DNA of 48,316 nt, taken from a virus. Location of the stretch: positions 1-48,316 of IMG/VR virus record IMGVR_UViG_3300027365_000022, one strand, 5' to 3'. The notes below the pieces were generated by a model. That model was not told where the DNA came from. It ran no database searches and saw nothing but the letters and a program-made list of their open reading frames with translations. Positions within the stretch are counted from its first letter, which is position 1. Every line of letters begins with the position of its first letter. Shown piece by piece: positions 1 to 48,316 of this stretch. Position numbers and translations under genes: made by a program.

Positions 1-116
1 TTTCTGTACTCAGTGCTTTTTCAGGTTTTGGCAACTCCATCAACAGGTTACGGCCACAGACGACCGACAGCCGGTGGAGTAGGGTACAGGCCAGTGCGAC
101 TACTGGGTTTTTGTAC

Positions 117-656
117 ATGGCAAGAACAGGCAACAACCACAAAGGTGCTAACTCTGACGGCGGTTTCGGCACCCTCTGTAATGGCGCTGAGCTGGCGCGG
201 ATTATCGGTGTCAGCCGTCCGACCATCACCAAGTTCACAAAGGCCGGCATGCCGATCTATGACGAAAAGGGTGCGCGCAACTCACCCCGTTACGATTCGG
301 CTGCCTGTATTCGTTGGTGGAAGGATCGGGAACTGCAAAAGGCCCGTGGCAGCGGGGATGCAGACGAACTCGACATAGACGAAATCCGCCGTCGCACCGA
401 ACTGGCCAAGATGAAAAAGGAAGAGATCAGCCTTGCGGTTGAGGAAGAGCGTTACGGTGATGTGGAGGCCATCCTTGAAGAACTGGGGCATGCTCTGGCC
501 ACCATCAGGGCAAGCCTGATCGCGTTGCCAAAGTGTGCCGCTCAGCTGGAGCATCAGGAATCCGGATTCATCGAAAAGCGCCTTGAGGAAGAGGTGTACC
601 GGATGCTTGAAGAGCTGGCCGACTTCACCATAGAGGATGACGATGGCAGCGAGTGA
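117..656 (+). CDS. Terminase small subunit (Nu1 family)
   Basis: This 179-residue protein should recognise the packaging site and recruit the large terminase. Residues about 22-45 form a winged helix-turn-helix (ARIIGVSRPTITKFTKAG), followed by the charged helical linker (IRRRTELAKMKKEEI) and C-terminal helices typical of lambda gpNu1. A TTG at 111 is in frame, but ATG 117 is the more natural start; no strong ribosome site precedes either. It overlaps the large subunit by 14 bases. It is the first gene of the rightward late cluster, as in lambda, so the phage cos site should lie near this end. Confidence 0.88.
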   Translation: MARTGNNHKGANSDGGFGTLCNGAELARIIGVSRPTITKFTKAGMPIYDEKGARNSPRYDSAACIRWWKDRELQKARGSGDADELDIDEIRRRTELAKMKKEEISLAVEEERYGDVEAILEELGHALATIRASLIALPKCAAQLEHQESGFIEKRLEEEVYRMLEELADFTIEDDDGSE

Positions 657-2640
657 GCCGCTTCACTTTCGTTGCCTTCGTAACCTCAGGCGCAGGCTTG
701 AGGATGCCATCAAGGCAAACCTGAAGCCGCCACCCAAGCTCAATCTTGTTGAGTGGGCGGATACCTTCCGGTACCTGCCTGACAACTCAGCTGAAGCAGG
801 CAAGTGGCGCACCGATCGTGTTGAAGCCGCCCGCGCCCCGATGCTGGCCATCACCGATCCTGAGGTTCAGGAAGTCACGGTTATGTGCTGCATCCAGCTG
901 ATGAAGACCGAGTTAATGCTCAACGCGGCTCTGTACTACATGCACCAGGAGCCGTCCCCGATCATGTACGTGGCGCCGAAGACGGAAACCGCCGAAGCGT
1001 GGTCCAAGGAGCGTCTGGTTAAATCGGTCACCGCCACACCGGCCGTCCGCGATATCTTCAGCAGCAACCGCCGGGGGCAGGGCAATACCATCCTGCAGAA
1101 ACAGTTCCCGGGTGGTCAGATATCCATAGTCTCGGCCCGCAACCCGACTGACCTTGCTATGCGCGCCTGTCGAATCATGCTGTTCGATGAGTGTGACAAA
1201 TACCCGATGAACGTGGGTGCCGGTGAAGGCGGCTCCGGCGGTGAGGGTGACCCGATCCAAGTGGCGTGGGGCCGTGCCACAACCTATGGCCGGCGCGCCA
1301 AGAAAATCACCGCCTGTTCGCCTACGGTCGAAGGTCGGTCCCGTATTCATCAGGAATGGCTGAAGTCAGACCAGGGTGAATTCCACCAGCCCTGTAGGCA
1401 CTGTGGCCACTCTGAACCGCTCGACTGGTACAAGCACGTAGTGCCGCATATACCGGAAGACAAAGACGGAAATCTACTGCCGGACAAGGCCCGCATCATC
1501 TGCGGAGCTTGTGGCGCTGAATGGAGCGAAAGTGACCGCTTTTGGTCAATCGCCAACCATGAATGGGTGCCTCGGCGCCCTGAAATTAAGCACCATAGAG
1601 GGTTTAAAGCGTCTGCACTGGCATCCCCGTTTATTTCCGTAGTGGCGCTGGCGCGTGAATACGTGGATGCCAAAGACAGCCCTCAGGCGCTCAAGGCGTT
1701 CGAAAATACACGCTTGGCCAACGTATACCGCGAAAAAGGAGACGCACCAGACTGGCAGCGCCTGTATGAACGCCGCGAGACCTGGCCGCTGGGTAACGTA
1801 CCGGCAGGCGGACTGATGATCGTCTGCGGTATCGACGTTCAGAAGGATTACCTCATCTTTGAGGTGGTCGCGTATGGCCGCAAGAAGCGCAGCTGGTCCA
1901 TCGATATCGGCGTGATTGAGGGGCATATCTCGACCGACAGCACCAAGGAAGAGCTGAGCAAGTTCCTTGAAACCCGCTACACCAACCAGCACGGCATCGC
2001 CATGCCGATAGAGCTGGCGCTGATCGACTCATCCAACGACACCCAAGAGGTGTACAACACCGTTGCCCAGATCGGCACGCCACGGCTGCGAGCCATCAAG
2101 GGCGTGGGTAGCCTGACCACCATGATCGGCACGCCCAAGCCGGTACAAATCAGCATCGATGGCATCCGCAAAGACGGCGGTATCAAGATGTGGCCTGTGG
2201 GCGTCAATGTGCTGAAGGAACAGCTCTACAAGTGGCTGCTGCTGCCGCGCCCGACTGATGAGGCACTGGCCGAAGGCTCTGAATGGCCGACCGGTTACTG
2301 CCACTTCCCTGAGTGGGGCGATGACTACTTCAAGCAGCTGACCGCCGAAATACTGGTGGAACGGGCCAACAGCCGTGGCTACCTGGAGCAGGTATGGGAA
2401 CGTATCCGCGACCACAACCACTACCTTGACTGCCGCAACTACGCCCGCGCCGCGTCTGCGATGCTGGGGCTCGACCGCATGACCGAGGATGACTGGCAAG
2501 AACGCGAAACCCGCTACGGCAAAGAATCACCAGAAGGCACGGCACCCACACAAGGCACCACCCCCCAGAAGGTACCGGCCACACCTACCGGCACCCCGCC
2601 GCGCAAAAAACGCCCATCCAAATGGTTCAAGAAGCGCTGA
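643..2640 (+). CDS. Terminase large subunit (GpA family)
   Basis: This is the ATP-driven DNA packaging motor and end-cutting nuclease, 665 residues, close to lambda gpA. The Walker A-like segment is QLMKTE near residue 86 and the Walker B segment is IMLFDECDKYP near residue 180. A zinc-knuckle pair (CRHC and CGAC) lies in the middle, and GIDVQKD and ALIDSSND supply nuclease acidic residues in the C-terminal half. ATG 643 is preferred over in-frame ATG 637 because GAGG at 633-636 touches 637 but sits six bases before 643. The last 40 residues are a Pro/Thr/Lys-rich tail. Confidence 0.95.
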   Translation: MAASEPLHFRCLRNLRRRLEDAIKANLKPPPKLNLVEWADTFRYLPDNSAEAGKWRTDRVEAARAPMLAITDPEVQEVTVMCCIQLMKTELMLNAALYYMHQEPSPIMYVAPKTETAEAWSKERLVKSVTATPAVRDIFSSNRRGQGNTILQKQFPGGQISIVSARNPTDLAMRACRIMLFDECDKYPMNVGAGEGGSGGEGDPIQVAWGRATTYGRRAKKITACSPTVEGRSRIHQEWLKSDQGEFHQPCRHCGHSEPLDWYKHVVPHIPEDKDGNLLPDKARIICGACGAEWSESDRFWSIANHEWVPRRPEIKHHRGFKASALASPFISVVALAREYVDAKDSPQALKAFENTRLANVYREKGDAPDWQRLYERRETWPLGNVPAGGLMIVCGIDVQKDYLIFEVVAYGRKKRSWSIDIGVIEGHISTDSTKEELSKFLETRYTNQHGIAMPIELALIDSSNDTQEVYNTVAQIGTPRLRAIKGVGSLTTMIGTPKPVQISIDGIRKDGGIKMWPVGVNVLKEQLYKWLLLPRPTDEALAEGSEWPTGYCHFPEWGDDYFKQLTAEILVERANSRGYLEQVWERIRDHNHYLDCRNYARAASAMLGLDRMTEDDWQERETRYGKESPEGTAPTQGTTPQKVPATPTGTPPRKKRPSKWFKKR

Positions 2641-2712
2641 GCGGTTGACTTGTATTCGACCGCAATCACCGGAGGATGACTGGATAAATACACAGGCACG
2701 GTGAACCGCTGA

Positions 2713-2922
2713 ATGACCACCTTCACCCACGAACAGCTCGCCAACCTAAAGAAAGCCTATGCCCGTGGCGTTATGCGCGTGCGCGAAGGGGATACATGGG
2801 TTGAATACCAGTCCATGCGGCAGATGGCGCAGGCCATTGACCGGATGGAAGCCGAGCTGGGCATCCAACACGCCAACCGCCCGCGTGGAGTGCGCAGGGT
2901 ACGATTCGGGACGCTGAAATGA
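2713..2922 (+). CDS. Head-tail joining protein, gpW-like
   Basis: This 69-residue protein matches the gpW family in size and pattern: an N-terminal helix with EQLANLKKAYARGV, a short beta hairpin around EGDTWVEYQS, then a second helix with MRQMAQAIDRMEAEL. gpW plugs the portal after DNA packaging and provides the platform for tail attachment. It sits between large terminase and portal exactly as in lambda, and its stop overlaps the portal start (ATGA). The 72 bases before it contain no other convincing gene. Confidence 0.85.
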   Translation: MTTFTHEQLANLKKAYARGVMRVREGDTWVEYQSMRQMAQAIDRMEAELGIQHANRPRGVRRVRFGTLK

Positions 2923-4421
2923 ACCTGATCGATAAGTGGTACGAAGTCACCAACCCCAAGAAAGCCGTTGACCGGCAGCGTCAGCGCATGGTGCTGGACG
3001 AACTGCGCGCCTACAACGCCGCACGCCCCAACCGTGGATCGACTGGTTACAGCCGCCGTGGCGGTCGGGCAGCGGAAGAGGTGGCGCGGGGCCATCGCGG
3101 CCTTGCCGGTGGCGCTCAGGATCTGGTGCGCAACACCGCGATCGGCAACCGCATCAAGGCGGTGCTGGCCAGCAACATGGTGGGTGACGGCATCAAGCCC
3201 GACTATATCGGTGGCAGTCCGCGCCGGGTGGAGAAGTACAAGGACACCTTCGAGGCCTGGGCCAACTCCCCGCTGTGCGACTACGAACACCATTACAACT
3301 TCTGGGGCCTGCAACACTTGTGGGCGGCCACCGTGGTTGAGTCGGGTGGTGTATTCGTGCGCCGCATCATCAACAACGCCATGACCTTTCCGCTGGTGCT
3401 GCAAACGCTTGAGCAGCAGTACCTGGATGAATCCAAGTCCGGCCTGACCGATGAAGGCGGCGAAATCTTCAGCGGCATCGAGTACCGCAAAGACGGCAGT
3501 ATCAAAGGCTACTGGCTGAAAACCAAGCTGGTCGGCAACTTCTACCGCGAAGAAAGCGAGTTCTTCCCGGCGGATGACATCATCCACATTTACTGGAAGG
3601 ACCGCCCCGGCCAGCATCTGGGCGTCAGCTGGCTGCACCCGATTGCTGATCTGGTCGATATGCGACAGGAGTGGCGCGATGCCGTGCTGATGCAACAGCG
3701 CATCGCCGCCTGCTTTGGTGTCATCGTCAAAGAGCCTGCCGGTGATATGGGTCTGGGCAGCAAGAACAGCACCCTGCGCGACGAAGACGGCCAGGCCTAC
3801 TCCGAAATGGAGTCCGGCATGATTGCCTATACCGACTCCGGTACCGAAGTGACCGTGGTCACACCGCCGAACCTCAACCACACCACCGACTTCAACGCCG
3901 AAGTCCTGCAAGACATTGCCGTGGGTGTGGGTGCCACCCGGGAGCAGATTACTGGCGACTTCAGCAAGGTTACCTGGGCATCCGGACGGCTGGCGCGTGG
4001 TGAGTTCTACACCAACCTCGACCGCTGGCAGAACTTCATGCTGCTGCCGGCGCTGGATCGGGTGCATAACTGGTTCGATGACCTCTACACCATCAAGTTT
4101 GGCCCTGTATCCGCCAAGCAGCGCAGCTGGATCCTGCCGCACCGCTCAGCCGTGAACCCGAAAGAAGAGCTGGACGTGGATATCAAGAAGGTCCGCACCG
4201 GTGCCATGACACCTCAGCAGTTCACCCGCAAGCACGGCATCAAGTTTGAAGCGGCCATTCAGGCCTGGAAAGAAGCCAAGGCCACCATGGGTGACCTGCC
4301 GTTTGACTTCGACCCGAGCAAATTCAGCTCTGCCGGCAACCAGCTCGACAACAACGACTCGGCCAGCAGTAACAGCGACAGCAATAAATCTGAGCCGTCA
4401 ACAGACGACCCCGACGAATAG
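2919..4421 (+). CDS. Portal protein, lambda gpB family
   Basis: This 500-residue protein forms the dodecameric ring at the packaging vertex, through which DNA enters and leaves the capsid. The N-terminal region has the family pattern with a basic stretch (SRRGGRAAEEVARGHRGL), then RNTAIGNRIKAVLASNMVGDG near residue 70. The core shows FFPADDIIHIYWKDRPGQHLGVSWLHP, and near the end is ATREQITGDFSKVTWASGRLARGEF, all typical of lambda-type portals. The last 40 residues are Ser/Asn/Asp-rich. It is translationally coupled to the gpW-like gene. Confidence 0.94.
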   Translation: MNLIDKWYEVTNPKKAVDRQRQRMVLDELRAYNAARPNRGSTGYSRRGGRAAEEVARGHRGLAGGAQDLVRNTAIGNRIKAVLASNMVGDGIKPDYIGGSPRRVEKYKDTFEAWANSPLCDYEHHYNFWGLQHLWAATVVESGGVFVRRIINNAMTFPLVLQTLEQQYLDESKSGLTDEGGEIFSGIEYRKDGSIKGYWLKTKLVGNFYREESEFFPADDIIHIYWKDRPGQHLGVSWLHPIADLVDMRQEWRDAVLMQQRIAACFGVIVKEPAGDMGLGSKNSTLRDEDGQAYSEMESGMIAYTDSGTEVTVVTPPNLNHTTDFNAEVLQDIAVGVGATREQITGDFSKVTWASGRLARGEFYTNLDRWQNFMLLPALDRVHNWFDDLYTIKFGPVSAKQRSWILPHRSAVNPKEELDVDIKKVRTGAMTPQQFTRKHGIKFEAAIQAWKEAKATMGDLPFDFDPSKFSSAGNQLDNNDSASSNSDSNKSEPSTDDPDE

Positions 4422-4460
4422 CTGTAAAAATATCCAGCATTAAGACAACGGAGCCAGGCG

Positions 4461-6440
4461 ATGCCGATCAGAAAAGAGCAAATGCCGAACCTCAAGGGTA
4501 AGGCCTTCTTTCGGCCTGAAACGGTAGACCGGGAGAATATGACGGTCGAAGTGGTGTTCACCACAGGCGAAGCCGGTATCCGGCAGTCTTGGTGGTCAGA
4601 CCCGTTTGAGGAGTCATTGGAGGTCAGCGAAAAAGCCATTCGCGCCGACCGGTTGAACAAGGGTCTCAGTGTTCTCGACAGCCACAATCGTTACAGCGGC
4701 ATCAATGCGGTGCTGGGTGTAACAGAAGACTGGCGCATCGAGAAAGGCCAGCTGATCGGCACTTGCCGATTCAGTCGCAACCAGCAGGGCGTATTCGATG
4801 ATGTAGCCGATGGCATCCTTCGGCATGTATCCCTTGGTTACCGCATCCACGAATACCAGGTCAGCAAAGCCACTAAAGACGGCCAGATCGAAAAGCGTAA
4901 AGCAGTCGACTGGGAACCGCTGGAACTGTCCATCGTCCCCGTCAGCTTTGAAACCACGAACGGTACCCGTGAGGCCGAGCGTGCCAACACCGAAACTCAC
5001 GAAGTCATACTGACCACTGAAGAGGTAGACGATATGCCTAAGCCTGTAGACGACAAGCGCGAAGATGCTCCGCAGGATCAGCCTGCTACCGAGCAGCGCG
5101 AAAACCCGGCTGAACCGCAGACCCGCGCTGTTGATACAGAGCAGGCAGCTGCACAGGTTCGTGCCCAACTGAAACCGATGCTCGACGCCTCCCGCGCTGC
5201 CGGCCTTGATGACACCTTTGCCATCGAAGCCTTCGACCGCGGTGTGGGCATTGATGCCTTCCGTGCCGAGGTGCTGAACAAGATGGCCGAAACCCGTAAG
5301 GCCGAGGCCATCAAATCCTTTGGTGACCCTGAGCTGCGTTCCGACGGTCGCCGTGACCAAACCGAAACACTGGTGCGCGGTGCTGAAGAAGCCATCGCCG
5401 TGCGTGCCCGTGTCAACGGTGCCACCATGACCGATGCTGCCCGTGAATTCACCGGCATGACCCTGTACGACATTGGCCGTGAGCTGCTGGTAGCCCGTGG
5501 CATCAACGTACGCGGCATGTCCCGTGAAAAGATCGCGGCCCGTGCCATGCACTCCACCAGCGACTTCCCGCTGATCCTCGAAAACGTGATGAACAAGAAC
5601 CTGCTCGACAGCTACCGGGAAACCCCGCGTACCTTCCAGAGCCTGGGCCAGCGTTCAACCGTGAACGACTTCCGCGAAAAGCACCTGTACCGCCTGGGTG
5701 ACGCCCCGAGCCTGAAGCCGCTGGGTGAAAACGGTGAATACAAGGCCGGCACCTTCTCAGAGGCCAAGGAAAGCTACGCAATCGACACCTTCGCGCGCAA
5801 GATCGCCTTTACGCGCAAGATGCTGATCAACGACGACATGAGCGCACTGGACCGTGTGCCGCGCATGTTTGGCCCGGCTGGCGCCCGTCTGGAAAACGAC
5901 ATCGTGTGGGGTCTGTTGCTGAACTATGACTTCTTCAACAACAAAGCCGCCGATCACAAGATGGCTGACAACAAGGCGCTGTTTGACGCTGCCCACGGCA
6001 ACCTTCTGACCGGTGCAGGTTCTGCACTGTCTAAGGATGCGCTGACTGCACTGCGCAAACTGGGCCGCAAGCAGAAGACGCTGGACGGCCAGTTCATGAA
6101 CGTCGAATACAACGCCATTGCGGTGCCGGAAGATCTCGAAACCACCGTGGAAGACCTGCTGCTGCCGCGCATCGTGGCTGCCAAGGTGGAAGATCAGGCC
6201 CCGCGTCAGAACATGGACATCATCGTGGAACCGCGCCTGGCTGTTGTATCGCAGACCGCTTGGTACGCCTTCAGCCGCATGATGGACACCTTCGAGTATG
6301 CATACCTCTCCGGTGAAGAAGAGATGTATACCGAAGTGGTCACCAGCACGGACGTGGATGGCCTGGAAGTGAAGGTCCGCAAGGACTTTGGTGCCGGTCT
6401 GGTCGACTGGCGTGGTATGGCCAAGGCAGTGGGCGCGTAA
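4461..6440 (+). CDS. Prohead protease fused to major capsid protein
   Basis: This 659-residue polypeptide joins two normally separate head proteins. Residues 1-180 are an HK97-type prohead protease (family U35) with His75 in LDSHN and Ser124 in HVSLGY as catalytic candidates. Residues about 190-370 are a charged, Glu/Gln/Ala-rich scaffold-like linker. Residues about 374-659 are an HK97-fold major capsid protein, starting near MNKNLLDSYRETPRTFQS. Such fusions are known in Mu-like and related phages. In-frame ATG 5034 has AGAGG eight bases upstream and could give a separate scaffold-capsid product, as lambda Nu3 arises inside gene C. The protease would be expected to remove itself during maturation. 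Confidence 0.9.
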   Translation: MPIRKEQMPNLKGKAFFRPETVDRENMTVEVVFTTGEAGIRQSWWSDPFEESLEVSEKAIRADRLNKGLSVLDSHNRYSGINAVLGVTEDWRIEKGQLIGTCRFSRNQQGVFDDVADGILRHVSLGYRIHEYQVSKATKDGQIEKRKAVDWEPLELSIVPVSFETTNGTREAERANTETHEVILTTEEVDDMPKPVDDKREDAPQDQPATEQRENPAEPQTRAVDTEQAAAQVRAQLKPMLDASRAAGLDDTFAIEAFDRGVGIDAFRAEVLNKMAETRKAEAIKSFGDPELRSDGRRDQTETLVRGAEEAIAVRARVNGATMTDAAREFTGMTLYDIGRELLVARGINVRGMSREKIAARAMHSTSDFPLILENVMNKNLLDSYRETPRTFQSLGQRSTVNDFREKHLYRLGDAPSLKPLGENGEYKAGTFSEAKESYAIDTFARKIAFTRKMLINDDMSALDRVPRMFGPAGARLENDIVWGLLLNYDFFNNKAADHKMADNKALFDAAHGNLLTGAGSALSKDALTALRKLGRKQKTLDGQFMNVEYNAIAVPEDLETTVEDLLLPRIVAAKVEDQAPRQNMDIIVEPRLAVVSQTAWYAFSRMMDTFEYAYLSGEEEMYTEVVTSTDVDGLEVKVRKDFGAGLVDWRGMAKAVGA

Positions 6441-6476
6441 GCGCCCCGTTTCCGGCACCTTAACTGGAGAATACAG

Positions 6477-6812
6477 ATGAAAAACTTCGTACAGAAAGGC
6501 GACGTTGTCACTTTCACAGCCCCGACCGGTGGCGCTGCCTCCGGCATTCCGCTGGTGGTTGGCTCGCTGGTGGTGATCCCTGCATTTTCAGCCGCTGAAG
6601 GCTACGAATGCGAAGGCGTAACCACTGGCGTGTTCAGCTTGCCGAAAAAATCCACAGACACCCCGACGCAGTTTGCCAAGGCGTATTGGGATGCCACCAA
6701 CGGTGAAGTGACCACCACTGCCACCGACAACACCCTGATCGGTGTGTTTATGCACGCGCACGCTACCGGCACCACTGAGGCGGATATCCGCCTGAATGGC
6801 GTCAGCATCTAA
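6477..6812 (+). CDS. DUF2190 family capsid-associated protein
   Basis: This 111-residue beta-rich protein matches DUF2190, found directly after the capsid gene in many siphophages and Mu-like phages. The N-terminal MKNFVQKGDVVTFTAP and later GVFSLPKKST and IGVFMHAHATGTTEADIRL are typical. Members are thought to be capsid decoration or stabilising proteins, the position of lambda gpD. It has its own ribosome site (CTGGAG) and its stop overlaps the next start (TAATG). Confidence 0.82.
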   Translation: MKNFVQKGDVVTFTAPTGGAASGIPLVVGSLVVIPAFSAAEGYECEGVTTGVFSLPKKSTDTPTQFAKAYWDATNGEVTTTATDNTLIGVFMHAHATGTTEADIRLNGVSI

Positions 6813-7126
6813 TGTCGCTGCTGCGTGAAATCATGGGTGAGGCTCAGGGCATCGTGAATGATGTGCTGGGCCACACCTGTGTGATCACCAACACCGCCAC
6901 CGGTGAAACCACCCCGAACCTAAAGGTGGTCATCAACAGCAAAGTGAAGCTCTACCAGGACGGCATCTTCGGCGGACTGGTCACCACGGCCGTATTCGAC
7001 CGCAGCCAATGCGACCCGAAGATCGGCGACGAGCTCCACGACGAAGACACCGGCATCACCTACACCCTGGAAGCGGTCAAGGACGAAACCCTGTCCAAGC
7101 TGGTGTTTATAGTGGGTGAAGACTGA
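6812..7126 (+). CDS. Probable head-tail joining or stopper protein
   Basis: This 104-residue protein is predicted to be small and beta-rich: helix 1-20, then strands around TCVITNTATGE, VKLYQDGIFGG and GDELHDEDTGITYTLEAV. I do not recognise it with certainty. Size, composition and position between DUF2190 and the gpZ-like gene fit the head-tail attachment proteins of the lambda gpFII type. It is co-translated with the preceding gene. It is the last head gene before the opposite-strand insert and converges on the BRO gene only nine bases away. Confidence 0.55.
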   Translation: MSLLREIMGEAQGIVNDVLGHTCVITNTATGETTPNLKVVINSKVKLYQDGIFGGLVTTAVFDRSQCDPKIGDELHDEDTGITYTLEAVKDETLSKLVFIVGED

Positions 7127-7134
7127 GCCTGCAT

Positions 7135-7965
7135 TCACGCATAGCCATTCACCCCCAGCCGACGCTGCACACTTTCCATCCCGTCATCCAATTCTGACAA
7201 CGCAACAGCCGCAGTCTTACCAGCGCAGAACTGATCACGCATCTCGATACCGGCACGGCTACCCAGACCTGTCAGGTGCGTATACAGGTTATGCTGGTTG
7301 AACGTGTTGTGCAGATTCAAGAAGTGCCGCTTCAAACGCCAGATGCTATACAGCTGTTCATCCGTAATCGGCGTCATGTTGGGATCATTGGCTGGCAGGT
7401 ATTCGCCATCGATGGCGTAGGCCGCAACAAAAGTGCGCGCACTGTCGAGCTGATCGGCAGGGATATCCTCAGCAGATCGAACGCCATAGGCAGCATGAAG
7501 CTGTGACCAGAGTTTTGAAGTCGCGCTGCGCCGAGCCGGAACCGGCAAGCGTGAAACCTTGCCCTTGATGATTGCGCCAAGAATATTAAAACCGTTGGTG
7601 CCGATGGTCTGACCCAGCAGGGTGCTCATCTTGCGATCACTGTCAGCGTAATAACCATGCTTGCGGATCGCGGGCAGGACTTCTGCAGTCACCCACTTTT
7701 TGAAGCGCTTGGCTTCGGCTTTGCGGCTACGAAGGATCAGGGAGTAAAGACCCGACTCATTGATCAGAACTGGCTTTCGCCCCGAACCCGAATAATGTTC
7801 GTGTTCGCGCTTTTCATCTTCATCCAATCCAATCAGCGCCTTGTTGGTATCCCTCAGATTGAGTGACGAACATACATCGACAGCAAAGAACCAAGGCTGT
7901 TCATTGATCAGCAGCGTGCGAACTTCATGGGTTTCAAAAGCGAATGGGATGATTTGAGCGGCCAT
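7135..7965 (-). CDS. BRO-family antirepressor
   Basis: This 276-residue protein has a BRO-N domain at residues 5-105: FETHEVRTLLINEQPWFFAVDV, then ALIGLDEDEK, LINESGLYSLILRSRK and FKKWVTAEVLPAIRKHG. BRO proteins bind DNA, and phage members often act as antirepressors that overcome a repressor. The C-terminal 170 residues are not recognised. AAGGAGG lies six bases before ATG 7965. It is antisense to the surrounding late genes, so it is an insert with its own control. The 160-base leader contains a C4-like antisense target, which suggests expression is normally held off by the small RNA encoded at 8129-8188. Confidence 0.88.
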   Translation of the reverse strand: MAAQIIPFAFETHEVRTLLINEQPWFFAVDVCSSLNLRDTNKALIGLDEDEKREHEHYSGSGRKPVLINESGLYSLILRSRKAEAKRFKKWVTAEVLPAIRKHGYYADSDRKMSTLLGQTIGTNGFNILGAIIKGKVSRLPVPARRSATSKLWSQLHAAYGVRSAEDIPADQLDSARTFVAAYAIDGEYLPANDPNMTPITDEQLYSIWRLKRHFLNLHNTFNQHNLYTHLTGLGSRAGIEMRDQFCAGKTAAVALSELDDGMESVQRRLGVNGYA

Positions 7966-7991
7966 GGCGGCCTCCTTACTTTTCTTTGAGA

Positions 7992-8040
7992 GTGCCCCTA
8001 AACCGTAGGGGTGCCGGGAGGCTCAAAACGGCAGTAAGCG
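7992..8040 (-). promoter_or_regulatory. Leader of BRO mRNA: antisense target and hairpin
   Basis: The segment 8022-8040 is complementary, at 17 of 19 positions, to 8162-8180 within the upstream small RNA, with one two-base internal mismatch. Nearer the gene, 7995-8000 and 8006-8011 (CCCCTA and TAGGGG) form a six-pair hairpin with a five-base loop, extendable by G-U pairs. GCCTCC of the leader message can also pair with the BRO ribosome site. Together these suggest translation control by RNA pairing. Confidence 0.6.
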
Positions 8041-8048
8041 CCGCGGAC

Positions 8049-8090
8049 TTATTTCCCCGAAGGGTATTTTATTCGTCGCCCTCCCGACAT
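8049..8090 (-). CDS. Possible 13-codon leader peptide
   Basis: A short reading frame in the BRO leader encodes MSGGRRIKYPSGK and stops ten bases before the antisense target. In phages P1 and P7 a small gene (icd) lies between c4 RNA and the antirepressor, and its translation is needed for antirepressor expression. This frame occupies the same place but is much shorter. No clear ribosome site precedes it, so it may be untranslated. Confidence 0.25.
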   Translation of the reverse strand: MSGGRRIKYPSGK

Positions 8091-8128
8091 AACGGGCAGT
8101 GCTCAAGCTACAGGCGTATTTTGGGCAC

Positions 8129-8188
8129 AAAAAAACCAACGCTGACGGGGTTGGGGCTATCCGCTTACTGAGGTTTTGAGTCCTCGTG
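8129..8188 (-). ncRNA. Putative C4-type antisense RNA
   Basis: A strong promoter would start transcription near 8188 and an intrinsic terminator ends it at 8129: CCAAC, nine-base loop, GTTGG, then seven T on the minus strand. The RNA of about 60 bases contains CUCAAAACCUCAGUAAGCG (from 8180 down to 8162). This can pair with the BRO leader at 8040-8022 through 9 + 8 base pairs around a two-base mismatch, plus four more pairs across a bulged A (GAGG with CCUC). This promoter-antisense RNA-antirepressor order is the c4 immunity arrangement known from P1/P7. The terminator stem is short, so read-through into BRO is expected, also as in P1. Confidence 0.68.
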
Positions 8189-8194
8189 CAAGGA

Positions 8195-8224
8195 ACAATA
8201 GCCGCCAACAGGATTGTGTGTCAA
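8195..8224 (-). promoter_or_regulatory. Promoter of antisense RNA / BRO transcript
   Basis: On the minus strand there is a perfect -35 TTGACA (8224-8219), an 18-base spacer and a -10 TATTGT (8200-8195). It fires toward the antisense RNA and BRO gene. It starts four bases beyond the stop codon of the small zinc-finger gene. Confidence 0.7.
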
Positions 8225-8227
8225 CCT

Positions 8228-8371
8228 CTATCGAATCACGCCGGATCTGGAGCTGTAGATCAGTCCACACCGGCTACACCGGAAAATCTTGCCGTTTTCG
8301 TTGGCGGCTTGCCACTTCCAGCTGTGACCTATGAGTCTGCAGGTTGTGTGTCTGTGTAGCAGCTTTATCAT
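8228..8371 (-). CDS. Small zinc-finger protein, DUF1660-like
   Basis: A 47-residue gene whose ATG follows directly after the stop of the DUF4124 gene (TAAATG), so the two should be co-translated. It reads CRLIGHSWKW at residues 11-20, then FRCSRCGLIYS at 30-40. That C-x-x-x-G-H-x-W followed by C-x-x-C-G pattern is typical of very small phage proteins such as the DUF1660 group, probably binding one zinc ion. Function is unknown. Rich positive charge near the N-terminus (KLLHRH) would fit nucleic-acid binding. Confidence 0.62.
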   Translation of the reverse strand: MIKLLHRHTTCRLIGHSWKWQAANENGKIFRCSRCGLIYSSRSGVIR

Positions 8372-8851
8372 TTAGTCACTTATGGAGGTCACAATGCCAT
8401 TGTCAAAGTAAACATACTGCGAGCCATTACGCCCTCTGTCATAGACCCACTGTTCACTCACGCCGCTTGATCTAATCGATCTATTGATATCACTGGGCCG
8501 CCCCCAAGAGGCGAGCACATCAGACTTGGTCATGCTTAGGCGCACTTGTTTGTTGCGGATCGCTTCTTTGTTAAGGCGCCTCTCCCTTGCTTCCGCGGCC
8601 CTCTGTTCAACGATTTCACGACCCCTTGCCCGTCGCTCTTCTAGATCCTTTCGTAGTTCTTCGACTGACCGTGTATTTACGACGGCTGGCGTGTCACTCG
8701 GTGCAGGGGCGTCGATACGTGTCGGCGCATCCCCTGGGCTGCAAGGCGTGCTCTGGTACACCTTCCGCCCGTTGACCTCACAGGTATACACACCCGCTTG
8801 CACCATCACCGGGGCGGTGAACAACAGCGCAAATATGATCCCTTTCCGCAT
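8372..8851 (-). CDS. Exported DUF4124-domain protein (moron)
   Basis: This 159-residue protein begins with a signal peptide (MRKGIIFALLFTAPVMVQA, cleavage after residue 19). DUF4124 follows at 20-40 (GVYTCEVNGRKVYQSTPC), then a charged helix at 60-105. The C-terminal domain (LSMTKSDVLASWGRPSDINR ... WVYDRG) resembles the small BamE/SmpA-like fold. ATG 8851 is chosen because AGGAGG lies six bases upstream; the longer frame to 9133 has no support. It is probably periplasmic. DUF4124 is common in gammaproteobacterial genomes, so the gene looks host-derived. A phage structural role is unlikely, and alteration of the lysogen's envelope is a reasonable guess. Confidence 0.8.
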   Translation of the reverse strand: MRKGIIFALLFTAPVMVQAGVYTCEVNGRKVYQSTPCSPGDAPTRIDAPAPSDTPAVVNTRSVEELRKDLEERRARGREIVEQRAAEARERRLNKEAIRNKQVRLSMTKSDVLASWGRPSDINRSIRSSGVSEQWVYDRGRNGSQYVYFDNGIVTSISD

Positions 8852-8989
8852 GGCAGTCCTCCTATAGCCTTGTTGTGTCAGCAGCAATGCTAACCCCGAG
8901 TTGCTGTGATTTGAAGTCACTATCTCACAGACACCCCCGCCCACATGGCATATAAAGGCCATAACGGAACATGAGCGGGGCTGCACTCC

Positions 8990-9628
8990 ATGGCGCGTTA
9001 TACCGAAAATGCCGCGTACTTCTTTGATAGCAAGGCGTTTGCCGAAACAGTGGCGAAGCTGAAAGCCCGCGAGTCGGTTGTTGCACGCAAGCTGGCAGAC
9101 GCGATCAACTTTACGGCTGAAGAGGTGGTTCACCTGTCTATCGAAGAGTGGAATTCATATTTCACAATCCGAGATGCAGGATACATCGGTGCGCGTTTGA
9201 AAGTGGCAAGAAAGGCCACAGCATCGAAGCTGGAGGCCGCTGTCTGGGCACGAGCCAGGGCAACACGCGCTGACAACTTCAGATATCACGTAGTGCCGGG
9301 CAGAAAAGGCGTATATCTGAATACAGTAAGAACCAAACCAGGTGGAATCATCAGCAAGGCGTTCGTCATTCCGCGCGCTAAATCCAACGGTAAGCCTCTG
9401 ATAGTAAAACGGCTGAAAGATTATGTGCCTGGAGAGGCGCGTGACTTTAAACACCATGGTGAAGAGATCAGCAGAAACTTTAACCGTTACCGGAAAGCCA
9501 AGGATCCACGCTTCAAGGCAGTGTATGCGCCGTCAGTGAACCAGCACTTCTATGATTCCCGCGACCGTGTGGCACCGAAGGCATTGAGTGAGGCAAAACA
9601 ACAATTCCTGAAGGCAATCAACGCATGA
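8990..9628 (+). CDS. Minor tail protein Z-like
   Basis: This 212-residue, basic protein fits the lambda gpZ family: N-terminal helices with AFAETVAKLKARESVVARKLADAINFTAEEV, then YFTIRDAGYIGARLKVARKAT and a conserved tail VYAPSVNQHFYDSRDRVAPKALSEAKQQFLKAINA. gpZ acts late in tail completion, at the head-proximal end. It resumes the rightward late cluster after the opposite-strand insert and overlaps the next gene by ATGA. No strong ribosome site is visible. Confidence 0.75.
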   Translation: MARYTENAAYFFDSKAFAETVAKLKARESVVARKLADAINFTAEEVVHLSIEEWNSYFTIRDAGYIGARLKVARKATASKLEAAVWARARATRADNFRYHVVPGRKGVYLNTVRTKPGGIISKAFVIPRAKSNGKPLIVKRLKDYVPGEARDFKHHGEEISRNFNRYRKAKDPRFKAVYAPSVNQHFYDSRDRVAPKALSEAKQQFLKAINA

Positions 9629-10092
9629 ACACCACCAGCGACATCATCCGGGCCCTGGACGATATCAAGCAGCGGCTGGAACAGATCAGCACCGCCAACG
9701 GCTACAACAGCAACCCCAGCATCAAGCGGGGCTGGCTGGAAATGCTGTTCCGGGGGCGCAACCGGCATGAAGTACCGTTGCCGGTCATCGCTTACCGCCC
9801 GGCCAACAGCAATCCGGAACGTGCCGTGCCGGGCAACTCCAATATCACTGATGTGGTCACCGTGCTGCTGGATTGCGCCGTCAGCACAAAAGACAGCGCC
9901 ACCCCGGTGGATGACCTGCTGAACCTGCTGAAAGACGTGCGGCGTTCACTTGTTTTCGACCCGGATGACCGGAAACTGGTGATATCCGACATGACGATTG
10001 AGGACTGTCCGTTTGACCTTCCTGAATCGGGTGACGATTACGCATTCTTCAGCCAGAAAATCAGCTTCAAGGTGGTCGAGCAATATGCTTAA
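9625..10092 (+). CDS. Probable tail terminator/completion protein (gpU-like)
   Basis: This 155-residue protein has an N-terminal helix (TTSDIIRALDDIKQRLEQI), a central stretch naming VPLPVIAYRPANSNPERAV and an alternating beta/alpha C-terminal half ending in FFSQKISFKVVEQYA. Size, predicted fold and position after the gpZ-like gene fit tail terminators, which cap the tail tube and form the joint with the head. I do not recognise a diagnostic motif, so the call rests on context. It overlaps the gpZ-like gene by four bases and the GroES gene by eight. Confidence 0.55.
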   Translation: MNTTSDIIRALDDIKQRLEQISTANGYNSNPSIKRGWLEMLFRGRNRHEVPLPVIAYRPANSNPERAVPGNSNITDVVTVLLDCAVSTKDSATPVDDLLNLLKDVRRSLVFDPDDRKLVISDMTIEDCPFDLPESGDDYAFFSQKISFKVVEQYA

Positions 10093-10378
10093 GCCAGTAC
10101 GCGATCAGATCATCCTCGATGTAATCGAGCAGGAAACCACCACCAGCGGCGGCATCGTGCTGCCCGGCTCGGCGGTCGAAAAGCCTTACCGCGGCGTGGT
10201 GGTCGCGGTAAACGAATCCTTCACTATGCCTGATGGCTCGGTGAAAGCAGCAGAAACCGAGCTGGGCGATATCGTCTACTTCGGCAAAACCCACGGCACA
10301 GAGGTGCAGTACCAGGGCAAGCAGTATCTGGTGATCTCTGAAGAATTCATCCTCTGCAAGGAGTCACGCCATGACTGA
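10085..10378 (+). CDS. groES: GroES-like co-chaperonin
   Basis: This 97-residue protein has the full length and sequence pattern of Cpn10/GroES. It begins MLKPVRDQIILDVIEQE. The mobile loop at residues 17-34 reads ETTTSGGIVLPGSAVEKP, keeping the I-V-L tripeptide that contacts GroEL (residues 24-26). Then come RGVVVAVNES, GDIVYFGKTHGTEVQYQGKQYLVISEE and the C-terminal strand. No GroEL is present, so it should form a heptameric lid on host GroEL and direct folding of a phage protein, as T4 gp31 does for its capsid. It lies between the tail completion gene and the major tail protein, and overlaps both neighbours. An in-frame upstream start at 9998 would lie inside the previous gene and is rejected. 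Confidence 0.9.
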   Translation: MLKPVRDQIILDVIEQETTTSGGIVLPGSAVEKPYRGVVVAVNESFTMPDGSVKAAETELGDIVYFGKTHGTEVQYQGKQYLVISEEFILCKESRHD

Positions 10379-10547
10379 AGCAACCAAGGCAGCAGAACAG
10401 AAAGAAACCGAAACCGCCAAGGTCTCCGTGAAGGTCACGGCTGACACCGGTGTAACCTTTGCCCGTAAGCACTACGCCAAGGGCGAATCCATCACCTGCA
10501 CACCGGGCCAGGCCAAGATCCTGAAAGCCCAGCGTGTGACTGAATAA
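10371..10547 (+). CDS. Small conserved-looking phage protein
   Basis: A 58-residue frame starts at ATG 10371 inside the end of the GroES gene with GCAAGGAG upstream. The first 17 residues are charged (MTEATKAAEQKETETAK), followed by a compact beta-like part, VSVKVTADTGVTFARKHYAKG and ITCTPGQAKILKAQRV. The pattern of 'FARKHYAKGE...TPGQAKILKA' resembles small proteins found before tail or head genes in other phages. Its function is unknown. It is too tightly fitted between two genes to be chance. Confidence 0.7.
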   Translation: MTEATKAAEQKETETAKVSVKVTADTGVTFARKHYAKGESITCTPGQAKILKAQRVTE

Positions 10548-10558
10548 GGAGTAGCGTC

Positions 10559-11308
10559 ATGGGTGTATTGGTAAACGAATACTACAAGGGCAAGGGTACC
10601 GCCTACCTGCGCCGCCGTTCCGGCACTGACGGCCTGCTGCCGATCGGTAACGCCTCTGAAATTGCACTGGCGTTCAGCATCAACAAGCAGGAAATGAAAG
10701 ACTACGAGAACGCCGGTGGCGCCACTGCTGACACGGCTACCTCTATCGAGTCTGCAACCGCCAACATCACGTTGATGAACCTTAACCCGACCAACATTGC
10801 CCGTGTGACGGCCGGTACCACCTCTGTGGTTGAGGCTGGCGCTGTAACGGCTGAAGCGCACACCGTTGGCGCTCAGGGTTCGTTCGTGAAGTTCGACAAG
10901 ATCCCGGACACCTCCGGCACGATCACTGTGACCGGTACCGGCGGCACCCCGGCCTATGTTGAAGGCACCGACTACGAAACCAAAAACGGCGGCATCCTGA
11001 TCCTGGAGGGTGATATTGCCGCTGCGGCTGAAATCGAAGTGAACTACACCGCGGTTAAGTCCCGCGTGGTGCAGTCGCTGATGGAGATCGGCGAAGAGTA
11101 CGAAATGTACTTTGACGGCTTGAACGAAGCCCGCTCCGGTAAGGCATCACTGGCCACCATGCACCGCGTGAAGGTGAACCCCACACAGGGCCTGCCGTTG
11201 ATCTCGGACGACTACGCCAGCCTGCAGTTCACCGTGGACATTCTGCGTGACGACACTGTGACCGGTTCCGACAAGTCCAAGTACGTCATGATGGAATACG
11301 CCGAGTAA
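10559..11308 (+). CDS. Major tail (tube) protein
   Basis: This 249-residue protein has features of siphophage tail tube proteins: a start GVLVNEYYKGKGTAYLRRR, IGNASEIALAFSINKQEMKDYEN, a Gly/Thr/Ala-rich middle with VEGTDYETKNGGILILEGDI at about residues 135-160, and a C-terminal EIGEEYEMYFDGLNEARSGK. It should stack in hexameric rings around the tape measure. Ribosome site AAGGAG lies ten bases before the start. A strong terminator follows it, so it can be made in large excess over the tape measure. Confidence 0.85.
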   Translation: MGVLVNEYYKGKGTAYLRRRSGTDGLLPIGNASEIALAFSINKQEMKDYENAGGATADTATSIESATANITLMNLNPTNIARVTAGTTSVVEAGAVTAEAHTVGAQGSFVKFDKIPDTSGTITVTGTGGTPAYVEGTDYETKNGGILILEGDIAAAAEIEVNYTAVKSRVVQSLMEIGEEYEMYFDGLNEARSGKASLATMHRVKVNPTQGLPLISDDYASLQFTVDILRDDTVTGSDKSKYVMMEYAE

Positions 11309-11339
11309 TCACCCGAGGCACCTCCAGCGTTGACCCTTC

Positions 11340-11365
11340 AGGCCGCCTCAGTGCGGCCTTTTTTC
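11340..11365 (+). terminator. Intrinsic terminator after major tail protein
   Basis: AGGCCGC (11340-11346), a six-base loop, then GCGGCCT (11353-11359) and a run of six T. It lies between the major tail protein and the tape measure. It should be partial or subject to late antitermination, because the tape measure has no other obvious promoter. Confidence 0.85.
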
Positions 11366-11384
11366 TGCATTACAGGTACTGACC

Positions 11385-14300
11385 ATGGCCAGCAACAGCA
11401 AGAATCAAGACATCGTTGAACTGATCATCAAGGGGCAGGACGAGTATTCGGACGTATCCGAAGAGGTCCGCCAGGAGCTTGAAGAACTGGCGACCCAAGC
11501 GGGCGAAACACGCACCCAGTTTGATCAACTTGAACGCTCGCTGGACCTGGCCGAAACCTACCGTGCGCAAGAGGCAGAAGTGTCCCGGCTGGCGCGGGCA
11601 CAGGCAGAAGCGAAGATCGAGGTTGACCAGCTCACCAAGGCCAACAAGGAGGCCAAGGGCGAAAACATCGAGGTAGTGGAATCGCTGGCGCGGGCCCGTG
11701 CTGAACTGGGCTCATACCGCACCGCCACCAACCGTGCCCAGAAGGCGCTCGATAAAACCAAAGACTCCATGCGCCAGTATGGCGTATCGCTCGAGCAGGT
11801 CGAGCAAAGCCAGACCGAGATGAAGGATTCATCCTCGCAGTTGGCCGATGAACTGACTGAGCTGCAGAAGAAACAGGCCAAGCTGGTCGGTGACGCCCGT
11901 GAACAGATTCAGGCATCCCGCGATAAGGCGCTGGCGCAGCAGCAGTACAACGAATCCCTGCGACAGCAGAGCAACGCCATGGCGGACCAGTTCCGCAGCT
12001 ACACCAAACAGCAGGCCGAGCAGCGCAAGGTCAAGGCCGAAACCGAACGCCTTACCCAAGAGTTGCGCGACTTGGCCAGCCAGCTGGAAAAGGGTGATAT
12101 CGGTTGGGAGGACTTCCGCCGGCGTGCGACTGATGCCGGTCGTGCGGCTGACCTGACGCAAAAACAGGTTGCCGGCGTGCGCCGATCGCTTGAAGAACTG
12201 GTGGTGTCATCCCGCCAGTCCAACCAGGCGCTGCAGGAACAGGCCCGCGAAACCAAGCGCGTCGAGCAGGCCACCGAAGACTACCGCTACGAACTGGAAC
12301 GCCTGCTAGAGAAGTACCGGGCGGGCAAGGTCGATATTGCCGGGTTTGAAAAGGCCGAAGCCCAGCTGCGCCGTAAGATGAAGCTGAATGAAGATCAGGT
12401 GGAGTCGACCCGGCGTGAAATGGGTGCGTACCAGGCCCAGCTGAAGCAAGTCCCCGTTGCGCAATCGGCTGCCAGCAGTTCTACCGATAAAATGACCCGC
12501 ATTACCCGAAGGCTGGCACAGGCATACACCATATTGCTGGCGGCGCAAAAGTCGCTAGACCTTGCGATGACTGCAAACCGGGCTTACACCGAGTCAGAAG
12601 ACGCCATGCTCGGTCTGCAGAAAACCACCGAACTGACGGCCAGAGAGATCAATGGGCTGGTGGCGGAAATGAGCCGCCTGTCTGGTGACGTGACATCGAC
12701 CACAAAGGCAGAGTTGCTGGCGATTGCGGAAGCGGCAGGGCGCATGGGTATTGAGGGCGCTGAAAATATCTCGGCCTTCACCAAGTCGATTGATGCGCTG
12801 TCATCGGCTACCGGCTTGGCCGGTGATGAAACAGCTCAGGCCATCGCGCAGATATTGAACGTGACCGGCGAGGCACAAAAGAATGTTGTTGGCGTGTCGT
12901 CAGTTATCGCTGAACTGGGCAACACCACTGCTACCACTGAAGAGCAAATTGTCCACTTTGCCAAGCGACTGGCAACCGATACCAAAACCGCCAAGCTGAC
13001 TTCAGCGGAAGTGCTGGGTATCGCATCCAGCATGGCCGAAATGGGCCTGCAGGCTGAAGGTGCCAGCACCGTTATTGGCCGAACCTTCCGCTTCATTGAG
13101 GACGCGGTCAAGGGCGGCGGCAAGGCCATGGAAGACCTGCAGCGCATCACTGGTCAGACCGAATCCGAGATTCAGCAGGCGTTTGGTGAAGACAAGGTGG
13201 CGCTGTTCAGCAGTTTTGTGGGTGGTATCAGCCGTGTGCAGGACAGCGGCGAAACCCTCAACAGCATTCTGTCTGATATGGGGATCAAGTCAGACGAAAA
13301 CGCCCGTATTTTGGGCTTGCTGTCGCAGACCTACGGCACACTGAACCAGAACGTAGCCACTGCGAACAAAGCCTTCACCGAAGGTAACGCCCACTTTGAG
13401 GAGATGGCCAAGAAGGAAGCAGCCCTCAGCAGCAGCATGCAGCGACTGCAGAACCGAATCAAAGGTCTGGCTGAGATCATGGGTGAGGCTTTCTCAGACG
13501 ACCTCATGCGCGGCATGGATCAAATGGGCCACAAGAGTGATGAACTGGAAGGGCGCTTGGCAGAAGTGGCTGAAACAGCCGCTGATGTTGTAATCCAGTT
13601 GGCCGATATTGCTGACACCATTGGTGGGGTGCTTGAGCCGTTGGAGATGCTAACCGGTCAGGTGGGTATCTTCGATGGCCTTTTGACTGGCCTATCAATG
13701 AACCTCGATGCGATATCAGTTGCGCTCAACCTGGCAACAGGTGGCATTGCCCAACTGGGTGTTGCGTGGAACAAGTTTTTCGGTGACACGGATGATGTAG
13801 AGGCCTGGACGAAGATTCAGGAAGATGCCTTTGAGCGGGTCGATAAATCAGCCAAACGCTACAACGACAACCTTGCCCGCATGAACGGTGAATCGTCACG
13901 CGCCTTCCAAGACTTGCGTGACGCCTACAACGAAAACCGCGATGCGCTGGCGCGGATGGACGAAGAGCAGCGCAAAGCAGTTGAAACCATCATCAACAGC
14001 ACTGGTTACCTTGAAGGTAATGATGGCGCATACCGTGACCTGACCCGTGCGATCCAGCGTGCAGCCGAGGAAAAGCGGATACTCAAAGGACTGACTGATG
14101 AAGAAAATAGCCAAGTAAACGAGCATATCAAGCTGTTGCGGGCTCAGGGCGTAAGTGAGGCTGAGGCGATCCGGATAGCGACTGAAGCGGCAGCGAAACG
14201 GCGGCAGGAGATAGAGCAAACAGGCGATGCCCAGAAAAAAGCAGGCAAGGATGCTGCAGGCGCTGCAAATGAGCAACGTGAGGCAGAACAGCGTGCGGCT

Positions 14301-15977
14301 GATGCAACCAGGGAAGCTGCTGCCGCTCAATCTGAAGCATGGAAAACGCTCGGTCATGATGTAAGGGAAGTCACTGGGGCAATAACAGAGCAGGGTGAAA
14401 AATCGGTTAAGGCTTTTGAAACCATCGCCACGTCTGGCCAATCCAGTGCCGATCAGATCATGCTCGCATTTTCTTCAGCTCTGGCAAATGCCAAGACAGA
14501 ACAGGATGTTAAAGCCCTGGAAGAAGCCCTGATCAAAATGGGTAACAGCGGTCACTTGATGGCGATGTACGTTGCCGAGGGGCTTGAAGTATCAAAGCTC
14601 CGAGCAGAGCAGTTGGCCAACACGGTCACAACCGCCCTCGATAGAAGCCTGCAACTGCTGGGCGTCGATATCACCAAGATCAAAACCGGCTTTACAGAGA
14701 TGGGCCGCGAAGCGCTGGATGCGTTCGATGCCGTTCAGACTGAGCTTAAGCGCACTGGCGTGACCGGCAAAGAGGCTGCTGAGATCACAGGCGCTGCATT
14801 CGATAAAACGCTGGCGCGGATCAGTACCGCCAAGGGCCTTGATGAGCTGAAGGCAAAGCTCAAAAAAGCAGCAGAAGACGGCACGATCAGCTGGGAAGAA
14901 TATCGTAAAAAACTCAATGAGATAGAAGCAAAATATGATGATCTGAAAAAGGCATCAAAGGACAGTATCGACGCGCAAGAAAACGACCTGAAGCGACTCG
15001 CCAACCAGGCAGGCAAAACAGCGAAATCGTTCAAAGATAAAGCCTCATTCACGGAAAGCGATACTGCTGCAAACAAGGAAAACACTGCAAGCACAGAAGA
15101 ACAGACCGACGCATTGGGAAGTTATACCCACGCCCTCTTCATGGCCGGCAAGTCACAAAAAGAGTTTGCCGAAATGGGCAGCCAGATGGCATCGGAATTT
15201 GATCGTATCTGGCAGGAGATTGAAAACGAGTACAAAGGCAAAGAGCTACCAGGCATTCCTTCAGGCGCTTATCTCGCTGAGATGAAAAAGGCCGAAACTG
15301 CCATGAATAAAATGGCAGAAGAGTCTATTCATCGCTGGAACCAGCAAGAAAAAGCCATCCGTCGCGTAGAAGCCGCGCTCAAATCCGGCCAGCGCATGAG
15401 TGAATCGGTACTGGATGGCTTGGACCTGATCGACAGCCAACGGCTCGAAGGCGTCCGTTCAGCCATTCGCAGCATGAACGAAGAAGCTCGGCAGGTAGAA
15501 GAATCCCTCAAAGGCACAGTGGCAAGCCTGCAACAGCAGCTGGCCGATCTTCGTGGCGACCGGGAGCGCTCGGAACAGCTGGCGCATGAGCAGCAGATGC
15601 TCAAGCTGCGCGAACAGTACGAAGAGGCCAAGGAAAAAGGCGGTGCAGAAGCGGTCAAAGCTGCGCGCGAAGCCATGAACCTGCAGGAGCAGATTCACCA
15701 GGAGCGCATGAAGCAGGTCCGCGAGCAGAAGCAGGCAGACGAAGCCCGGAAGCGCGAACAGCAAACAGACAAAAGCCAGGCGCCTGTGGTCGATGACTCG
15801 CCAGCCGGTAACGCCCCGAAGCCACAAACACCAAGGCCGGAAAGTCGTGTGCCTGACAGAGTTGTCCGCCTGCAGCTATCAACGCCTGGGGGTGAAATGG
15901 CCGAAGGCGACTTCACTGAGCAGAATGCCGACCGCTTCCTGCGCGCTTTGAGTGAGGCTGGCGCCGTAGTGAAATAA
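11385..15977 (+). CDS. Tail tape measure protein
   Basis: This 1530-residue protein is the largest gene product. Residues 1-380 are long coiled coil, rich in Glu, Gln, Arg and Ala. Residues about 385-700 match the TP901-type tape measure domain: YTESEDAMLGLQKTTELTAREINGL, GDVTSTTKAELLAIAEAAGRMGI, then ASSMAEMGLQAEGASTVIGRTFRFI. Hydrophobic segments at about 730-800 may insert in the host membrane during ejection. The rest is again coiled coil, ending with a Pro-rich stretch near 1470-1500. It sets tail length. Ordinarily two tail-assembly chaperone frames linked by a frameshift precede this gene; none is present here. Confidence 0.94.
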   Translation: MASNSKNQDIVELIIKGQDEYSDVSEEVRQELEELATQAGETRTQFDQLERSLDLAETYRAQEAEVSRLARAQAEAKIEVDQLTKANKEAKGENIEVVESLARARAELGSYRTATNRAQKALDKTKDSMRQYGVSLEQVEQSQTEMKDSSSQLADELTELQKKQAKLVGDAREQIQASRDKALAQQQYNESLRQQSNAMADQFRSYTKQQAEQRKVKAETERLTQELRDLASQLEKGDIGWEDFRRRATDAGRAADLTQKQVAGVRRSLEELVVSSRQSNQALQEQARETKRVEQATEDYRYELERLLEKYRAGKVDIAGFEKAEAQLRRKMKLNEDQVESTRREMGAYQAQLKQVPVAQSAASSSTDKMTRITRRLAQAYTILLAAQKSLDLAMTANRAYTESEDAMLGLQKTTELTAREINGLVAEMSRLSGDVTSTTKAELLAIAEAAGRMGIEGAENISAFTKSIDALSSATGLAGDETAQAIAQILNVTGEAQKNVVGVSSVIAELGNTTATTEEQIVHFAKRLATDTKTAKLTSAEVLGIASSMAEMGLQAEGASTVIGRTFRFIEDAVKGGGKAMEDLQRITGQTESEIQQAFGEDKVALFSSFVGGISRVQDSGETLNSILSDMGIKSDENARILGLLSQTYGTLNQNVATANKAFTEGNAHFEEMAKKEAALSSSMQRLQNRIKGLAEIMGEAFSDDLMRGMDQMGHKSDELEGRLAEVAETAADVVIQLADIADTIGGVLEPLEMLTGQVGIFDGLLTGLSMNLDAISVALNLATGGIAQLGVAWNKFFGDTDDVEAWTKIQEDAFERVDKSAKRYNDNLARMNGESSRAFQDLRDAYNENRDALARMDEEQRKAVETIINSTGYLEGNDGAYRDLTRAIQRAAEEKRILKGLTDEENSQVNEHIKLLRAQGVSEAEAIRIATEAAAKRRQEIEQTGDAQKKAGKDAAGAANEQREAEQRAADATREAAAAQSEAWKTLGHDVREVTGAITEQGEKSVKAFETIATSGQSSADQIMLAFSSALANAKTEQDVKALEEALIKMGNSGHLMAMYVAEGLEVSKLRAEQLANTVTTALDRSLQLLGVDITKIKTGFTEMGREALDAFDAVQTELKRTGVTGKEAAEITGAAFDKTLARISTAKGLDELKAKLKKAAEDGTISWEEYRKKLNEIEAKYDDLKKASKDSIDAQENDLKRLANQAGKTAKSFKDKASFTESDTAANKENTASTEEQTDALGSYTHALFMAGKSQKEFAEMGSQMASEFDRIWQEIENEYKGKELPGIPSGAYLAEMKKAETAMNKMAEESIHRWNQQEKAIRRVEAALKSGQRMSESVLDGLDLIDSQRLEGVRSAIRSMNEEARQVEESLKGTVASLQQQLADLRGDRERSEQLAHEQQMLKLREQYEEAKEKGGAEAVKAAREAMNLQEQIHQERMKQVREQKQADEARKREQQTDKSQAPVVDDSPAGNAPKPQTPRPESRVPDRVVRLQLSTPGGEMAEGDFTEQNADRFLRALSEAGAVVK

Positions 15978-16016
15978 CGGCGCTCAACAGACAACCACCG
16001 CCATCCGCGTTACAAA

Positions 16017-16044
16017 GATCACCTGTACGGATAAACAGGTGATC
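16017..16044 (+). promoter_or_regulatory. Hairpin covering the ribosome site of the next gene
   Basis: GATCACCTGT (16017-16026), an eight-base loop, then ACAGGTGATC (16035-16044): a perfect ten-pair stem ending one base before ATG 16046. The only Shine-Dalgarno-like sequence (AGGTGA) lies in the 3' arm, so the start would be hidden until the stem is opened. Confidence 0.7.
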
Positions 16045-16045
16045 T

Positions 16046-16441
16046 ATGGCTATTACCCTCGACGGGCTGGAACTGCCGGCAGACCTTGAATGGCAGGACG
16101 AGTTCGACTGGCAACCGGTGGCGCACTCATCCGAGCGCAGCCTGACGGGCAAACTGCTGATTGAAGAAGCCCCGCTGATCAAAGGCCGGCCCGTCACCCT
16201 GTTTGGTGGGCCAAACGCCTGCTGGGTGCCGCGCTCTTTGGTGCTGGCGCTGAAAGCCATGGAATCCACCCCGTCTGATCCCTCGCAGCCCATGACGCTT
16301 AACTTCCACGGCCTGCAGTTGCCCGTCATCTGGAACCGTGCCAACGGCCAACCGGTTGAAGCCAAGCCCGTGCAGCGCATCCGCAACCCCGGCGAAAGCC
16401 ACAAGTATTACATCACCCTACGGCTCATGGAGGTTGCCTGA
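16046..16441 (+). CDS. Tail-region protein of unknown function
   Basis: This 131-residue protein is not recognised by name. It begins MAITLDGLELPADLEWQDEFDW, with PLIKGRPVTLFGGPNACWVPR in the middle and YYITLRLMEVA at the end. The predicted fold is mostly beta strands, and the placement just after the tape measure fits a distal-tail or tail-tip component. A start overlap (TGATG) couples it to the next gene. Translation may be limited by the hairpin directly upstream. Confidence 0.65.
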   Translation: MAITLDGLELPADLEWQDEFDWQPVAHSSERSLTGKLLIEEAPLIKGRPVTLFGGPNACWVPRSLVLALKAMESTPSDPSQPMTLNFHGLQLPVIWNRANGQPVEAKPVQRIRNPGESHKYYITLRLMEVA

Positions 16442-16788
16442 TGTCACCTGATCCGATCCAGCACATCATCGAGATCAAACAGCAGGTGGGCATTCTGCGG
16501 GCGCACCATGAATCCGAGCGCGAAACCAGCAAGCAACTGCGTGAGCAGCAAGAGGAAATCAAGAAGTCGGTCAGCGACATCGTGACCCGCCTCGCCGCCA
16601 TGCCCGACGAAGAACACCAGGAACATCACCAGTTCGTGAAAACCATGATCCGCGAATACGAACAGCGACAGCAGCTACGCGCCGCCGTGATCAACAAAAT
16701 CGCCACCGGCGGGGCATGGGCGTTAGTGGCTGGGCTGGCAACGCTGGTCTGGTACGGCATCAAACACAAAACAGGAGTGGGCGAATAA
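16441..16788 (+). CDS. Coiled-coil protein with C-terminal membrane segment
   Basis: This 115-residue protein has a charged coiled-coil region at residues 5-80 (ESERETSKQLREQQEEIKKS) and a single membrane helix near 92-108 (ATGGAWALVAGLATLVWYG) followed by a short basic tail. This layout is like XhlA-type phage membrane proteins and like small membrane proteins found among tail genes. Function is unknown; a role in lysis is possible but the lysis cassette is elsewhere. It sits within the tail operon, one base after the preceding stop region. Confidence 0.6.
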   Translation: MSPDPIQHIIEIKQQVGILRAHHESERETSKQLREQQEEIKKSVSDIVTRLAAMPDEEHQEHHQFVKTMIREYEQRQQLRAAVINKIATGGAWALVAGLATLVWYGIKHKTGVGE

Positions 16789-16789
16789 C

Positions 16790-19700
16790 ATGACCATCCT
16801 CAGCACCGATATCAAACTCATGGCCTCCGAGCGCCTGACCGACAACGAAGACGGCGGCGGCCAGATGAGCGCCGTCGAAATCCAAGACGGCGTGGTCAAC
16901 AACCTGTTCCCGGATATTTCGCGCCTCGACCGCACCTACGGCCGCGTAAACCTGCGCAAGCTGTATCTGGCCGTGCGCACCGCGAACCAGGACGTGTACT
17001 ACGGCAGCCACGCCATCGTCACCGACCCGCCCGATGACCCGCGTGTCAGCGTGGTCATGTTCACGACCGGCAGTTACACAGACGAGCGCACCAACGCCCG
17101 TGACCGCATAGAGAGCTACGTGGTGGTAGGTCCGGTCACCCGTTACACCCTGCTGGGCGATCAGGTGGTGGGCCAGCGCCTGCTGCGGCTGTACGCCATG
17201 CCCGAAGCCGAGCTACCCAAAATCGGGGACGTGTATGCACTGTCGGAAGAAGATGATGCCGGAAACCCCACCGCCGAGATTCAGTACGTGCGCATCACCG
17301 AAGTGAGCGGCGAGCTGCAGCAGTTTGAAGACAGCAAGGGCGTATTTACCCGCAAGATCATCACAGTCGGCATCAGCGATGCTCTGCGCCGCACCTTTGA
17401 AGGCGCCGAAGCCGTGCAGCGTGAAACCACCGCCAAGACATCACCAACCCGCTTCCGCGAAACCACGGTAGCAGACGCGTCCCGGTACTTCGGCATTGTG
17501 CAGCTCGACCAGCCCGCCCAGCCGGGCGATATGAACATCAAAACGAAAAACATCTTCGGCCAACTGGTCCCCAGCGCGACCGCCGAAAGCCCTGTTGCCG
17601 ACCTGACCGCAGGCCACAACAACGCCAACCTGGTTGCATCCGGCGCACCCTACAGCGTCACCACTACCGTGACCGGCGGGCGCTGCGCCTTTGGCCGACC
17701 TGTTATGCCGGGTAGCGTCAGCATCAGCAACCTGACCGATGACAAGCTGGGCACCCTGCGCGACGGAGGGGGAGCCGACCGGGGACAGATCGAATACAAC
17801 ACCGGCCTGCTGTCGGGCCTTTCACTCGGCGGCACCCAGACCATAACCGCCACACCCGCAACCGCCGTGGCTGAGCCGTCCATGACCGCCGCCGTCCCTA
17901 TCAGCTTGGGCAATCGCGGTTACAACTACGTTCAAACCCTGTTCCCGATCCCCTCGCCGGGCACACTGGTGGTTGACTACATGGCCGAGGGCAACTGGTA
18001 CCGCATGTACGATGACGGCACCGGCCAGCTTCAGGACGAGCATGGCGGCACCGCCAACATCAACTTCGTCACCGGCACCGTAGTTGCCACACTTGGCGGC
18101 CTGCCGGACGTAGACAGCTCGGTGATTTTTTCATGGGCTACACCGGCCCACTACGAAGAACGCACTACCGACCCCGACGTACAACTGCCCTACATGGCCG
18201 TGACCGTTGGCGCACAGGAGATCCTGCCCGGCAGTCTGACGCTGAGTTGGGAGGCCGGAGGCGTCACCAAAACCGCCACCGACAACGGTACCGGCGACCT
18301 GACCGGCGATGCCGAGGGTAGGGTGATCTATGGTCTGGGTGAAATCGGATTCCGGCCGTTACTGGTCCCGGCAAGCGGTGCCAGCCTGACCATTGAATAC
18401 CAAAAGGGCGTGACCCAGATCGAAACCTTCACTAGTAGCGAGTACACCCGCGACAGCGATAGCGCGGTTTTTCTGCTGCCGGGAGCGCCGATAAGGCCGG
18501 GGACATTGCACATTGAATTTCCGCAATCCACAACCATGACCGTCGTGGAAACCAGCAAACTGGGGCCGAATGCAGCCACAACACAGAAAGAAGAACTCGG
18601 TACCGAAACCGTTCAGTATTACGACATATCAGACGGGACTCTAATCGACGGTTCATTCAACCAAGCAGGCACCATCAACTACACGACCGGCGAAGTGAAT
18701 ATCACCATTGCCGATTCATCAGTTGATGTAACGAAGGGCGGGAGCCGAACGACAACCATCGACTCGGATATTTCAGGCCCGATCACGACACGCTATCAGC
18801 TCGACAGCGTGATCCCCGACGACATGACCGAAATCGCCGAGCTGCCCGATGCCCGCATCGATCTGCTGCCAACCATCCGCCGCTTCATCGTGCCAGGCAG
18901 TGTGGAATTCCAGTGGGGCGGGGAAACCTACATCGACCGTGAAGGCACCCTCTACAACCAGTGGAACCGCGAAACCGGCGCCGCGACCATGGCCGGCAGT
19001 ATCGACTACAGCACCGGCATCGTCAGCCTGTACGGCTACGCAGGCGGCCACAGCAACACGCTGCAGATCCGCACCCTGCTGGCACGGTACGAACAAAGCC
19101 CCACGGTTGCAGGCGTCTACTTTCGTACACCCGGCGCACCGCTGCGCCCGGCGAGCATCTACGTCAGAGCCGTGCGCCCCGACGGCAATGGCATCAGCGC
19201 GACCGCGTCCCTGACCGGCACTATTGACACAGACACGATGGAAGGTAGCGTCAACTACGAAACCGGCATCATGGATCTGCAGTTCCGCGAATACCTGACC
19301 GCCGCCGAAGTACCCCCGGCGCTTATGGCACTGCCCGGCTGGGCCGATGACGCACTGGTGACCGAAGGCCCATACCAGGGCAAATACCGCGTGGCAATCG
19401 CAGTCGATGCCAGCACCATCAAATACAACGCCGTGGTCTACACCCAGATGCCGCTGAGCGCCGATGTGCTGGGCCTCGACCCAGTGCGCTTGCCAATGGA
19501 CGGCCGCGTGCCCATCATCCGTGCAGGCGACGTGGTCGTGGTGCACAGCACCAAAACCGACACCCTGCCGAACCCCGTCAGCGCCGGTCAGACCATCACC
19601 CTCAGCCGTGACCAGCTCGCCAGCGTGGTGCTGGAGGATAGCGAGGGCACCAAGCTGGATGCCGCGCTCTACACCACCAACCGCGAAACCGGCACCGTGA

Positions 19701-20323
19701 CACTGGCAAGCCCGCTCGACCTGAGCGCTTACACTCAGCCACTGATCGCCCGCCACCGCGTGGAAGACATGGCGCTGGTGAACGAAGCCCAAATCAACGG
19801 CCAGATCAGTCTGGTCGGCGGCATCAGCCGCGCCTACGATCCGGCCGATACCTGGGTATCCAGCGCCCTGATCTTTGGCGACCTCGGCAGCCGCGTACAC
19901 CACCAGTTCAGTCAGGCCACCTGGACCAACGAGTGGAAGGACGAGCGCATCGGCAACAACACCACCGCGCAGTACAACAGCCTGCTGTATCCGATCCAGG
20001 TGGACAACAAAAACTCCATCCGCGAGCGCTGGGCGCTGATCTTCACCAGCAGCACCAGCTTCAACATCGTGGGGGAGGTGAGCGGCGTGATCGGCACCGG
20101 CAACACCAGCGCCGACTGCACCCCGATCAACCCCACCACCGGGGAGCCGTACTTTATCGTCCTGGCCGCAGGCTGGGGGAGCGGCTGGGCCACCAACAAC
20201 GTGCTGCGGTTTAACACCGATGCGGCTCATGCGCCGATCTGGGTAGCCCGCACCACGATCAGCGGGGCGGCCACGCACAATGACGACAGTTTCAAAATCG
20301 AAGCCAGGGGGGATGCAGACTGA
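16790..20323 (+). CDS. Large repeat-rich tail protein
   Basis: This 1177-residue protein is probably part of the tail tip or side structure. The first 200 residues look like a compact alpha/beta domain (LDRTYGRVNLRKLYLAVRTA, VVVGPVTRYTLLGDQVVGQRL). From about 330 onward it is beta-rich, with a recurring G-x-I-x-Y-x-T-G-x-V motif: GQIEYNTGLL, ANINFVTGTV, GTINYTTGEV, GSIDYSTGIV, GSVNYETGIM and a divergent NRETGTVTL. The repeats suggest a chain of similar beta domains. The last 200 residues include LIFGDLGSRVHHQFSQATWTNEW and look like a separate domain. No enzymatic motif is visible. It lies between the membrane-anchored protein and the LamG-like gene. Confidence 0.7.
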   Translation: MTILSTDIKLMASERLTDNEDGGGQMSAVEIQDGVVNNLFPDISRLDRTYGRVNLRKLYLAVRTANQDVYYGSHAIVTDPPDDPRVSVVMFTTGSYTDERTNARDRIESYVVVGPVTRYTLLGDQVVGQRLLRLYAMPEAELPKIGDVYALSEEDDAGNPTAEIQYVRITEVSGELQQFEDSKGVFTRKIITVGISDALRRTFEGAEAVQRETTAKTSPTRFRETTVADASRYFGIVQLDQPAQPGDMNIKTKNIFGQLVPSATAESPVADLTAGHNNANLVASGAPYSVTTTVTGGRCAFGRPVMPGSVSISNLTDDKLGTLRDGGGADRGQIEYNTGLLSGLSLGGTQTITATPATAVAEPSMTAAVPISLGNRGYNYVQTLFPIPSPGTLVVDYMAEGNWYRMYDDGTGQLQDEHGGTANINFVTGTVVATLGGLPDVDSSVIFSWATPAHYEERTTDPDVQLPYMAVTVGAQEILPGSLTLSWEAGGVTKTATDNGTGDLTGDAEGRVIYGLGEIGFRPLLVPASGASLTIEYQKGVTQIETFTSSEYTRDSDSAVFLLPGAPIRPGTLHIEFPQSTTMTVVETSKLGPNAATTQKEELGTETVQYYDISDGTLIDGSFNQAGTINYTTGEVNITIADSSVDVTKGGSRTTTIDSDISGPITTRYQLDSVIPDDMTEIAELPDARIDLLPTIRRFIVPGSVEFQWGGETYIDREGTLYNQWNRETGAATMAGSIDYSTGIVSLYGYAGGHSNTLQIRTLLARYEQSPTVAGVYFRTPGAPLRPASIYVRAVRPDGNGISATASLTGTIDTDTMEGSVNYETGIMDLQFREYLTAAEVPPALMALPGWADDALVTEGPYQGKYRVAIAVDASTIKYNAVVYTQMPLSADVLGLDPVRLPMDGRVPIIRAGDVVVVHSTKTDTLPNPVSAGQTITLSRDQLASVVLEDSEGTKLDAALYTTNRETGTVTLASPLDLSAYTQPLIARHRVEDMALVNEAQINGQISLVGGISRAYDPADTWVSSALIFGDLGSRVHHQFSQATWTNEWKDERIGNNTTAQYNSLLYPIQVDNKNSIRERWALIFTSSTSFNIVGEVSGVIGTGNTSADCTPINPTTGEPYFIVLAAGWGSGWATNNVLRFNTDAAHAPIWVARTTISGAATHNDDSFKIEARGDAD

Positions 20324-21228
20324 TGGCGAAAATCGAAGGCACTATCGCAATGGACGGCGTGCCGCTTAGTACCGAAATCGTCGTGCTGGATGCCGAAACG
20401 AAAGCAGTCGCAGCGACAGGGCAAAGCACAGCACAAGGCGACTACAGCATCGACATATTCCAAACCGGCGATTATTACGTCATGGCGATCCCGCCGGAAG
20501 GATACCGGCCGCTGATTCATGGGCCGGTTTTTGTTGAGTATACGGGCGACCCCCACTGGCCGAACGTTGTCGCGCTACTGCATTTTGATGATCCCAATGA
20601 TGTTGTCAAGACAGAGAAATGGTCGACTTGGTACATACATAAGACCGGTAGTGGTTTTGGGGAAGTAACCCAAAATGCGGCAAAATTCTGGGTGGCAGGG
20701 CTTAAACTGAACAGCCCAAGCGGGGCAAACTATTATTTTCCGGCTACAGATGGTGTCATATTGACGGGGGATATTTTCACAGCAGAAGTGTTCTGTATGC
20801 CGAGGAAACTACCTTCCCCTATATTCACATCATTCTTTGGATCAGGTGATTCCGACCAGTTACTTAGCTTTAATAACAGTGGTAAAATTGTATTTTACAG
20901 AGGCAGTAATGCGCTTGGTGGTTATATATCTGGCGAGGGTGTCAACCAGTACACACTAAACACCTATTACCACATCGCAATGACACATGATGGAACACAT
21001 ATTCGGGTATTCGTAGACGGAAATAAGGAAATAGAAATAGCGACCAGTTTAGGGTGGACTGGTAATTCAAGCACACGTTTTGGTATCGGAGATAATGACA
21101 TTGGTAGATACAATAATTCATACAGACAGGCAACCGACATTTATTTTGACGAACTCCGCATCACCAAAGGCGTAGCCCGTTACACCGAAAATTTCACCCC
21201 GCCAAATGCGCCGTTCCCCGCAGGATAA
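20323..21228 (+). CDS. LamG-like adhesin, probable receptor-binding tail protein
   Basis: This 301-residue protein has a carboxypeptidase-regulatory-like beta domain at about residues 1-75 (IEGTIAMDGVPLSTEIVVLDA, GDYSIDIFQTGDYYVM). A concanavalin/LamG-like jelly roll follows at 80-300, with YYHIAMTHDGTHIRVFVDG and the hallmark end FDELRITKGVARYTENFTPP. Such domains bind sugars on cells. The stretch from about 20580 to 21150 is clearly richer in A/T than its neighbours, while the ends are not. That suggests the jelly roll was swapped in by recombination between conserved flanks, a usual pattern for receptor-binding genes. It overlaps the previous stop by one base. Confidence 0.78.
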   Translation: MAKIEGTIAMDGVPLSTEIVVLDAETKAVAATGQSTAQGDYSIDIFQTGDYYVMAIPPEGYRPLIHGPVFVEYTGDPHWPNVVALLHFDDPNDVVKTEKWSTWYIHKTGSGFGEVTQNAAKFWVAGLKLNSPSGANYYFPATDGVILTGDIFTAEVFCMPRKLPSPIFTSFFGSGDSDQLLSFNNSGKIVFYRGSNALGGYISGEGVNQYTLNTYYHIAMTHDGTHIRVFVDGNKEIEIATSLGWTGNSSTRFGIGDNDIGRYNNSYRQATDIYFDELRITKGVARYTENFTPPNAPFPAG

Positions 21229-21240
21229 CAGGAGCCTTCC

Positions 21241-21825
21241 ATGCCTATCCGACAAGCCACCACCACCCGCACCGCTTGCATGCAAGCCCGTCTGAACCTG
21301 ATCGACGCGGCTGCCACCCCCGGAACCATCCAGATGATGGCCGGCGGCCAGCCTGACCCCTGGGCCGATGTGGCCAGCATCGCTGCCCACGCGACCAGCA
21401 TCGCCTATACAGCCGGGGATTACGTCACCTCCGGGCTGCACTATTACCGCGCCGAAACCAGCGGGACCAGCGCCGCTACTGCGCCGACTTGGCCAACTGA
21501 CGGCAGCACCGTGGCCGACAACGAGATTACCTGGCAGGACATGGGCGAAATCCCCGTCCTGCTGGGCACCCTGACCCTGAGCCAGCCCTGCGGCACCCTG
21601 GTTGACGGCACCCTGACATTCGATGCGATCACTGAGGACGCCGCAGCCGATGCCAACGGCACCTGCACCTGGGCGAGGATCAGCGACGGCGACGGCAACC
21701 CGGTCATGGACCTGCCGGTGGGCGAAATCGGCAGCGGCCAGCCGATCCAGATCAACACCACCAACATCGTCCAGGGCGGGCCGTTGCGCATCACCAGCGC
21801 CGTACTGACCGAGGGCGGCCAGTAA
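21241..21825 (+). CDS. Tail protein of unknown function with a carbohydrate-binding-like segment
   Basis: This 194-residue protein is not recognised by name. Residues 55-100 (IAYTAGDYVTSGLHYYRAETSG through ITWQDMG) resemble the small beta modules found in phage adhesins and chitin-binding proteins. The second half (GTLTLSQPCGTLVDGTLTFDAI, GQPIQINTTNIVQGGPLRITSAVLTEGGQ) is again beta-rich. It lies directly behind the LamG-like gene, with a GGAG ribosome site, and probably belongs to the same fibre or tip assembly. Confidence 0.6.
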   Translation: MPIRQATTTRTACMQARLNLIDAAATPGTIQMMAGGQPDPWADVASIAAHATSIAYTAGDYVTSGLHYYRAETSGTSAATAPTWPTDGSTVADNEITWQDMGEIPVLLGTLTLSQPCGTLVDGTLTFDAITEDAAADANGTCTWARISDGDGNPVMDLPVGEIGSGQPIQINTTNIVQGGPLRITSAVLTEGGQ

Positions 21826-21826
21826 C

Positions 21827-24133
21827 ATGAGTTACACCGCCCCGGCGGGTAATGCCGTCGATTTCGACTTTACCGACAGCGGCTACACCCCACCCGCTGG
21901 CGGGGCGGTCAATTTCGACTTTTACAACGTCCCGCCGCATCAGGGTACGCTTTCAGCCGAGCTGGACGCACCCACTGCCGGGATGCTGGTACAGCACGAC
22001 GACCCCAGCGGCCTGCCGATCATCAGCGCCGTCATTGACGCCACGCTGGACGGGCCTAGCGCCACCCTGGCCGCCGAGTTTCACCCGCCGCACATTGCCA
22101 CACTGGCCGCCGATCTGGACCCGCCGACGGCCGAAGCCAGCGCCCAGTTCACCCGCATCCATATCGCCAGCGCAACCGCCATCCTGGACGCGCCACAGGC
22201 CGATATGCTGGCCGATTTCTTCAACGGCCGGGTCATTACCCTGCAGGCCACGCTGGACGCACCCACCGCCAGCGTCAGCGCCGCCAGGGGTAACACCGCC
22301 ACCGCAACGGCCACGTTTGAACTGCCCGATATCCAGATCGGTACCGAATGGGGCGCCAAAATCCCCGTTGCTGGCATCAGCGACAGCACAAGTGCCGGTG
22401 GAGGAGGATTCAAATGGGGCCGGGCCGCCGCCGCCGACCGCGCCTTGACCGCTATCAGCGACGCCATGCGCCGAATCGAACCCGAAACCGAGAGTGGCTG
22501 GCAGGAAGGGCAGGCAGCAGACGCCGCGCCCGCGATGCCACACAACCAGATGATCACCCTGGATGACGGCGCCCAAGTGCCTTACAGCACCCACATCGCC
22601 CGCGACCGGCAAAACCGCCAGGGCTACATCGTGCCGCCCGCCCAGGACCAGAGCGGGTCCATGCTCTGGGACCGATTCAGCGCCGAGCCATCGGCAACCC
22701 CAGGCCACGGCTACGGCTACCCGCCGCCGAAGGACAAGGAGAAATGGCAGCTGTGGATGCACGTCGACTACTGGGCCAACAAGCTGCCGCGCTGGGACAC
22801 CAGCGACTACACGCCGCCGGTTAACAACGCGGTCAATTTCGATTTCAGTGACAGCGGCTACGACCCCGACCTGCTGGCTCTGGACTTTAGCTGGGGCACC
22901 CCAAGCCCATACCCGAACCAGCCGATCATGCCGACGGACCCCAGCACCGGAATCGGCCACAACGTGCCGCCGACCATTGACCAGGCCAACCGCGTCCCCT
23001 GGGGCACCGGATCATGGACGCGGCCGTATCCCGACTACGGCCCCGACATCCCCTGGCCGAACGACCCGACCGAAGATCCTGCCGAGCGGCCGCCGCAGCC
23101 CGACATCCGAGAGGTTTACCTATTCATGCCGAACATCACCCTGTACCGGCTGCCCGACGGCGCCGAGTTTGAGGCCACCCAGTGCGTCTGGAGCACCGAC
23201 CGCGACTCTTGGGGCTGGCGTTTCACCGCCAACCTGAAGCGCGAAGCCGACCTGGCGATCATCAAACCCACCAGCAACGGGCCAGTCGAGATCGGCTGCG
23301 AGATCAACGGCCACACCTTCACCGCCTTGGTGGAGTCCTACGGCCGCAGCCGCCAGCACGGCAACACCCGCTACACCATCACCGGCCGCAGCCGCACCGC
23401 CTGGCTGTCAGATCCCTACGCCCCCCAGCGCAGCAAAGCCCTGACCGCCGCCTACAGCGCCGCCGCACTGGCCGAGCAGGAACTGGCCAACACCGGATTC
23501 AGCCTGCAGTGGAACGCTCAAGACTGGCTGATCCCCGCAGGCAGTTACAGCTATGACCAGCTCGACCCCATCGCCGCCATCAAGCGCCTGGCCGAAGCCG
23601 CAGGCTACATGCTGCAGAGCCACCCCGAGCTGAAGCAACTGATCGTCAGCCCGCGTTACCGCGTGGACCCACACAAGTGGACCGAGCCGACCACCGCGCT
23701 GGACGCCATCCTGCCCGCTGACCTGATCACCCAGGACGGCTCCACCTTCAGAACCGCCCCTACTTACAACCGCGCCATCGTCACTGGAGGACCAGCCGGA
23801 GGCGTGATCGTCACCGTCACCCGTGACGGCACCGCAGGCGACATCCTCGCCCCGATGGCCACCGACGACCTGATCACCCACAGCGATGCCGGATACCAGC
23901 GAGGCCGCAGCCTGATCGCGGAGGGCGGCACCTGGGAGGAAATGAACATCACCACCATGCTGACCCAAGCCGGACAAGCCCCCGGCCTGCTGCTGCCGGG
24001 GCACCTGGTGGAGATCCAGGACACCGACGACACCTATCCGGTCGTAATCGACGGCACCAGCATCACAGCCACCAGCAGCGACACCGAGATCAAAGTAAGG
24101 CAGCAGCTCACAGCAGAACGGAGGATCTGGTAA
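21827..24133 (+). CDS. Large tail-tip protein with N-terminal repeats
   Basis: This 768-residue protein has two visible parts. Residues 1-30 carry two copies of a Y-T-x-P-x-x-x-A-V-x-F-D-F unit, and a third copy lies near 325. Residues about 40-165 contain five copies of an A-x-L-D-x-P-x-A module. The C-terminal 340 residues start with NITLYRLPDGAEFEATQCVWSTDRDSW and run through FTALVESYGRSRQHGNTRYTITGRSR. They resemble hub-type baseplate or tail-tip domains related to the gp27/Mu gp44 fold. A hub carrying repeat arms is the simplest reading. It starts one base after the previous stop and overlaps the next gene. Confidence 0.68.
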   Translation: MSYTAPAGNAVDFDFTDSGYTPPAGGAVNFDFYNVPPHQGTLSAELDAPTAGMLVQHDDPSGLPIISAVIDATLDGPSATLAAEFHPPHIATLAADLDPPTAEASAQFTRIHIASATAILDAPQADMLADFFNGRVITLQATLDAPTASVSAARGNTATATATFELPDIQIGTEWGAKIPVAGISDSTSAGGGGFKWGRAAAADRALTAISDAMRRIEPETESGWQEGQAADAAPAMPHNQMITLDDGAQVPYSTHIARDRQNRQGYIVPPAQDQSGSMLWDRFSAEPSATPGHGYGYPPPKDKEKWQLWMHVDYWANKLPRWDTSDYTPPVNNAVNFDFSDSGYDPDLLALDFSWGTPSPYPNQPIMPTDPSTGIGHNVPPTIDQANRVPWGTGSWTRPYPDYGPDIPWPNDPTEDPAERPPQPDIREVYLFMPNITLYRLPDGAEFEATQCVWSTDRDSWGWRFTANLKREADLAIIKPTSNGPVEIGCEINGHTFTALVESYGRSRQHGNTRYTITGRSRTAWLSDPYAPQRSKALTAAYSAAALAEQELANTGFSLQWNAQDWLIPAGSYSYDQLDPIAAIKRLAEAAGYMLQSHPELKQLIVSPRYRVDPHKWTEPTTALDAILPADLITQDGSTFRTAPTYNRAIVTGGPAGGVIVTVTRDGTAGDILAPMATDDLITHSDAGYQRGRSLIAEGGTWEEMNITTMLTQAGQAPGLLLPGHLVEIQDTDDTYPVVIDGTSITATSSDTEIKVRQQLTAERRIW

Positions 24134-24366
24134 TGGCGAACATCTGGAAACAGTTTGAAAACCTGCTGGAGCGTGACGCGACGCTGGTGGCCGAGGTGAT
24201 CAGCATTAACCCCAGCAACGTGACCGTGGAGCTTTTGAGCGGCGATAGGGTAAACGTACGTGATGGGGGAGTAGGTGTCGCGGCGGGGGAAATGGTGTTT
24301 ATCAAGGGCGGGGAGGTGGTGCAGAAGACTCAGGCACTGCCGAGGCATGATTTGGTACTGTATTGA
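24133..24366 (+). CDS. Small tail protein, last late gene
   Basis: This 77-residue protein has an N-terminal helix (IWKQFENLLERDATL) and a small beta barrel-like part (AEVISINPSNVTVELLSGDRVNVRDG, AAGEMVFIKGGEVVQ). It resembles small OB-like proteins that follow tail hub genes. The start overlaps the previous stop (TAATG). It is the last gene of the rightward cluster; attachment-site DNA follows. Confidence 0.6.
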   Translation: MANIWKQFENLLERDATLVAEVISINPSNVTVELLSGDRVNVRDGGVGVAAGEMVFIKGGEVVQKTQALPRHDLVLY

Positions 24367-24395
24367 AGGTTGATCGGGGCCGTTACGCCTCTTGC

Positions 24396-24405
24396 GATAC
24401 GTATC
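24396..24405. repeat. Palindrome near att site
   Basis: GATACGTATC is a perfect ten-base palindrome 145 bases left of the tRNA fragment. The same CGATAC core recurs at 24700-24715 next to the integrase gene. These could be binding sites for integrase or an excision factor. Confidence 0.4.
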
Positions 24406-24540
24406 ATCCATGTGTATTCTTTGCGTTCGCAGCTTCCGAAAATACAGCGGTCGAACTTGGTGCAACTTGCTGAAAAAACAGGGTCAAAAAAGTGAAGTGA
24501 TTTCGGAAAATATGACGTAACAGGTTGATGCTGAAGGGAA

Positions 24541-24594
24541 AGCCAGCGGACTGCAACTCCGTGTACGCCGGTTCGATTCCGACTCCAGCCTCCA
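24541..24594 (+). other. attP: attP core: 3' half of tRNA-Cys(GCA)
   Basis: The sequence reproduces the 3' half of a tRNA-Cys gene. The anticodon arm is GCGGA-CTGCAAC-TCCGT (24546-24562, anticodon GCA at 24553-24555). A T-arm with loop TTCGATT (24572-24578), an acceptor strand TCCAGCC (24584-24590) and the discriminator plus CCA at 24591-24594 follow. No convincing 5' half is present, so it is not a working tRNA gene. Many integrases target the 3' end of a tRNA gene and carry this segment in attP so that integration restores the tRNA. The integrase gene lies 124 bases away. The rest of the 24367-24717 gap holds no gene; TTCCGAAAA-like motifs near 24434, 24500 and 24640 may be arm-type sites. 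Confidence 0.8.
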
Positions 24595-24699
24595 TATATT
24601 TCAAAGAGTTACGCTGCCGACCGGCAGCGCATCCGATAATTTCCGAATTGATTTCAAGTTATACAGTGGTTTCATAAGCAAGCCGCTTTCTGCTGTTTT

Positions 24700-24715
24700 T
24701 GTATCGTCCGATACA
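24700..24715. repeat. Palindrome between att core and integrase
   Basis: TGTATCG-TC-CGATACA is a perfect inverted repeat of seven pairs. It sits just beyond the integrase stop codon and lacks a T-run on the integrase strand, so it is more likely a protein site than a terminator. Confidence 0.45.
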
Positions 24716-24717
24716 CT

Positions 24718-25725
24718 TCAATCATGCGTATCCACCACCGGAACTTTGCGATCATAGACCTGTACCTGTGACTGTGTTTTGTGTCCGCTGAACTGCTGTT
24801 TATTGCCTTCGTAGTCACTGATACTCTTGGCTTTGATGTCATGAAAAGTGAAGTCGAACAGTAGGTTCATATTCAGCCTTTTATTGCGCGATTCTTTCTC
24901 TGCGTCATCCCTCGCCTTACGCCACCATTGGCGTAATTTGTGGCCTGTGATCCGCTGGCCGTTCTTGTCTATAAATAGATAGGTTCGGTTGGCAACGACC
25001 TGCTGCTGGCGCAGCATCTTGATGGCGGCACGAAGCCGGGGGTTCCAGCGTTTGATCTGGGCCTTATTGGTTTTGCCCTGCTTGATGTAGATGCCTTCGT
25101 CCTGCAGCTGCTCATGCTTCATATTGAGTATGTCGCCTTGGCGAGTGGCGCAGCAGTAGCTGATCTCCATGGCGACTTTGACGTAGGCATTTGCCTGCTC
25201 ATAAACCGCGCCGTACTCCCAGTCTTCAATGTAGCGGTCGCGGCTTTCTTCTGAAAACTTGCGCACCTTGTGGCAGGGGTTCATTGATACCCGACCTCGC
25301 TCGTATGCCCAGCTGAACACTTTGCTCATGAAGCTGTGCTCACGGTTGGCTTGCACCTGTGTCTCTTCGCCTCGGATGTCCATGTACTGACGGATATGCT
25401 CGGGCCGGATCATCTCGGCCTGCATCTTGCCGAACACCTTCAGGACCGTTTTGCTGTAGCGCTCATAGTCCGAGCGTGTGCGCACTGCCAGTGAGCTGAA
25501 AGCAGGTGACGCCATGAATACGCTGACCAGGTGTTCAAGGCTGTTTTCGATTACCTGATATTTCGCCAGCTCTTCGGCATGGCGACGAAGCACGACTCGG
25601 CGGGGCGCATCTATCGGGCAAAGCGGGATGCAGGTTTTCTTGTCTGGACGGAATTCAAAGGCTGAGCGGCCCCGATAAACTCGCTCGGGCAGCCATTCGT
25701 TTTCGGCTTTGCGTCTACGTGCCAT
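24718..25725 (-). CDS. int: Tyrosine-recombinase integrase
   Basis: This 335-residue enzyme should integrate the phage at tRNA-Cys. The N-terminal third has a core-binding domain (AVRTRSDYERYSKTVLKVFG, HIRQYMDIRG). The catalytic domain shows Arg195 (CATRQGDI), Lys218 (KQGKTNK), His295 (FTFHDIKAK), His315 (SGHKT) and nucleophile Tyr324 (VQVYDRK). The second arginine of the usual H-x-x-R box is lysine here (Lys298); several phage integrases of this subfamily have HD(I/L)KAK, so it is probably active. It is the distal end of the leftward early operon and overlaps the DUF4224 gene by 11 bases. Confidence 0.94.
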   Translation of the reverse strand: MARRRKAENEWLPERVYRGRSAFEFRPDKKTCIPLCPIDAPRRVVLRRHAEELAKYQVIENSLEHLVSVFMASPAFSSLAVRTRSDYERYSKTVLKVFGKMQAEMIRPEHIRQYMDIRGEETQVQANREHSFMSKVFSWAYERGRVSMNPCHKVRKFSEESRDRYIEDWEYGAVYEQANAYVKVAMEISYCCATRQGDILNMKHEQLQDEGIYIKQGKTNKAQIKRWNPRLRAAIKMLRQQQVVANRTYLFIDKNGQRITGHKLRQWWRKARDDAEKESRNKRLNMNLLFDFTFHDIKAKSISDYEGNKQQFSGHKTQSQVQVYDRKVPVVDTHD

Positions 25726-25939
25726 TTCTCAATGCTCCGAAGTCGGGCGTGCTGGCGCTGTCATTCACGGCAGCTTTGCGCAGCATCGGGTGGTTTACGT
25801 GGTGCCAGGTGGTGCGGGGCTGTCCATCGTTGCGCTGGAAGTAATGGATGCCGTTTTGCTCCAGCCAGCGCTTTTGTGCCGAGGCCTGCACCAGTCCGGT
25901 CAGATCAGCGATTTCTTGGTCTGTTAGTAGTCGGTCCAT
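25715..25939 (-). CDS. DUF4224 protein, possible excisionase partner
   Basis: This 74-residue protein matches DUF4224: LLTDQEIADLTGLVQASAQKRWLEQNGIHYFQRNDGQPRTTW. The family is regularly found directly upstream of, and overlapping, phage integrase genes. It looks like a short helix-turn-helix unit and could direct excision, but this is not proven for the family. GGAGG precedes the ATG. Confidence 0.8.
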   Translation of the reverse strand: MDRLLTDQEIADLTGLVQASAQKRWLEQNGIHYFQRNDGQPRTTWHHVNHPMLRKAAVNDSASTPDFGALRNGT

Positions 25940-26217
25940 GGGGCCTCCGATGTTTGTTCTTTTACTTCAACCAGCCGGTATTCGTTAAAAAACCCTCGAT
26001 ATTCTGGCCCCGGCCAGCGGCTACCCGGGTATATTTCGCGCTCTTCCAGGTGGGGCAGTACGTCGCGGTACCAGGCTTGGCGAAAGCTGTTATCGAAGTG
26101 TGATTCGTATCCGAGCGCATCAGCCAGCTGCTGGATATGAAACCACTCCGGCAGCTGGCGGACCGTCTCAAGCGCGATCGGTGGGGCGAAGAGGTCGATT
26201 TGCTGTTCTTCCGGCAT
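25924..26217 (-). CDS. Hypothetical early protein
   Basis: This 97-residue protein starts MPEEQQIDLFAPPIALETVRQLPEWFHIQQLADALGY and is mostly helical, with aromatic residues around SRWPGPEYRGFFNEYRL. I do not recognise it. CGGAGG precedes the ATG, and it overlaps the DUF4224 gene by 16 bases, consistent with co-translation in the leftward operon. Confidence 0.65.
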   Translation of the reverse strand: MPEEQQIDLFAPPIALETVRQLPEWFHIQQLADALGYESHFDNSFRQAWYRDVLPHLEEREIYPGSRWPGPEYRGFFNEYRLVEVKEQTSEAPWTDY

Positions 26218-26344
26218 GTGGCCTCCGATTCATCTGCCGTGACACCGCTCGCCAGTCCCAGTATTGCGGTTGTGGCGGTCGTGCCTGTGCGGGTTTTGGT
26301 GTGTGCTTTGCCCACTTCAGCTGGCGGGTGATTTTGTCGTTCAT
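26168..26344 (-). CDS. Short basic protein, possible
   Basis: A 58-residue frame starts at ATG 26344, overlapping the stop of the next upstream gene as ATGA, and reads MNDKITRQLKWAKHTPKPAQ followed by a Pro/Arg-rich tail. It overlaps the following gene by 50 bases. Strong positive charge is the only notable feature. Start coupling supports translation; the C-terminal part may be a shadow of the overlapping frame. Confidence 0.42.
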   Translation of the reverse strand: MNDKITRQLKWAKHTPKPAQARPPQPQYWDWRAVSRQMNRRPHAGRTANRPLRPTDRA

Positions 26345-26736
26345 GCCGCCGATTCCTCTGCCTGCAGTCGTCTACCAACCCGGGTGATCGCCGCTCTCAC
26401 TGCTCCAAGCTGCTTGCTTGCACGCATTCGTTCACGCCTGAGTTCGCGCACCTTGCGGCAGTGCTCGCAGGGTTCAGGCTCCATGTCTTCGAATACTTCG
26501 TCGTATGAATAGCCCTCGAATGGATTTTCAGTCCTGATTTCTTGCAGTTCATTCCAGGCGCGCTCGATGCAGTTAGTGCCGTGCATTAAGGAACGACTTC
26601 CATTACCTGACGCAGCCTTTATCGTGCTGACCTCAAGGTAGATGCAGGCAGCTGCTGCCTCCTGTCCAGCTTTCTTCAGCCGCCTGATCTCATCAGCCCA
26701 TTGGGCGTGATCAGCTACCAGTTTCTCGATGCTCAC
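26341..26736 (-). CDS. Hypothetical early protein with a CxxC motif
   Basis: This 131-residue protein begins at GTG 26736 and is largely helical (LVADHAQWADEIRRLKKAGQEAAAAC). Near residue 89 it has CEHCRKVRELRRERMRASKQ, a single CxxC followed by a basic helix, as in small DNA- or RNA-binding phage proteins. It overlaps the neighbouring gene at each end. Function is unknown. Confidence 0.62.
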   Translation of the reverse strand: MSIEKLVADHAQWADEIRRLKKAGQEAAAACIYLEVSTIKAASGNGSRSLMHGTNCIERAWNELQEIRTENPFEGYSYDEVFEDMEPEPCEHCRKVRELRRERMRASKQLGAVRAAITRVGRRLQAEESAA

Positions 26737-26938
26737 CTGTCACCACCTCAATCTTATCTCTGCAATCCCGCTTCGCCATCGTCACCGGGATGCCTTTGTA
26801 GTGCTCTATGCCGGCTTCTTCATCGCCCAGCATCCACGCCCGGTACCGCTCACAACTCATGCGTTCCGGGCACCACTCGCCGTCTGGGTCGAAGCAGTAC
26901 CGGCCAGCGCACCGGGATACGTCAAGTGGCAGGGTCAT
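26711..26938 (-). CDS. Small Cys-rich early protein
   Basis: This 75-residue protein has five cysteines in a pattern that could hold zinc: SRCAGRYCFDPDGEWCPERMSCERYRAW, with a further one in KRDCRDKI. I do not recognise a family. AAGGAG precedes the ATG, and the start shares bases with the previous stop (TAATG). Confidence 0.65.
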   Translation of the reverse strand: MTLPLDVSRCAGRYCFDPDGEWCPERMSCERYRAWMLGDEEAGIEHYKGIPVTMAKRDCRDKIEVVTGEHRETGS

Positions 26939-27162
26939 TAGGTTTCTCCTTGGCTCATCGACTTCAGCTTGTCTGCCAGCGCCTTGAAGTGAATGGCGTC
27001 CTGACTATCCCCATACCGCAACTCTTCAAGTAGGCACCAAAGCCTTCGTGTTGAGATTGTTTTTTGCTGCTCACAAATCCGATATAGGTCGGCAAGCCTG
27101 TCGCCTCGTGCCCGGCTTGCGGCCTTCGCAATGGTTGTGTTGTAGTCGTATGGATCGCTCAT
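26938..27162 (-). CDS. Hypothetical early protein
   Basis: This 74-residue helical protein reads MSDPYDYNTTIAKAASRARGD and then LADLYRICEQQKTISTRRLWCLLEELRYG. No motif is recognised. It is tightly packed between neighbours with GGGGTGAGG upstream of the ATG. Confidence 0.6.
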   Translation of the reverse strand: MSDPYDYNTTIAKAASRARGDRLADLYRICEQQKTISTRRLWCLLEELRYGDSQDAIHFKALADKLKSMSQGET

Positions 27163-27165
27163 TCC

Positions 27166-27288
27166 TCACCCCTCGCTGCCTTTCTCACCCTTCTTACCTT
27201 GAGTCACTGTGTGTTTACACATAACAACGGTTTCATTGCGACCCTGCGGGTCGCTGTTTCTACCGGGATTTTCTGTCTCGTTTGTCAT
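27166..27288 (-). CDS. 40-residue early peptide
   Basis: A short frame starts at ATG 27288 with TTGGAGG eight bases upstream and stops just before the next start. The product (MTNETENPGRNSDPQGRNET, then a basic KKGEKGSEG end) is hydrophilic and probably disordered. Support comes from the good ribosome site and close fit, not from similarity. Confidence 0.48.
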   Translation of the reverse strand: MTNETENPGRNSDPQGRNETVVMCKHTVTQGKKGEKGSEG

Positions 27289-27337
27289 CGGTCTAGCCTC
27301 CAAGTTGGCCACCCCGCAGGGCGCTATAAGCAAGGGG

Positions 27338-27580
27338 TTATGACGCTCTCACCGGTACGTATACCGGACACCAGCGCAGCACCCTGCCAACGCAGCCATC
27401 CCACCCTTCACCATCTTCCTCGGTTCCGCATTTCCGCTGGAAAACTCCCTTGCCTGGGTATTTCACGTACCACGCTGGCTCAATATCACCAGTATCCCAC
27501 TCAGCGATATAACACCCCTCGGCTGGTGGGTTTTCGCTGCGATCCTTCCAGTCTGGCAGGCCATCTTTTACGCTTACCAT
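27338..27580 (-). CDS. DUF551-like protein
   Basis: This 80-residue protein begins MVSVKDGLPDWKDRSENPPAEG and ends RVLRWCPVYVPV, the pattern of DUF551 proteins (W-I-S-V-K-D-x-L-P ... W-x-P), common in early regions of enterobacterial phages. Their function is unknown. ATG 27580 is chosen because AGGAGG lies five bases upstream; two upstream in-frame starts lack this. Confidence 0.65.
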   Translation of the reverse strand: MVSVKDGLPDWKDRSENPPAEGCYIAEWDTGDIEPAWYVKYPGKGVFQRKCGTEEDGEGWDGCVGRVLRWCPVYVPVRAS

Positions 27581-27658
27581 TAGATCCTCCTGCGCCATAA
27601 CAATCATTTAAATTCGGACGTCGCTAAAGCTCCGCCAATTAAAACTAGGGTTAGTGTT

Positions 27659-27925
27659 CTATTCGCCGTAGTCCTCAAGCTGCTGGCGTTCAGCAGCTTC
27701 AACAGGCACACCGTCAACCCTCGCGGCAATCGCCGCCCACGTGGGCTGATACTCCGGCCAGTCCTTTTCCACTACGACACATTCAAGCGGCTGTTTCCCG
27801 TTCAGTTCTCGCATCGCCTCGATTTTTACGCACGCCAAGTAAAACGCCTGGTACTCCTCTTTAGTCAAACCTGCGGCGTCAATGTCAGATCGCTTTAAAA
27901 CCACATATCTATTTTCGCGTTTCAT
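27659..27925 (-). CDS. Hypothetical early protein
   Basis: This 88-residue protein begins MKRENRYVVLKRSDIDAAGLTKEEYQAF and continues ECVVVEKDWPEYQPTWAAIAARVDGV. It resembles small alpha/beta phage proteins of unknown function. ATG 27925 overlaps the stop of the 35-residue membrane protein (ATGA); the longer open frame to 28150 would cover two other genes and is rejected. Confidence 0.65.
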   Translation of the reverse strand: MKRENRYVVLKRSDIDAAGLTKEEYQAFYLACVKIEAMRELNGKQPLECVVVEKDWPEYQPTWAAIAARVDGVPVEAAERQQLEDYGE

Positions 27926-28029
27926 CCCGCCACCCACTGATAAATCCCATATCCGACACCGGACACCACTGCTACAACAATCACGATGGCGATGTAGGGC
28001 AGGGCGCGGAAGAATTTGTTGCCTGTCAT
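27922..28029 (-). CDS. 35-residue single-pass membrane peptide
   Basis: This tiny gene encodes MTGNKFFRALPYIAIVIVVA followed by VVSGVGYGIYQWVAG. One membrane helix (residues 11-30) spans nearly the whole peptide. Its ATG and stop each overlap neighbouring genes by four bases (ATGA at both ends), which strongly supports translation. Such peptides can modulate host membrane proteins or act as small holins; the role here is unknown. Confidence 0.68.
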   Translation of the reverse strand: MTGNKFFRALPYIAIVIVVAVVSGVGYGIYQWVAG

Positions 28030-28259
28030 GATTGCGCTTCCTTATTGCTGTCCATCTGTGCCTTGTGCTGCCTGGCGCATTCCGCCGGGCAATAGGGTTT
28101 GGTTTTGAACGGCGGCTTGTCGCAGTCCGGTCGGCCGCATTTCCGACCACTGTAACTCCTGAGTCTCAGTGTTCTTCCGTACAGCGCTGCGTCCGCTTGA
28201 GCTGTCATCGGCGCTGTTATAGCTCCAGCCATGACTAGGACTAAAAGTGCTTTTTTCAC
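28026..28259 (-). CDS. Exported Cys-rich small protein
   Basis: This 77-residue protein begins at GTG 28259 after AAGGAGG and has a signal peptide (VKKALLVLVMAGAITAPMTAQADA). The mature part holds four cysteines in KCGRPDCDKPPFKTKPYCPAEC, a compact Cys-rich or zinc-binding pattern. Overlaps of four bases link it to both neighbours. An exported protein inside an early phage operon suggests action in the periplasm, for example against superinfection, but there is no direct evidence. Confidence 0.68.
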   Translation of the reverse strand: MKKALLVLVMAGAITAPMTAQADAALYGRTLRLRSYSGRKCGRPDCDKPPFKTKPYCPAECARQHKAQMDSNKEAQS

Positions 28260-29329
28260 GACTGCACCTCCTTGGCCTTCTGGCTTAGCTCATCTACACG
28301 CTTATGCATAAAATCAGTCAACATCCAGTCGATCCCCTGCCAATCTGTGTAATCACGCACAAACTGCTTGATCACCTGCGCATCGTGCTGGGCTAAGCTG
28401 TGCTCTGACTTCCGCTTAAGCACGGCCTTTGCATCATCGGCATACGCTGGTGTTACTTCGCCGGCATGAGCAAGCATGTGAAGCACTGACTGGCATGATG
28501 TCAGTTCGCGCACCAGTTCTGACTGATAGGCGATCAGCTGATCGCGCTCTTCCCGCAGCTTCGAGTTATCGTTTTTCTCTTCCTGTATAACTTTGGCTGC
28601 TCCAGTGACTTGCAGCTTGCGCATCTCAACTTCGTGGCGTAACTCTTTCAGCTCTTTCACAGCTTCAGGTACACGCCCCTCAACACATGATGACAGTGCA
28701 TCATTGTCGTCATGTTGGCCCCACTCGAACCCTCGTTTGGCACCCTCTGCATAATGTAGATCGCACATTGCAGCTTCTCGGTTGTGCAACCGCTCCACCT
28801 CGGCCTGTAGCTGCTCATTCTCAGCAGTCAGTACGGCATTAGCTTCCCGCTCACTTTCGATTGCCTCCGGCGAGTTTTCAGCGGCCAGCTGCTGGCCCTT
28901 TTCAATCATTAAAGCGCCTGCAGCTTTTGCTGAATCCATGCCTCGCTTGGCTGCGTTGAGCTGCGCCTGCAGCTGCTCCACCTCTGCCTTCAGCTGATCG
29001 CGCTCTTGCAGGATTTCGATCAGGTGCTGCGGACTCATGACAACTGGACAGACAAGTGTTTCCAGATTGTCATGATCATCGCCGCCGTATATCCAGCAGT
29101 CCTCATTTCCGAACTGGCGGAATCGTTCGATCCGAAGCTGGCGGTTGTGCTGGCCCTCTCGTTCGGCCTCTTCGATAATCAGCCCGTTACGGCGCGTGAG
29201 TTTTTCTACCTCGCCCCGCAGCCGCTCAATTTCCTCAGCTGCCAACGATACGGTTACCGGCTCGTCTGTTTCTCCGGCTGCTGCCATGCGCTGTGCCAGT
29301 GCGTGCAGCTCTGCAATCAGGTCACTCAT
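28256..29329 (-). CDS. Coiled-coil early protein
   Basis: This 357-residue protein is mostly coiled coil (residues 40-60, 105-205, 235-285) rich in Glu, Gln, Leu and Lys. A short non-coil segment near 75-105 reads NEDCWIYGGDDHDNLETLVCPV, resembling the Ea22-like accessory proteins of lambdoid phages. The C-terminal 60 residues (VIKQFVRDYTDWQGIDWMLTDFMH) form a helical end domain. No catalytic motif is visible. It overlaps the exported protein gene by ATGA. Confidence 0.62.
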   Translation of the reverse strand: MSDLIAELHALAQRMAAAGETDEPVTVSLAAEEIERLRGEVEKLTRRNGLIIEEAEREGQHNRQLRIERFRQFGNEDCWIYGGDDHDNLETLVCPVVMSPQHLIEILQERDQLKAEVEQLQAQLNAAKRGMDSAKAAGALMIEKGQQLAAENSPEAIESEREANAVLTAENEQLQAEVERLHNREAAMCDLHYAEGAKRGFEWGQHDDNDALSSCVEGRVPEAVKELKELRHEVEMRKLQVTGAAKVIQEEKNDNSKLREERDQLIAYQSELVRELTSCQSVLHMLAHAGEVTPAYADDAKAVLKRKSEHSLAQHDAQVIKQFVRDYTDWQGIDWMLTDFMHKRVDELSQKAKEVQS

Positions 29330-29810
29330 TGGCTTGCTCCTTCTGCTGGATCTCTTTCATATGCTCATGGCAGCACGCACCATACCCCATCCAGAGTTGA
29401 TTCGATGGGCGGCCGCAGTGGCAAACAGGGAAGGGGTCTGCTTTGTTGGCGTCGTAGTAGGCTTGAGGGTCATCTGACCAAGGCTCGCTTTCGTCAGGGA
29501 TAAGGCCAGGGCCGTCCAAGCCGTTATGTACCCATACCATTGCAGCCTCAGCCCCTTGGCCGCGCTGCCATTGAATCCATGCGGCTTGGTTGGCAGCGAT
29601 CATGTTGTTCATGATTTCGCCATCTCGCTGCATGCCTTCTCGCAACCGCTCGATCACGCTCATCGCACGCTCAAGCTCCACCCTGCGGCCAATCATCCGG
29701 GCCATTACCGGATCATCGCCGGTTATGCCTTCTGCCTGACGGATGCCTATCCGCTTTTGCAGGTCTTCCAGGACGTTGCGCATGTTGGCAATCTCAGTCA
29801 CGACGTTCAT
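29322..29810 (-). CDS. Hypothetical early protein with C-terminal Cys/His cluster
   Basis: This 162-residue protein starts at ATG 29810 (AGGAG eight bases upstream); the in-frame TTG at 29828 is not needed. The N-terminal half is helical (ITGDDPVMARMIGRRVELERAMSV). The end has FPVCHCGRPSNQLWMGYGACCHEHM, a Cys/His cluster that may bind zinc. It is of unknown function and overlaps neighbours on both sides. Confidence 0.62.
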   Translation of the reverse strand: MNVVTEIANMRNVLEDLQKRIGIRQAEGITGDDPVMARMIGRRVELERAMSVIERLREGMQRDGEIMNNMIAANQAAWIQWQRGQGAEAAMVWVHNGLDGPGLIPDESEPWSDDPQAYYDANKADPFPVCHCGRPSNQLWMGYGACCHEHMKEIQQKEQANE

Positions 29811-29973
29811 CGTCTTCACTCCTCTCAAACTCGGTGCATTTCACAATCACCAGCCGCTCGCCATCCTCATGCTTTAACACCAGGTGAGGCATGGTGCTAA
29901 AGGGCAGGTGGCTGCAGTTGTAAGCTGCGCGTTTACAGCTGGCGCACATGGAGCCTTTGGGGATGTACTTCAT
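29794..29973 (-). CDS. Small zinc-finger-like early protein
   Basis: This 59-residue protein begins MKYIPKGSMCASCKRAAYNC, giving C-x-x-C ... C-x-H-L, then a beta-rich end (HLVLKHEDGERLVIVKCTEFER). ATG 29973 overlaps the previous stop as ATGA, and GGAG precedes it; the in-frame ATG 30000 lies inside the preceding gene. It is of unknown function and probably binds zinc. Confidence 0.66.
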   Translation of the reverse strand: MKYIPKGSMCASCKRAAYNCSHLPFSTMPHLVLKHEDGERLVIVKCTEFERSEDDERRD

Positions 29974-30533
29974 GCGGTTCTCCAGGGGCGTTTGAGCCAT
30001 TGCAGGCTGAAGCCGTCGCCGGACAGGGTTTCGGCCATGAAGCTGCGTTCGAGCAGGCCTTGTTCTGACTGCTCTAGCAGACCCTTTTCACGCAGGTGTT
30101 CGCGGTGTTCGCGCATGCGTTTGGTGCGTTCGGCTGGATCGATGCCGAGTGATTCAAAGACGCGCTGCAGGCGGGTGCGGGTGATGCCGGCCGTGGTGCA
30201 GATTTGCTGGGTGGTCATGGACATATCGGTTATCAGCTTCTCGATGTAGTCCATGTCGAGCTTGGCGTCTGCTGCTTTGGCGCGCTGTTCGTACCGCCAG
30301 GCATCGACTTTTGCTTGTCGTGCTTCGAGGTTGATGCCCATGGATCCTTCAGCCAGTTTGCGCAGCAGGTCGACGTTGACGTTGTAGCGCTTTGCGATAT
30401 CCCCGATGCTGAGCTTTGCTGCTTTCAGGTCGCGGGTGATGGGGTCGATCTGTTCGCGTATTCGCTGACGGGCTGCGTGGCCTCGGCCACGGACAGTCTT
30501 GTCTTCGAAGAACGCGCGGTATCGTCGTGCCAT
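29970..30533 (-). CDS. Helix-turn-helix protein
   Basis: This 187-residue basic protein has two helix-turn-helix-like segments: LSIGDIAKRYNVNVDLLRKLAEG (about residues 40-63) and MTTQQICTTAGITRTRLQRVFESLG (about 110-134), separated by a charged linker. It probably binds DNA. AAGGAGG lies five bases before ATG 30533; the longer frame to 30707 lacks support. It could be an early regulator, since phages often encode several. Confidence 0.66.
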   Translation of the reverse strand: MARRYRAFFEDKTVRGRGHAARQRIREQIDPITRDLKAAKLSIGDIAKRYNVNVDLLRKLAEGSMGINLEARQAKVDAWRYEQRAKAADAKLDMDYIEKLITDMSMTTQQICTTAGITRTRLQRVFESLGIDPAERTKRMREHREHLREKGLLEQSEQGLLERSFMAETLSGDGFSLQWLKRPWRTA

Positions 30534-30543
30534 GGTTGCCTCC

Positions 30544-30798
30544 TTACTGTGTGTGCATCCGGCGCCCTGCAAGGCGGCACAGGGCTTCGATGTCGGTCTG
30601 AAGTTCGTAGCGGTTGGGGTGGAGCGTGAAGCGCTCGGACCCCATACTGGCGCTGACGCCAGTGCTGTCGATCTGCAGGGTGATGCCGTTTGGCAGGTGG
30701 CCGGCAAGGTGGCTGATGCAGTCGGCCATGAGTTTGGGTTGGGCGGCTGGCGCGTTCTGCTGGTATTGCTTAACCGCTCGGTTGATTGCGTTCATCAT
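30544..30798 (-). CDS. Hypothetical early protein
   Basis: This 84-residue protein begins MMNAINRAVKQYQQNAPAAQ, with a small alpha/beta body (LPNGITLQIDSTGVSASMGSERFTLHPNRYELQTDIE). I do not recognise it. It overlaps the HNH gene by 29 bases. Confidence 0.58.
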   Translation of the reverse strand: MMNAINRAVKQYQQNAPAAQPKLMADCISHLAGHLPNGITLQIDSTGVSASMGSERFTLHPNRYELQTDIEALCRLAGRRMHTQ

Positions 30799-31399
30799 CG
30801 GGGCGCTTCCTTTTGCGGTGCTGGATTCTGAGCTGCGCGATTGCCTGGGCAGCCGGTTTCAGCTCTGGTTCAACTTTGATCAGACCTGTCTTGTTGAGCA
30901 CAACCAGTTCAGCTCGGCTGATCAGCATCAAGTTGTCGAGCGTGATGTGGGTTCGATCACCATCTTTGAAGATCACGACATGCCCCTCTGGTATGGGGCC
31001 GTGATGTTCTTCCCATAGCAGGCGGTGCACTTCGACGTAGTCGTGAACGGTGTTGCCGGTGTCGGTAACCTTGCGTTGCAGGTAGCCTTCTTTTGTCGTC
31101 CGCTCGGTGCCGATCGGGCGCCAGGTGTGAGGCTTCTGGCCCTTCTTGAAGCTGGTTCGGTTTGGCCGCTTTGCGCCACCGCCTGCAGGTCTGTTTTCGC
31201 TGGTGAATTGGCCGGTGCGACCGGTGCGCCAGCCATGGCGTGTGCAGGTGGCTTTGATCGTTTCGAGGCTGAGGTTGGTGCCGAAGCGCTTGTTGAACGC
31301 TTCGGTCAGTTCTTTTCTGGGCATCTCGCACTCCAGCTTTAAAAAGGTCAGCTCGGCCTCTGTGTAGGCGTGCGGCTTGACGCCTTTTCTACCCGCCAT
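30770..31399 (-). CDS. HNH endonuclease
   Basis: This 209-residue protein has an N-terminal helix-turn-helix (ELTEAFNKRFGTNLSLETIKATCTR, about residues 30-54) and an HNH_3-type nuclease at about 115-160. The first catalytic His is in YVEVHRLLW (His125), followed by GHVVIFKDGDRTHITLDNLMLI with His140 and Asn156. Such genes are free-standing homing-like or packaging-assisting nucleases. It lies inside the leftward operon rather than beside terminase, so a homing or recombination role is more likely. Confidence 0.86.
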   Translation of the reverse strand: MAGRKGVKPHAYTEAELTFLKLECEMPRKELTEAFNKRFGTNLSLETIKATCTRHGWRTGRTGQFTSENRPAGGGAKRPNRTSFKKGQKPHTWRPIGTERTTKEGYLQRKVTDTGNTVHDYVEVHRLLWEEHHGPIPEGHVVIFKDGDRTHITLDNLMLISRAELVVLNKTGLIKVEPELKPAAQAIAQLRIQHRKRKRPDDERNQPSG

Positions 31400-31625
31400 G
31401 ATTGAGCAGCCTCCCGGTTACCTCCTTGTCGATCAGGCCTTCACGCTTCATCTTTTCAGCTTTGAGCACCAGGTCTGCGTTCTGGATGATCTGCTGGCTG
31501 ATGACGGTGATGCCGCGTGCGCGGTCGAGTTCCTGCTCCAGGTCTTCGCCTTTCAGCGTTTCATCGCCCAGACGCTCGAGCTGTAAGAACAGGTGGTCGT
31601 TCAGGTCGGAGAGTTTGTTTTTCAT
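31389..31625 (-). CDS. Conserved-looking small early protein
   Basis: This 78-residue helical protein (LNDHLFLQLERLGDETLKGEDLEQELDRARGI) has the pattern of a small phage protein often seen next to early regulators. Function is unknown. It has CTGGAG upstream and overlaps the HNH start by 11 bases. Confidence 0.68.
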   Translation of the reverse strand: MKNKLSDLNDHLFLQLERLGDETLKGEDLEQELDRARGITVISQQIIQNADLVLKAEKMKREGLIDKEVTGRLLNHGG

Positions 31626-31627
31626 TG

Positions 31628-32524
31628 TTAGTCTCCAGCGTGTGCTTTGTAGCCGCGTTCAGATCGTGCTTCCTGTTCCAGTTCCAATACATAGCCGATA
31701 CAGCACATGGCATGGGCCATATGCGGCTTTTGGCTTTCGGGGTCCAGGTATTCACCGGAGCGGCGGGCGTTGATATGGCGAAGAGCCGCAGCGGTGTAGC
31801 GCTCGATGGCATCCTCAACCTTGCGCCAGTTGTCGGGGCTGTACTTGGCTGCGCCAAAGGTCAGCACTTCAGCCATGGCTCGCTCAGCCAAGGGCGGGAT
31901 AAGGTCGAAGCGGGGCTTGTCTGCATCGTGCTTGATGCCGGTGACCATTTTGGTGTCGTCACCGGAATGGTCCTGTTTCAGCTGCTGGCGCTTTGCTTCG
32001 AGTTCTGCGGGATCGCCTTCGGCCATTTTCCCGGCGTGGTAAATATGGTCTGAACTGTCCGGAATCTCCGGTTGGTTGAGCGTGACGCGTGGATGAATAA
32101 CGCGGTCTACGCTGCCGGGGTTGGGAGCTGTGCAGCCAATCCATTGTTTCAAGCCGCTTTCCCAGTGCTCCCAGCCATACTGGCCCAGCCGGAAATAGTA
32201 GCTGCCGATTACGTGGGTGGCGGTGTCGAGTGGCGGCAGTGCTTCAAGGTTGTTTAACACATCATCCGCTGGACAGGGGGCGTGCAGCCAGCAATCCCTA
32301 TCAGTGCGCCAGAACCACCACTCGCCATCGTGCGCTACTTTGTACCAGCCGGGAACATGGCCGGCGCCGCCGGTGCTCCAGTAGTGAGCTGTTGCCGGCC
32401 TCTGGTCGACTGGCTCGATGCGCTTGTCGACGTGGTGCTGTTCGTCGCCTGCGTCTTCTAGGTAGTGCAGGCCGTCGTTTCCGTTCTGGCCGACTACATC
32501 CATACGGCTCATTTCAGATGCCAT
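31628..32524 (-). CDS. dATP/dGTP diphosphohydrolase-like protein
   Basis: This 298-residue protein has a C-terminal domain at about residues 190-290 of the DUF5664/dATP-dGTP diphosphohydrolase type: GIKHDADKPRFDLIPPLAERAMAE, LTFGAAKYSPDNWRKVEDAIERYTAAALRH, ending HMAHAMCCIGYVLELE. It belongs to the all-alpha (MazG-like) superfamily, which cleaves nucleoside triphosphates and can reshape nucleotide pools. The N-terminal 185 residues are a Trp/Tyr-rich extension (HVPGWYKVAHDGEWWFWRTDR) not usual for the family. GAGGAG precedes the ATG. Confidence 0.75.
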   Translation of the reverse strand: MASEMSRMDVVGQNGNDGLHYLEDAGDEQHHVDKRIEPVDQRPATAHYWSTGGAGHVPGWYKVAHDGEWWFWRTDRDCWLHAPCPADDVLNNLEALPPLDTATHVIGSYYFRLGQYGWEHWESGLKQWIGCTAPNPGSVDRVIHPRVTLNQPEIPDSSDHIYHAGKMAEGDPAELEAKRQQLKQDHSGDDTKMVTGIKHDADKPRFDLIPPLAERAMAEVLTFGAAKYSPDNWRKVEDAIERYTAAALRHINARRSGEYLDPESQKPHMAHAMCCIGYVLELEQEARSERGYKAHAGD

Positions 32525-32700
32525 CCTGCTATCTCCTCTGGATTGATACGGTTGCCCTTCATGTCGTGCCAGATCGGGGCTGTGTCGGTGTTGCCGGGGT
32601 GGTTGGGCCGGATGCCTTCAATCTGGCGACCGGCGATCAGTTCGATGATCAGTGGCTTGCCCAGTGCCGGCAGGTCGGCGGGTGGGTTGAATGGTTTCAT
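32509..32700 (-). CDS. Hypothetical early protein
   Basis: This 63-residue beta-rich protein (LPALGKPLIIELIAGRQIEGIRPNH, GNTDTAPIWHDMKG) is coupled to the upstream gene by ATGA and overlaps the next by 16 bases. It resembles small DUF551-type or Trp-ending phage proteins but is not clearly identified. Confidence 0.58.
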   Translation of the reverse strand: MKPFNPPADLPALGKPLIIELIAGRQIEGIRPNHPGNTDTAPIWHDMKGNRINPEEIAGWHLK

Positions 32701-33626
32701 GATGCGTCCTGTTCAGTTCTCGCGGGTGCGCTGAGGGTGTCGATGGCTTCTTGCAGCTTGTGGTACTTCTCGACCCACTGCTGCGCGATAGCCTTGATGT
32801 CTGCCGGGATCGGTTCGGTGCGCATCACGTCACCGGTCTGGTGTGTGAGTACGCGCCGTTGGCCGGTGGGCAGGTGTTCGATGAATATCCAGTCACGTGT
32901 GTTGCGGTCGTGGCCGGTGATGCCCCAAATGTCGTCCTTGTAGGCCCATTTGTACTGATCAGGGTCTGCGTTGCCTTCGGCGATGGCGGTCATGTCATCG
33001 AGACTGTCTTGCAGGTCGCGGTTCATCTGCCGCGTGGCTTCCAGCTCCCGGGCCAGTGCCGCCTTGTCCTTCTTGAGTTGTTCGGCTGAGCGGACGGCGG
33101 TTTCGTTGCGGGCGGTCAGATCCTTGTTTTTGTCCTGCAGCCGCTTGACCTGCTTTTTCATCTTGTCGGGGTTCATCTCCCGGTAGATGCGGATCTGGGC
33201 GTTGAGTGACCGGATCTGTTCCTGCAGGCGCTCGATGGTTTCGTTCGCCTTGTCGACGTTGGCGTTGTTCTTGTCGAGCATTTGTTCACACTGGCGCTGA
33301 TAGTGCTCGGCCAGTTGCTGATACTTTTCGGCGTTCTCGATCGCTGTGGTAAGCGATTCGGTGACCAGTGCATGTTCGGCCCGGGCTTTGGCTTCGGCGG
33401 CTTCGGCCTTTTCGGCACGCTGGATGGCGGCAGGGTAGCCGTTCCAGCGTTCGATCATGCGCTCCAGCGGTTCCTGCTCGGCCTGGCGTTTGGCGGCGCT
33501 GAGTTCTTCGGTGTGGGTAATGCGCTGCTGGCGCAGTTGATCCTTGAGCTGCTGGATCTCGAACTGCTCCAGCGCTGCCGCGATCTGGGCGGTGCTGGGT
33601 TCGGTGTGGCGGTTGAGGGTGGTCAT
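32697..33626 (-). CDS. Coiled-coil early protein
   Basis: This 309-residue protein is dominated by coiled coil from about residue 25 to 220 (QFEIQQLKDQLRQQRITHTE, ETIERLQEQIRSLNAQIRIY, QLKKDKAALARELEATRQMN). The C-terminal part has WAYKDDIWGITGHDRNTRDWIFIEHLPTGQ, a small beta module. Function is unknown; ATGA overlap at both ends. Confidence 0.62.
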   Translation of the reverse strand: MTTLNRHTEPSTAQIAAALEQFEIQQLKDQLRQQRITHTEELSAAKRQAEQEPLERMIERWNGYPAAIQRAEKAEAAEAKARAEHALVTESLTTAIENAEKYQQLAEHYQRQCEQMLDKNNANVDKANETIERLQEQIRSLNAQIRIYREMNPDKMKKQVKRLQDKNKDLTARNETAVRSAEQLKKDKAALARELEATRQMNRDLQDSLDDMTAIAEGNADPDQYKWAYKDDIWGITGHDRNTRDWIFIEHLPTGQRRVLTHQTGDVMRTEPIPADIKAIAQQWVEKYHKLQEAIDTLSAPARTEQDAS

Positions 33627-34123
33627 GCGGCCTCCTGTTCTACCAGCTCGACTTTTTCAAACTCACAAACCCAGCGCACACTGGCTTCCGTTTCCGCTTC
33701 GCTGCGTTTGTCCGGGATGACCAGGTAACAACCGGGGCTGTATTCGCACACCTCATCAATCACGCCGGTTCGTCCGCGCTGGGTGCATTTTATGCGACTG
33801 CCGATCGGGTAGGGCGGCTGGATGTTGTTGTGTCTCAGCCATCGCCGCTCGGCTTCTTTGAGCTGCTGCCGGGCGAAGTAATCCAGCTCATCCAGCGTTT
33901 CCATATCTTCCCGGTCGGTGTCCCAGTAGCACCACTTTTCAAGGCGCTTGCACAGCTCGAAGCCGTCCATGCCTAAGTGGTACTCGCTGGCGATATCGTC
34001 TGCACTGTCGCTTCCGAGTCTTTCAACAAAGTCAGGGTTATTGTCGAGGAATGCCTGCACTGCAGATTTGAGCAGGTCGCCTGTGAGCGTGGGGCGGGGT
34101 GGGTATTGGGTCATGGGGTTCAT
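33623..34123 (-). CDS. Hypothetical early protein
   Basis: This 166-residue protein has an N-terminal helical part (LLKSAVQAFLDNNPDFVERL) and a C-terminal beta barrel-like part (PIGSRIKCTQRGRTGVIDEVCEYSPGCYLVIPDK). The second part resembles small DNA- or RNA-binding beta barrels. GGAG precedes the ATG. No specific family is recognised. Confidence 0.6.
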   Translation of the reverse strand: MNPMTQYPPRPTLTGDLLKSAVQAFLDNNPDFVERLGSDSADDIASEYHLGMDGFELCKRLEKWCYWDTDREDMETLDELDYFARQQLKEAERRWLRHNNIQPPYPIGSRIKCTQRGRTGVIDEVCEYSPGCYLVIPDKRSEAETEASVRWVCEFEKVELVEQEAA

Positions 34124-34125
34124 GA

Positions 34126-34299
34126 TTACTCCGGTGCATCAATGGTGATGGTCACGCCGTTTCGGTCATTCTCAACCTCAAACGACCCTGTTGTTTCGGC
34201 GACAATCGACAACATGTTGCACAGGACTTTGATGGTCATCTCGACCCCGTGCTCTTCTGCGAAACTGGCGATTGTCTCCTGAAGTTCTTTTGGCTTCAT
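34126..34299 (-). CDS. 57-residue early protein
   Basis: A small gene starting at ATG 34299 with AGGAGG upstream; the start overlaps the RdgC stop (ATGA). The product is MKPKELQETIASFAEEHGVE followed by MTIKVLCNMLSIVAETTGSF and a beta-like end. It is of unknown function. Coupling to RdgC suggests related expression. Confidence 0.65.
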   Translation of the reverse strand: MKPKELQETIASFAEEHGVEMTIKVLCNMLSIVAETTGSFEVENDRNGVTITIDAPE

Positions 34300-35237
34300 G
34301 CCGCCTCCTGTTCTTTCATCTCCGGTACCGGCGCTTCATAGCCGAACATCTCGCAGAGCTTTTCCACGATTTTGCTCAGCACGAAGACGCGGGTGTTAGC
34401 TTCGGTCAGCCATTCTTCTTCGGCGCTGTCGAACTCAACTTCTGACGGCTCGCTGGCAAACATGCCCTTGATGTGGAACTTGTCAGTCAGGGTGAAGCGC
34501 AGACCCTTGTAGTCGAGCTGGATACGGTGGACACGGTAGCCAGTGGCGATCTTTTCCAGCAGTTGGTATTCATCATCGCCGTGTGGGAACTCGGTTTCCT
34601 TGAGGGTGACACTGGCGCCGTCCTCGGCATTTTTAAGCTGCAGATTGCTGCCCAGCTCAAAGACTCCGAACGGTTCGCTGCCGCCATCCAGGTGCGCAGT
34701 CAGGCGGGTGGTCAGACCTTGTTTCTGGTCGCTGATATGAACGGTAGATGTCGTTACCTTGCCGTCAGCCATGCAGACCAGCTTCAGCACGGCGCTGCTG
34801 TAACGCTCGGTGGTGTTATCGACAAACAGGTTCTTCTCCAGGCTGTCGTAGAAGCCGTAGATGGTCCGCTCTTTGGTGAGGGCGCGGGGCAAGAGATCCA
34901 TGATCACTTCGTCTTTGATCTGAAGGCGCTCTTTGCGGCCAACCGCCCGATCCTGCTGTTCTTCAATGTCGCGCACCTTGCGGTCCACTTCGCTCTTGAT
35001 GGCGGCTGCCGGCAGGATCTTTTCCTGCACCAGTACGCACAGGCTATACCCGCGCAGAAGCGGGGTTACGTATCGGCTGGTGACCGGGTTGCGCTGGAAG
35101 CTGAAGCGGATCATCTCGTTGCTGTCGAGCGGATCGTTTCGGGTCAGTGACTCGTTGCCTTCGATGGCGGTTTCCAGATCAGCCAGGGCAGGCAGGCTGG
35201 CGCGGTATACGGATACGTTTTTCAGTTGTTTGAACAT
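34296..35237 (-). CDS. rdgC: RdgC-family recombination-associated protein
   Basis: This 313-residue protein has the RdgC length and core: FKQLKNVSVYRASLP at the start, FQRNPVTSRYVTPLLRGYSLCVLVQEKILPAAAIKSEV, then the signature DRKVRDIEEQQDRAVGRKERLQIKDEVIMDLLPRALTKERTIYGFYD. RdgC forms a ring around DNA and limits RecA-filament formation. In a phage it may steer recombination or protect replicating DNA. It lies next to a 3'-5' exonuclease near the promoter-proximal end of the leftward operon, a place used by lambda for its recombination genes. Confidence 0.85.
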   Translation of the reverse strand: MFKQLKNVSVYRASLPALADLETAIEGNESLTRNDPLDSNEMIRFSFQRNPVTSRYVTPLLRGYSLCVLVQEKILPAAAIKSEVDRKVRDIEEQQDRAVGRKERLQIKDEVIMDLLPRALTKERTIYGFYDSLEKNLFVDNTTERYSSAVLKLVCMADGKVTTSTVHISDQKQGLTTRLTAHLDGGSEPFGVFELGSNLQLKNAEDGASVTLKETEFPHGDDEYQLLEKIATGYRVHRIQLDYKGLRFTLTDKFHIKGMFASEPSEVEFDSAEEEWLTEANTRVFVLSKIVEKLCEMFGYEAPVPEMKEQEAA

Positions 35238-35239
35238 GA

Positions 35240-35854
35240 TCAGATAGCCTCTTTCTGTTTTTCGTTCTGGTAGCCAAGGCGCTTCAGGTCGTCCAGATGC
35301 TGGATGATCCGGCAGGCGTGTTCGGCTTGGCTGGCGGCATCATCGATGGCGCAGTGGTGGATGCCGGTGCGCTGGATCTCGATGCTGGGGAACAGTTTTT
35401 TCAGGGTGCGGTAGCAGCGGTTGTGGTACCGGCCCCAGGGCAGGTCGAAACCGGCTGTGCGGTAGGCGTTGGTCAGTATGACGTTGTCGAAGTCTGCGCC
35501 GTTGCCCCAGATCTCAAGATGCGGGCCGTAGGGGTCACCATCTGGCGGGCAGGCGGCGATATTCAGTTTGTGCAGCCAGCCTTCCAGCATGTGCAGAGCG
35601 TCTTCGAGCGGCTCAGACCAGCCGGTGATCTGCTGGCGCGCTTCTTCGCTCTGCTTGAGCCAGAAGTTGATGGTGCTGGCGCTGACGGTCAGGCCTGCAT
35701 CAAGGCAGCTCTGCAGGTCTACGGTGACGTAGAAGCCGCCTTCGCGGTCGACTTTGCCTATGTGCGGGTTAAAGGCCACTGCGCCGATGGCGACAATGGC
35801 AGCCGTGGGGCGGGTGTCCATGGTTTCGAGGTCTAGCATTACGTGGTTGAGCAT
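35240..35854 (-). CDS. DEDD-type 3'-5' exonuclease (Rv2179c-like)
   Basis: This 204-residue enzyme is of the DEDDh fold. The first acidic pair is in MLDLETMDT (Asp8, Glu10), the second motif in IWGNGADFDNVIL, and the last in IHHCAIDDAASQAEHA. This matches phage exonucleases of the Rv2179c-like group (often called DUF5051/exonuclease VIII-like). It degrades nucleic acid from the 3' end and probably works with RdgC. GGAGGAG lies before ATG 35854; the longer frame to 36169 has no ribosome site. Confidence 0.8.
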   Translation of the reverse strand: MLNHVMLDLETMDTRPTAAIVAIGAVAFNPHIGKVDREGGFYVTVDLQSCLDAGLTVSASTINFWLKQSEEARQQITGWSEPLEDALHMLEGWLHKLNIAACPPDGDPYGPHLEIWGNGADFDNVILTNAYRTAGFDLPWGRYHNRCYRTLKKLFPSIEIQRTGIHHCAIDDAASQAEHACRIIQHLDDLKRLGYQNEKQKEAI

Positions 35855-36015
35855 TACCACTCCTCCAGCATTTCGCGCAGTACCGGGCTGACCGGCTGGC
35901 GCTTGATTAAGGCCCGCATGCAGAAGGCCAGGGTAAACAGTGCCCAGCCGGCGGTTAGCGCCAGCAGGGGGCCTGCAAACAGCAGGATGAAGGTAAAAAC
36001 CGTTTGTGCGTCCAT
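35854..36015 (-). CDS. Small membrane protein, first gene of leftward operon
   Basis: This 53-residue protein has a long hydrophobic segment (VFTFILLFAGPLLALTAGWALFTLAF) at about residues 5-32, followed by a basic tail. ATG 36015 has GGAG upstream; an earlier in-frame start at 36045 does not. The stop overlaps the exonuclease start by one base. It is of unknown function; as the first product of the leftward operon it may affect host membrane processes early after infection. Confidence 0.62.
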   Translation of the reverse strand: MDAQTVFTFILLFAGPLLALTAGWALFTLAFCMRALIKRQPVSPVLREMLEEW

Positions 36016-36036
36016 GTGGTTCTCCTGTTTGTTCCG

Positions 36037-36061
36037 GTAGCGCACTCGGTGAATGCGCTAC
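36037..36061 (-). promoter_or_regulatory. Hairpin in leftward leader
   Basis: GTAGCGCA and TGCGCTAC (36037-36044, 36054-36061) form a perfect eight-pair stem with a nine-base loop in the early leftward message. A second hairpin, CACGGC-GGT-GCCGTG, lies at 36192-36206. No T-run follows either, so they are not terminators. With the boxA further upstream they may form an antitermination leader. The 36016-36473 gap has no further gene. Confidence 0.5.
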
Positions 36062-36288
36062 ATGAATGTGCAGGTGTTGCGGGTGTTGCCTGTCGATTAC
36101 TCGCCATCGATGGGGCGTTGATTTATCAACCGTCACGCTGTACTCGGGACTGCTGCCGTTCTGAGGCATCCGGGAAGGGAGCGATTGGAAGCACGGCGGT
36201 GCCGTGGCCGGGACAGAGCCGGCATGGACCAGAAGTTTCTAACCCGCTCTGTGCCGGCTGGCGCCGGGATCTGGTCGCGGGGATCGGG

Positions 36289-36302
36289 ATTGTTAAAGAG
36301 CG
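36289..36302 (-). promoter_or_regulatory. boxA-like antitermination motif in PL leader
   Basis: On the minus strand the sequence CGCTCTTTAACAAT matches the rRNA-operon boxA (GCTCTTTAACA) at every position. It lies about 50 bases downstream of the PL start. boxA is the site where NusB/NusE load onto RNA to build antitermination complexes, as in lambda nutL. Confidence 0.65.
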
Positions 36303-36348
36303 GTGCAGGTGTGGCCTGCTGCGGAAGTTATCAAGCTATACCCTTCCG

Positions 36349-36398
36349 ATAACCAAAATATAACCAAAGTTATAATTCATGACAATAACCAAAGTTAT
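36349..36398. promoter_or_regulatory. Left operators (OL), three copies
   Basis: Two perfect copies of ATAAC-CAAA-GTTAT lie at 36360-36373 and 36385-36398, and an imperfect third at 36349-36362. The same inverted repeat with other central bases occurs around the cI/cro promoters. They cover the PL promoter, so CI (and Cro) binding should shut off the leftward operon. Confidence 0.82.
36357..36385 (-). promoter_or_regulatory. Leftward early promoter PL
   Basis: Minus strand -35 TTGTCA (36385-36380), a 17-base spacer and -10 TATATT (36362-36357), each one base from consensus. It drives the whole leftward operon to the integrase. All three left operators overlap it. Confidence 0.8.
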
Positions 36399-36411
36399 AT
36401 TTTTTTTCTAA

Positions 36412-36427
36412 GCCTTTCCGGAAAGGC
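36412..36427. promoter_or_regulatory. Perfect 16-base palindrome
   Basis: GCCTTTCCGGAAAGGC is a perfect palindrome between PL and the BRCT gene, 47 bases before its start. It differs from the CI/Cro operators, so it may be a site for another regulator of the BRCT gene. A run of eight T lies upstream on the plus strand, so it is not a plus-strand terminator. Confidence 0.55.
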
Positions 36428-36473
36428 GTTGAAGTGGTCTTCTTGACGGTGGTTAATCAGGGAGATTGATAGG

Positions 36474-37184
36474 ATGCAGGTACCAACAGATGACCACGGA
36501 CAGCCGATTTCACAGCGCATTCAGCGCACGGCTCGGGTAACACGGGATATTGATGAGCTGCTGGGGATTTGTCGTGGGGTTGCCTTTGATGGCGATGTGA
36601 ACCAACAGGAGGCAGAAAATCTGTACGCCTGGCTATCTGCCAATGCAGAGCTGGCGTCGGTTTACCCTGGCGATATCATTATTGAAAGACTGGCGGACGC
36701 CTTGCGAGATGGCGTTTTGGACGAGAAAGAAGCATCTGACCTACTGGTGCTGCTCAAGTCTGTAATCGGGGGGCAGGTTCAAGCGGTTGCTGAGAAAGTG
36801 GATTACTCGACTGGCGAGGTTCTTCGCAAACTGACTCCAACCGAGCTGCCAATTGATGATGATGTCGATGTTGTGTTCGACGGGATGGTGTTTACGGTTA
36901 CCGGTGAATTCTGCAGCGGCAAGCGGAAGGAGGTAGAGCAAGAAATAACCAAGCGCGGCGGCGCGTGCGTCCGCAAGCCAAACCGTTCAACCGACTATGT
37001 TGTGGTGGGCACGTTCGCCAGCCGTGACTGGGTGCACGGAAACTATGGCCGCAAGATTGAGTACGCTATAGAGATCCGCGCGGCAGGGTATGGCATTAAT
37101 CTGATATCCGAGGAGCGGCTTCTTAAGGCTCTGAGAGCTACGCTGCACCAGAGCCTTGAGGCGGCGCGATACGACGATGTATAA
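36474..37184 (+). CDS. BRCT-domain protein
   Basis: This 236-residue protein has a BRCT domain at about residues 135-225: VDVVFDGMVFTVTGEFCSGKRKEVEQEITKRGGACV, then RSTDYVVVGTFASRDWVHGNYGRKIEYAIEI and ISEERLLKAL. Before it, residues 20-105 are an acidic helical domain with two similar halves (IDELLGICRGVAFDGDVNQQEAENL and ERLADALRDGVLDEKEASDLLVLL), resembling TerB-like folds. BRCT domains bind proteins or DNA ends and are known from DNA ligases. This stand-alone form has no known function. Its place between left operators and cI parallels lambda rexAB, but it is transcribed toward cI. CAGGGAG lies nine bases before the ATG. Confidence 0.85.
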   Translation: MQVPTDDHGQPISQRIQRTARVTRDIDELLGICRGVAFDGDVNQQEAENLYAWLSANAELASVYPGDIIIERLADALRDGVLDEKEASDLLVLLKSVIGGQVQAVAEKVDYSTGEVLRKLTPTELPIDDDVDVVFDGMVFTVTGEFCSGKRKEVEQEITKRGGACVRKPNRSTDYVVVGTFASRDWVHGNYGRKIEYAIEIRAAGYGINLISEERLLKALRATLHQSLEAARYDDV

Positions 37185-37194
37185 AGGCTGGTGC

Positions 37195-37926
37195 CTAAAT
37201 TTGCCTGAATGTTAACCCTACCACTTGGCCGATGATGCGAATGCAGTCCAGATTGTGATTTGCCAGTACTTCATCCGGGTAGTGGTTTTTGTCTGGATTG
37301 TCACTGATTATGCGCCACGCACCATCAATCCTGCGCGCAAAGCGTTTTACTCTTGTTTCGCCCTCAAATTCAAACGCATAGACCTTACCATCAAGCAATC
37401 GGGTTGCGGCCAAGTTCACCATCACCTGATCACCATGCATCAGTGTCGGCTCCATGGATTCACCGTTTACGTTTACAATCTGAGCGGCGTGTGGATCAAC
37501 GCCCATTGCGCTGAGTCTGGAAAGCGATACAGGCACTGTTTCAACCACCCTGTCATGGTCAATGCATATCCCATTACCTGCAGAAATCTCTGCATTCCTC
37601 ACAGGCACTTCAAATACCTCTGAAGCTGGCTGATAGATACCCGCTGACTCCTTGATTTTCGCTTCCTTGCTGCTCTTTATTTCATCAAGCGTTCGCAAAC
37701 CATCACTGTAAAGGTCTTCTACTTCGCATCCTAGCGCCTTGGCGACCTTCCATAGGTGACGTGAGTTATCCGTCTTGCCTGAAACGATCTTATGAATGGT
37801 CGGCTGAGAAACGCCAGCAGCATCTGCTAGCTCCTTCTGCGTAAGGCCTAGTTTGCTCATGAGGTATGCGACGTTGCGCGAGATGATGTCTTCCATATAA
37901 CCCATGTTATAGGCAAGTGAGCCCAT
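37195..37926 (-). CDS. cI: CI-like phage repressor (HTH + S24 peptidase)
   Basis: This 243-residue protein has an N-terminal helix-turn-helix (LTQKELADAAGVSQPTIHKIVSG, residues 28-50) and a C-terminal S24/LexA-like self-cleaving domain with Ser157 (NGESMEP) and Lys194 (TRVKRF). The probable cleavage site is Ala116-Gly117 (EISAGNG). It should maintain lysogeny by binding ATAAC-N4-GTTAT sites and be inactivated by RecA during the SOS response. A GAGGGA ribosome site supports ATG 37926, which places one operator inside the first codons; Met8 and Met11 are alternatives. Confidence 0.93.
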   Translation of the reverse strand: MGSLAYNMGYMEDIISRNVAYLMSKLGLTQKELADAAGVSQPTIHKIVSGKTDNSRHLWKVAKALGCEVEDLYSDGLRTLDEIKSSKEAKIKESAGIYQPASEVFEVPVRNAEISAGNGICIDHDRVVETVPVSLSRLSAMGVDPHAAQIVNVNGESMEPTLMHGDQVMVNLAATRLLDGKVYAFEFEGETRVKRFARRIDGAWRIISDNPDKNHYPDEVLANHNLDCIRIIGQVVGLTFRQI

Positions 37927-37999
37927 CTCAAATTCCCTCAGGTATTGATTTATTTATAACTAAAGTTATTATTCATCTGGTGGCTATAACTCAGGGTAT
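37897..37999. promoter_or_regulatory. Right operators (OR), three copies
   Basis: Perfect ATAAC-N4-GTTAT sites lie at 37897-37910 (centre CCAT) and 37956-37969 (centre TAAA). A one-mismatch copy lies at 37986-37999 (ATAAC-TCAG-GGTAT). The first overlaps the start of cI, the second overlaps PR and the third lies in the cro leader. About 1.55 kb separates them from the left set, so looping between the two sets, as in lambda, is possible. Confidence 0.82.
37945..37972 (+). promoter_or_regulatory. Rightward early promoter PR
   Basis: -35 TTGATT (37945-37950), a 16-base spacer and -10 TATTAT (37967-37972). It drives cro and the following regulators and replication genes. The middle right operator spans the spacer and touches the -10 box, so repressor binding should block it. 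Confidence 0.72.
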
Positions 38000-38006
38000 A
38001 AACCGG

Positions 38007-38216
38007 ATGAAAAAAACCGAAGTCTTGCAGCATTTCCAGAGTCAGAGCGAGCTTGCGCGCAGGCTCACGGCTCATGGCTTCCCGATCAGTCAGCCTGCCA
38101 TAAGCAAGTGGCCTGAAGAGGTTCCTTCTTTGCGTGCCTTTCAGATTGAGTTGATTACTAAAGGTCAACTGAAGGCTGTTCGCACGCCTGACCAACCATC
38201 TACATCTGCAGCATAG
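38007..38216 (+). CDS. cro: Cro-like repressor
   Basis: This 69-residue protein starts MKKTEVLQHFQSQSELARRL, followed by FPISQPAISKWPEEVPSLRAFQIELITKGQLKAV. That is the small Cro/YdaS helix-turn-helix pattern. It is divergent from cI and separated from it by the right operators. It should favour lytic growth by repressing cI. The longer frame from 37917 would include the promoter and is rejected. Confidence 0.85.
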   Translation: MKKTEVLQHFQSQSELARRLTAHGFPISQPAISKWPEEVPSLRAFQIELITKGQLKAVRTPDQPSTSAA

Positions 38217-38259
38217 CCACACACACCACAAAGATCTCATTTAAAAAGGACGGCACAAC

Positions 38260-38691
38260 ATGGACCACATCGATTCCGCAATTTACGACACCGTCCACAA
38301 CTCAGGGCTGGCGCCAAAGCAGCTGGCTGAGTTGATGGGCATGTCTCACCAGGTGCTGCTGAACAAGGCAAACCCGCAGTGCGAGGCCAACAAGTTCAGC
38401 GTTCATGAGTTGATGGCGTTGCAGCGCCATGCACTCAGCACGCGCATTGTTGAGGCGATGTGTCTTGAGCTGGGTGTTAACGCGCTAGGCCCGGTGAAAG
38501 CCAAGGCCGAATCGCTTATGGACGCAATGCTGACGGTGGTGGCTGAGTGCGGGGATGTGTCCCGGGCCGTTCATGATTCGCTGGAAGACGGCAAGCTGAC
38601 CGACCGTGAGCGCAACGAAATGCAGCGTGAAATCAATGAGGCGATCGATGCACTGATGAGCATGCGCCTGGCGATTAAGGAGCATAAGTGA
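38260..38691 (+). CDS. Phage regulatory protein CII (CP76) family
   Basis: This 143-residue protein fits the phage regulatory CII/CP76 family: IYDTVHNSGLAPKQLAELMGMSHQVLLNKANPQCEANKFSVHELMAL, with a helix-turn-helix in the first 45 residues. The C-terminal part is helical (LMDAMLTVVAECGDVSRAVHDSL). In P2-like phages such proteins control the lysogeny decision. It follows cro and overlaps the next gene by one base (TGATG). Confidence 0.82.
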   Translation: MDHIDSAIYDTVHNSGLAPKQLAELMGMSHQVLLNKANPQCEANKFSVHELMALQRHALSTRIVEAMCLELGVNALGPVKAKAESLMDAMLTVVAECGDVSRAVHDSLEDGKLTDRERNEMQREINEAIDALMSMRLAIKEHK

Positions 38692-39317
38692 TGACAACTC
38701 AGAATCAGCGCATTTTTGATCTGTTGATAACGATTCAAAACACGCCAGGTATTTCAGCCGGCCAGCTGCTGGCGCGCACGGCATCTGTGACGGAAAAGAC
38801 GTTTCGCCCGGCCATCGTTGAAATGACGCGCCTCGGTTTGATCGCCCCTAAGGGCCTTAAAGAAAAGACCGCTTACTACCTGACTGAAGCAGGCCGCGCA
38901 TCGCTTGAGTGTGGTGAGCTTCCGGTACCGAAGGCAGACCAGCAGGACGCTGAACAGGAGACCCCTGCCGAGCCGGAAGCCGCCACTCAGCCTTTTGAGG
39001 CTACGGATGATGAGTTCGTGGATATCCCTGTATTCGGTGCTCTGCCTGAAATCAAGGCTGGCGCTGATGAGATTGTCCTTGAAGAACGGGTGTATGAGCC
39101 CTTGCCGGTGATCGATCTGGATCAGCGCACGCTGGATGTGGCACTGGCTGAGGTGCACCGACTGACCGCCGAGCGCCGCAAGCCTTCCAGTGTTGATGAT
39201 TGCCTTCTTTTCCTGCGTGAGTTTTCGGACTGCGTTAAAGCCAGATTTCCGGCCGCAGCTGCGATGTTGAATTGCACGGCCAACCATTTGGAAAAAGTTT
39301 ACCAGCAAGACGTGTAA
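38691..39317 (+). CDS. Winged-helix DNA-binding protein
   Basis: This 208-residue protein has a MarR-like winged helix at residues 5-65 (QRIFDLLITIQNTPGISAGQLLARTASVTEKTFRPAIVEMTRLGLI, then KTAYYLTEAGR). An acidic linker follows and then a helical C-terminal part (DVALAEVHRLTAERRKPSSVDDCLLFLREFSD). It probably regulates early genes. The GTG at 38688 is a possible alternative start. Confidence 0.66.
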   Translation: MTTQNQRIFDLLITIQNTPGISAGQLLARTASVTEKTFRPAIVEMTRLGLIAPKGLKEKTAYYLTEAGRASLECGELPVPKADQQDAEQETPAEPEAATQPFEATDDEFVDIPVFGALPEIKAGADEIVLEERVYEPLPVIDLDQRTLDVALAEVHRLTAERRKPSSVDDCLLFLREFSDCVKARFPAAAAMLNCTANHLEKVYQQDV

Positions 39318-39701
39318 CGCACGATCGGCCCAGCGGCGGGGTAGGGCGCCGACCGGGATTAGCAGAGAGCGCCAGCAGTAACAGGCCGTGCCCGGACATG
39401 GAAAAACATCTGCAGCAGAGCGATGACACTCCTTTGGCCTCACGGCAAGTCAGGCGCTCTCCTGAAAGCACAGGGTAATACAGCTGTAATGGGGCAGCGT
39501 CTTGAGTGAGTACGGTCGCGGACACCCCGGAAAGACGGGGCACTGAACAGCACCTTCGGCCGATGGGTTTTTATCCTGGCCCGCAGGCATGGAAGAGGGT
39601 GCTGTTCAGTGGGTGGCAGATTGGCACCTACCAGACAAAAGAAAACCCGGTACTGAATGGCTGGGGAGCCGCACCGGGTTAACTCAAAACGAGGGTTTAT
39701 G
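39318..39701 (+). other. Gene-free, highly structured RNA-like region
   Basis: No convincing gene of normal size lies here; the only frame of note encodes a 26-residue peptide at 39399-39479 without a ribosome site. Several inverted repeats are stacked in order. The first pair is AGAGCGCC/GGCGCTCT (39366-39373, 39453-39460), enclosing GCCGTG/CACGGC (39385-39390, 39441-39446). Next come CCCCG/CGGGG (39525-39540), the 14-base CACTGAACAGCACC with its exact complement (39541-39554, 39598-39611), and AACCCGGT/ACCGGGTT (39644-39651, 39673-39680). The last hairpin ends 22 bases before the next start. It looks like a non-coding RNA or regulatory leader. Confidence 0.55.
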
Positions 39702-40397
39702 ATGCCGCAAATTATGAAGATTGACAACCTGAAGATTCGTACAGATGAGGAAGGCCGATTCTGCCTGAATGATCTGCATAAGGCTGCTGGCAACGAGAAG
39801 CGCCACTCTCCGAGTTACTGGCTAAACAACCAGCAAACAAAAGAACTGATCGATGAATTGGAAACTACCGGAATTCCGGTAGTAACGGCTGGGGGGCGAA
39901 AGGGCGGTACATATGTCTGCAAAGAGCTGGTGTATGCCTATGCCATGTGGATCAGTGCAGCGTTTCACCTGAAAGTGATTCGAGCCTATGACGCACTGAT
40001 CAACAACCAGGTTGAACTGGCCCAGCAGCAGGTACAGCGTGAACGCGCCCGTCTGGAGTCGCGTTATCTGAATGACGCGGTGAAGTTCAATCGATTGGAC
40101 AACGGCCAGCCAGTCAAACACTACCATTTCTCGAACGAATACGACCTGATCAACCGCATTGCGCTTGGTTCAACCGCCAAGCAGTTCCGTGCCCGTCACG
40201 GTCTGGCCGCCAATGAGGCGATCAGGGACCACCTGACGCCGCTTGAGATGCAGTGCATCACCCACCTGCAGAACATCGATACCGGTCTGATTGAGGCCGG
40301 TATGACCTTTGAGCAGCGCAAGAAGCGGCTTTCCCGAATTTATATGCAGCGATACGCAGCCCGACTGTGCGCTGAAGTTGAGCGGCTGGAGGCATAA
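39702..40397 (+). CDS. KilA-N domain protein
   Basis: This 231-residue protein has a KilA-N domain at about residues 5-100: LKIRTDEEGRFCLNDLHKAAGNEKRHSPSYWLNNQQTKELIDEL, then GGTYVCKELVYAYAMWISAAFHLKVIRAYDALI. The C-terminal part is a helical DNA-binding-like region (LINRIALGSTAKQFRARHGL). Phage KilA-N proteins are antirepressors or regulators. GAGGG lies six bases before ATG 39702; ATG 39699 is also possible. It is the second antirepressor-type gene of this phage. Confidence 0.85.
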   Translation: MPQIMKIDNLKIRTDEEGRFCLNDLHKAAGNEKRHSPSYWLNNQQTKELIDELETTGIPVVTAGGRKGGTYVCKELVYAYAMWISAAFHLKVIRAYDALINNQVELAQQQVQRERARLESRYLNDAVKFNRLDNGQPVKHYHFSNEYDLINRIALGSTAKQFRARHGLAANEAIRDHLTPLEMQCITHLQNIDTGLIEAGMTFEQRKKRLSRIYMQRYAARLCAEVERLEA

Positions 40398-40401
40398 GAC
40401 A

Positions 40402-41304
40402 GTGAGCATGACGCTGATGGTTGAGGCCATGAAGGCTAAGGTTGGTAACCCTGGCCGCAAGCTGGTGCTGGTGAAGCTGGCCGACAACGCAAACGACAAG
40501 GGCGAATGCTGGCCGTCATACCAGCATGTAGCTGATCAGTGCGAGATGGGGCGTAGCACGGTAAAGGCGCACATCAAGGCGCTTGAAGAGGCTGGATTTC
40601 TGACGGTTGTGGAACGGAACGGCGGCGTCAGCAGCAACAAGTATCGACTGCATATCACCAAGGGCAAGGCTGAAGAAAAGCCGAAACAGACCCGGTCAAA
40701 TCCTGACCCGGTCAAAAATAAACCCGGTCAGGATTCAGCCACCCCCCGGTCAGATTCTGATACCCCCACCCGGTCAAATCCTGACCCCAGAACCAGTCAC
40801 TCTTTTGAACCAGTCATTGAACCTGTTGATGACGCTGGCGCGTCCAGCAGCACGAATTCGGACGATTGCGTTGATCACGATCACACCGATGCGACCGACA
40901 CGCATGTCGGTACCATCCCGGCAACCGAAGCTGATGATCCGTTCCTGTCCAACCTGTTCAGCGTAGGGTCAAACCTGCCGGCAGCACCAGCTCCAGCGCC
41001 AGCCCAAAGTCGCGACGCGTTTGAAATGCATCATGGCTGGCAGCCCACCGAGGACGCGGTTCGGCTGTACATGGGGCGCCATGTCGCTGCGATGGGACTG
41101 GATAAGATTCAGGCCGAACTGGTGTCGTTTCGCCTTCACTTCATCGGTGCAAAGCCTGAGCGGCAGGGGCAGTGGGAGAAACGCTTTCTTGGATGGCTGA
41201 ACCGCGCCTGGCCATCAGACCCCCGTGATCAGGCTCAGTCTCGCCAGCAGAAACGTGCTGCCGTGACCGAAGCAATCATGGATATCAACGACACAGACTG
41301 GTGA
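40402..41304 (+). CDS. Replication initiator (O-like) with DnaT-like end
   Basis: This 300-residue protein has an N-terminal winged-helix domain (residues 1-90: VGNPGRKLVLVKLADNANDKGECWPSYQHVADQCEMGRSTVKAHIKALEEAGFL), as in lambda O-type initiators. A low-complexity middle follows (about 97-230), made of iteron-encoded repeats such as RSNPDP. A DnaT-like domain near residues 225-290 (HHGWQPTEDAVRLYMGRHVAAMGL, WEKRFLGWLNRAW) would help load the host DnaB helicase. GTG 40402 is preferred because GGAGG lies nine bases before it; ATG 40408 is the alternative. The layout copies lambda O, with the origin inside the gene. Confidence 0.84.
   Translation: MSMTLMVEAMKAKVGNPGRKLVLVKLADNANDKGECWPSYQHVADQCEMGRSTVKAHIKALEEAGFLTVVERNGGVSSNKYRLHITKGKAEEKPKQTRSNPDPVKNKPGQDSATPRSDSDTPTRSNPDPRTSHSFEPVIEPVDDAGASSSTNSDDCVDHDHTDATDTHVGTIPATEADDPFLSNLFSVGSNLPAAPAPAPAQSRDAFEMHHGWQPTEDAVRLYMGRHVAAMGLDKIQAELVSFRLHFIGAKPERQGQWEKRFLGWLNRAWPSDPRDQAQSRQQKRAAVTEAIMDINDTDW
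40691..40786 (+). repeat. ori: Iteron array, predicted replication origin
   Basis: Five copies of CCCGGTCA begin at 40691, 40707, 40723, 40745 and 40769. The first and last are longer inverted repeats, GGTCA-AATCC-TGACC. An A-rich patch (AAAAATAAA) lies at 40714-40722. In lambda, iterons sit in the middle of gene O and are bound by its N-terminal domain; the same position here supports an origin. Confidence 0.75.
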
Positions 41305-41314
41305 GACCAAAGCC

Positions 41315-41548
41315 ATGACAGCAATCACTGATGGATTGATCACAGAAGCCGACCGGCTGGCGCTGGTTAACGCGATCATCGAGGAGCGCGGCACACAGAC
41401 GACCACTCACCAGCTGGTTACGCTGGCGCTGAAGGTGGGCGTAACGCCTGACACGCTGCTGCAGGCGGCGCAGTGCCACGATGAAGGCGCTTTGGCGCAG
41501 ACAGAGGTTTCGGAGCGGATTCGGGGGTGGCTTGGTGAATGTGGATGA
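41315..41548 (+). CDS. Hypothetical protein after initiator
   Basis: This 77-residue helical protein (ITEADRLALVNAIIEERGTQTTTHQLVTLALKVGVTPDTLL) has no recognised motif. It follows the initiator by ten bases and overlaps the next gene, so it belongs to the rightward early operon. A role in replication or helicase loading is possible by position only. Confidence 0.6.
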   Translation: MTAITDGLITEADRLALVNAIIEERGTQTTTHQLVTLALKVGVTPDTLLQAAQCHDEGALAQTEVSERIRGWLGECG

Positions 41549-41723
41549 TCAGGTGGTGTATGGGATTGATGTTCCAGCGCTGATTAAACGGATGAAGCAG
41601 AAGGAAGCGCGCCACGACCGCTGGCAGCTGTTCATGTACGAAACCCGCGATATGGAGCAGTACCAGCGGGCAGAGGTGGAAGGTGCGGTGCGCGTGCAGT
41701 GGAAGGGGGCCAGAAGTGACTGA
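41535..41723 (+). CDS. Small hypothetical protein
   Basis: This 62-residue protein starts at a GTG inside the end of the previous gene and reads VNVDDQVVYGIDVPALIKRMKQKEARHDRWQLFMYETRDMEQ. GGGGGTGG lies just before the start; GTG 41541 is an alternative. It is of unknown function and overlaps the resolvase gene by eight bases. Confidence 0.55.
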   Translation: MNVDDQVVYGIDVPALIKRMKQKEARHDRWQLFMYETRDMEQYQRAEVEGAVRVQWKGARSD

Positions 41724-42189
41724 ACTGGTAATCGGGATTGATCCGGACTTGAAAGAAAACGGCGTTGGCATCGTCAGCAGCGGCAAGCTGGTTGACCTGC
41801 AGGCCCTCGACTTCTTCAAACTGCAGGCCTTTATTCAGGAACAGCACGCCCAGGGCGCCCATTTCGCGGTTGAAAATGTGTCGATCAATAAGCCTCGCTT
41901 CATGCGTGCTTTGAAGGCAGGCAGCTACAACGCCCAGAACGACAAGATCAGCCAGAACGTGGGCATGGTGAAGGCAGTGCAGGTGTTGATTGTGCAGTTC
42001 CTCGACCTGATAGGCGCCAGTTACACGCTGGTTAAGCCGTTGGGAGGTACAGCCAAGGATGCCAAGAAAGATGCAAAGCTATTCAACCGTCTGACCGGAT
42101 GGACCGGACGGAGCAGTGCAGACAAGCGAGATGCCGCCATGCTGGCGCTTTATGTCGCAAGGAGGAAGCCGTGCGTAAGGCCAAACTGA
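41716..42189 (+). CDS. RuvC-like Holliday junction resolvase
   Basis: This 157-residue protein has an RNase H-like fold with acidic catalytic residues at expected places: Asp9 (LVIGIDPDLKENGVGIV), Glu53 (HFAVENVSI) and Asp136/Asp139 (SSADKRDAAMLAL). It resembles phage RuvC-like resolvases that cut recombination junctions before packaging. GTG 41716 is the start, with GGAAGGGGG six bases upstream. Many phages use RusA at this place, so this is a functional equivalent. Confidence 0.8.
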   Translation: MTELVIGIDPDLKENGVGIVSSGKLVDLQALDFFKLQAFIQEQHAQGAHFAVENVSINKPRFMRALKAGSYNAQNDKISQNVGMVKAVQVLIVQFLDLIGASYTLVKPLGGTAKDAKKDAKLFNRLTGWTGRSSADKRDAAMLALYVARRKPCVRPN

Positions 42190-42449
42190 AAAGCCGTCCT
42201 CTGACTGTGGAAATGCCTACCGGTGAACGCTGCGACAACTGCTTTGGTTCCGGAGCGGTTCGCGGGGCTGTCTCCAGCTACCCCTGCGGCGAGTGTGGCG
42301 GCTCAGGACTGATATCAGTCGACCAAGACTACTTCGTCGATAACGAAGATGTGCTGGCCAGCATGTGTATCGCCCTGAAACGAGAAAACCGCGAACTGCG
42401 CGAAAGCCTAAACCTTGGGCCTCAGCGCGTTGGCAGCAAGATCGATTAA
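42171..42449 (+). CDS. DnaJ-type zinc-finger protein
   Basis: This 92-residue protein has two CxxCxGxG repeats, CDNCFGSGAV and CGECGGSGLI at residues 23-50, as in the cysteine-rich domain of DnaJ. The C-terminal part is helical (LASMCIALKRENRELRESL). There is no J domain, so it is not a full DnaJ. GTG 42171 has GGAGG five bases upstream. Similar small proteins lie near late-gene regulators in other phages. Confidence 0.68.
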   Translation: MRKAKLKSRPLTVEMPTGERCDNCFGSGAVRGAVSSYPCGECGGSGLISVDQDYFVDNEDVLASMCIALKRENRELRESLNLGPQRVGSKID

Positions 42450-42467
42450 CCATGAGGAAATACCGCA

Positions 42468-42692
42468 ATGACCGAAATTCTGACCCTGAATGCGCTGATG
42501 ACCTTGGCGTACATCTTCTTTGCCCTGATCTGTGCCTGGTACGTGTTGCGCGTGTTCGACCAGCTGGGCCGCATCCACTTCAAAACAACCATGAGGACGA
42601 TTGCTAATGACCCCCATGCTGCTGCGCTCTATTTTGGCTGCCGTTTTATCGGTGTGTGTTTGCTCATCGGCTTGGTCGTCGGGCTTTCCTGA
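42468..42692 (+). CDS. Two-helix membrane protein, holin candidate
   Basis: This 74-residue protein has two predicted membrane helices, residues 8-29 (ALMTLAYIFFALICAWYVL) and 51-73 (ALYFGCRFIGVCLLIGLVVGL), joined by a short basic loop. It directly precedes, and overlaps, the lytic transglycosylase gene, which is the classic position of a holin. Size and topology fit a class II holin, but no family signature is recognised. Confidence 0.62.
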   Translation: MTEILTLNALMTLAYIFFALICAWYVLRVFDQLGRIHFKTTMRTIANDPHAAALYFGCRFIGVCLLIGLVVGLS

Positions 42693-43179
42693 TCAGTACG
42701 ACCTGAAGATTCGGCAGGCGGCCAAGCGCTACCTGCCGGGGTATGACTGGCGGCTATGGAAGGCACAGTTGTTTCAGGAAAGCCGACTCAAGCCGGATGC
42801 AGTCAGCCCTGTGGGTGCACGGGGGCTGGCGCAGTTCATGCCGGGGACGTGGGCCGAGGTTGCCCAGCAGCTTGGGTATAGCGGGATCAGCCCGCACGCT
42901 TCCGGCCCAGCCATTACGGCTGGCGCTTATTACCAGGGGCGGATGATCAGCATCTGGAAGGCGGAGCGGCCAGCTGCAGATCGGTACAGCCTTGCAGCCG
43001 CCAGCTACAACGCAGGGGCCGGCAACATCATCGAGGCGCAACGTGTGGCTGGTGGGGCCAACGATTACGCCAGCATCATTCAAGCGCTGCCGCAGGTGAC
43101 CGACCATCACGCCCGAGAAACCACCACGTATGTGGAGCGTATCTGGACCTATTGGCAGCAGATGGTACTGAGGAGGTAA
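42607..43179 (+). CDS. Lytic transglycosylase endolysin with signal sequence
   Basis: This 190-residue protein has an N-terminal hydrophobic signal (PMLLRSILAAVLSVCVCSSAWSS), then an SLT-type transglycosylase domain at about 30-165. The catalytic Glu58 is in AQLFQESRLKPDAVSPVGARGLAQFMPGTW, and AAASYNAGAGNIIEAQRVAGG follows later. It cleaves peptidoglycan during lysis. With its own export signal it may reach the periplasm by the host Sec system, with the holin setting timing. ATG 42607 is chosen; an in-frame TTG at 42601 is weaker. Confidence 0.88.
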   Translation: MTPMLLRSILAAVLSVCVCSSAWSSGFPDQYDLKIRQAAKRYLPGYDWRLWKAQLFQESRLKPDAVSPVGARGLAQFMPGTWAEVAQQLGYSGISPHASGPAITAGAYYQGRMISIWKAERPAADRYSLAAASYNAGAGNIIEAQRVAGGANDYASIIQALPQVTDHHARETTTYVERIWTYWQQMVLRR

Positions 43180-43182
43180 AGC

Positions 43183-43557
43183 ATGGCGTGGCGAGCAACA
43201 GCGTTGGGGTTTGTGGGGCTGACGTTATTCGGCCTGTTCTGGTGGGTGAAGGCGACCATCTTGACCGGCGAGGTCAATCAGCTGGCGCAGTCGGTAGAGC
43301 AGCTGGAGCAGGACAAGCGCAACCTGCTGGCCGCCTATGAATACTTGAGCACTGAACGTGACCGGCTGGACCGGTTGTATGCCGAAAACAGAAGGGAGAA
43401 TACCCGTGTGCAAACCATCCTTGAGCGCCAGCTTGAAGCCATGCGCACCACTGAAGCCGACCCGTGCGCTGATGTGCCTGTGTCTGCTGATCGCATTCAG
43501 CGGCTGCGCCAGCCCGTCTGGCTCGATACCCCCCATGCAGTGCCGGGCGATTCCTGA
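43183..43557 (+). CDS. Rz: Inner-membrane spanin (Rz-like)
   Basis: This 124-residue protein has one N-terminal membrane helix (residues 5-25, ALGFVGLTLFGLFWWVKATIL) followed by a long periplasmic coiled coil (VNQLAQSVEQLEQDKRNLLAAYEYLSTERDRLDRLY). It should span the periplasm together with the lipoprotein encoded inside it and fuse the two membranes in the last step of lysis. AGGAGG lies six bases upstream, four bases after the lysin gene ends. Confidence 0.84.
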   Translation: MAWRATALGFVGLTLFGLFWWVKATILTGEVNQLAQSVEQLEQDKRNLLAAYEYLSTERDRLDRLYAENRRENTRVQTILERQLEAMRTTEADPCADVPVSADRIQRLRQPVWLDTPHAVPGDS

Positions 43558-43729
43558 GGGGTTTTTGCAGGCAACAGAATACCCGGAGCGCCCAGAACTT
43601 GGCGCCAGCAACCTCGATATCGACATGTACGCCAAGCGCCTGGAGTTCGCGCTGTGGCGGTGCAACCAAGATAAAAGCGATCTGGATAAGTGGCAGGAGG
43701 AAAAGCACCATGGCCCGGACGATGGTTGA
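43406..43729 (+). CDS. Rz1: Outer-membrane spanin lipoprotein (Rz1-like)
   Basis: This 107-residue protein is encoded in a different frame, mostly inside the Rz gene. A basic start is followed by a hydrophobic segment and lipobox IAFSGC with Cys34 as lipid-modified residue. The mature part is longer than lambda Rz1 and ends in a charged helix (MYAKRLEFALWRCNQDKSDLDKW). GTG 43406 has GGGAG seven bases upstream; ATG 43472 is the weaker alternative. It overlaps the zinc-ribbon gene by 20 bases. Confidence 0.8.
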   Translation: MCKPSLSASLKPCAPLKPTRALMCLCLLIAFSGCASPSGSIPPMQCRAIPEGFLQATEYPERPELGASNLDIDMYAKRLEFALWRCNQDKSDLDKWQEEKHHGPDDG

Positions 43730-44078
43730 TCACGCATGTGAGCGCTGCGGCACTGTCCGCAAGGTGAGCCCAGATAAGCTGGCCAAGGGCCTGCAGCGGG
43801 TGTGTCGTAAATGCCAGGGCAAGGAGGCCGCCGAAAAGCGCAAGATCGCCATGCTGCGCCGTGGTGGCCCGCGTCATGTCACGTATGAGATCTGCAAGGA
43901 GTGTCGCGCTATCTATGAGGCTGCGCCCATTGATGACGATGGCTATTGCAGTGATCGCTGTCGGGAAACGGCAGCAGGGCATACGACCAGTTACCGACAG
44001 GCGGTGGAGTTCTTCCTGTTCGGCCGCAAGCCAAAGCCGTGGCGGTCGTGGGAGGCGGAACAGGTTTCGTTGTTTTAG
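43710..44078 (+). CDS. Zinc-ribbon protein
   Basis: This 122-residue protein has two pairs of metal-binding motifs: CERC with CRKC (residues 10-36), and CKEC with CSDRC (residues 63-85), linked by a basic helix (GKEAAEKRKIAMLRRGGPRH). This is typical of a DNA- or RNA-binding zinc protein. Its position directly after the lysis genes could suit a late regulator, but no antiterminator signature is visible. AGGAGG lies nine bases before the ATG. Confidence 0.68.
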   Translation: MARTMVDHACERCGTVRKVSPDKLAKGLQRVCRKCQGKEAAEKRKIAMLRRGGPRHVTYEICKECRAIYEAAPIDDDGYCSDRCRETAAGHTTSYRQAVEFFLFGRKPKPWRSWEAEQVSLF

Positions 44079-44080
44079 GC

Positions 44081-44110
44081 TTGACGCTGGTGCGGCTTAG
44101 GTGCGATAGT
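44081..44110 (+). promoter_or_regulatory. Promoter of late accessory operon
   Basis: -35 TTGACG (44081-44086), an 18-base spacer and -10 GATAGT (44105-44110). The upstream bases GCTTGACGCTG and the ATAGT end are shared with another promoter at 46147-46176. Confidence 0.6.
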
Positions 44111-44141
44111 GGTACGAAATCAAGCAAGGGAGCGCCACTGC

Positions 44142-44573
44142 ATGAGCCTGAAAAAGTCTGTATCTCTCACCAATCACACCGTGGCTGCCATTGAATCCCG
44201 TTATTCTGCGGATGAGGTCAACTGGTCCGGTGCGATTACAATGTTCCGTGACCGCTACTGTGCCATGATCCGCGCCAGCCTGGCAGAAGTCGATCTAACC
44301 ACCCAAGAATGGACCACGCTGTTCAGCATCTATGCCGGCACCATGACTGACCACGATGCTGAAGGTGTCGCCAAGATGCTGCTGGCTGAAGTGCTCGACA
44401 GTGAGCAGTACGAAATGGGCGATGCCCCCCACCTACCCGAGAAAATTCAGAGCATGAATTTCTGTCAGCGTATGGCCGTTGTCGACATGATCGACCGGTT
44501 CTGGGCGGGGCAGTGGGATAAATTTGAAGACTACGAACAGATTGTTGCCCACCTGAAGAGCATGCAGCCATGA
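44142..44573 (+). CDS. Hypothetical phage protein
   Basis: This 143-residue protein begins MSLKKSVSLTNHTVAAIESR, continues WSGAITMFRDRYCAMIRASLAEV and is mostly helical. The first 45 residues resemble the start of small ribbon-helix-helix regulators. I recognise no specific family. GGGAG lies upstream, and the gene is coupled to the next by ATGA. Confidence 0.64.
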   Translation: MSLKKSVSLTNHTVAAIESRYSADEVNWSGAITMFRDRYCAMIRASLAEVDLTTQEWTTLFSIYAGTMTDHDAEGVAKMLLAEVLDSEQYEMGDAPHLPEKIQSMNFCQRMAVVDMIDRFWAGQWDKFEDYEQIVAHLKSMQP

Positions 44574-44857
44574 GCCAGTTCACCCATAAAGACACCAGTA
44601 TCTACCTATCTTCGATGATCGAAACCCTTGAGCAAGAGGATGGCCACGTATGGGCTATCAACGAACTGGGCAGCAGCTTCAGCAGGGTGGATGATGACCG
44701 TGAATATGAGTACACCCACAAGCCGCATACAACAGCTGAAGAGGCCATGAAAGCCGGTATAGGTTACCTGTGGGCCTTCCGTCCCGATCTAGTTAGGGTT
44801 GCTGATGAGTGGGCGAAAGAGGCAGAGTCGTACAATCGGCGTCAGGCTAATGCTTGA
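44570..44857 (+). CDS. Hypothetical phage protein
   Basis: This 95-residue acidic protein (SSMIETLEQEDGHVWAINELGSSFSRVDDD, AGIGYLWAFRPDLVRVADEW) is not recognised. It ends at the left arm of a palindromic operator and shares its first bases with the previous stop. Confidence 0.6.
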   Translation: MSQFTHKDTSIYLSSMIETLEQEDGHVWAINELGSSFSRVDDDREYEYTHKPHTTAEEAMKAGIGYLWAFRPDLVRVADEWAKEAESYNRRQANA

Positions 44858-44963
44858 TACCCCGGGGGGTATCGATAGGATTTGAAACCAAAAAGTTCTG
44901 CATACCCCCCGGGGTACCCCTCCCATTTTGAAGTGAAAAATTCTGTGAAAAGTTGGGTGAAAA
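44856..44963. promoter_or_regulatory. Palindromic operator and direct repeats upstream of RHH/alpha-CTD gene
   Basis: GATACCCC-GG-GGGGTATC (44856-44873) is a perfect palindrome. A second copy of its core, in inverted orientation, lies at 44902-44916; the two 15-base arms (44858-44872 and 44902-44916) are exact complements. Closer to the gene, GTGAAAA occurs three times at 12-base intervals (44933, 44945, 44957). Tandem half-sites near one helical turn apart are typical of ribbon-helix-helix operators. Confidence 0.66.
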
Positions 44964-44964
44964 G

Positions 44965-45297
44965 ATGAGCGATCAAGACAAGATGAGTCGGCTGAACATT
45001 GCCTGCCGACAGAAGGACAAAGGTGCCTGGGTTCAGGCTGCCAAGGCGCAGGGTAAAACGCTGGAACAGTGGGTAAATGATACGCTGGCAGAAGCGGTGA
45101 AGCGCTCCGATCTGGCGGCACCTTCTTGGATGCAGGGTTTCAGCCAACGCACACAGGATGCGCTGATGCTGGCGCAGATCTACAAATCGAGTGAGCTTGT
45201 GGAGCGCATCGAGGAAGACACGCTCTACAACATCCAGAACTTCGGCCCGCGTTGCGTAGATGAAGTCATGGAGTGGCACCGTGGTAATCATCGATAG
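44965..45297 (+). CDS. Ribbon-helix-helix/alpha-CTD-like fusion protein
   Basis: This 110-residue protein has two small domains. Residues 8-50 look like a ribbon-helix-helix (SRLNIACRQKDKGAWVQAAKAQGKTLEQWVNDTLAEAV). Residues 59-107 (FSQRTQDALMLAQIYKSSEL through NIQNFGPRCVDEVMEWH) match the helix-hairpin-helix of the RNA polymerase alpha-subunit C-terminal domain. That suggests a regulator that mimics alpha-CTD, binding DNA or polymerase-associated factors. The palindromes and repeats upstream suggest self-regulation. ATG 44965 is chosen; an in-frame TTG lies at 44953. Confidence 0.66.
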   Translation: MSDQDKMSRLNIACRQKDKGAWVQAAKAQGKTLEQWVNDTLAEAVKRSDLAAPSWMQGFSQRTQDALMLAQIYKSSELVERIEEDTLYNIQNFGPRCVDEVMEWHRGNHR

Positions 45298-45730
45298 TCG
45301 AGAAGCCGTTGAAGAATACCTGAGCCATGATCGGATCGAATGTCTGGTATGTGGTAAGCGGTTTGAATTCTTGCCGGTACACTTGAAGCGTGCCCATGGC
45401 ATGACAGCTTTTGAATACCGTGAGGTTTACAACCTACCAGCCAAAACGCCACTGGCCGGACGTGCCTACCGTGCCGCTCAACGTGAAAAGATGAACCGGT
45501 TAATAGCAGACGGCATTGTAACGCACGACCATTTAAATGATCTGATTGAGAATAATAAAAACACAGGTCGTGGTAAAAAGCGTGAATATGATTTAAAACG
45601 CCAAAAAGAAATCGCCAAGAATATACCAAGAAAACAATTACCGGCTGGCGCAAAAAGAAAAGACGGACGCGATGCCGATAAGGCAAGAGAATATCAGCGC
45701 GAATATCGAGCGCGTCAAAAACAAAAATAG
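45281..45730 (+). CDS. MucR/Ros-like zinc-finger protein
   Basis: This 149-residue protein has a C2H2-like finger at residues 19-37 (CLVCGKRFEFLPVHLKRAH), followed by GMTAFEYREVYNLPAKTPLAGRAY, the pattern of MucR/Ros regulators. The C-terminal part is very basic (GRGKKREYDLKRQKEIAKN) and ends in Lys/Arg/Gln repeats. GTG 45281 has GGAG seven bases upstream and overlaps the previous gene by 17 bases. It probably binds DNA. Confidence 0.7.
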   Translation: MVIIDSREAVEEYLSHDRIECLVCGKRFEFLPVHLKRAHGMTAFEYREVYNLPAKTPLAGRAYRAAQREKMNRLIADGIVTHDHLNDLIENNKNTGRGKKREYDLKRQKEIAKNIPRKQLPAGAKRKDGRDADKAREYQREYRARQKQK

Positions 45731-45799
45731 GGCGATGGCGAACGCTCCATTAAAGTGGCGCAAAACAAAAATAGGGCGATGACTTGAGCCCCATTAAAG
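45718..45799 (+). repeat. Tandem direct repeat, two 44-base units
   Basis: AAAACAAAAATAGGGCGATG occurs at 45718-45737 and 45762-45781. CCATTAAAG follows each at the same distance (45747-45755 and 45791-45799), so the period is 44 bases. The first copy covers the end of the MucR-like gene. It may be a recombination duplication or a set of binding sites. Confidence 0.7.
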
Positions 45800-45856
45800 C
45801 GGCTGTTTTTGGTGCGTAGGGTTTTAAGTGAGGCGCTGGCTGGTGCAGCCGCTTTA
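45795..45856. repeat. Long-loop hairpin
   Basis: TAAAGCGGCTG (45795-45805) and CAGCCGCTTTA (45846-45856) are exact complements, 11 pairs, with a 40-base loop. No T-run follows. The rest of 45857-46146 shows a perfect palindrome ACCGGCGCGCCGGT (45925-45938) but no supported gene; open frames at 45921 and 45967 lack a ribosome site and look incidental. Confidence 0.5.
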
Positions 45857-46146
45857 GTGTACCCGGCGAAAAGGCTTATTCTATATAAATCAATGACTTA
45901 GCGTTGTTCGGTGGCGCCAGGTGAACCGGCGCGCCGGTCTGCAGGCCAGAGAATACGGGGCCTTCAGTGAGTGCGGCGGGGTTGCCCTGGATGCGGCCGG
46001 TGGTCTGGTGGCGCTACTGGCCAGCGCCTGGCGGTTGTCGATCAGCGCGCGCAGCTCCAGCCAGGGGCGCAGCGGTTGTTTATCTCTGCCACCGGTTTAT
46101 ATGTTGTGCATATATAGGTAAGGCGAATATTTTTTATAAAAACCGC

Positions 46147-46176
46147 TTGACGCTGTTTTAATGCTGCGGCTATAGT
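46147..46176 (+). promoter_or_regulatory. Promoter of right-end operon
   Basis: -35 TTGACG (46147-46152), an 18-base spacer and -10 TATAGT (46171-46176). It is close to the sigma-70 consensus and shares GCTTGACGCTG and ATAGT with the promoter at 44081. It drives the acidic-protein genes. Confidence 0.72.
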
Positions 46177-46238
46177 TACCCCAGACATTAAACAAACCGG
46201 CGCGGCGGCAACCGCGAATTAGATAAAAGGTGAGCATC

Positions 46239-46919
46239 ATGGAACAGGTAACTTTCTCTTTCGATTTCGAAGCCGATAAAAAAGCCCCTCTCTTTGCGCA
46301 GTATGATGGACAAATGCAGCCCCAGCCCGCATATATCGAAGTAAAGCCCGAGGCGCGCACTGTCAGCGCTGATTGGTCCGGCGAGATTGGCAACGCTGTC
46401 CCGGTGACAGTATGGAATAATCAGGAACTGCGTTTTTCTGTACCGGCCAACGTGCGCGGCTCAGCCCTGATTGAGTTTTGCGAAGAACATAAAGCCGACT
46501 TTGCCCGCATCTGCGACGGCTATAGCGAGGAGTGGGACGGCAACAATTACCGCGGGATATACACTCAGGATGCGCTCGACGCTCAGGAAGCCATCGAAAA
46601 CGCGATTGAACGAGACCTGCATGATGTAATCAGTATCGAAAAGATCGGTGTTTATCTGGCTGAAGGCGGTGCTTCCCTGTCTGATGAGTGGCCGGAAGGC
46701 AAAAGCCTGAAAGAGGCCGCCGCAGCGCTTTACGATGAAGTGAAAGCCGGAGAGGCGGAAGACTGGGAGATTATCGGCGATGCCGACGATGTTGCCGACT
46801 ACCTGCGCAACCGCATGGATGACATTTGCGGGCAGATCCCGGCAGCATACAAGGAGGCTCTGAAAGAGGCGGACGGCTGGAACTATGACGAAGACGACTT
46901 TGCCGACGAAGAGGCATAA
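46239..46919 (+). CDS. Very acidic protein, possible DNA mimic
   Basis: This 226-residue protein has 53 Asp/Glu against 18 Lys/Arg by my count, so it is extremely acidic. Acidic patches cluster in the second half (DWEIIGDADDVADYLRNRMDD, WNYDEDDFADEEA). No known family is recognised. Such charge is typical of DNA-mimic proteins that block restriction or other DNA-binding enzymes (Ocr, ArdA), though sequence similarity to those is not visible. AAAAGG lies upstream of ATG 46239; a GTG at 46230 is possible. It is the first gene behind a strong promoter. Confidence 0.68.
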   Translation: MEQVTFSFDFEADKKAPLFAQYDGQMQPQPAYIEVKPEARTVSADWSGEIGNAVPVTVWNNQELRFSVPANVRGSALIEFCEEHKADFARICDGYSEEWDGNNYRGIYTQDALDAQEAIENAIERDLHDVISIEKIGVYLAEGGASLSDEWPEGKSLKEAAAALYDEVKAGEAEDWEIIGDADDVADYLRNRMDDICGQIPAAYKEALKEADGWNYDEDDFADEEA

Positions 46920-46921
46920 GC

Positions 46922-47029
46922 GTGGATAGCTGGCTGGCTGTCCTGATCCTGGCCGCGCTGATCATGCGGCCGGGAGTGGCGGGGCTACTGCTAGGGCTCT
47001 GGCTCTGGTGGATGATCACAACAAAGTAA
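46922..47029 (+). CDS. 35-residue membrane peptide
   Basis: Starting at GTG 46922, with GAGG seven bases upstream, the gene encodes VDSWLAVLILAALIMRPGVA followed by GLLLGLWLWWMITTK. It is almost entirely hydrophobic, with one long or two short membrane helices. The 108-base length and good ribosome site support it. Function is unknown. Confidence 0.55.
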   Translation: MDSWLAVLILAALIMRPGVAGLLLGLWLWWMITTK

Positions 47030-47138
47030 CGGGTACCCGGATTTTGTGGTTGATTAAGGCGTTGCATTATATGTGCAATGCGCATGTAATTAATTACAAG
47101 AGCTGAGAAATCACTGAAATAGACTGAAGGATTCCACC

Positions 47139-47534
47139 ATGAAGACTACCGACATTATCCTCGAAGCTGAAAGTTTCAAGCGTTACGTACTGAACGGCTA
47201 CGACATCGACGAGCTATCCATTTACCTACAGCAGATGGCCGCCAGGTTGGAATTGATCGACGCTTCTGAATTAGCGTCGCTGATTGGCTCAACTGTCGGT
47301 TCGTTGTACTGTCCTCACGATGCGCTTTGTGAAAGGTACGGGTTCAGCGGCGAAGCCGATATGCTTGAGGACATCCGGGAAATCGCTGAAGAGACCGGCG
47401 CCGATCAACAGGCCGTTAACGATGCACTACACAGCATGGCAGAGCATCCGTATCAAAACATCAGTGGCGGCTTTTATGGCTCAGACGAGATAATTTTTGT
47501 AGACCTGAGCGAGCTTAGATCATGCTTCGCTTAA
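47139..47534 (+). CDS. Acidic hypothetical protein
   Basis: This 131-residue protein (25 Asp/Glu against 7 Lys/Arg) begins MKTTDIILEAESFKRYVLNGYDIDELSIYL and has an acidic middle (GEADMLEDIREIAEETGADQQAVNDALHSM). It is not recognised. Charge and neighbourhood match the larger acidic protein upstream, so a related role, such as DNA mimicry, is possible. It has its own ribosome site (GAAGGA). Confidence 0.65.
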   Translation: MKTTDIILEAESFKRYVLNGYDIDELSIYLQQMAARLELIDASELASLIGSTVGSLYCPHDALCERYGFSGEADMLEDIREIAEETGADQQAVNDALHSMAEHPYQNISGGFYGSDEIIFVDLSELRSCFA

Positions 47535-47547
47535 TGTTGGCTTCCGG

Positions 47548-47606
47548 AACTGGCCTGAGCACGACTAGGTGAGCCAGGTAGCAGAGTGAGCAGCTCAGAG
47601 CCAGTT
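47548..47606 (+). promoter_or_regulatory. Bulged hairpin between right-end genes
   Basis: AACTGGCCTGAGC (47548-47560) pairs with GCTCAG-A-GCCAGTT (47593-47606): 13 base pairs with one bulged A and a 32-base loop. No T-run follows. It lies in the 154-base gap before the last gene and may control its translation or mark an RNA processing site. Confidence 0.45.
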
Positions 47607-47688
47607 AGTCATTGAGCCATCAACCGGGTAATCCGGATACACAGTAAAACCATAGCGGCCCGGCGCCAACCGGGAAAAGGAGAACATC

Positions 47689-48316
47689 ATGTCTGCATAT
47701 ATCTGCAACGATTCCGTTTTTGCAACCCTGGGCGCGTTTGCAGCGCTGATAATTGACGACTACCCGGCAGAGCGCGCCGCACGGTTGTTGAAAAATGAAA
47801 ACATCCGTAGCTTTAACCATCGTTACAACAAAAACGAACCGTTCACCCCCACCGACATGAAAAAGGCGGAGCCGGCGCCCGACCGTGGCGGCATCCTGGA
47901 GCTGTGCGCTGAACTTGAGTACCAATCGTGCGAGACAGAAGATTACCGCACAACGCCGAACTATAAGCTGCTGATGAAAATCAGATCCGCAGCCGTGGCG
48001 CACGTCCCGGGCGATAAAACCGCATCCTTGCCCGGCTCACTGATCGGCGCGCCGGTTTACCGTGACCGTGACGGCAGCCGGGGTTATATCGTGAGCACCT
48101 GGGAGCGTGACAGTGATATGTTTACGCTCGGATCTGGTGGCATGTCCCCGCTCAGCCGGACCATGGTAGATATCATCTGGCTGCCGGATGAAAGCGGCCG
48201 GGGCCTGCAGCGGCAGGCGGAACCGATCAACCGCGCACAACCGATGATCGATAGCCGCTACAACTGGCCGCGCATAACACCGGCGCAGGCTGAGCGCCTG
48301 GCAGCAGAGCAAGAGG
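47689..48316 (+). CDS. Hypothetical protein, cut by window edge
   Basis: An open frame starts at ATG 47689 with AAGGAG six bases upstream and runs without a stop to the last base, 209 codons so far. The product begins MSAYICNDSVFATLGAFAAL and later reads GAPVYRDRDGSRGYIVSTWERDSDMFTL, a beta-rich part. No family is recognised. It follows the acidic proteins and probably belongs to the same right-end group. Confidence 0.6.
   Translation, partial: MSAYICNDSVFATLGAFAALIIDDYPAERAARLLKNENIRSFNHRYNKNEPFTPTDMKKAEPAPDRGGILELCAELEYQSCETEDYRTTPNYKLLMKIRSAAVAHVPGDKTASLPGSLIGAPVYRDRDGSRGYIVSTWERDSDMFTLGSGGMSPLSRTMVDIIWLPDESGRGLQRQAEPINRAQPMIDSRYNWPRITPAQAERLAAEQE

Follow-up and report, generated by a model that had tools for sequence, protein, structure and literature searches.

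The C4 module of P1/P7 and of P. aeruginosa phages like PAJU2 (Rfam RF01695, RF03163 and RF01394) consists of a promoter, a terminated a1b1 RNA, a structured RNA, an a2b2 element at the ribosome-binding site and the antirepressor gene, with C4 being cut by RNase P and its b' loop covering ribosome-binding sites (PMC5320573). In Gifsy-1 the short RNA IsrK acts in trans to raise translation of the antirepressor anrP about 140-fold, and STnc1160, located downstream of IsrK, appears to be processed from a read-through transcript (PMC4825925). In phage P4 the CI RNA has one pairing site upstream, seqA, and another downstream, seqC, and its effect is on termination (PMC4825925). Antisense control of an antirepressor is also exerted by sar of P22 (RF00262).

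The window, the whole stretch of DNA analyzed here, is the 48,316 bases at positions 1-48,316 of the IMG/VR virus record IMGVR_UViG_3300027365_000022. Its genes, among them an integrase, a CI-like repressor and those for head and tail, are those of a temperate tailed phage. The features of the locus and its surroundings are as follows.

6477-6812, head decoration gene, flank of the cassette
7127-8989, inserted cassette at the head/neck gene boundary, missing in the syntenic relative L303
7135-7965, minus strand, BRO-family antirepressor gene, 276 amino acids, Bro-N at residues 14-98 (Pfam, PHROGs)
7977-7971, minus strand, Shine-Dalgarno AAGGAGG of the BRO gene
7975-7980, minus strand, b2 AGTAAG, overlapping the Shine-Dalgarno (overlap with -14 to -5 in relatives)
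7985-7990, minus strand, a2 CTCAAA, 5' of the BRO Shine-Dalgarno (near -26 in relatives)
8005-8088, minus strand, sRNA-Xcc1 family RNA (RF02221, Rfam match), predicted C4-like antisense RNA
8022-8029, minus strand, a' GTTTTGAG, unpaired segment joining P3 to the outer stem, complement of a1
8032-8039, minus strand, b' GCTTACTG, loop of hairpin P3, covarying with b1 and b2
8129-8154, minus strand, intrinsic terminator, CCAAC, 9-nt loop, GTTGG and T7 (sequence and relatives)
8129-8190, minus strand, short promoter-proximal RNA of about 60 nt, IsrK/a1b1-like, with predicted ends, a conserved element in relatives
8163-8170, minus strand, b1 CAGTAAGC, complement of b'
8173-8180, minus strand, a1 CTCAAAAC, loop of hairpin 8185-8170, complement of a'
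8195-8224, minus strand, sigma-70-type promoter, TTGACA at 8224-8219, 18-nt spacer and TATTGT at 8200-8195 (scan, conserved in L002)
8990-9628, neck/tail completion gene, flank of the cassette
10559-11308, major tail gene, structural neighbor
37195-37926, CI-like repressor, far from the cassette

On one side the cassette is flanked by two head genes, one for head decoration and a small one of the head region, and on the other by the neck/tail-completion gene. As the syntenic relative L303 lacks the insert, with its counterpart 103-aa gene and its neck gene overlapping by one base, the BRO cassette is a true insertion among the late genes on the opposite strand. An earlier reading of this DNA made from the letters alone, referred to as the sequence-only reading, had likewise placed an opposite-strand cassette inside the late structural genes and far from the cI/cro switch, and it had recognized the BRO gene behind its leader. 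The Bro-N domain of the encoded protein is assigned by Pfam with E=4e-23 and 82.3 bits compared with a curated cut-off of 25.6. The protein matches anti-repressor PHROGs and is 56% identical to Ant of Pseudomonas phage PAJU2, and its homology to Ant proteins suggests that it inactivates the CI repressor. The second minus-strand gene of the insert (8372-8851) encodes a small DUF4124/DUF2845 protein with a signal-like N terminus. Outside the cassette, a separate KilA-N domain gene lies near the CI-like repressor (39657-40397, plus strand), and the phage may therefore carry two antirepressor-type proteins.

The leader of the BRO gene belongs to the sRNA-Xcc1 family (RF02221), scoring 69.4 bits, above the gathering cut-off of 53, over model positions 1-87 of 87. 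The sequence-only reading had proposed C4-type control and a comparison with the Rfam C4 model as its check; the two-RNA antisense arrangement and the c4-like order hold, but the family does not, as the Rfam scan of 7900-8450 at E<=10 gave no match to C4 (RF01695), c4-a1b1 (RF03163), c4-2 (RF02944) or isrK (RF01394) and RF02221 was found instead. Weak matches near the region to potC (E 0.13) and Pseudomon-groES (E 3.3) were taken as chance. Although neither covariance model matches the other's RNA, cmscan alignments of the window and PAJU2 give the same layout for both, with an outer stem, P2, P3 carrying b' in its loop, a' as a single strand beside the outer stem, the closing strand of the outer stem and a CC tail, and in both cases a BRO-type antirepressor is the controlled gene. 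The outer stem of the sRNA-Xcc1 unit is shorter than that of C4, its P2 includes an AAUANAA internal loop, and its upstream RNA is a different one, with no RF03163 or RF01394 match at E<=10, whereas PAJU2-type loci match both. In PAJU2 and related Pseudomonas phages, the 56% identical antirepressor is preceded by c4-a1b1 and isrK and then by a true C4, and the two RNA families therefore seem exchangeable in front of one antirepressor. When several offsets are allowed in the search, 87/97 phage elements have an outer stem readable as G...C with RCC behind it, as tRNA-like RNase P substrates do; this is only suggestive of RNase P processing of sRNA-Xcc1.

The locus resembles Gifsy-1 in having a terminated short RNA, read-through, a structured RNA (apparently processed in Gifsy-1 and predicted to be so here) and an antirepressor, but the orf45 translational coupling of Gifsy-1 is not seen and the RNA sequences are unrelated by Rfam. 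In phage P4, too, a single RNA pairs with matching sites on either side of it within the transcript it belongs to; P4 controls transcription termination of replication genes, whereas the downstream site here is a ribosome-binding site. The sar RNA arises from the opposite strand over its target, whereas the antisense RNA here would lie upstream on the same strand. Rfam sar RNAs occur in three loci (L006 2541-2604, L008 2549-2618 and L011 1023-1092), and in L006 and L008 they lie near genes sharing the C-terminal part of the BRO protein; C4, sRNA-Xcc1 and sar thus seem to be alternative regulators of related antirepressors.

The perfect TTGACA promoter of the sequence-only reading (8224-8195) was recovered by the scan with a score of 10/12, a level at which chance alone would give about one site in the 1.7 kb covered; it is kept in the close relative L002, and TTGAC lies just 5' of the unit in 91 related loci. 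The intrinsic terminator that had been placed after an RNA of about 60 bases is also borne out, since the stem varies between groups of relatives with its pairing kept (CCAAC/GTTGG and CCCACC/GGTGGG). A simple terminator scan returned nothing at 8154-8129 because its loop limit excludes the 9-nt loop. The short RNA in relatives is composed of a GAGG/CCTC or GGAG/CTCC hairpin with a1 in the loop, followed by b1, GCGG, the terminator, a U-tract and RTGCC, and the element is conserved in 113/154 loci, a count made with strict matching of the U-tract and RTGCC. A match in a Shewanella phage (L033) was set aside, being common to the U-tract/terminator stretch only and without sRNA-Xcc1.

The segments CTCAAAACCTCAGTAAGCG (8180-8162) of the short RNA and CGCTTACTGCCGTTTTGAG (8040-8022) of the leader are complementary at 17/19 positions, exactly as had been claimed; the best score among 2,000 dinucleotide shuffles of the short RNA is 15. 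Neither the fold of the short RNA alone nor, for the window alone, the plain duplex energy of the leader with the BRO ribosome-binding site is better than shuffles. A third complementary segment, missed by the sequence-only reading, is present at the BRO ribosome-binding site (7990-7975), where a' and b' can pair with a2 and b2 over a shorter length than with a1 and b1, so that a' and b' have partners both upstream and at the ribosome-binding site as in C4. For the window alone this match (6+6 nt) is reached by 61/5,000 shuffles and is only modestly significant, and the case therefore rests on relatives. As the short RNA and the ribosome-binding site are both complementary to the leader, the short RNA is best described as a sense copy of the BRO ribosome-binding region, like a1b1/IsrK, and the sRNA-Xcc1 leader as the carrier of the antisense segments. 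This inverts the roles proposed earlier, when the short RNA was taken as the antisense and not as a look-alike of the ribosome-binding site.

Pattern scans provided about 200 related loci, which contain 251 elements with the core motif and an outer stem. The downstream genes of the phage set match antirepressor families in Pfam, with PHROGs in agreement; among 70 proteins of this set the families, which overlap, are KilA-N (19), AntA (14), P22_AR_C (13), Bro-N (13), ORF6N (11), P22_AR_N (7) and Rha (6). Covariation was analyzed for 53 distinct phage loops, which were defined blind to both partners, counting as a match an exact complement of the loop of at least 6 nt. This loop-only matching was used in place of RNAduplex energies, which distinguish the own partners from those of other loci less clearly than exact complementarity does, as the arms of hairpins and the a' segments held in common can pair with a wide range of sequences. 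The loop is complemented by its own ribosome-binding region in 68% of the 53 loops compared with 5.8% for the ribosome-binding regions of other loci, and by its own upstream RNA in 70% compared with 11.5%. The covariation test set by the sequence-only reading for related phages is thus strongly positive (z=17.6 for the ribosome-binding site and z=15.2 for the upstream RNA), with 0/10,000 permutations as high, a count that ignores phylogeny and for which pairs of near-identical antirepressors are the better argument. The b2 segment overlaps positions -14 to -5, the Shine-Dalgarno, in 42/43 phage loops with a match, and a2 lies near -26. In the pair L086/L067 the antirepressor N termini are identical at 100/100 residues and the loops, ACTGTTGA and ATCTTTGGA, differ; each matches its own b2 (TCAACAG and TCCAAAG, respectively), and cross matches extend over only 4 nt. 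Nine further antirepressor pairs with at least 80/100 identical residues also have differing loops, with b2 matched in most. Pairs of this kind read as compensatory change with the protein held constant. The Vibrio phages L025 and L026, judged by eye, show the same loop/partner switch.

The pattern also appears in several copies of sRNA-Xcc1 from bacterial genomes. In the E. coli O157:H7 EDL933 lysogen, an 89-nt sRNA-Xcc1 has 40,293 RNA-seq reads and a coverage value of 0.02, with almost no ribosome coverage (PMC5331693). The copy located in that chromosome, about 2.6 kb from the coordinate given there (probably another assembly version), is directly 5' of a phage antirepressor with b1/b'/b2 being AACAAATAAGC / GCTTCTTATTT / AACAAATAAGG. 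The symE-sRNA-Xcc1 cassette is the most widespread in Xanthomonas integrons, and its regulatory mechanism is not understood (PMC12444791). The highest-scoring sRNA-Xcc1 copy (92 bits, L273, from a Xanthomonas genome) is of this integron type, located before a short SymE-like protein as judged by eye, with b1 CTCGAAG, b' CTTCGAG and b2 CTCGAAGGAT at the ribosome-binding site. In SymE-type loci of other bacteria a1, a' and a2 change together (CTAGAAA/TTTCTAG, CTTGACAA/TTGTCAA and TGTAGTAA/TTACTAC). The Pfam family SymE_toxin is matched by two members of the genome set. Of the three example loci, L217 and L242 show a resemblance to NCBI's SymE model that stays under its cut-off, and the third, L208, precedes a gene with no family assignment. 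The unit in the window is a member by score of a family known from the literature as a virulence-linked trans-acting sRNA, but here and in relatives it precedes and matches the antirepressor ribosome-binding site, and in integrons that of symE.

The arrangement likely represents a three-part RNA switch with sRNA-Xcc1 as the repressor of BRO translation. The anatomy of the unit, its family, the three-way complementarity with its covariation and the insertion can be read from the sequences compared, and the processing of sRNA-Xcc1, the translational block, titration and immunity are proposed by analogy. C4 (PMC5320573) and IsrK of Gifsy-1 (PMC4825925) therefore serve as models for the mechanism. 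The promoter at 8224-8195 would produce mostly the terminated a1b1 RNA of about 60 nt, and read-through would yield a transcript with sRNA-Xcc1 and the BRO antirepressor, from which sRNA-Xcc1 is probably cut out. With b' exposed in the hairpin loop and a' as a single strand, the RNA would bind a2/b2 at the BRO Shine-Dalgarno and thereby prevent translation, leaving the CI-type repressor active and lysogeny maintained. Since the short RNA duplicates the target in the sense orientation, it would sequester the antisense RNA by titration and, when abundant, turn BRO on, as IsrK does in Gifsy-1. The antisense RNA would also act in trans to silence BRO of an incoming phage whose b type is the same. 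The 53 distinct loop types, which also occur within one antirepressor family, are compatible with RNA-based immunity, and from this diversity and the C4 precedent it is a reasonable inference that the loop type would determine immunity against other phages.

The opposite polarity, with the short promoter-proximal RNA as the repressing antisense and the sRNA-Xcc1 leader only its target, would fit the shortness of this RNA, its possession of a separate promoter and terminator and its 17/19 complementarity to the leader, but the RNA is a sense copy of the ribosome-binding region, to which the leader b' and a' are complementary and with which they covary, and in the analogous C4 and IsrK systems activation comes from the short RNA and repression from the RNA downstream of it (PMC4825925, PMC5320573); this polarity is accordingly considered improbable. 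A P4 CI-like mode, in which sRNA-Xcc1 pairs with nascent a1/b1 and sets the read-through into BRO with pairing at the ribosome-binding site being secondary, is unlikely. In its favor, the conserved terminator sits between a1/b1 and sRNA-Xcc1, and in P4 the RNA that pairs with seqA and seqC acts on termination (PMC4825925). In Xanthomonadaceae loci with XAC0095-type proteins (L159, L191, L232, L267 and others) the match between a1/b1 and b' is clear and the ribosome-binding site match is absent, so the layout is not always a sign of pairing at the ribosome-binding site. The placement of b2 on the Shine-Dalgarno in nearly all matched phage loops would be needless for termination control alone, and the two modes could coexist.

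A regulator of host genes acting in trans, its position before BRO being incidental, appears very improbable. The basis for such a role is the description of sRNA-Xcc1 in Xanthomonas, where by the title of a 2011 paper Chen et al. reportedly found an integron-encoded trans-acting sRNA under HrpG/HrpX control (cited in PMC12189769 and PMC12444791); the loop, however, follows the neighboring ribosome-binding site and upstream RNA locus by locus, and the integron-type copy of Xanthomonas itself matches the neighboring symE. The weakness of the ribosome-binding site match in the window taken alone would allow an accidental or decayed inverted repeat without function, an explanation that retains almost no probability; it is refuted because the pairing segments covary across many loci, and the shuffles that never attain 17/19 and the high Rfam score also count against it.

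Returning to the three-part switch, the change of the three pairing segments together in many phages suggests that the "virulence sRNA" family is in fact an on/off switch for phage antirepressors and SymE-type toxins. The wider proposal, to which we give an even chance, is that C4 has a widespread counterpart in sRNA-Xcc1, a second antisense system of C4 type with no Rfam relationship to it, whose exchangeable loop provides dozens of RNA immunity types for temperate phages, and that it has been recruited by integrons and genomes as a same-strand SymE antitoxin RNA. In that case the RNA that gave the family its name, described as a virulence sRNA and of late suggested to target plant genes, would have the adjacent gene as its main target. 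sRNA-Xcc1 has been annotated in many genomes since 2010, and the open literature yielded no validated target and no statement of a three-way switch; with subscription journals outside the scope of the search, the novelty of the switch is provisional. In the literature the RNA figures as a regulator of virulence and as cargo of vesicles; the covarying match offers it a concrete and testable target, and the three-way match would explain its recurrence in prophages and beside symE in integrons. The logic of C4 would thereby be present in another RNA family, exchangeable before the same antirepressor, and the loop sequence suggests a phage immunity type that could be read from genomes.

Multiple units also occur in close proximity. 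In Xylella fastidiosa De Donno, sRNA-Xcc1, isrK and C4 share a strand and a stretch of 400 bases, and in Temecula1 sRNA-Xcc1 occurs five times at spacings of about 380 bases (PMC12189769); such clusters may represent a series of antirepressor switches and not RNAs directed at plants. The phage loci L027 (2072-2161 and 2611-2696) and L030 (2504-2590 and about 2741-2840) each carry sRNA-Xcc1 units in tandem whose loops differ.
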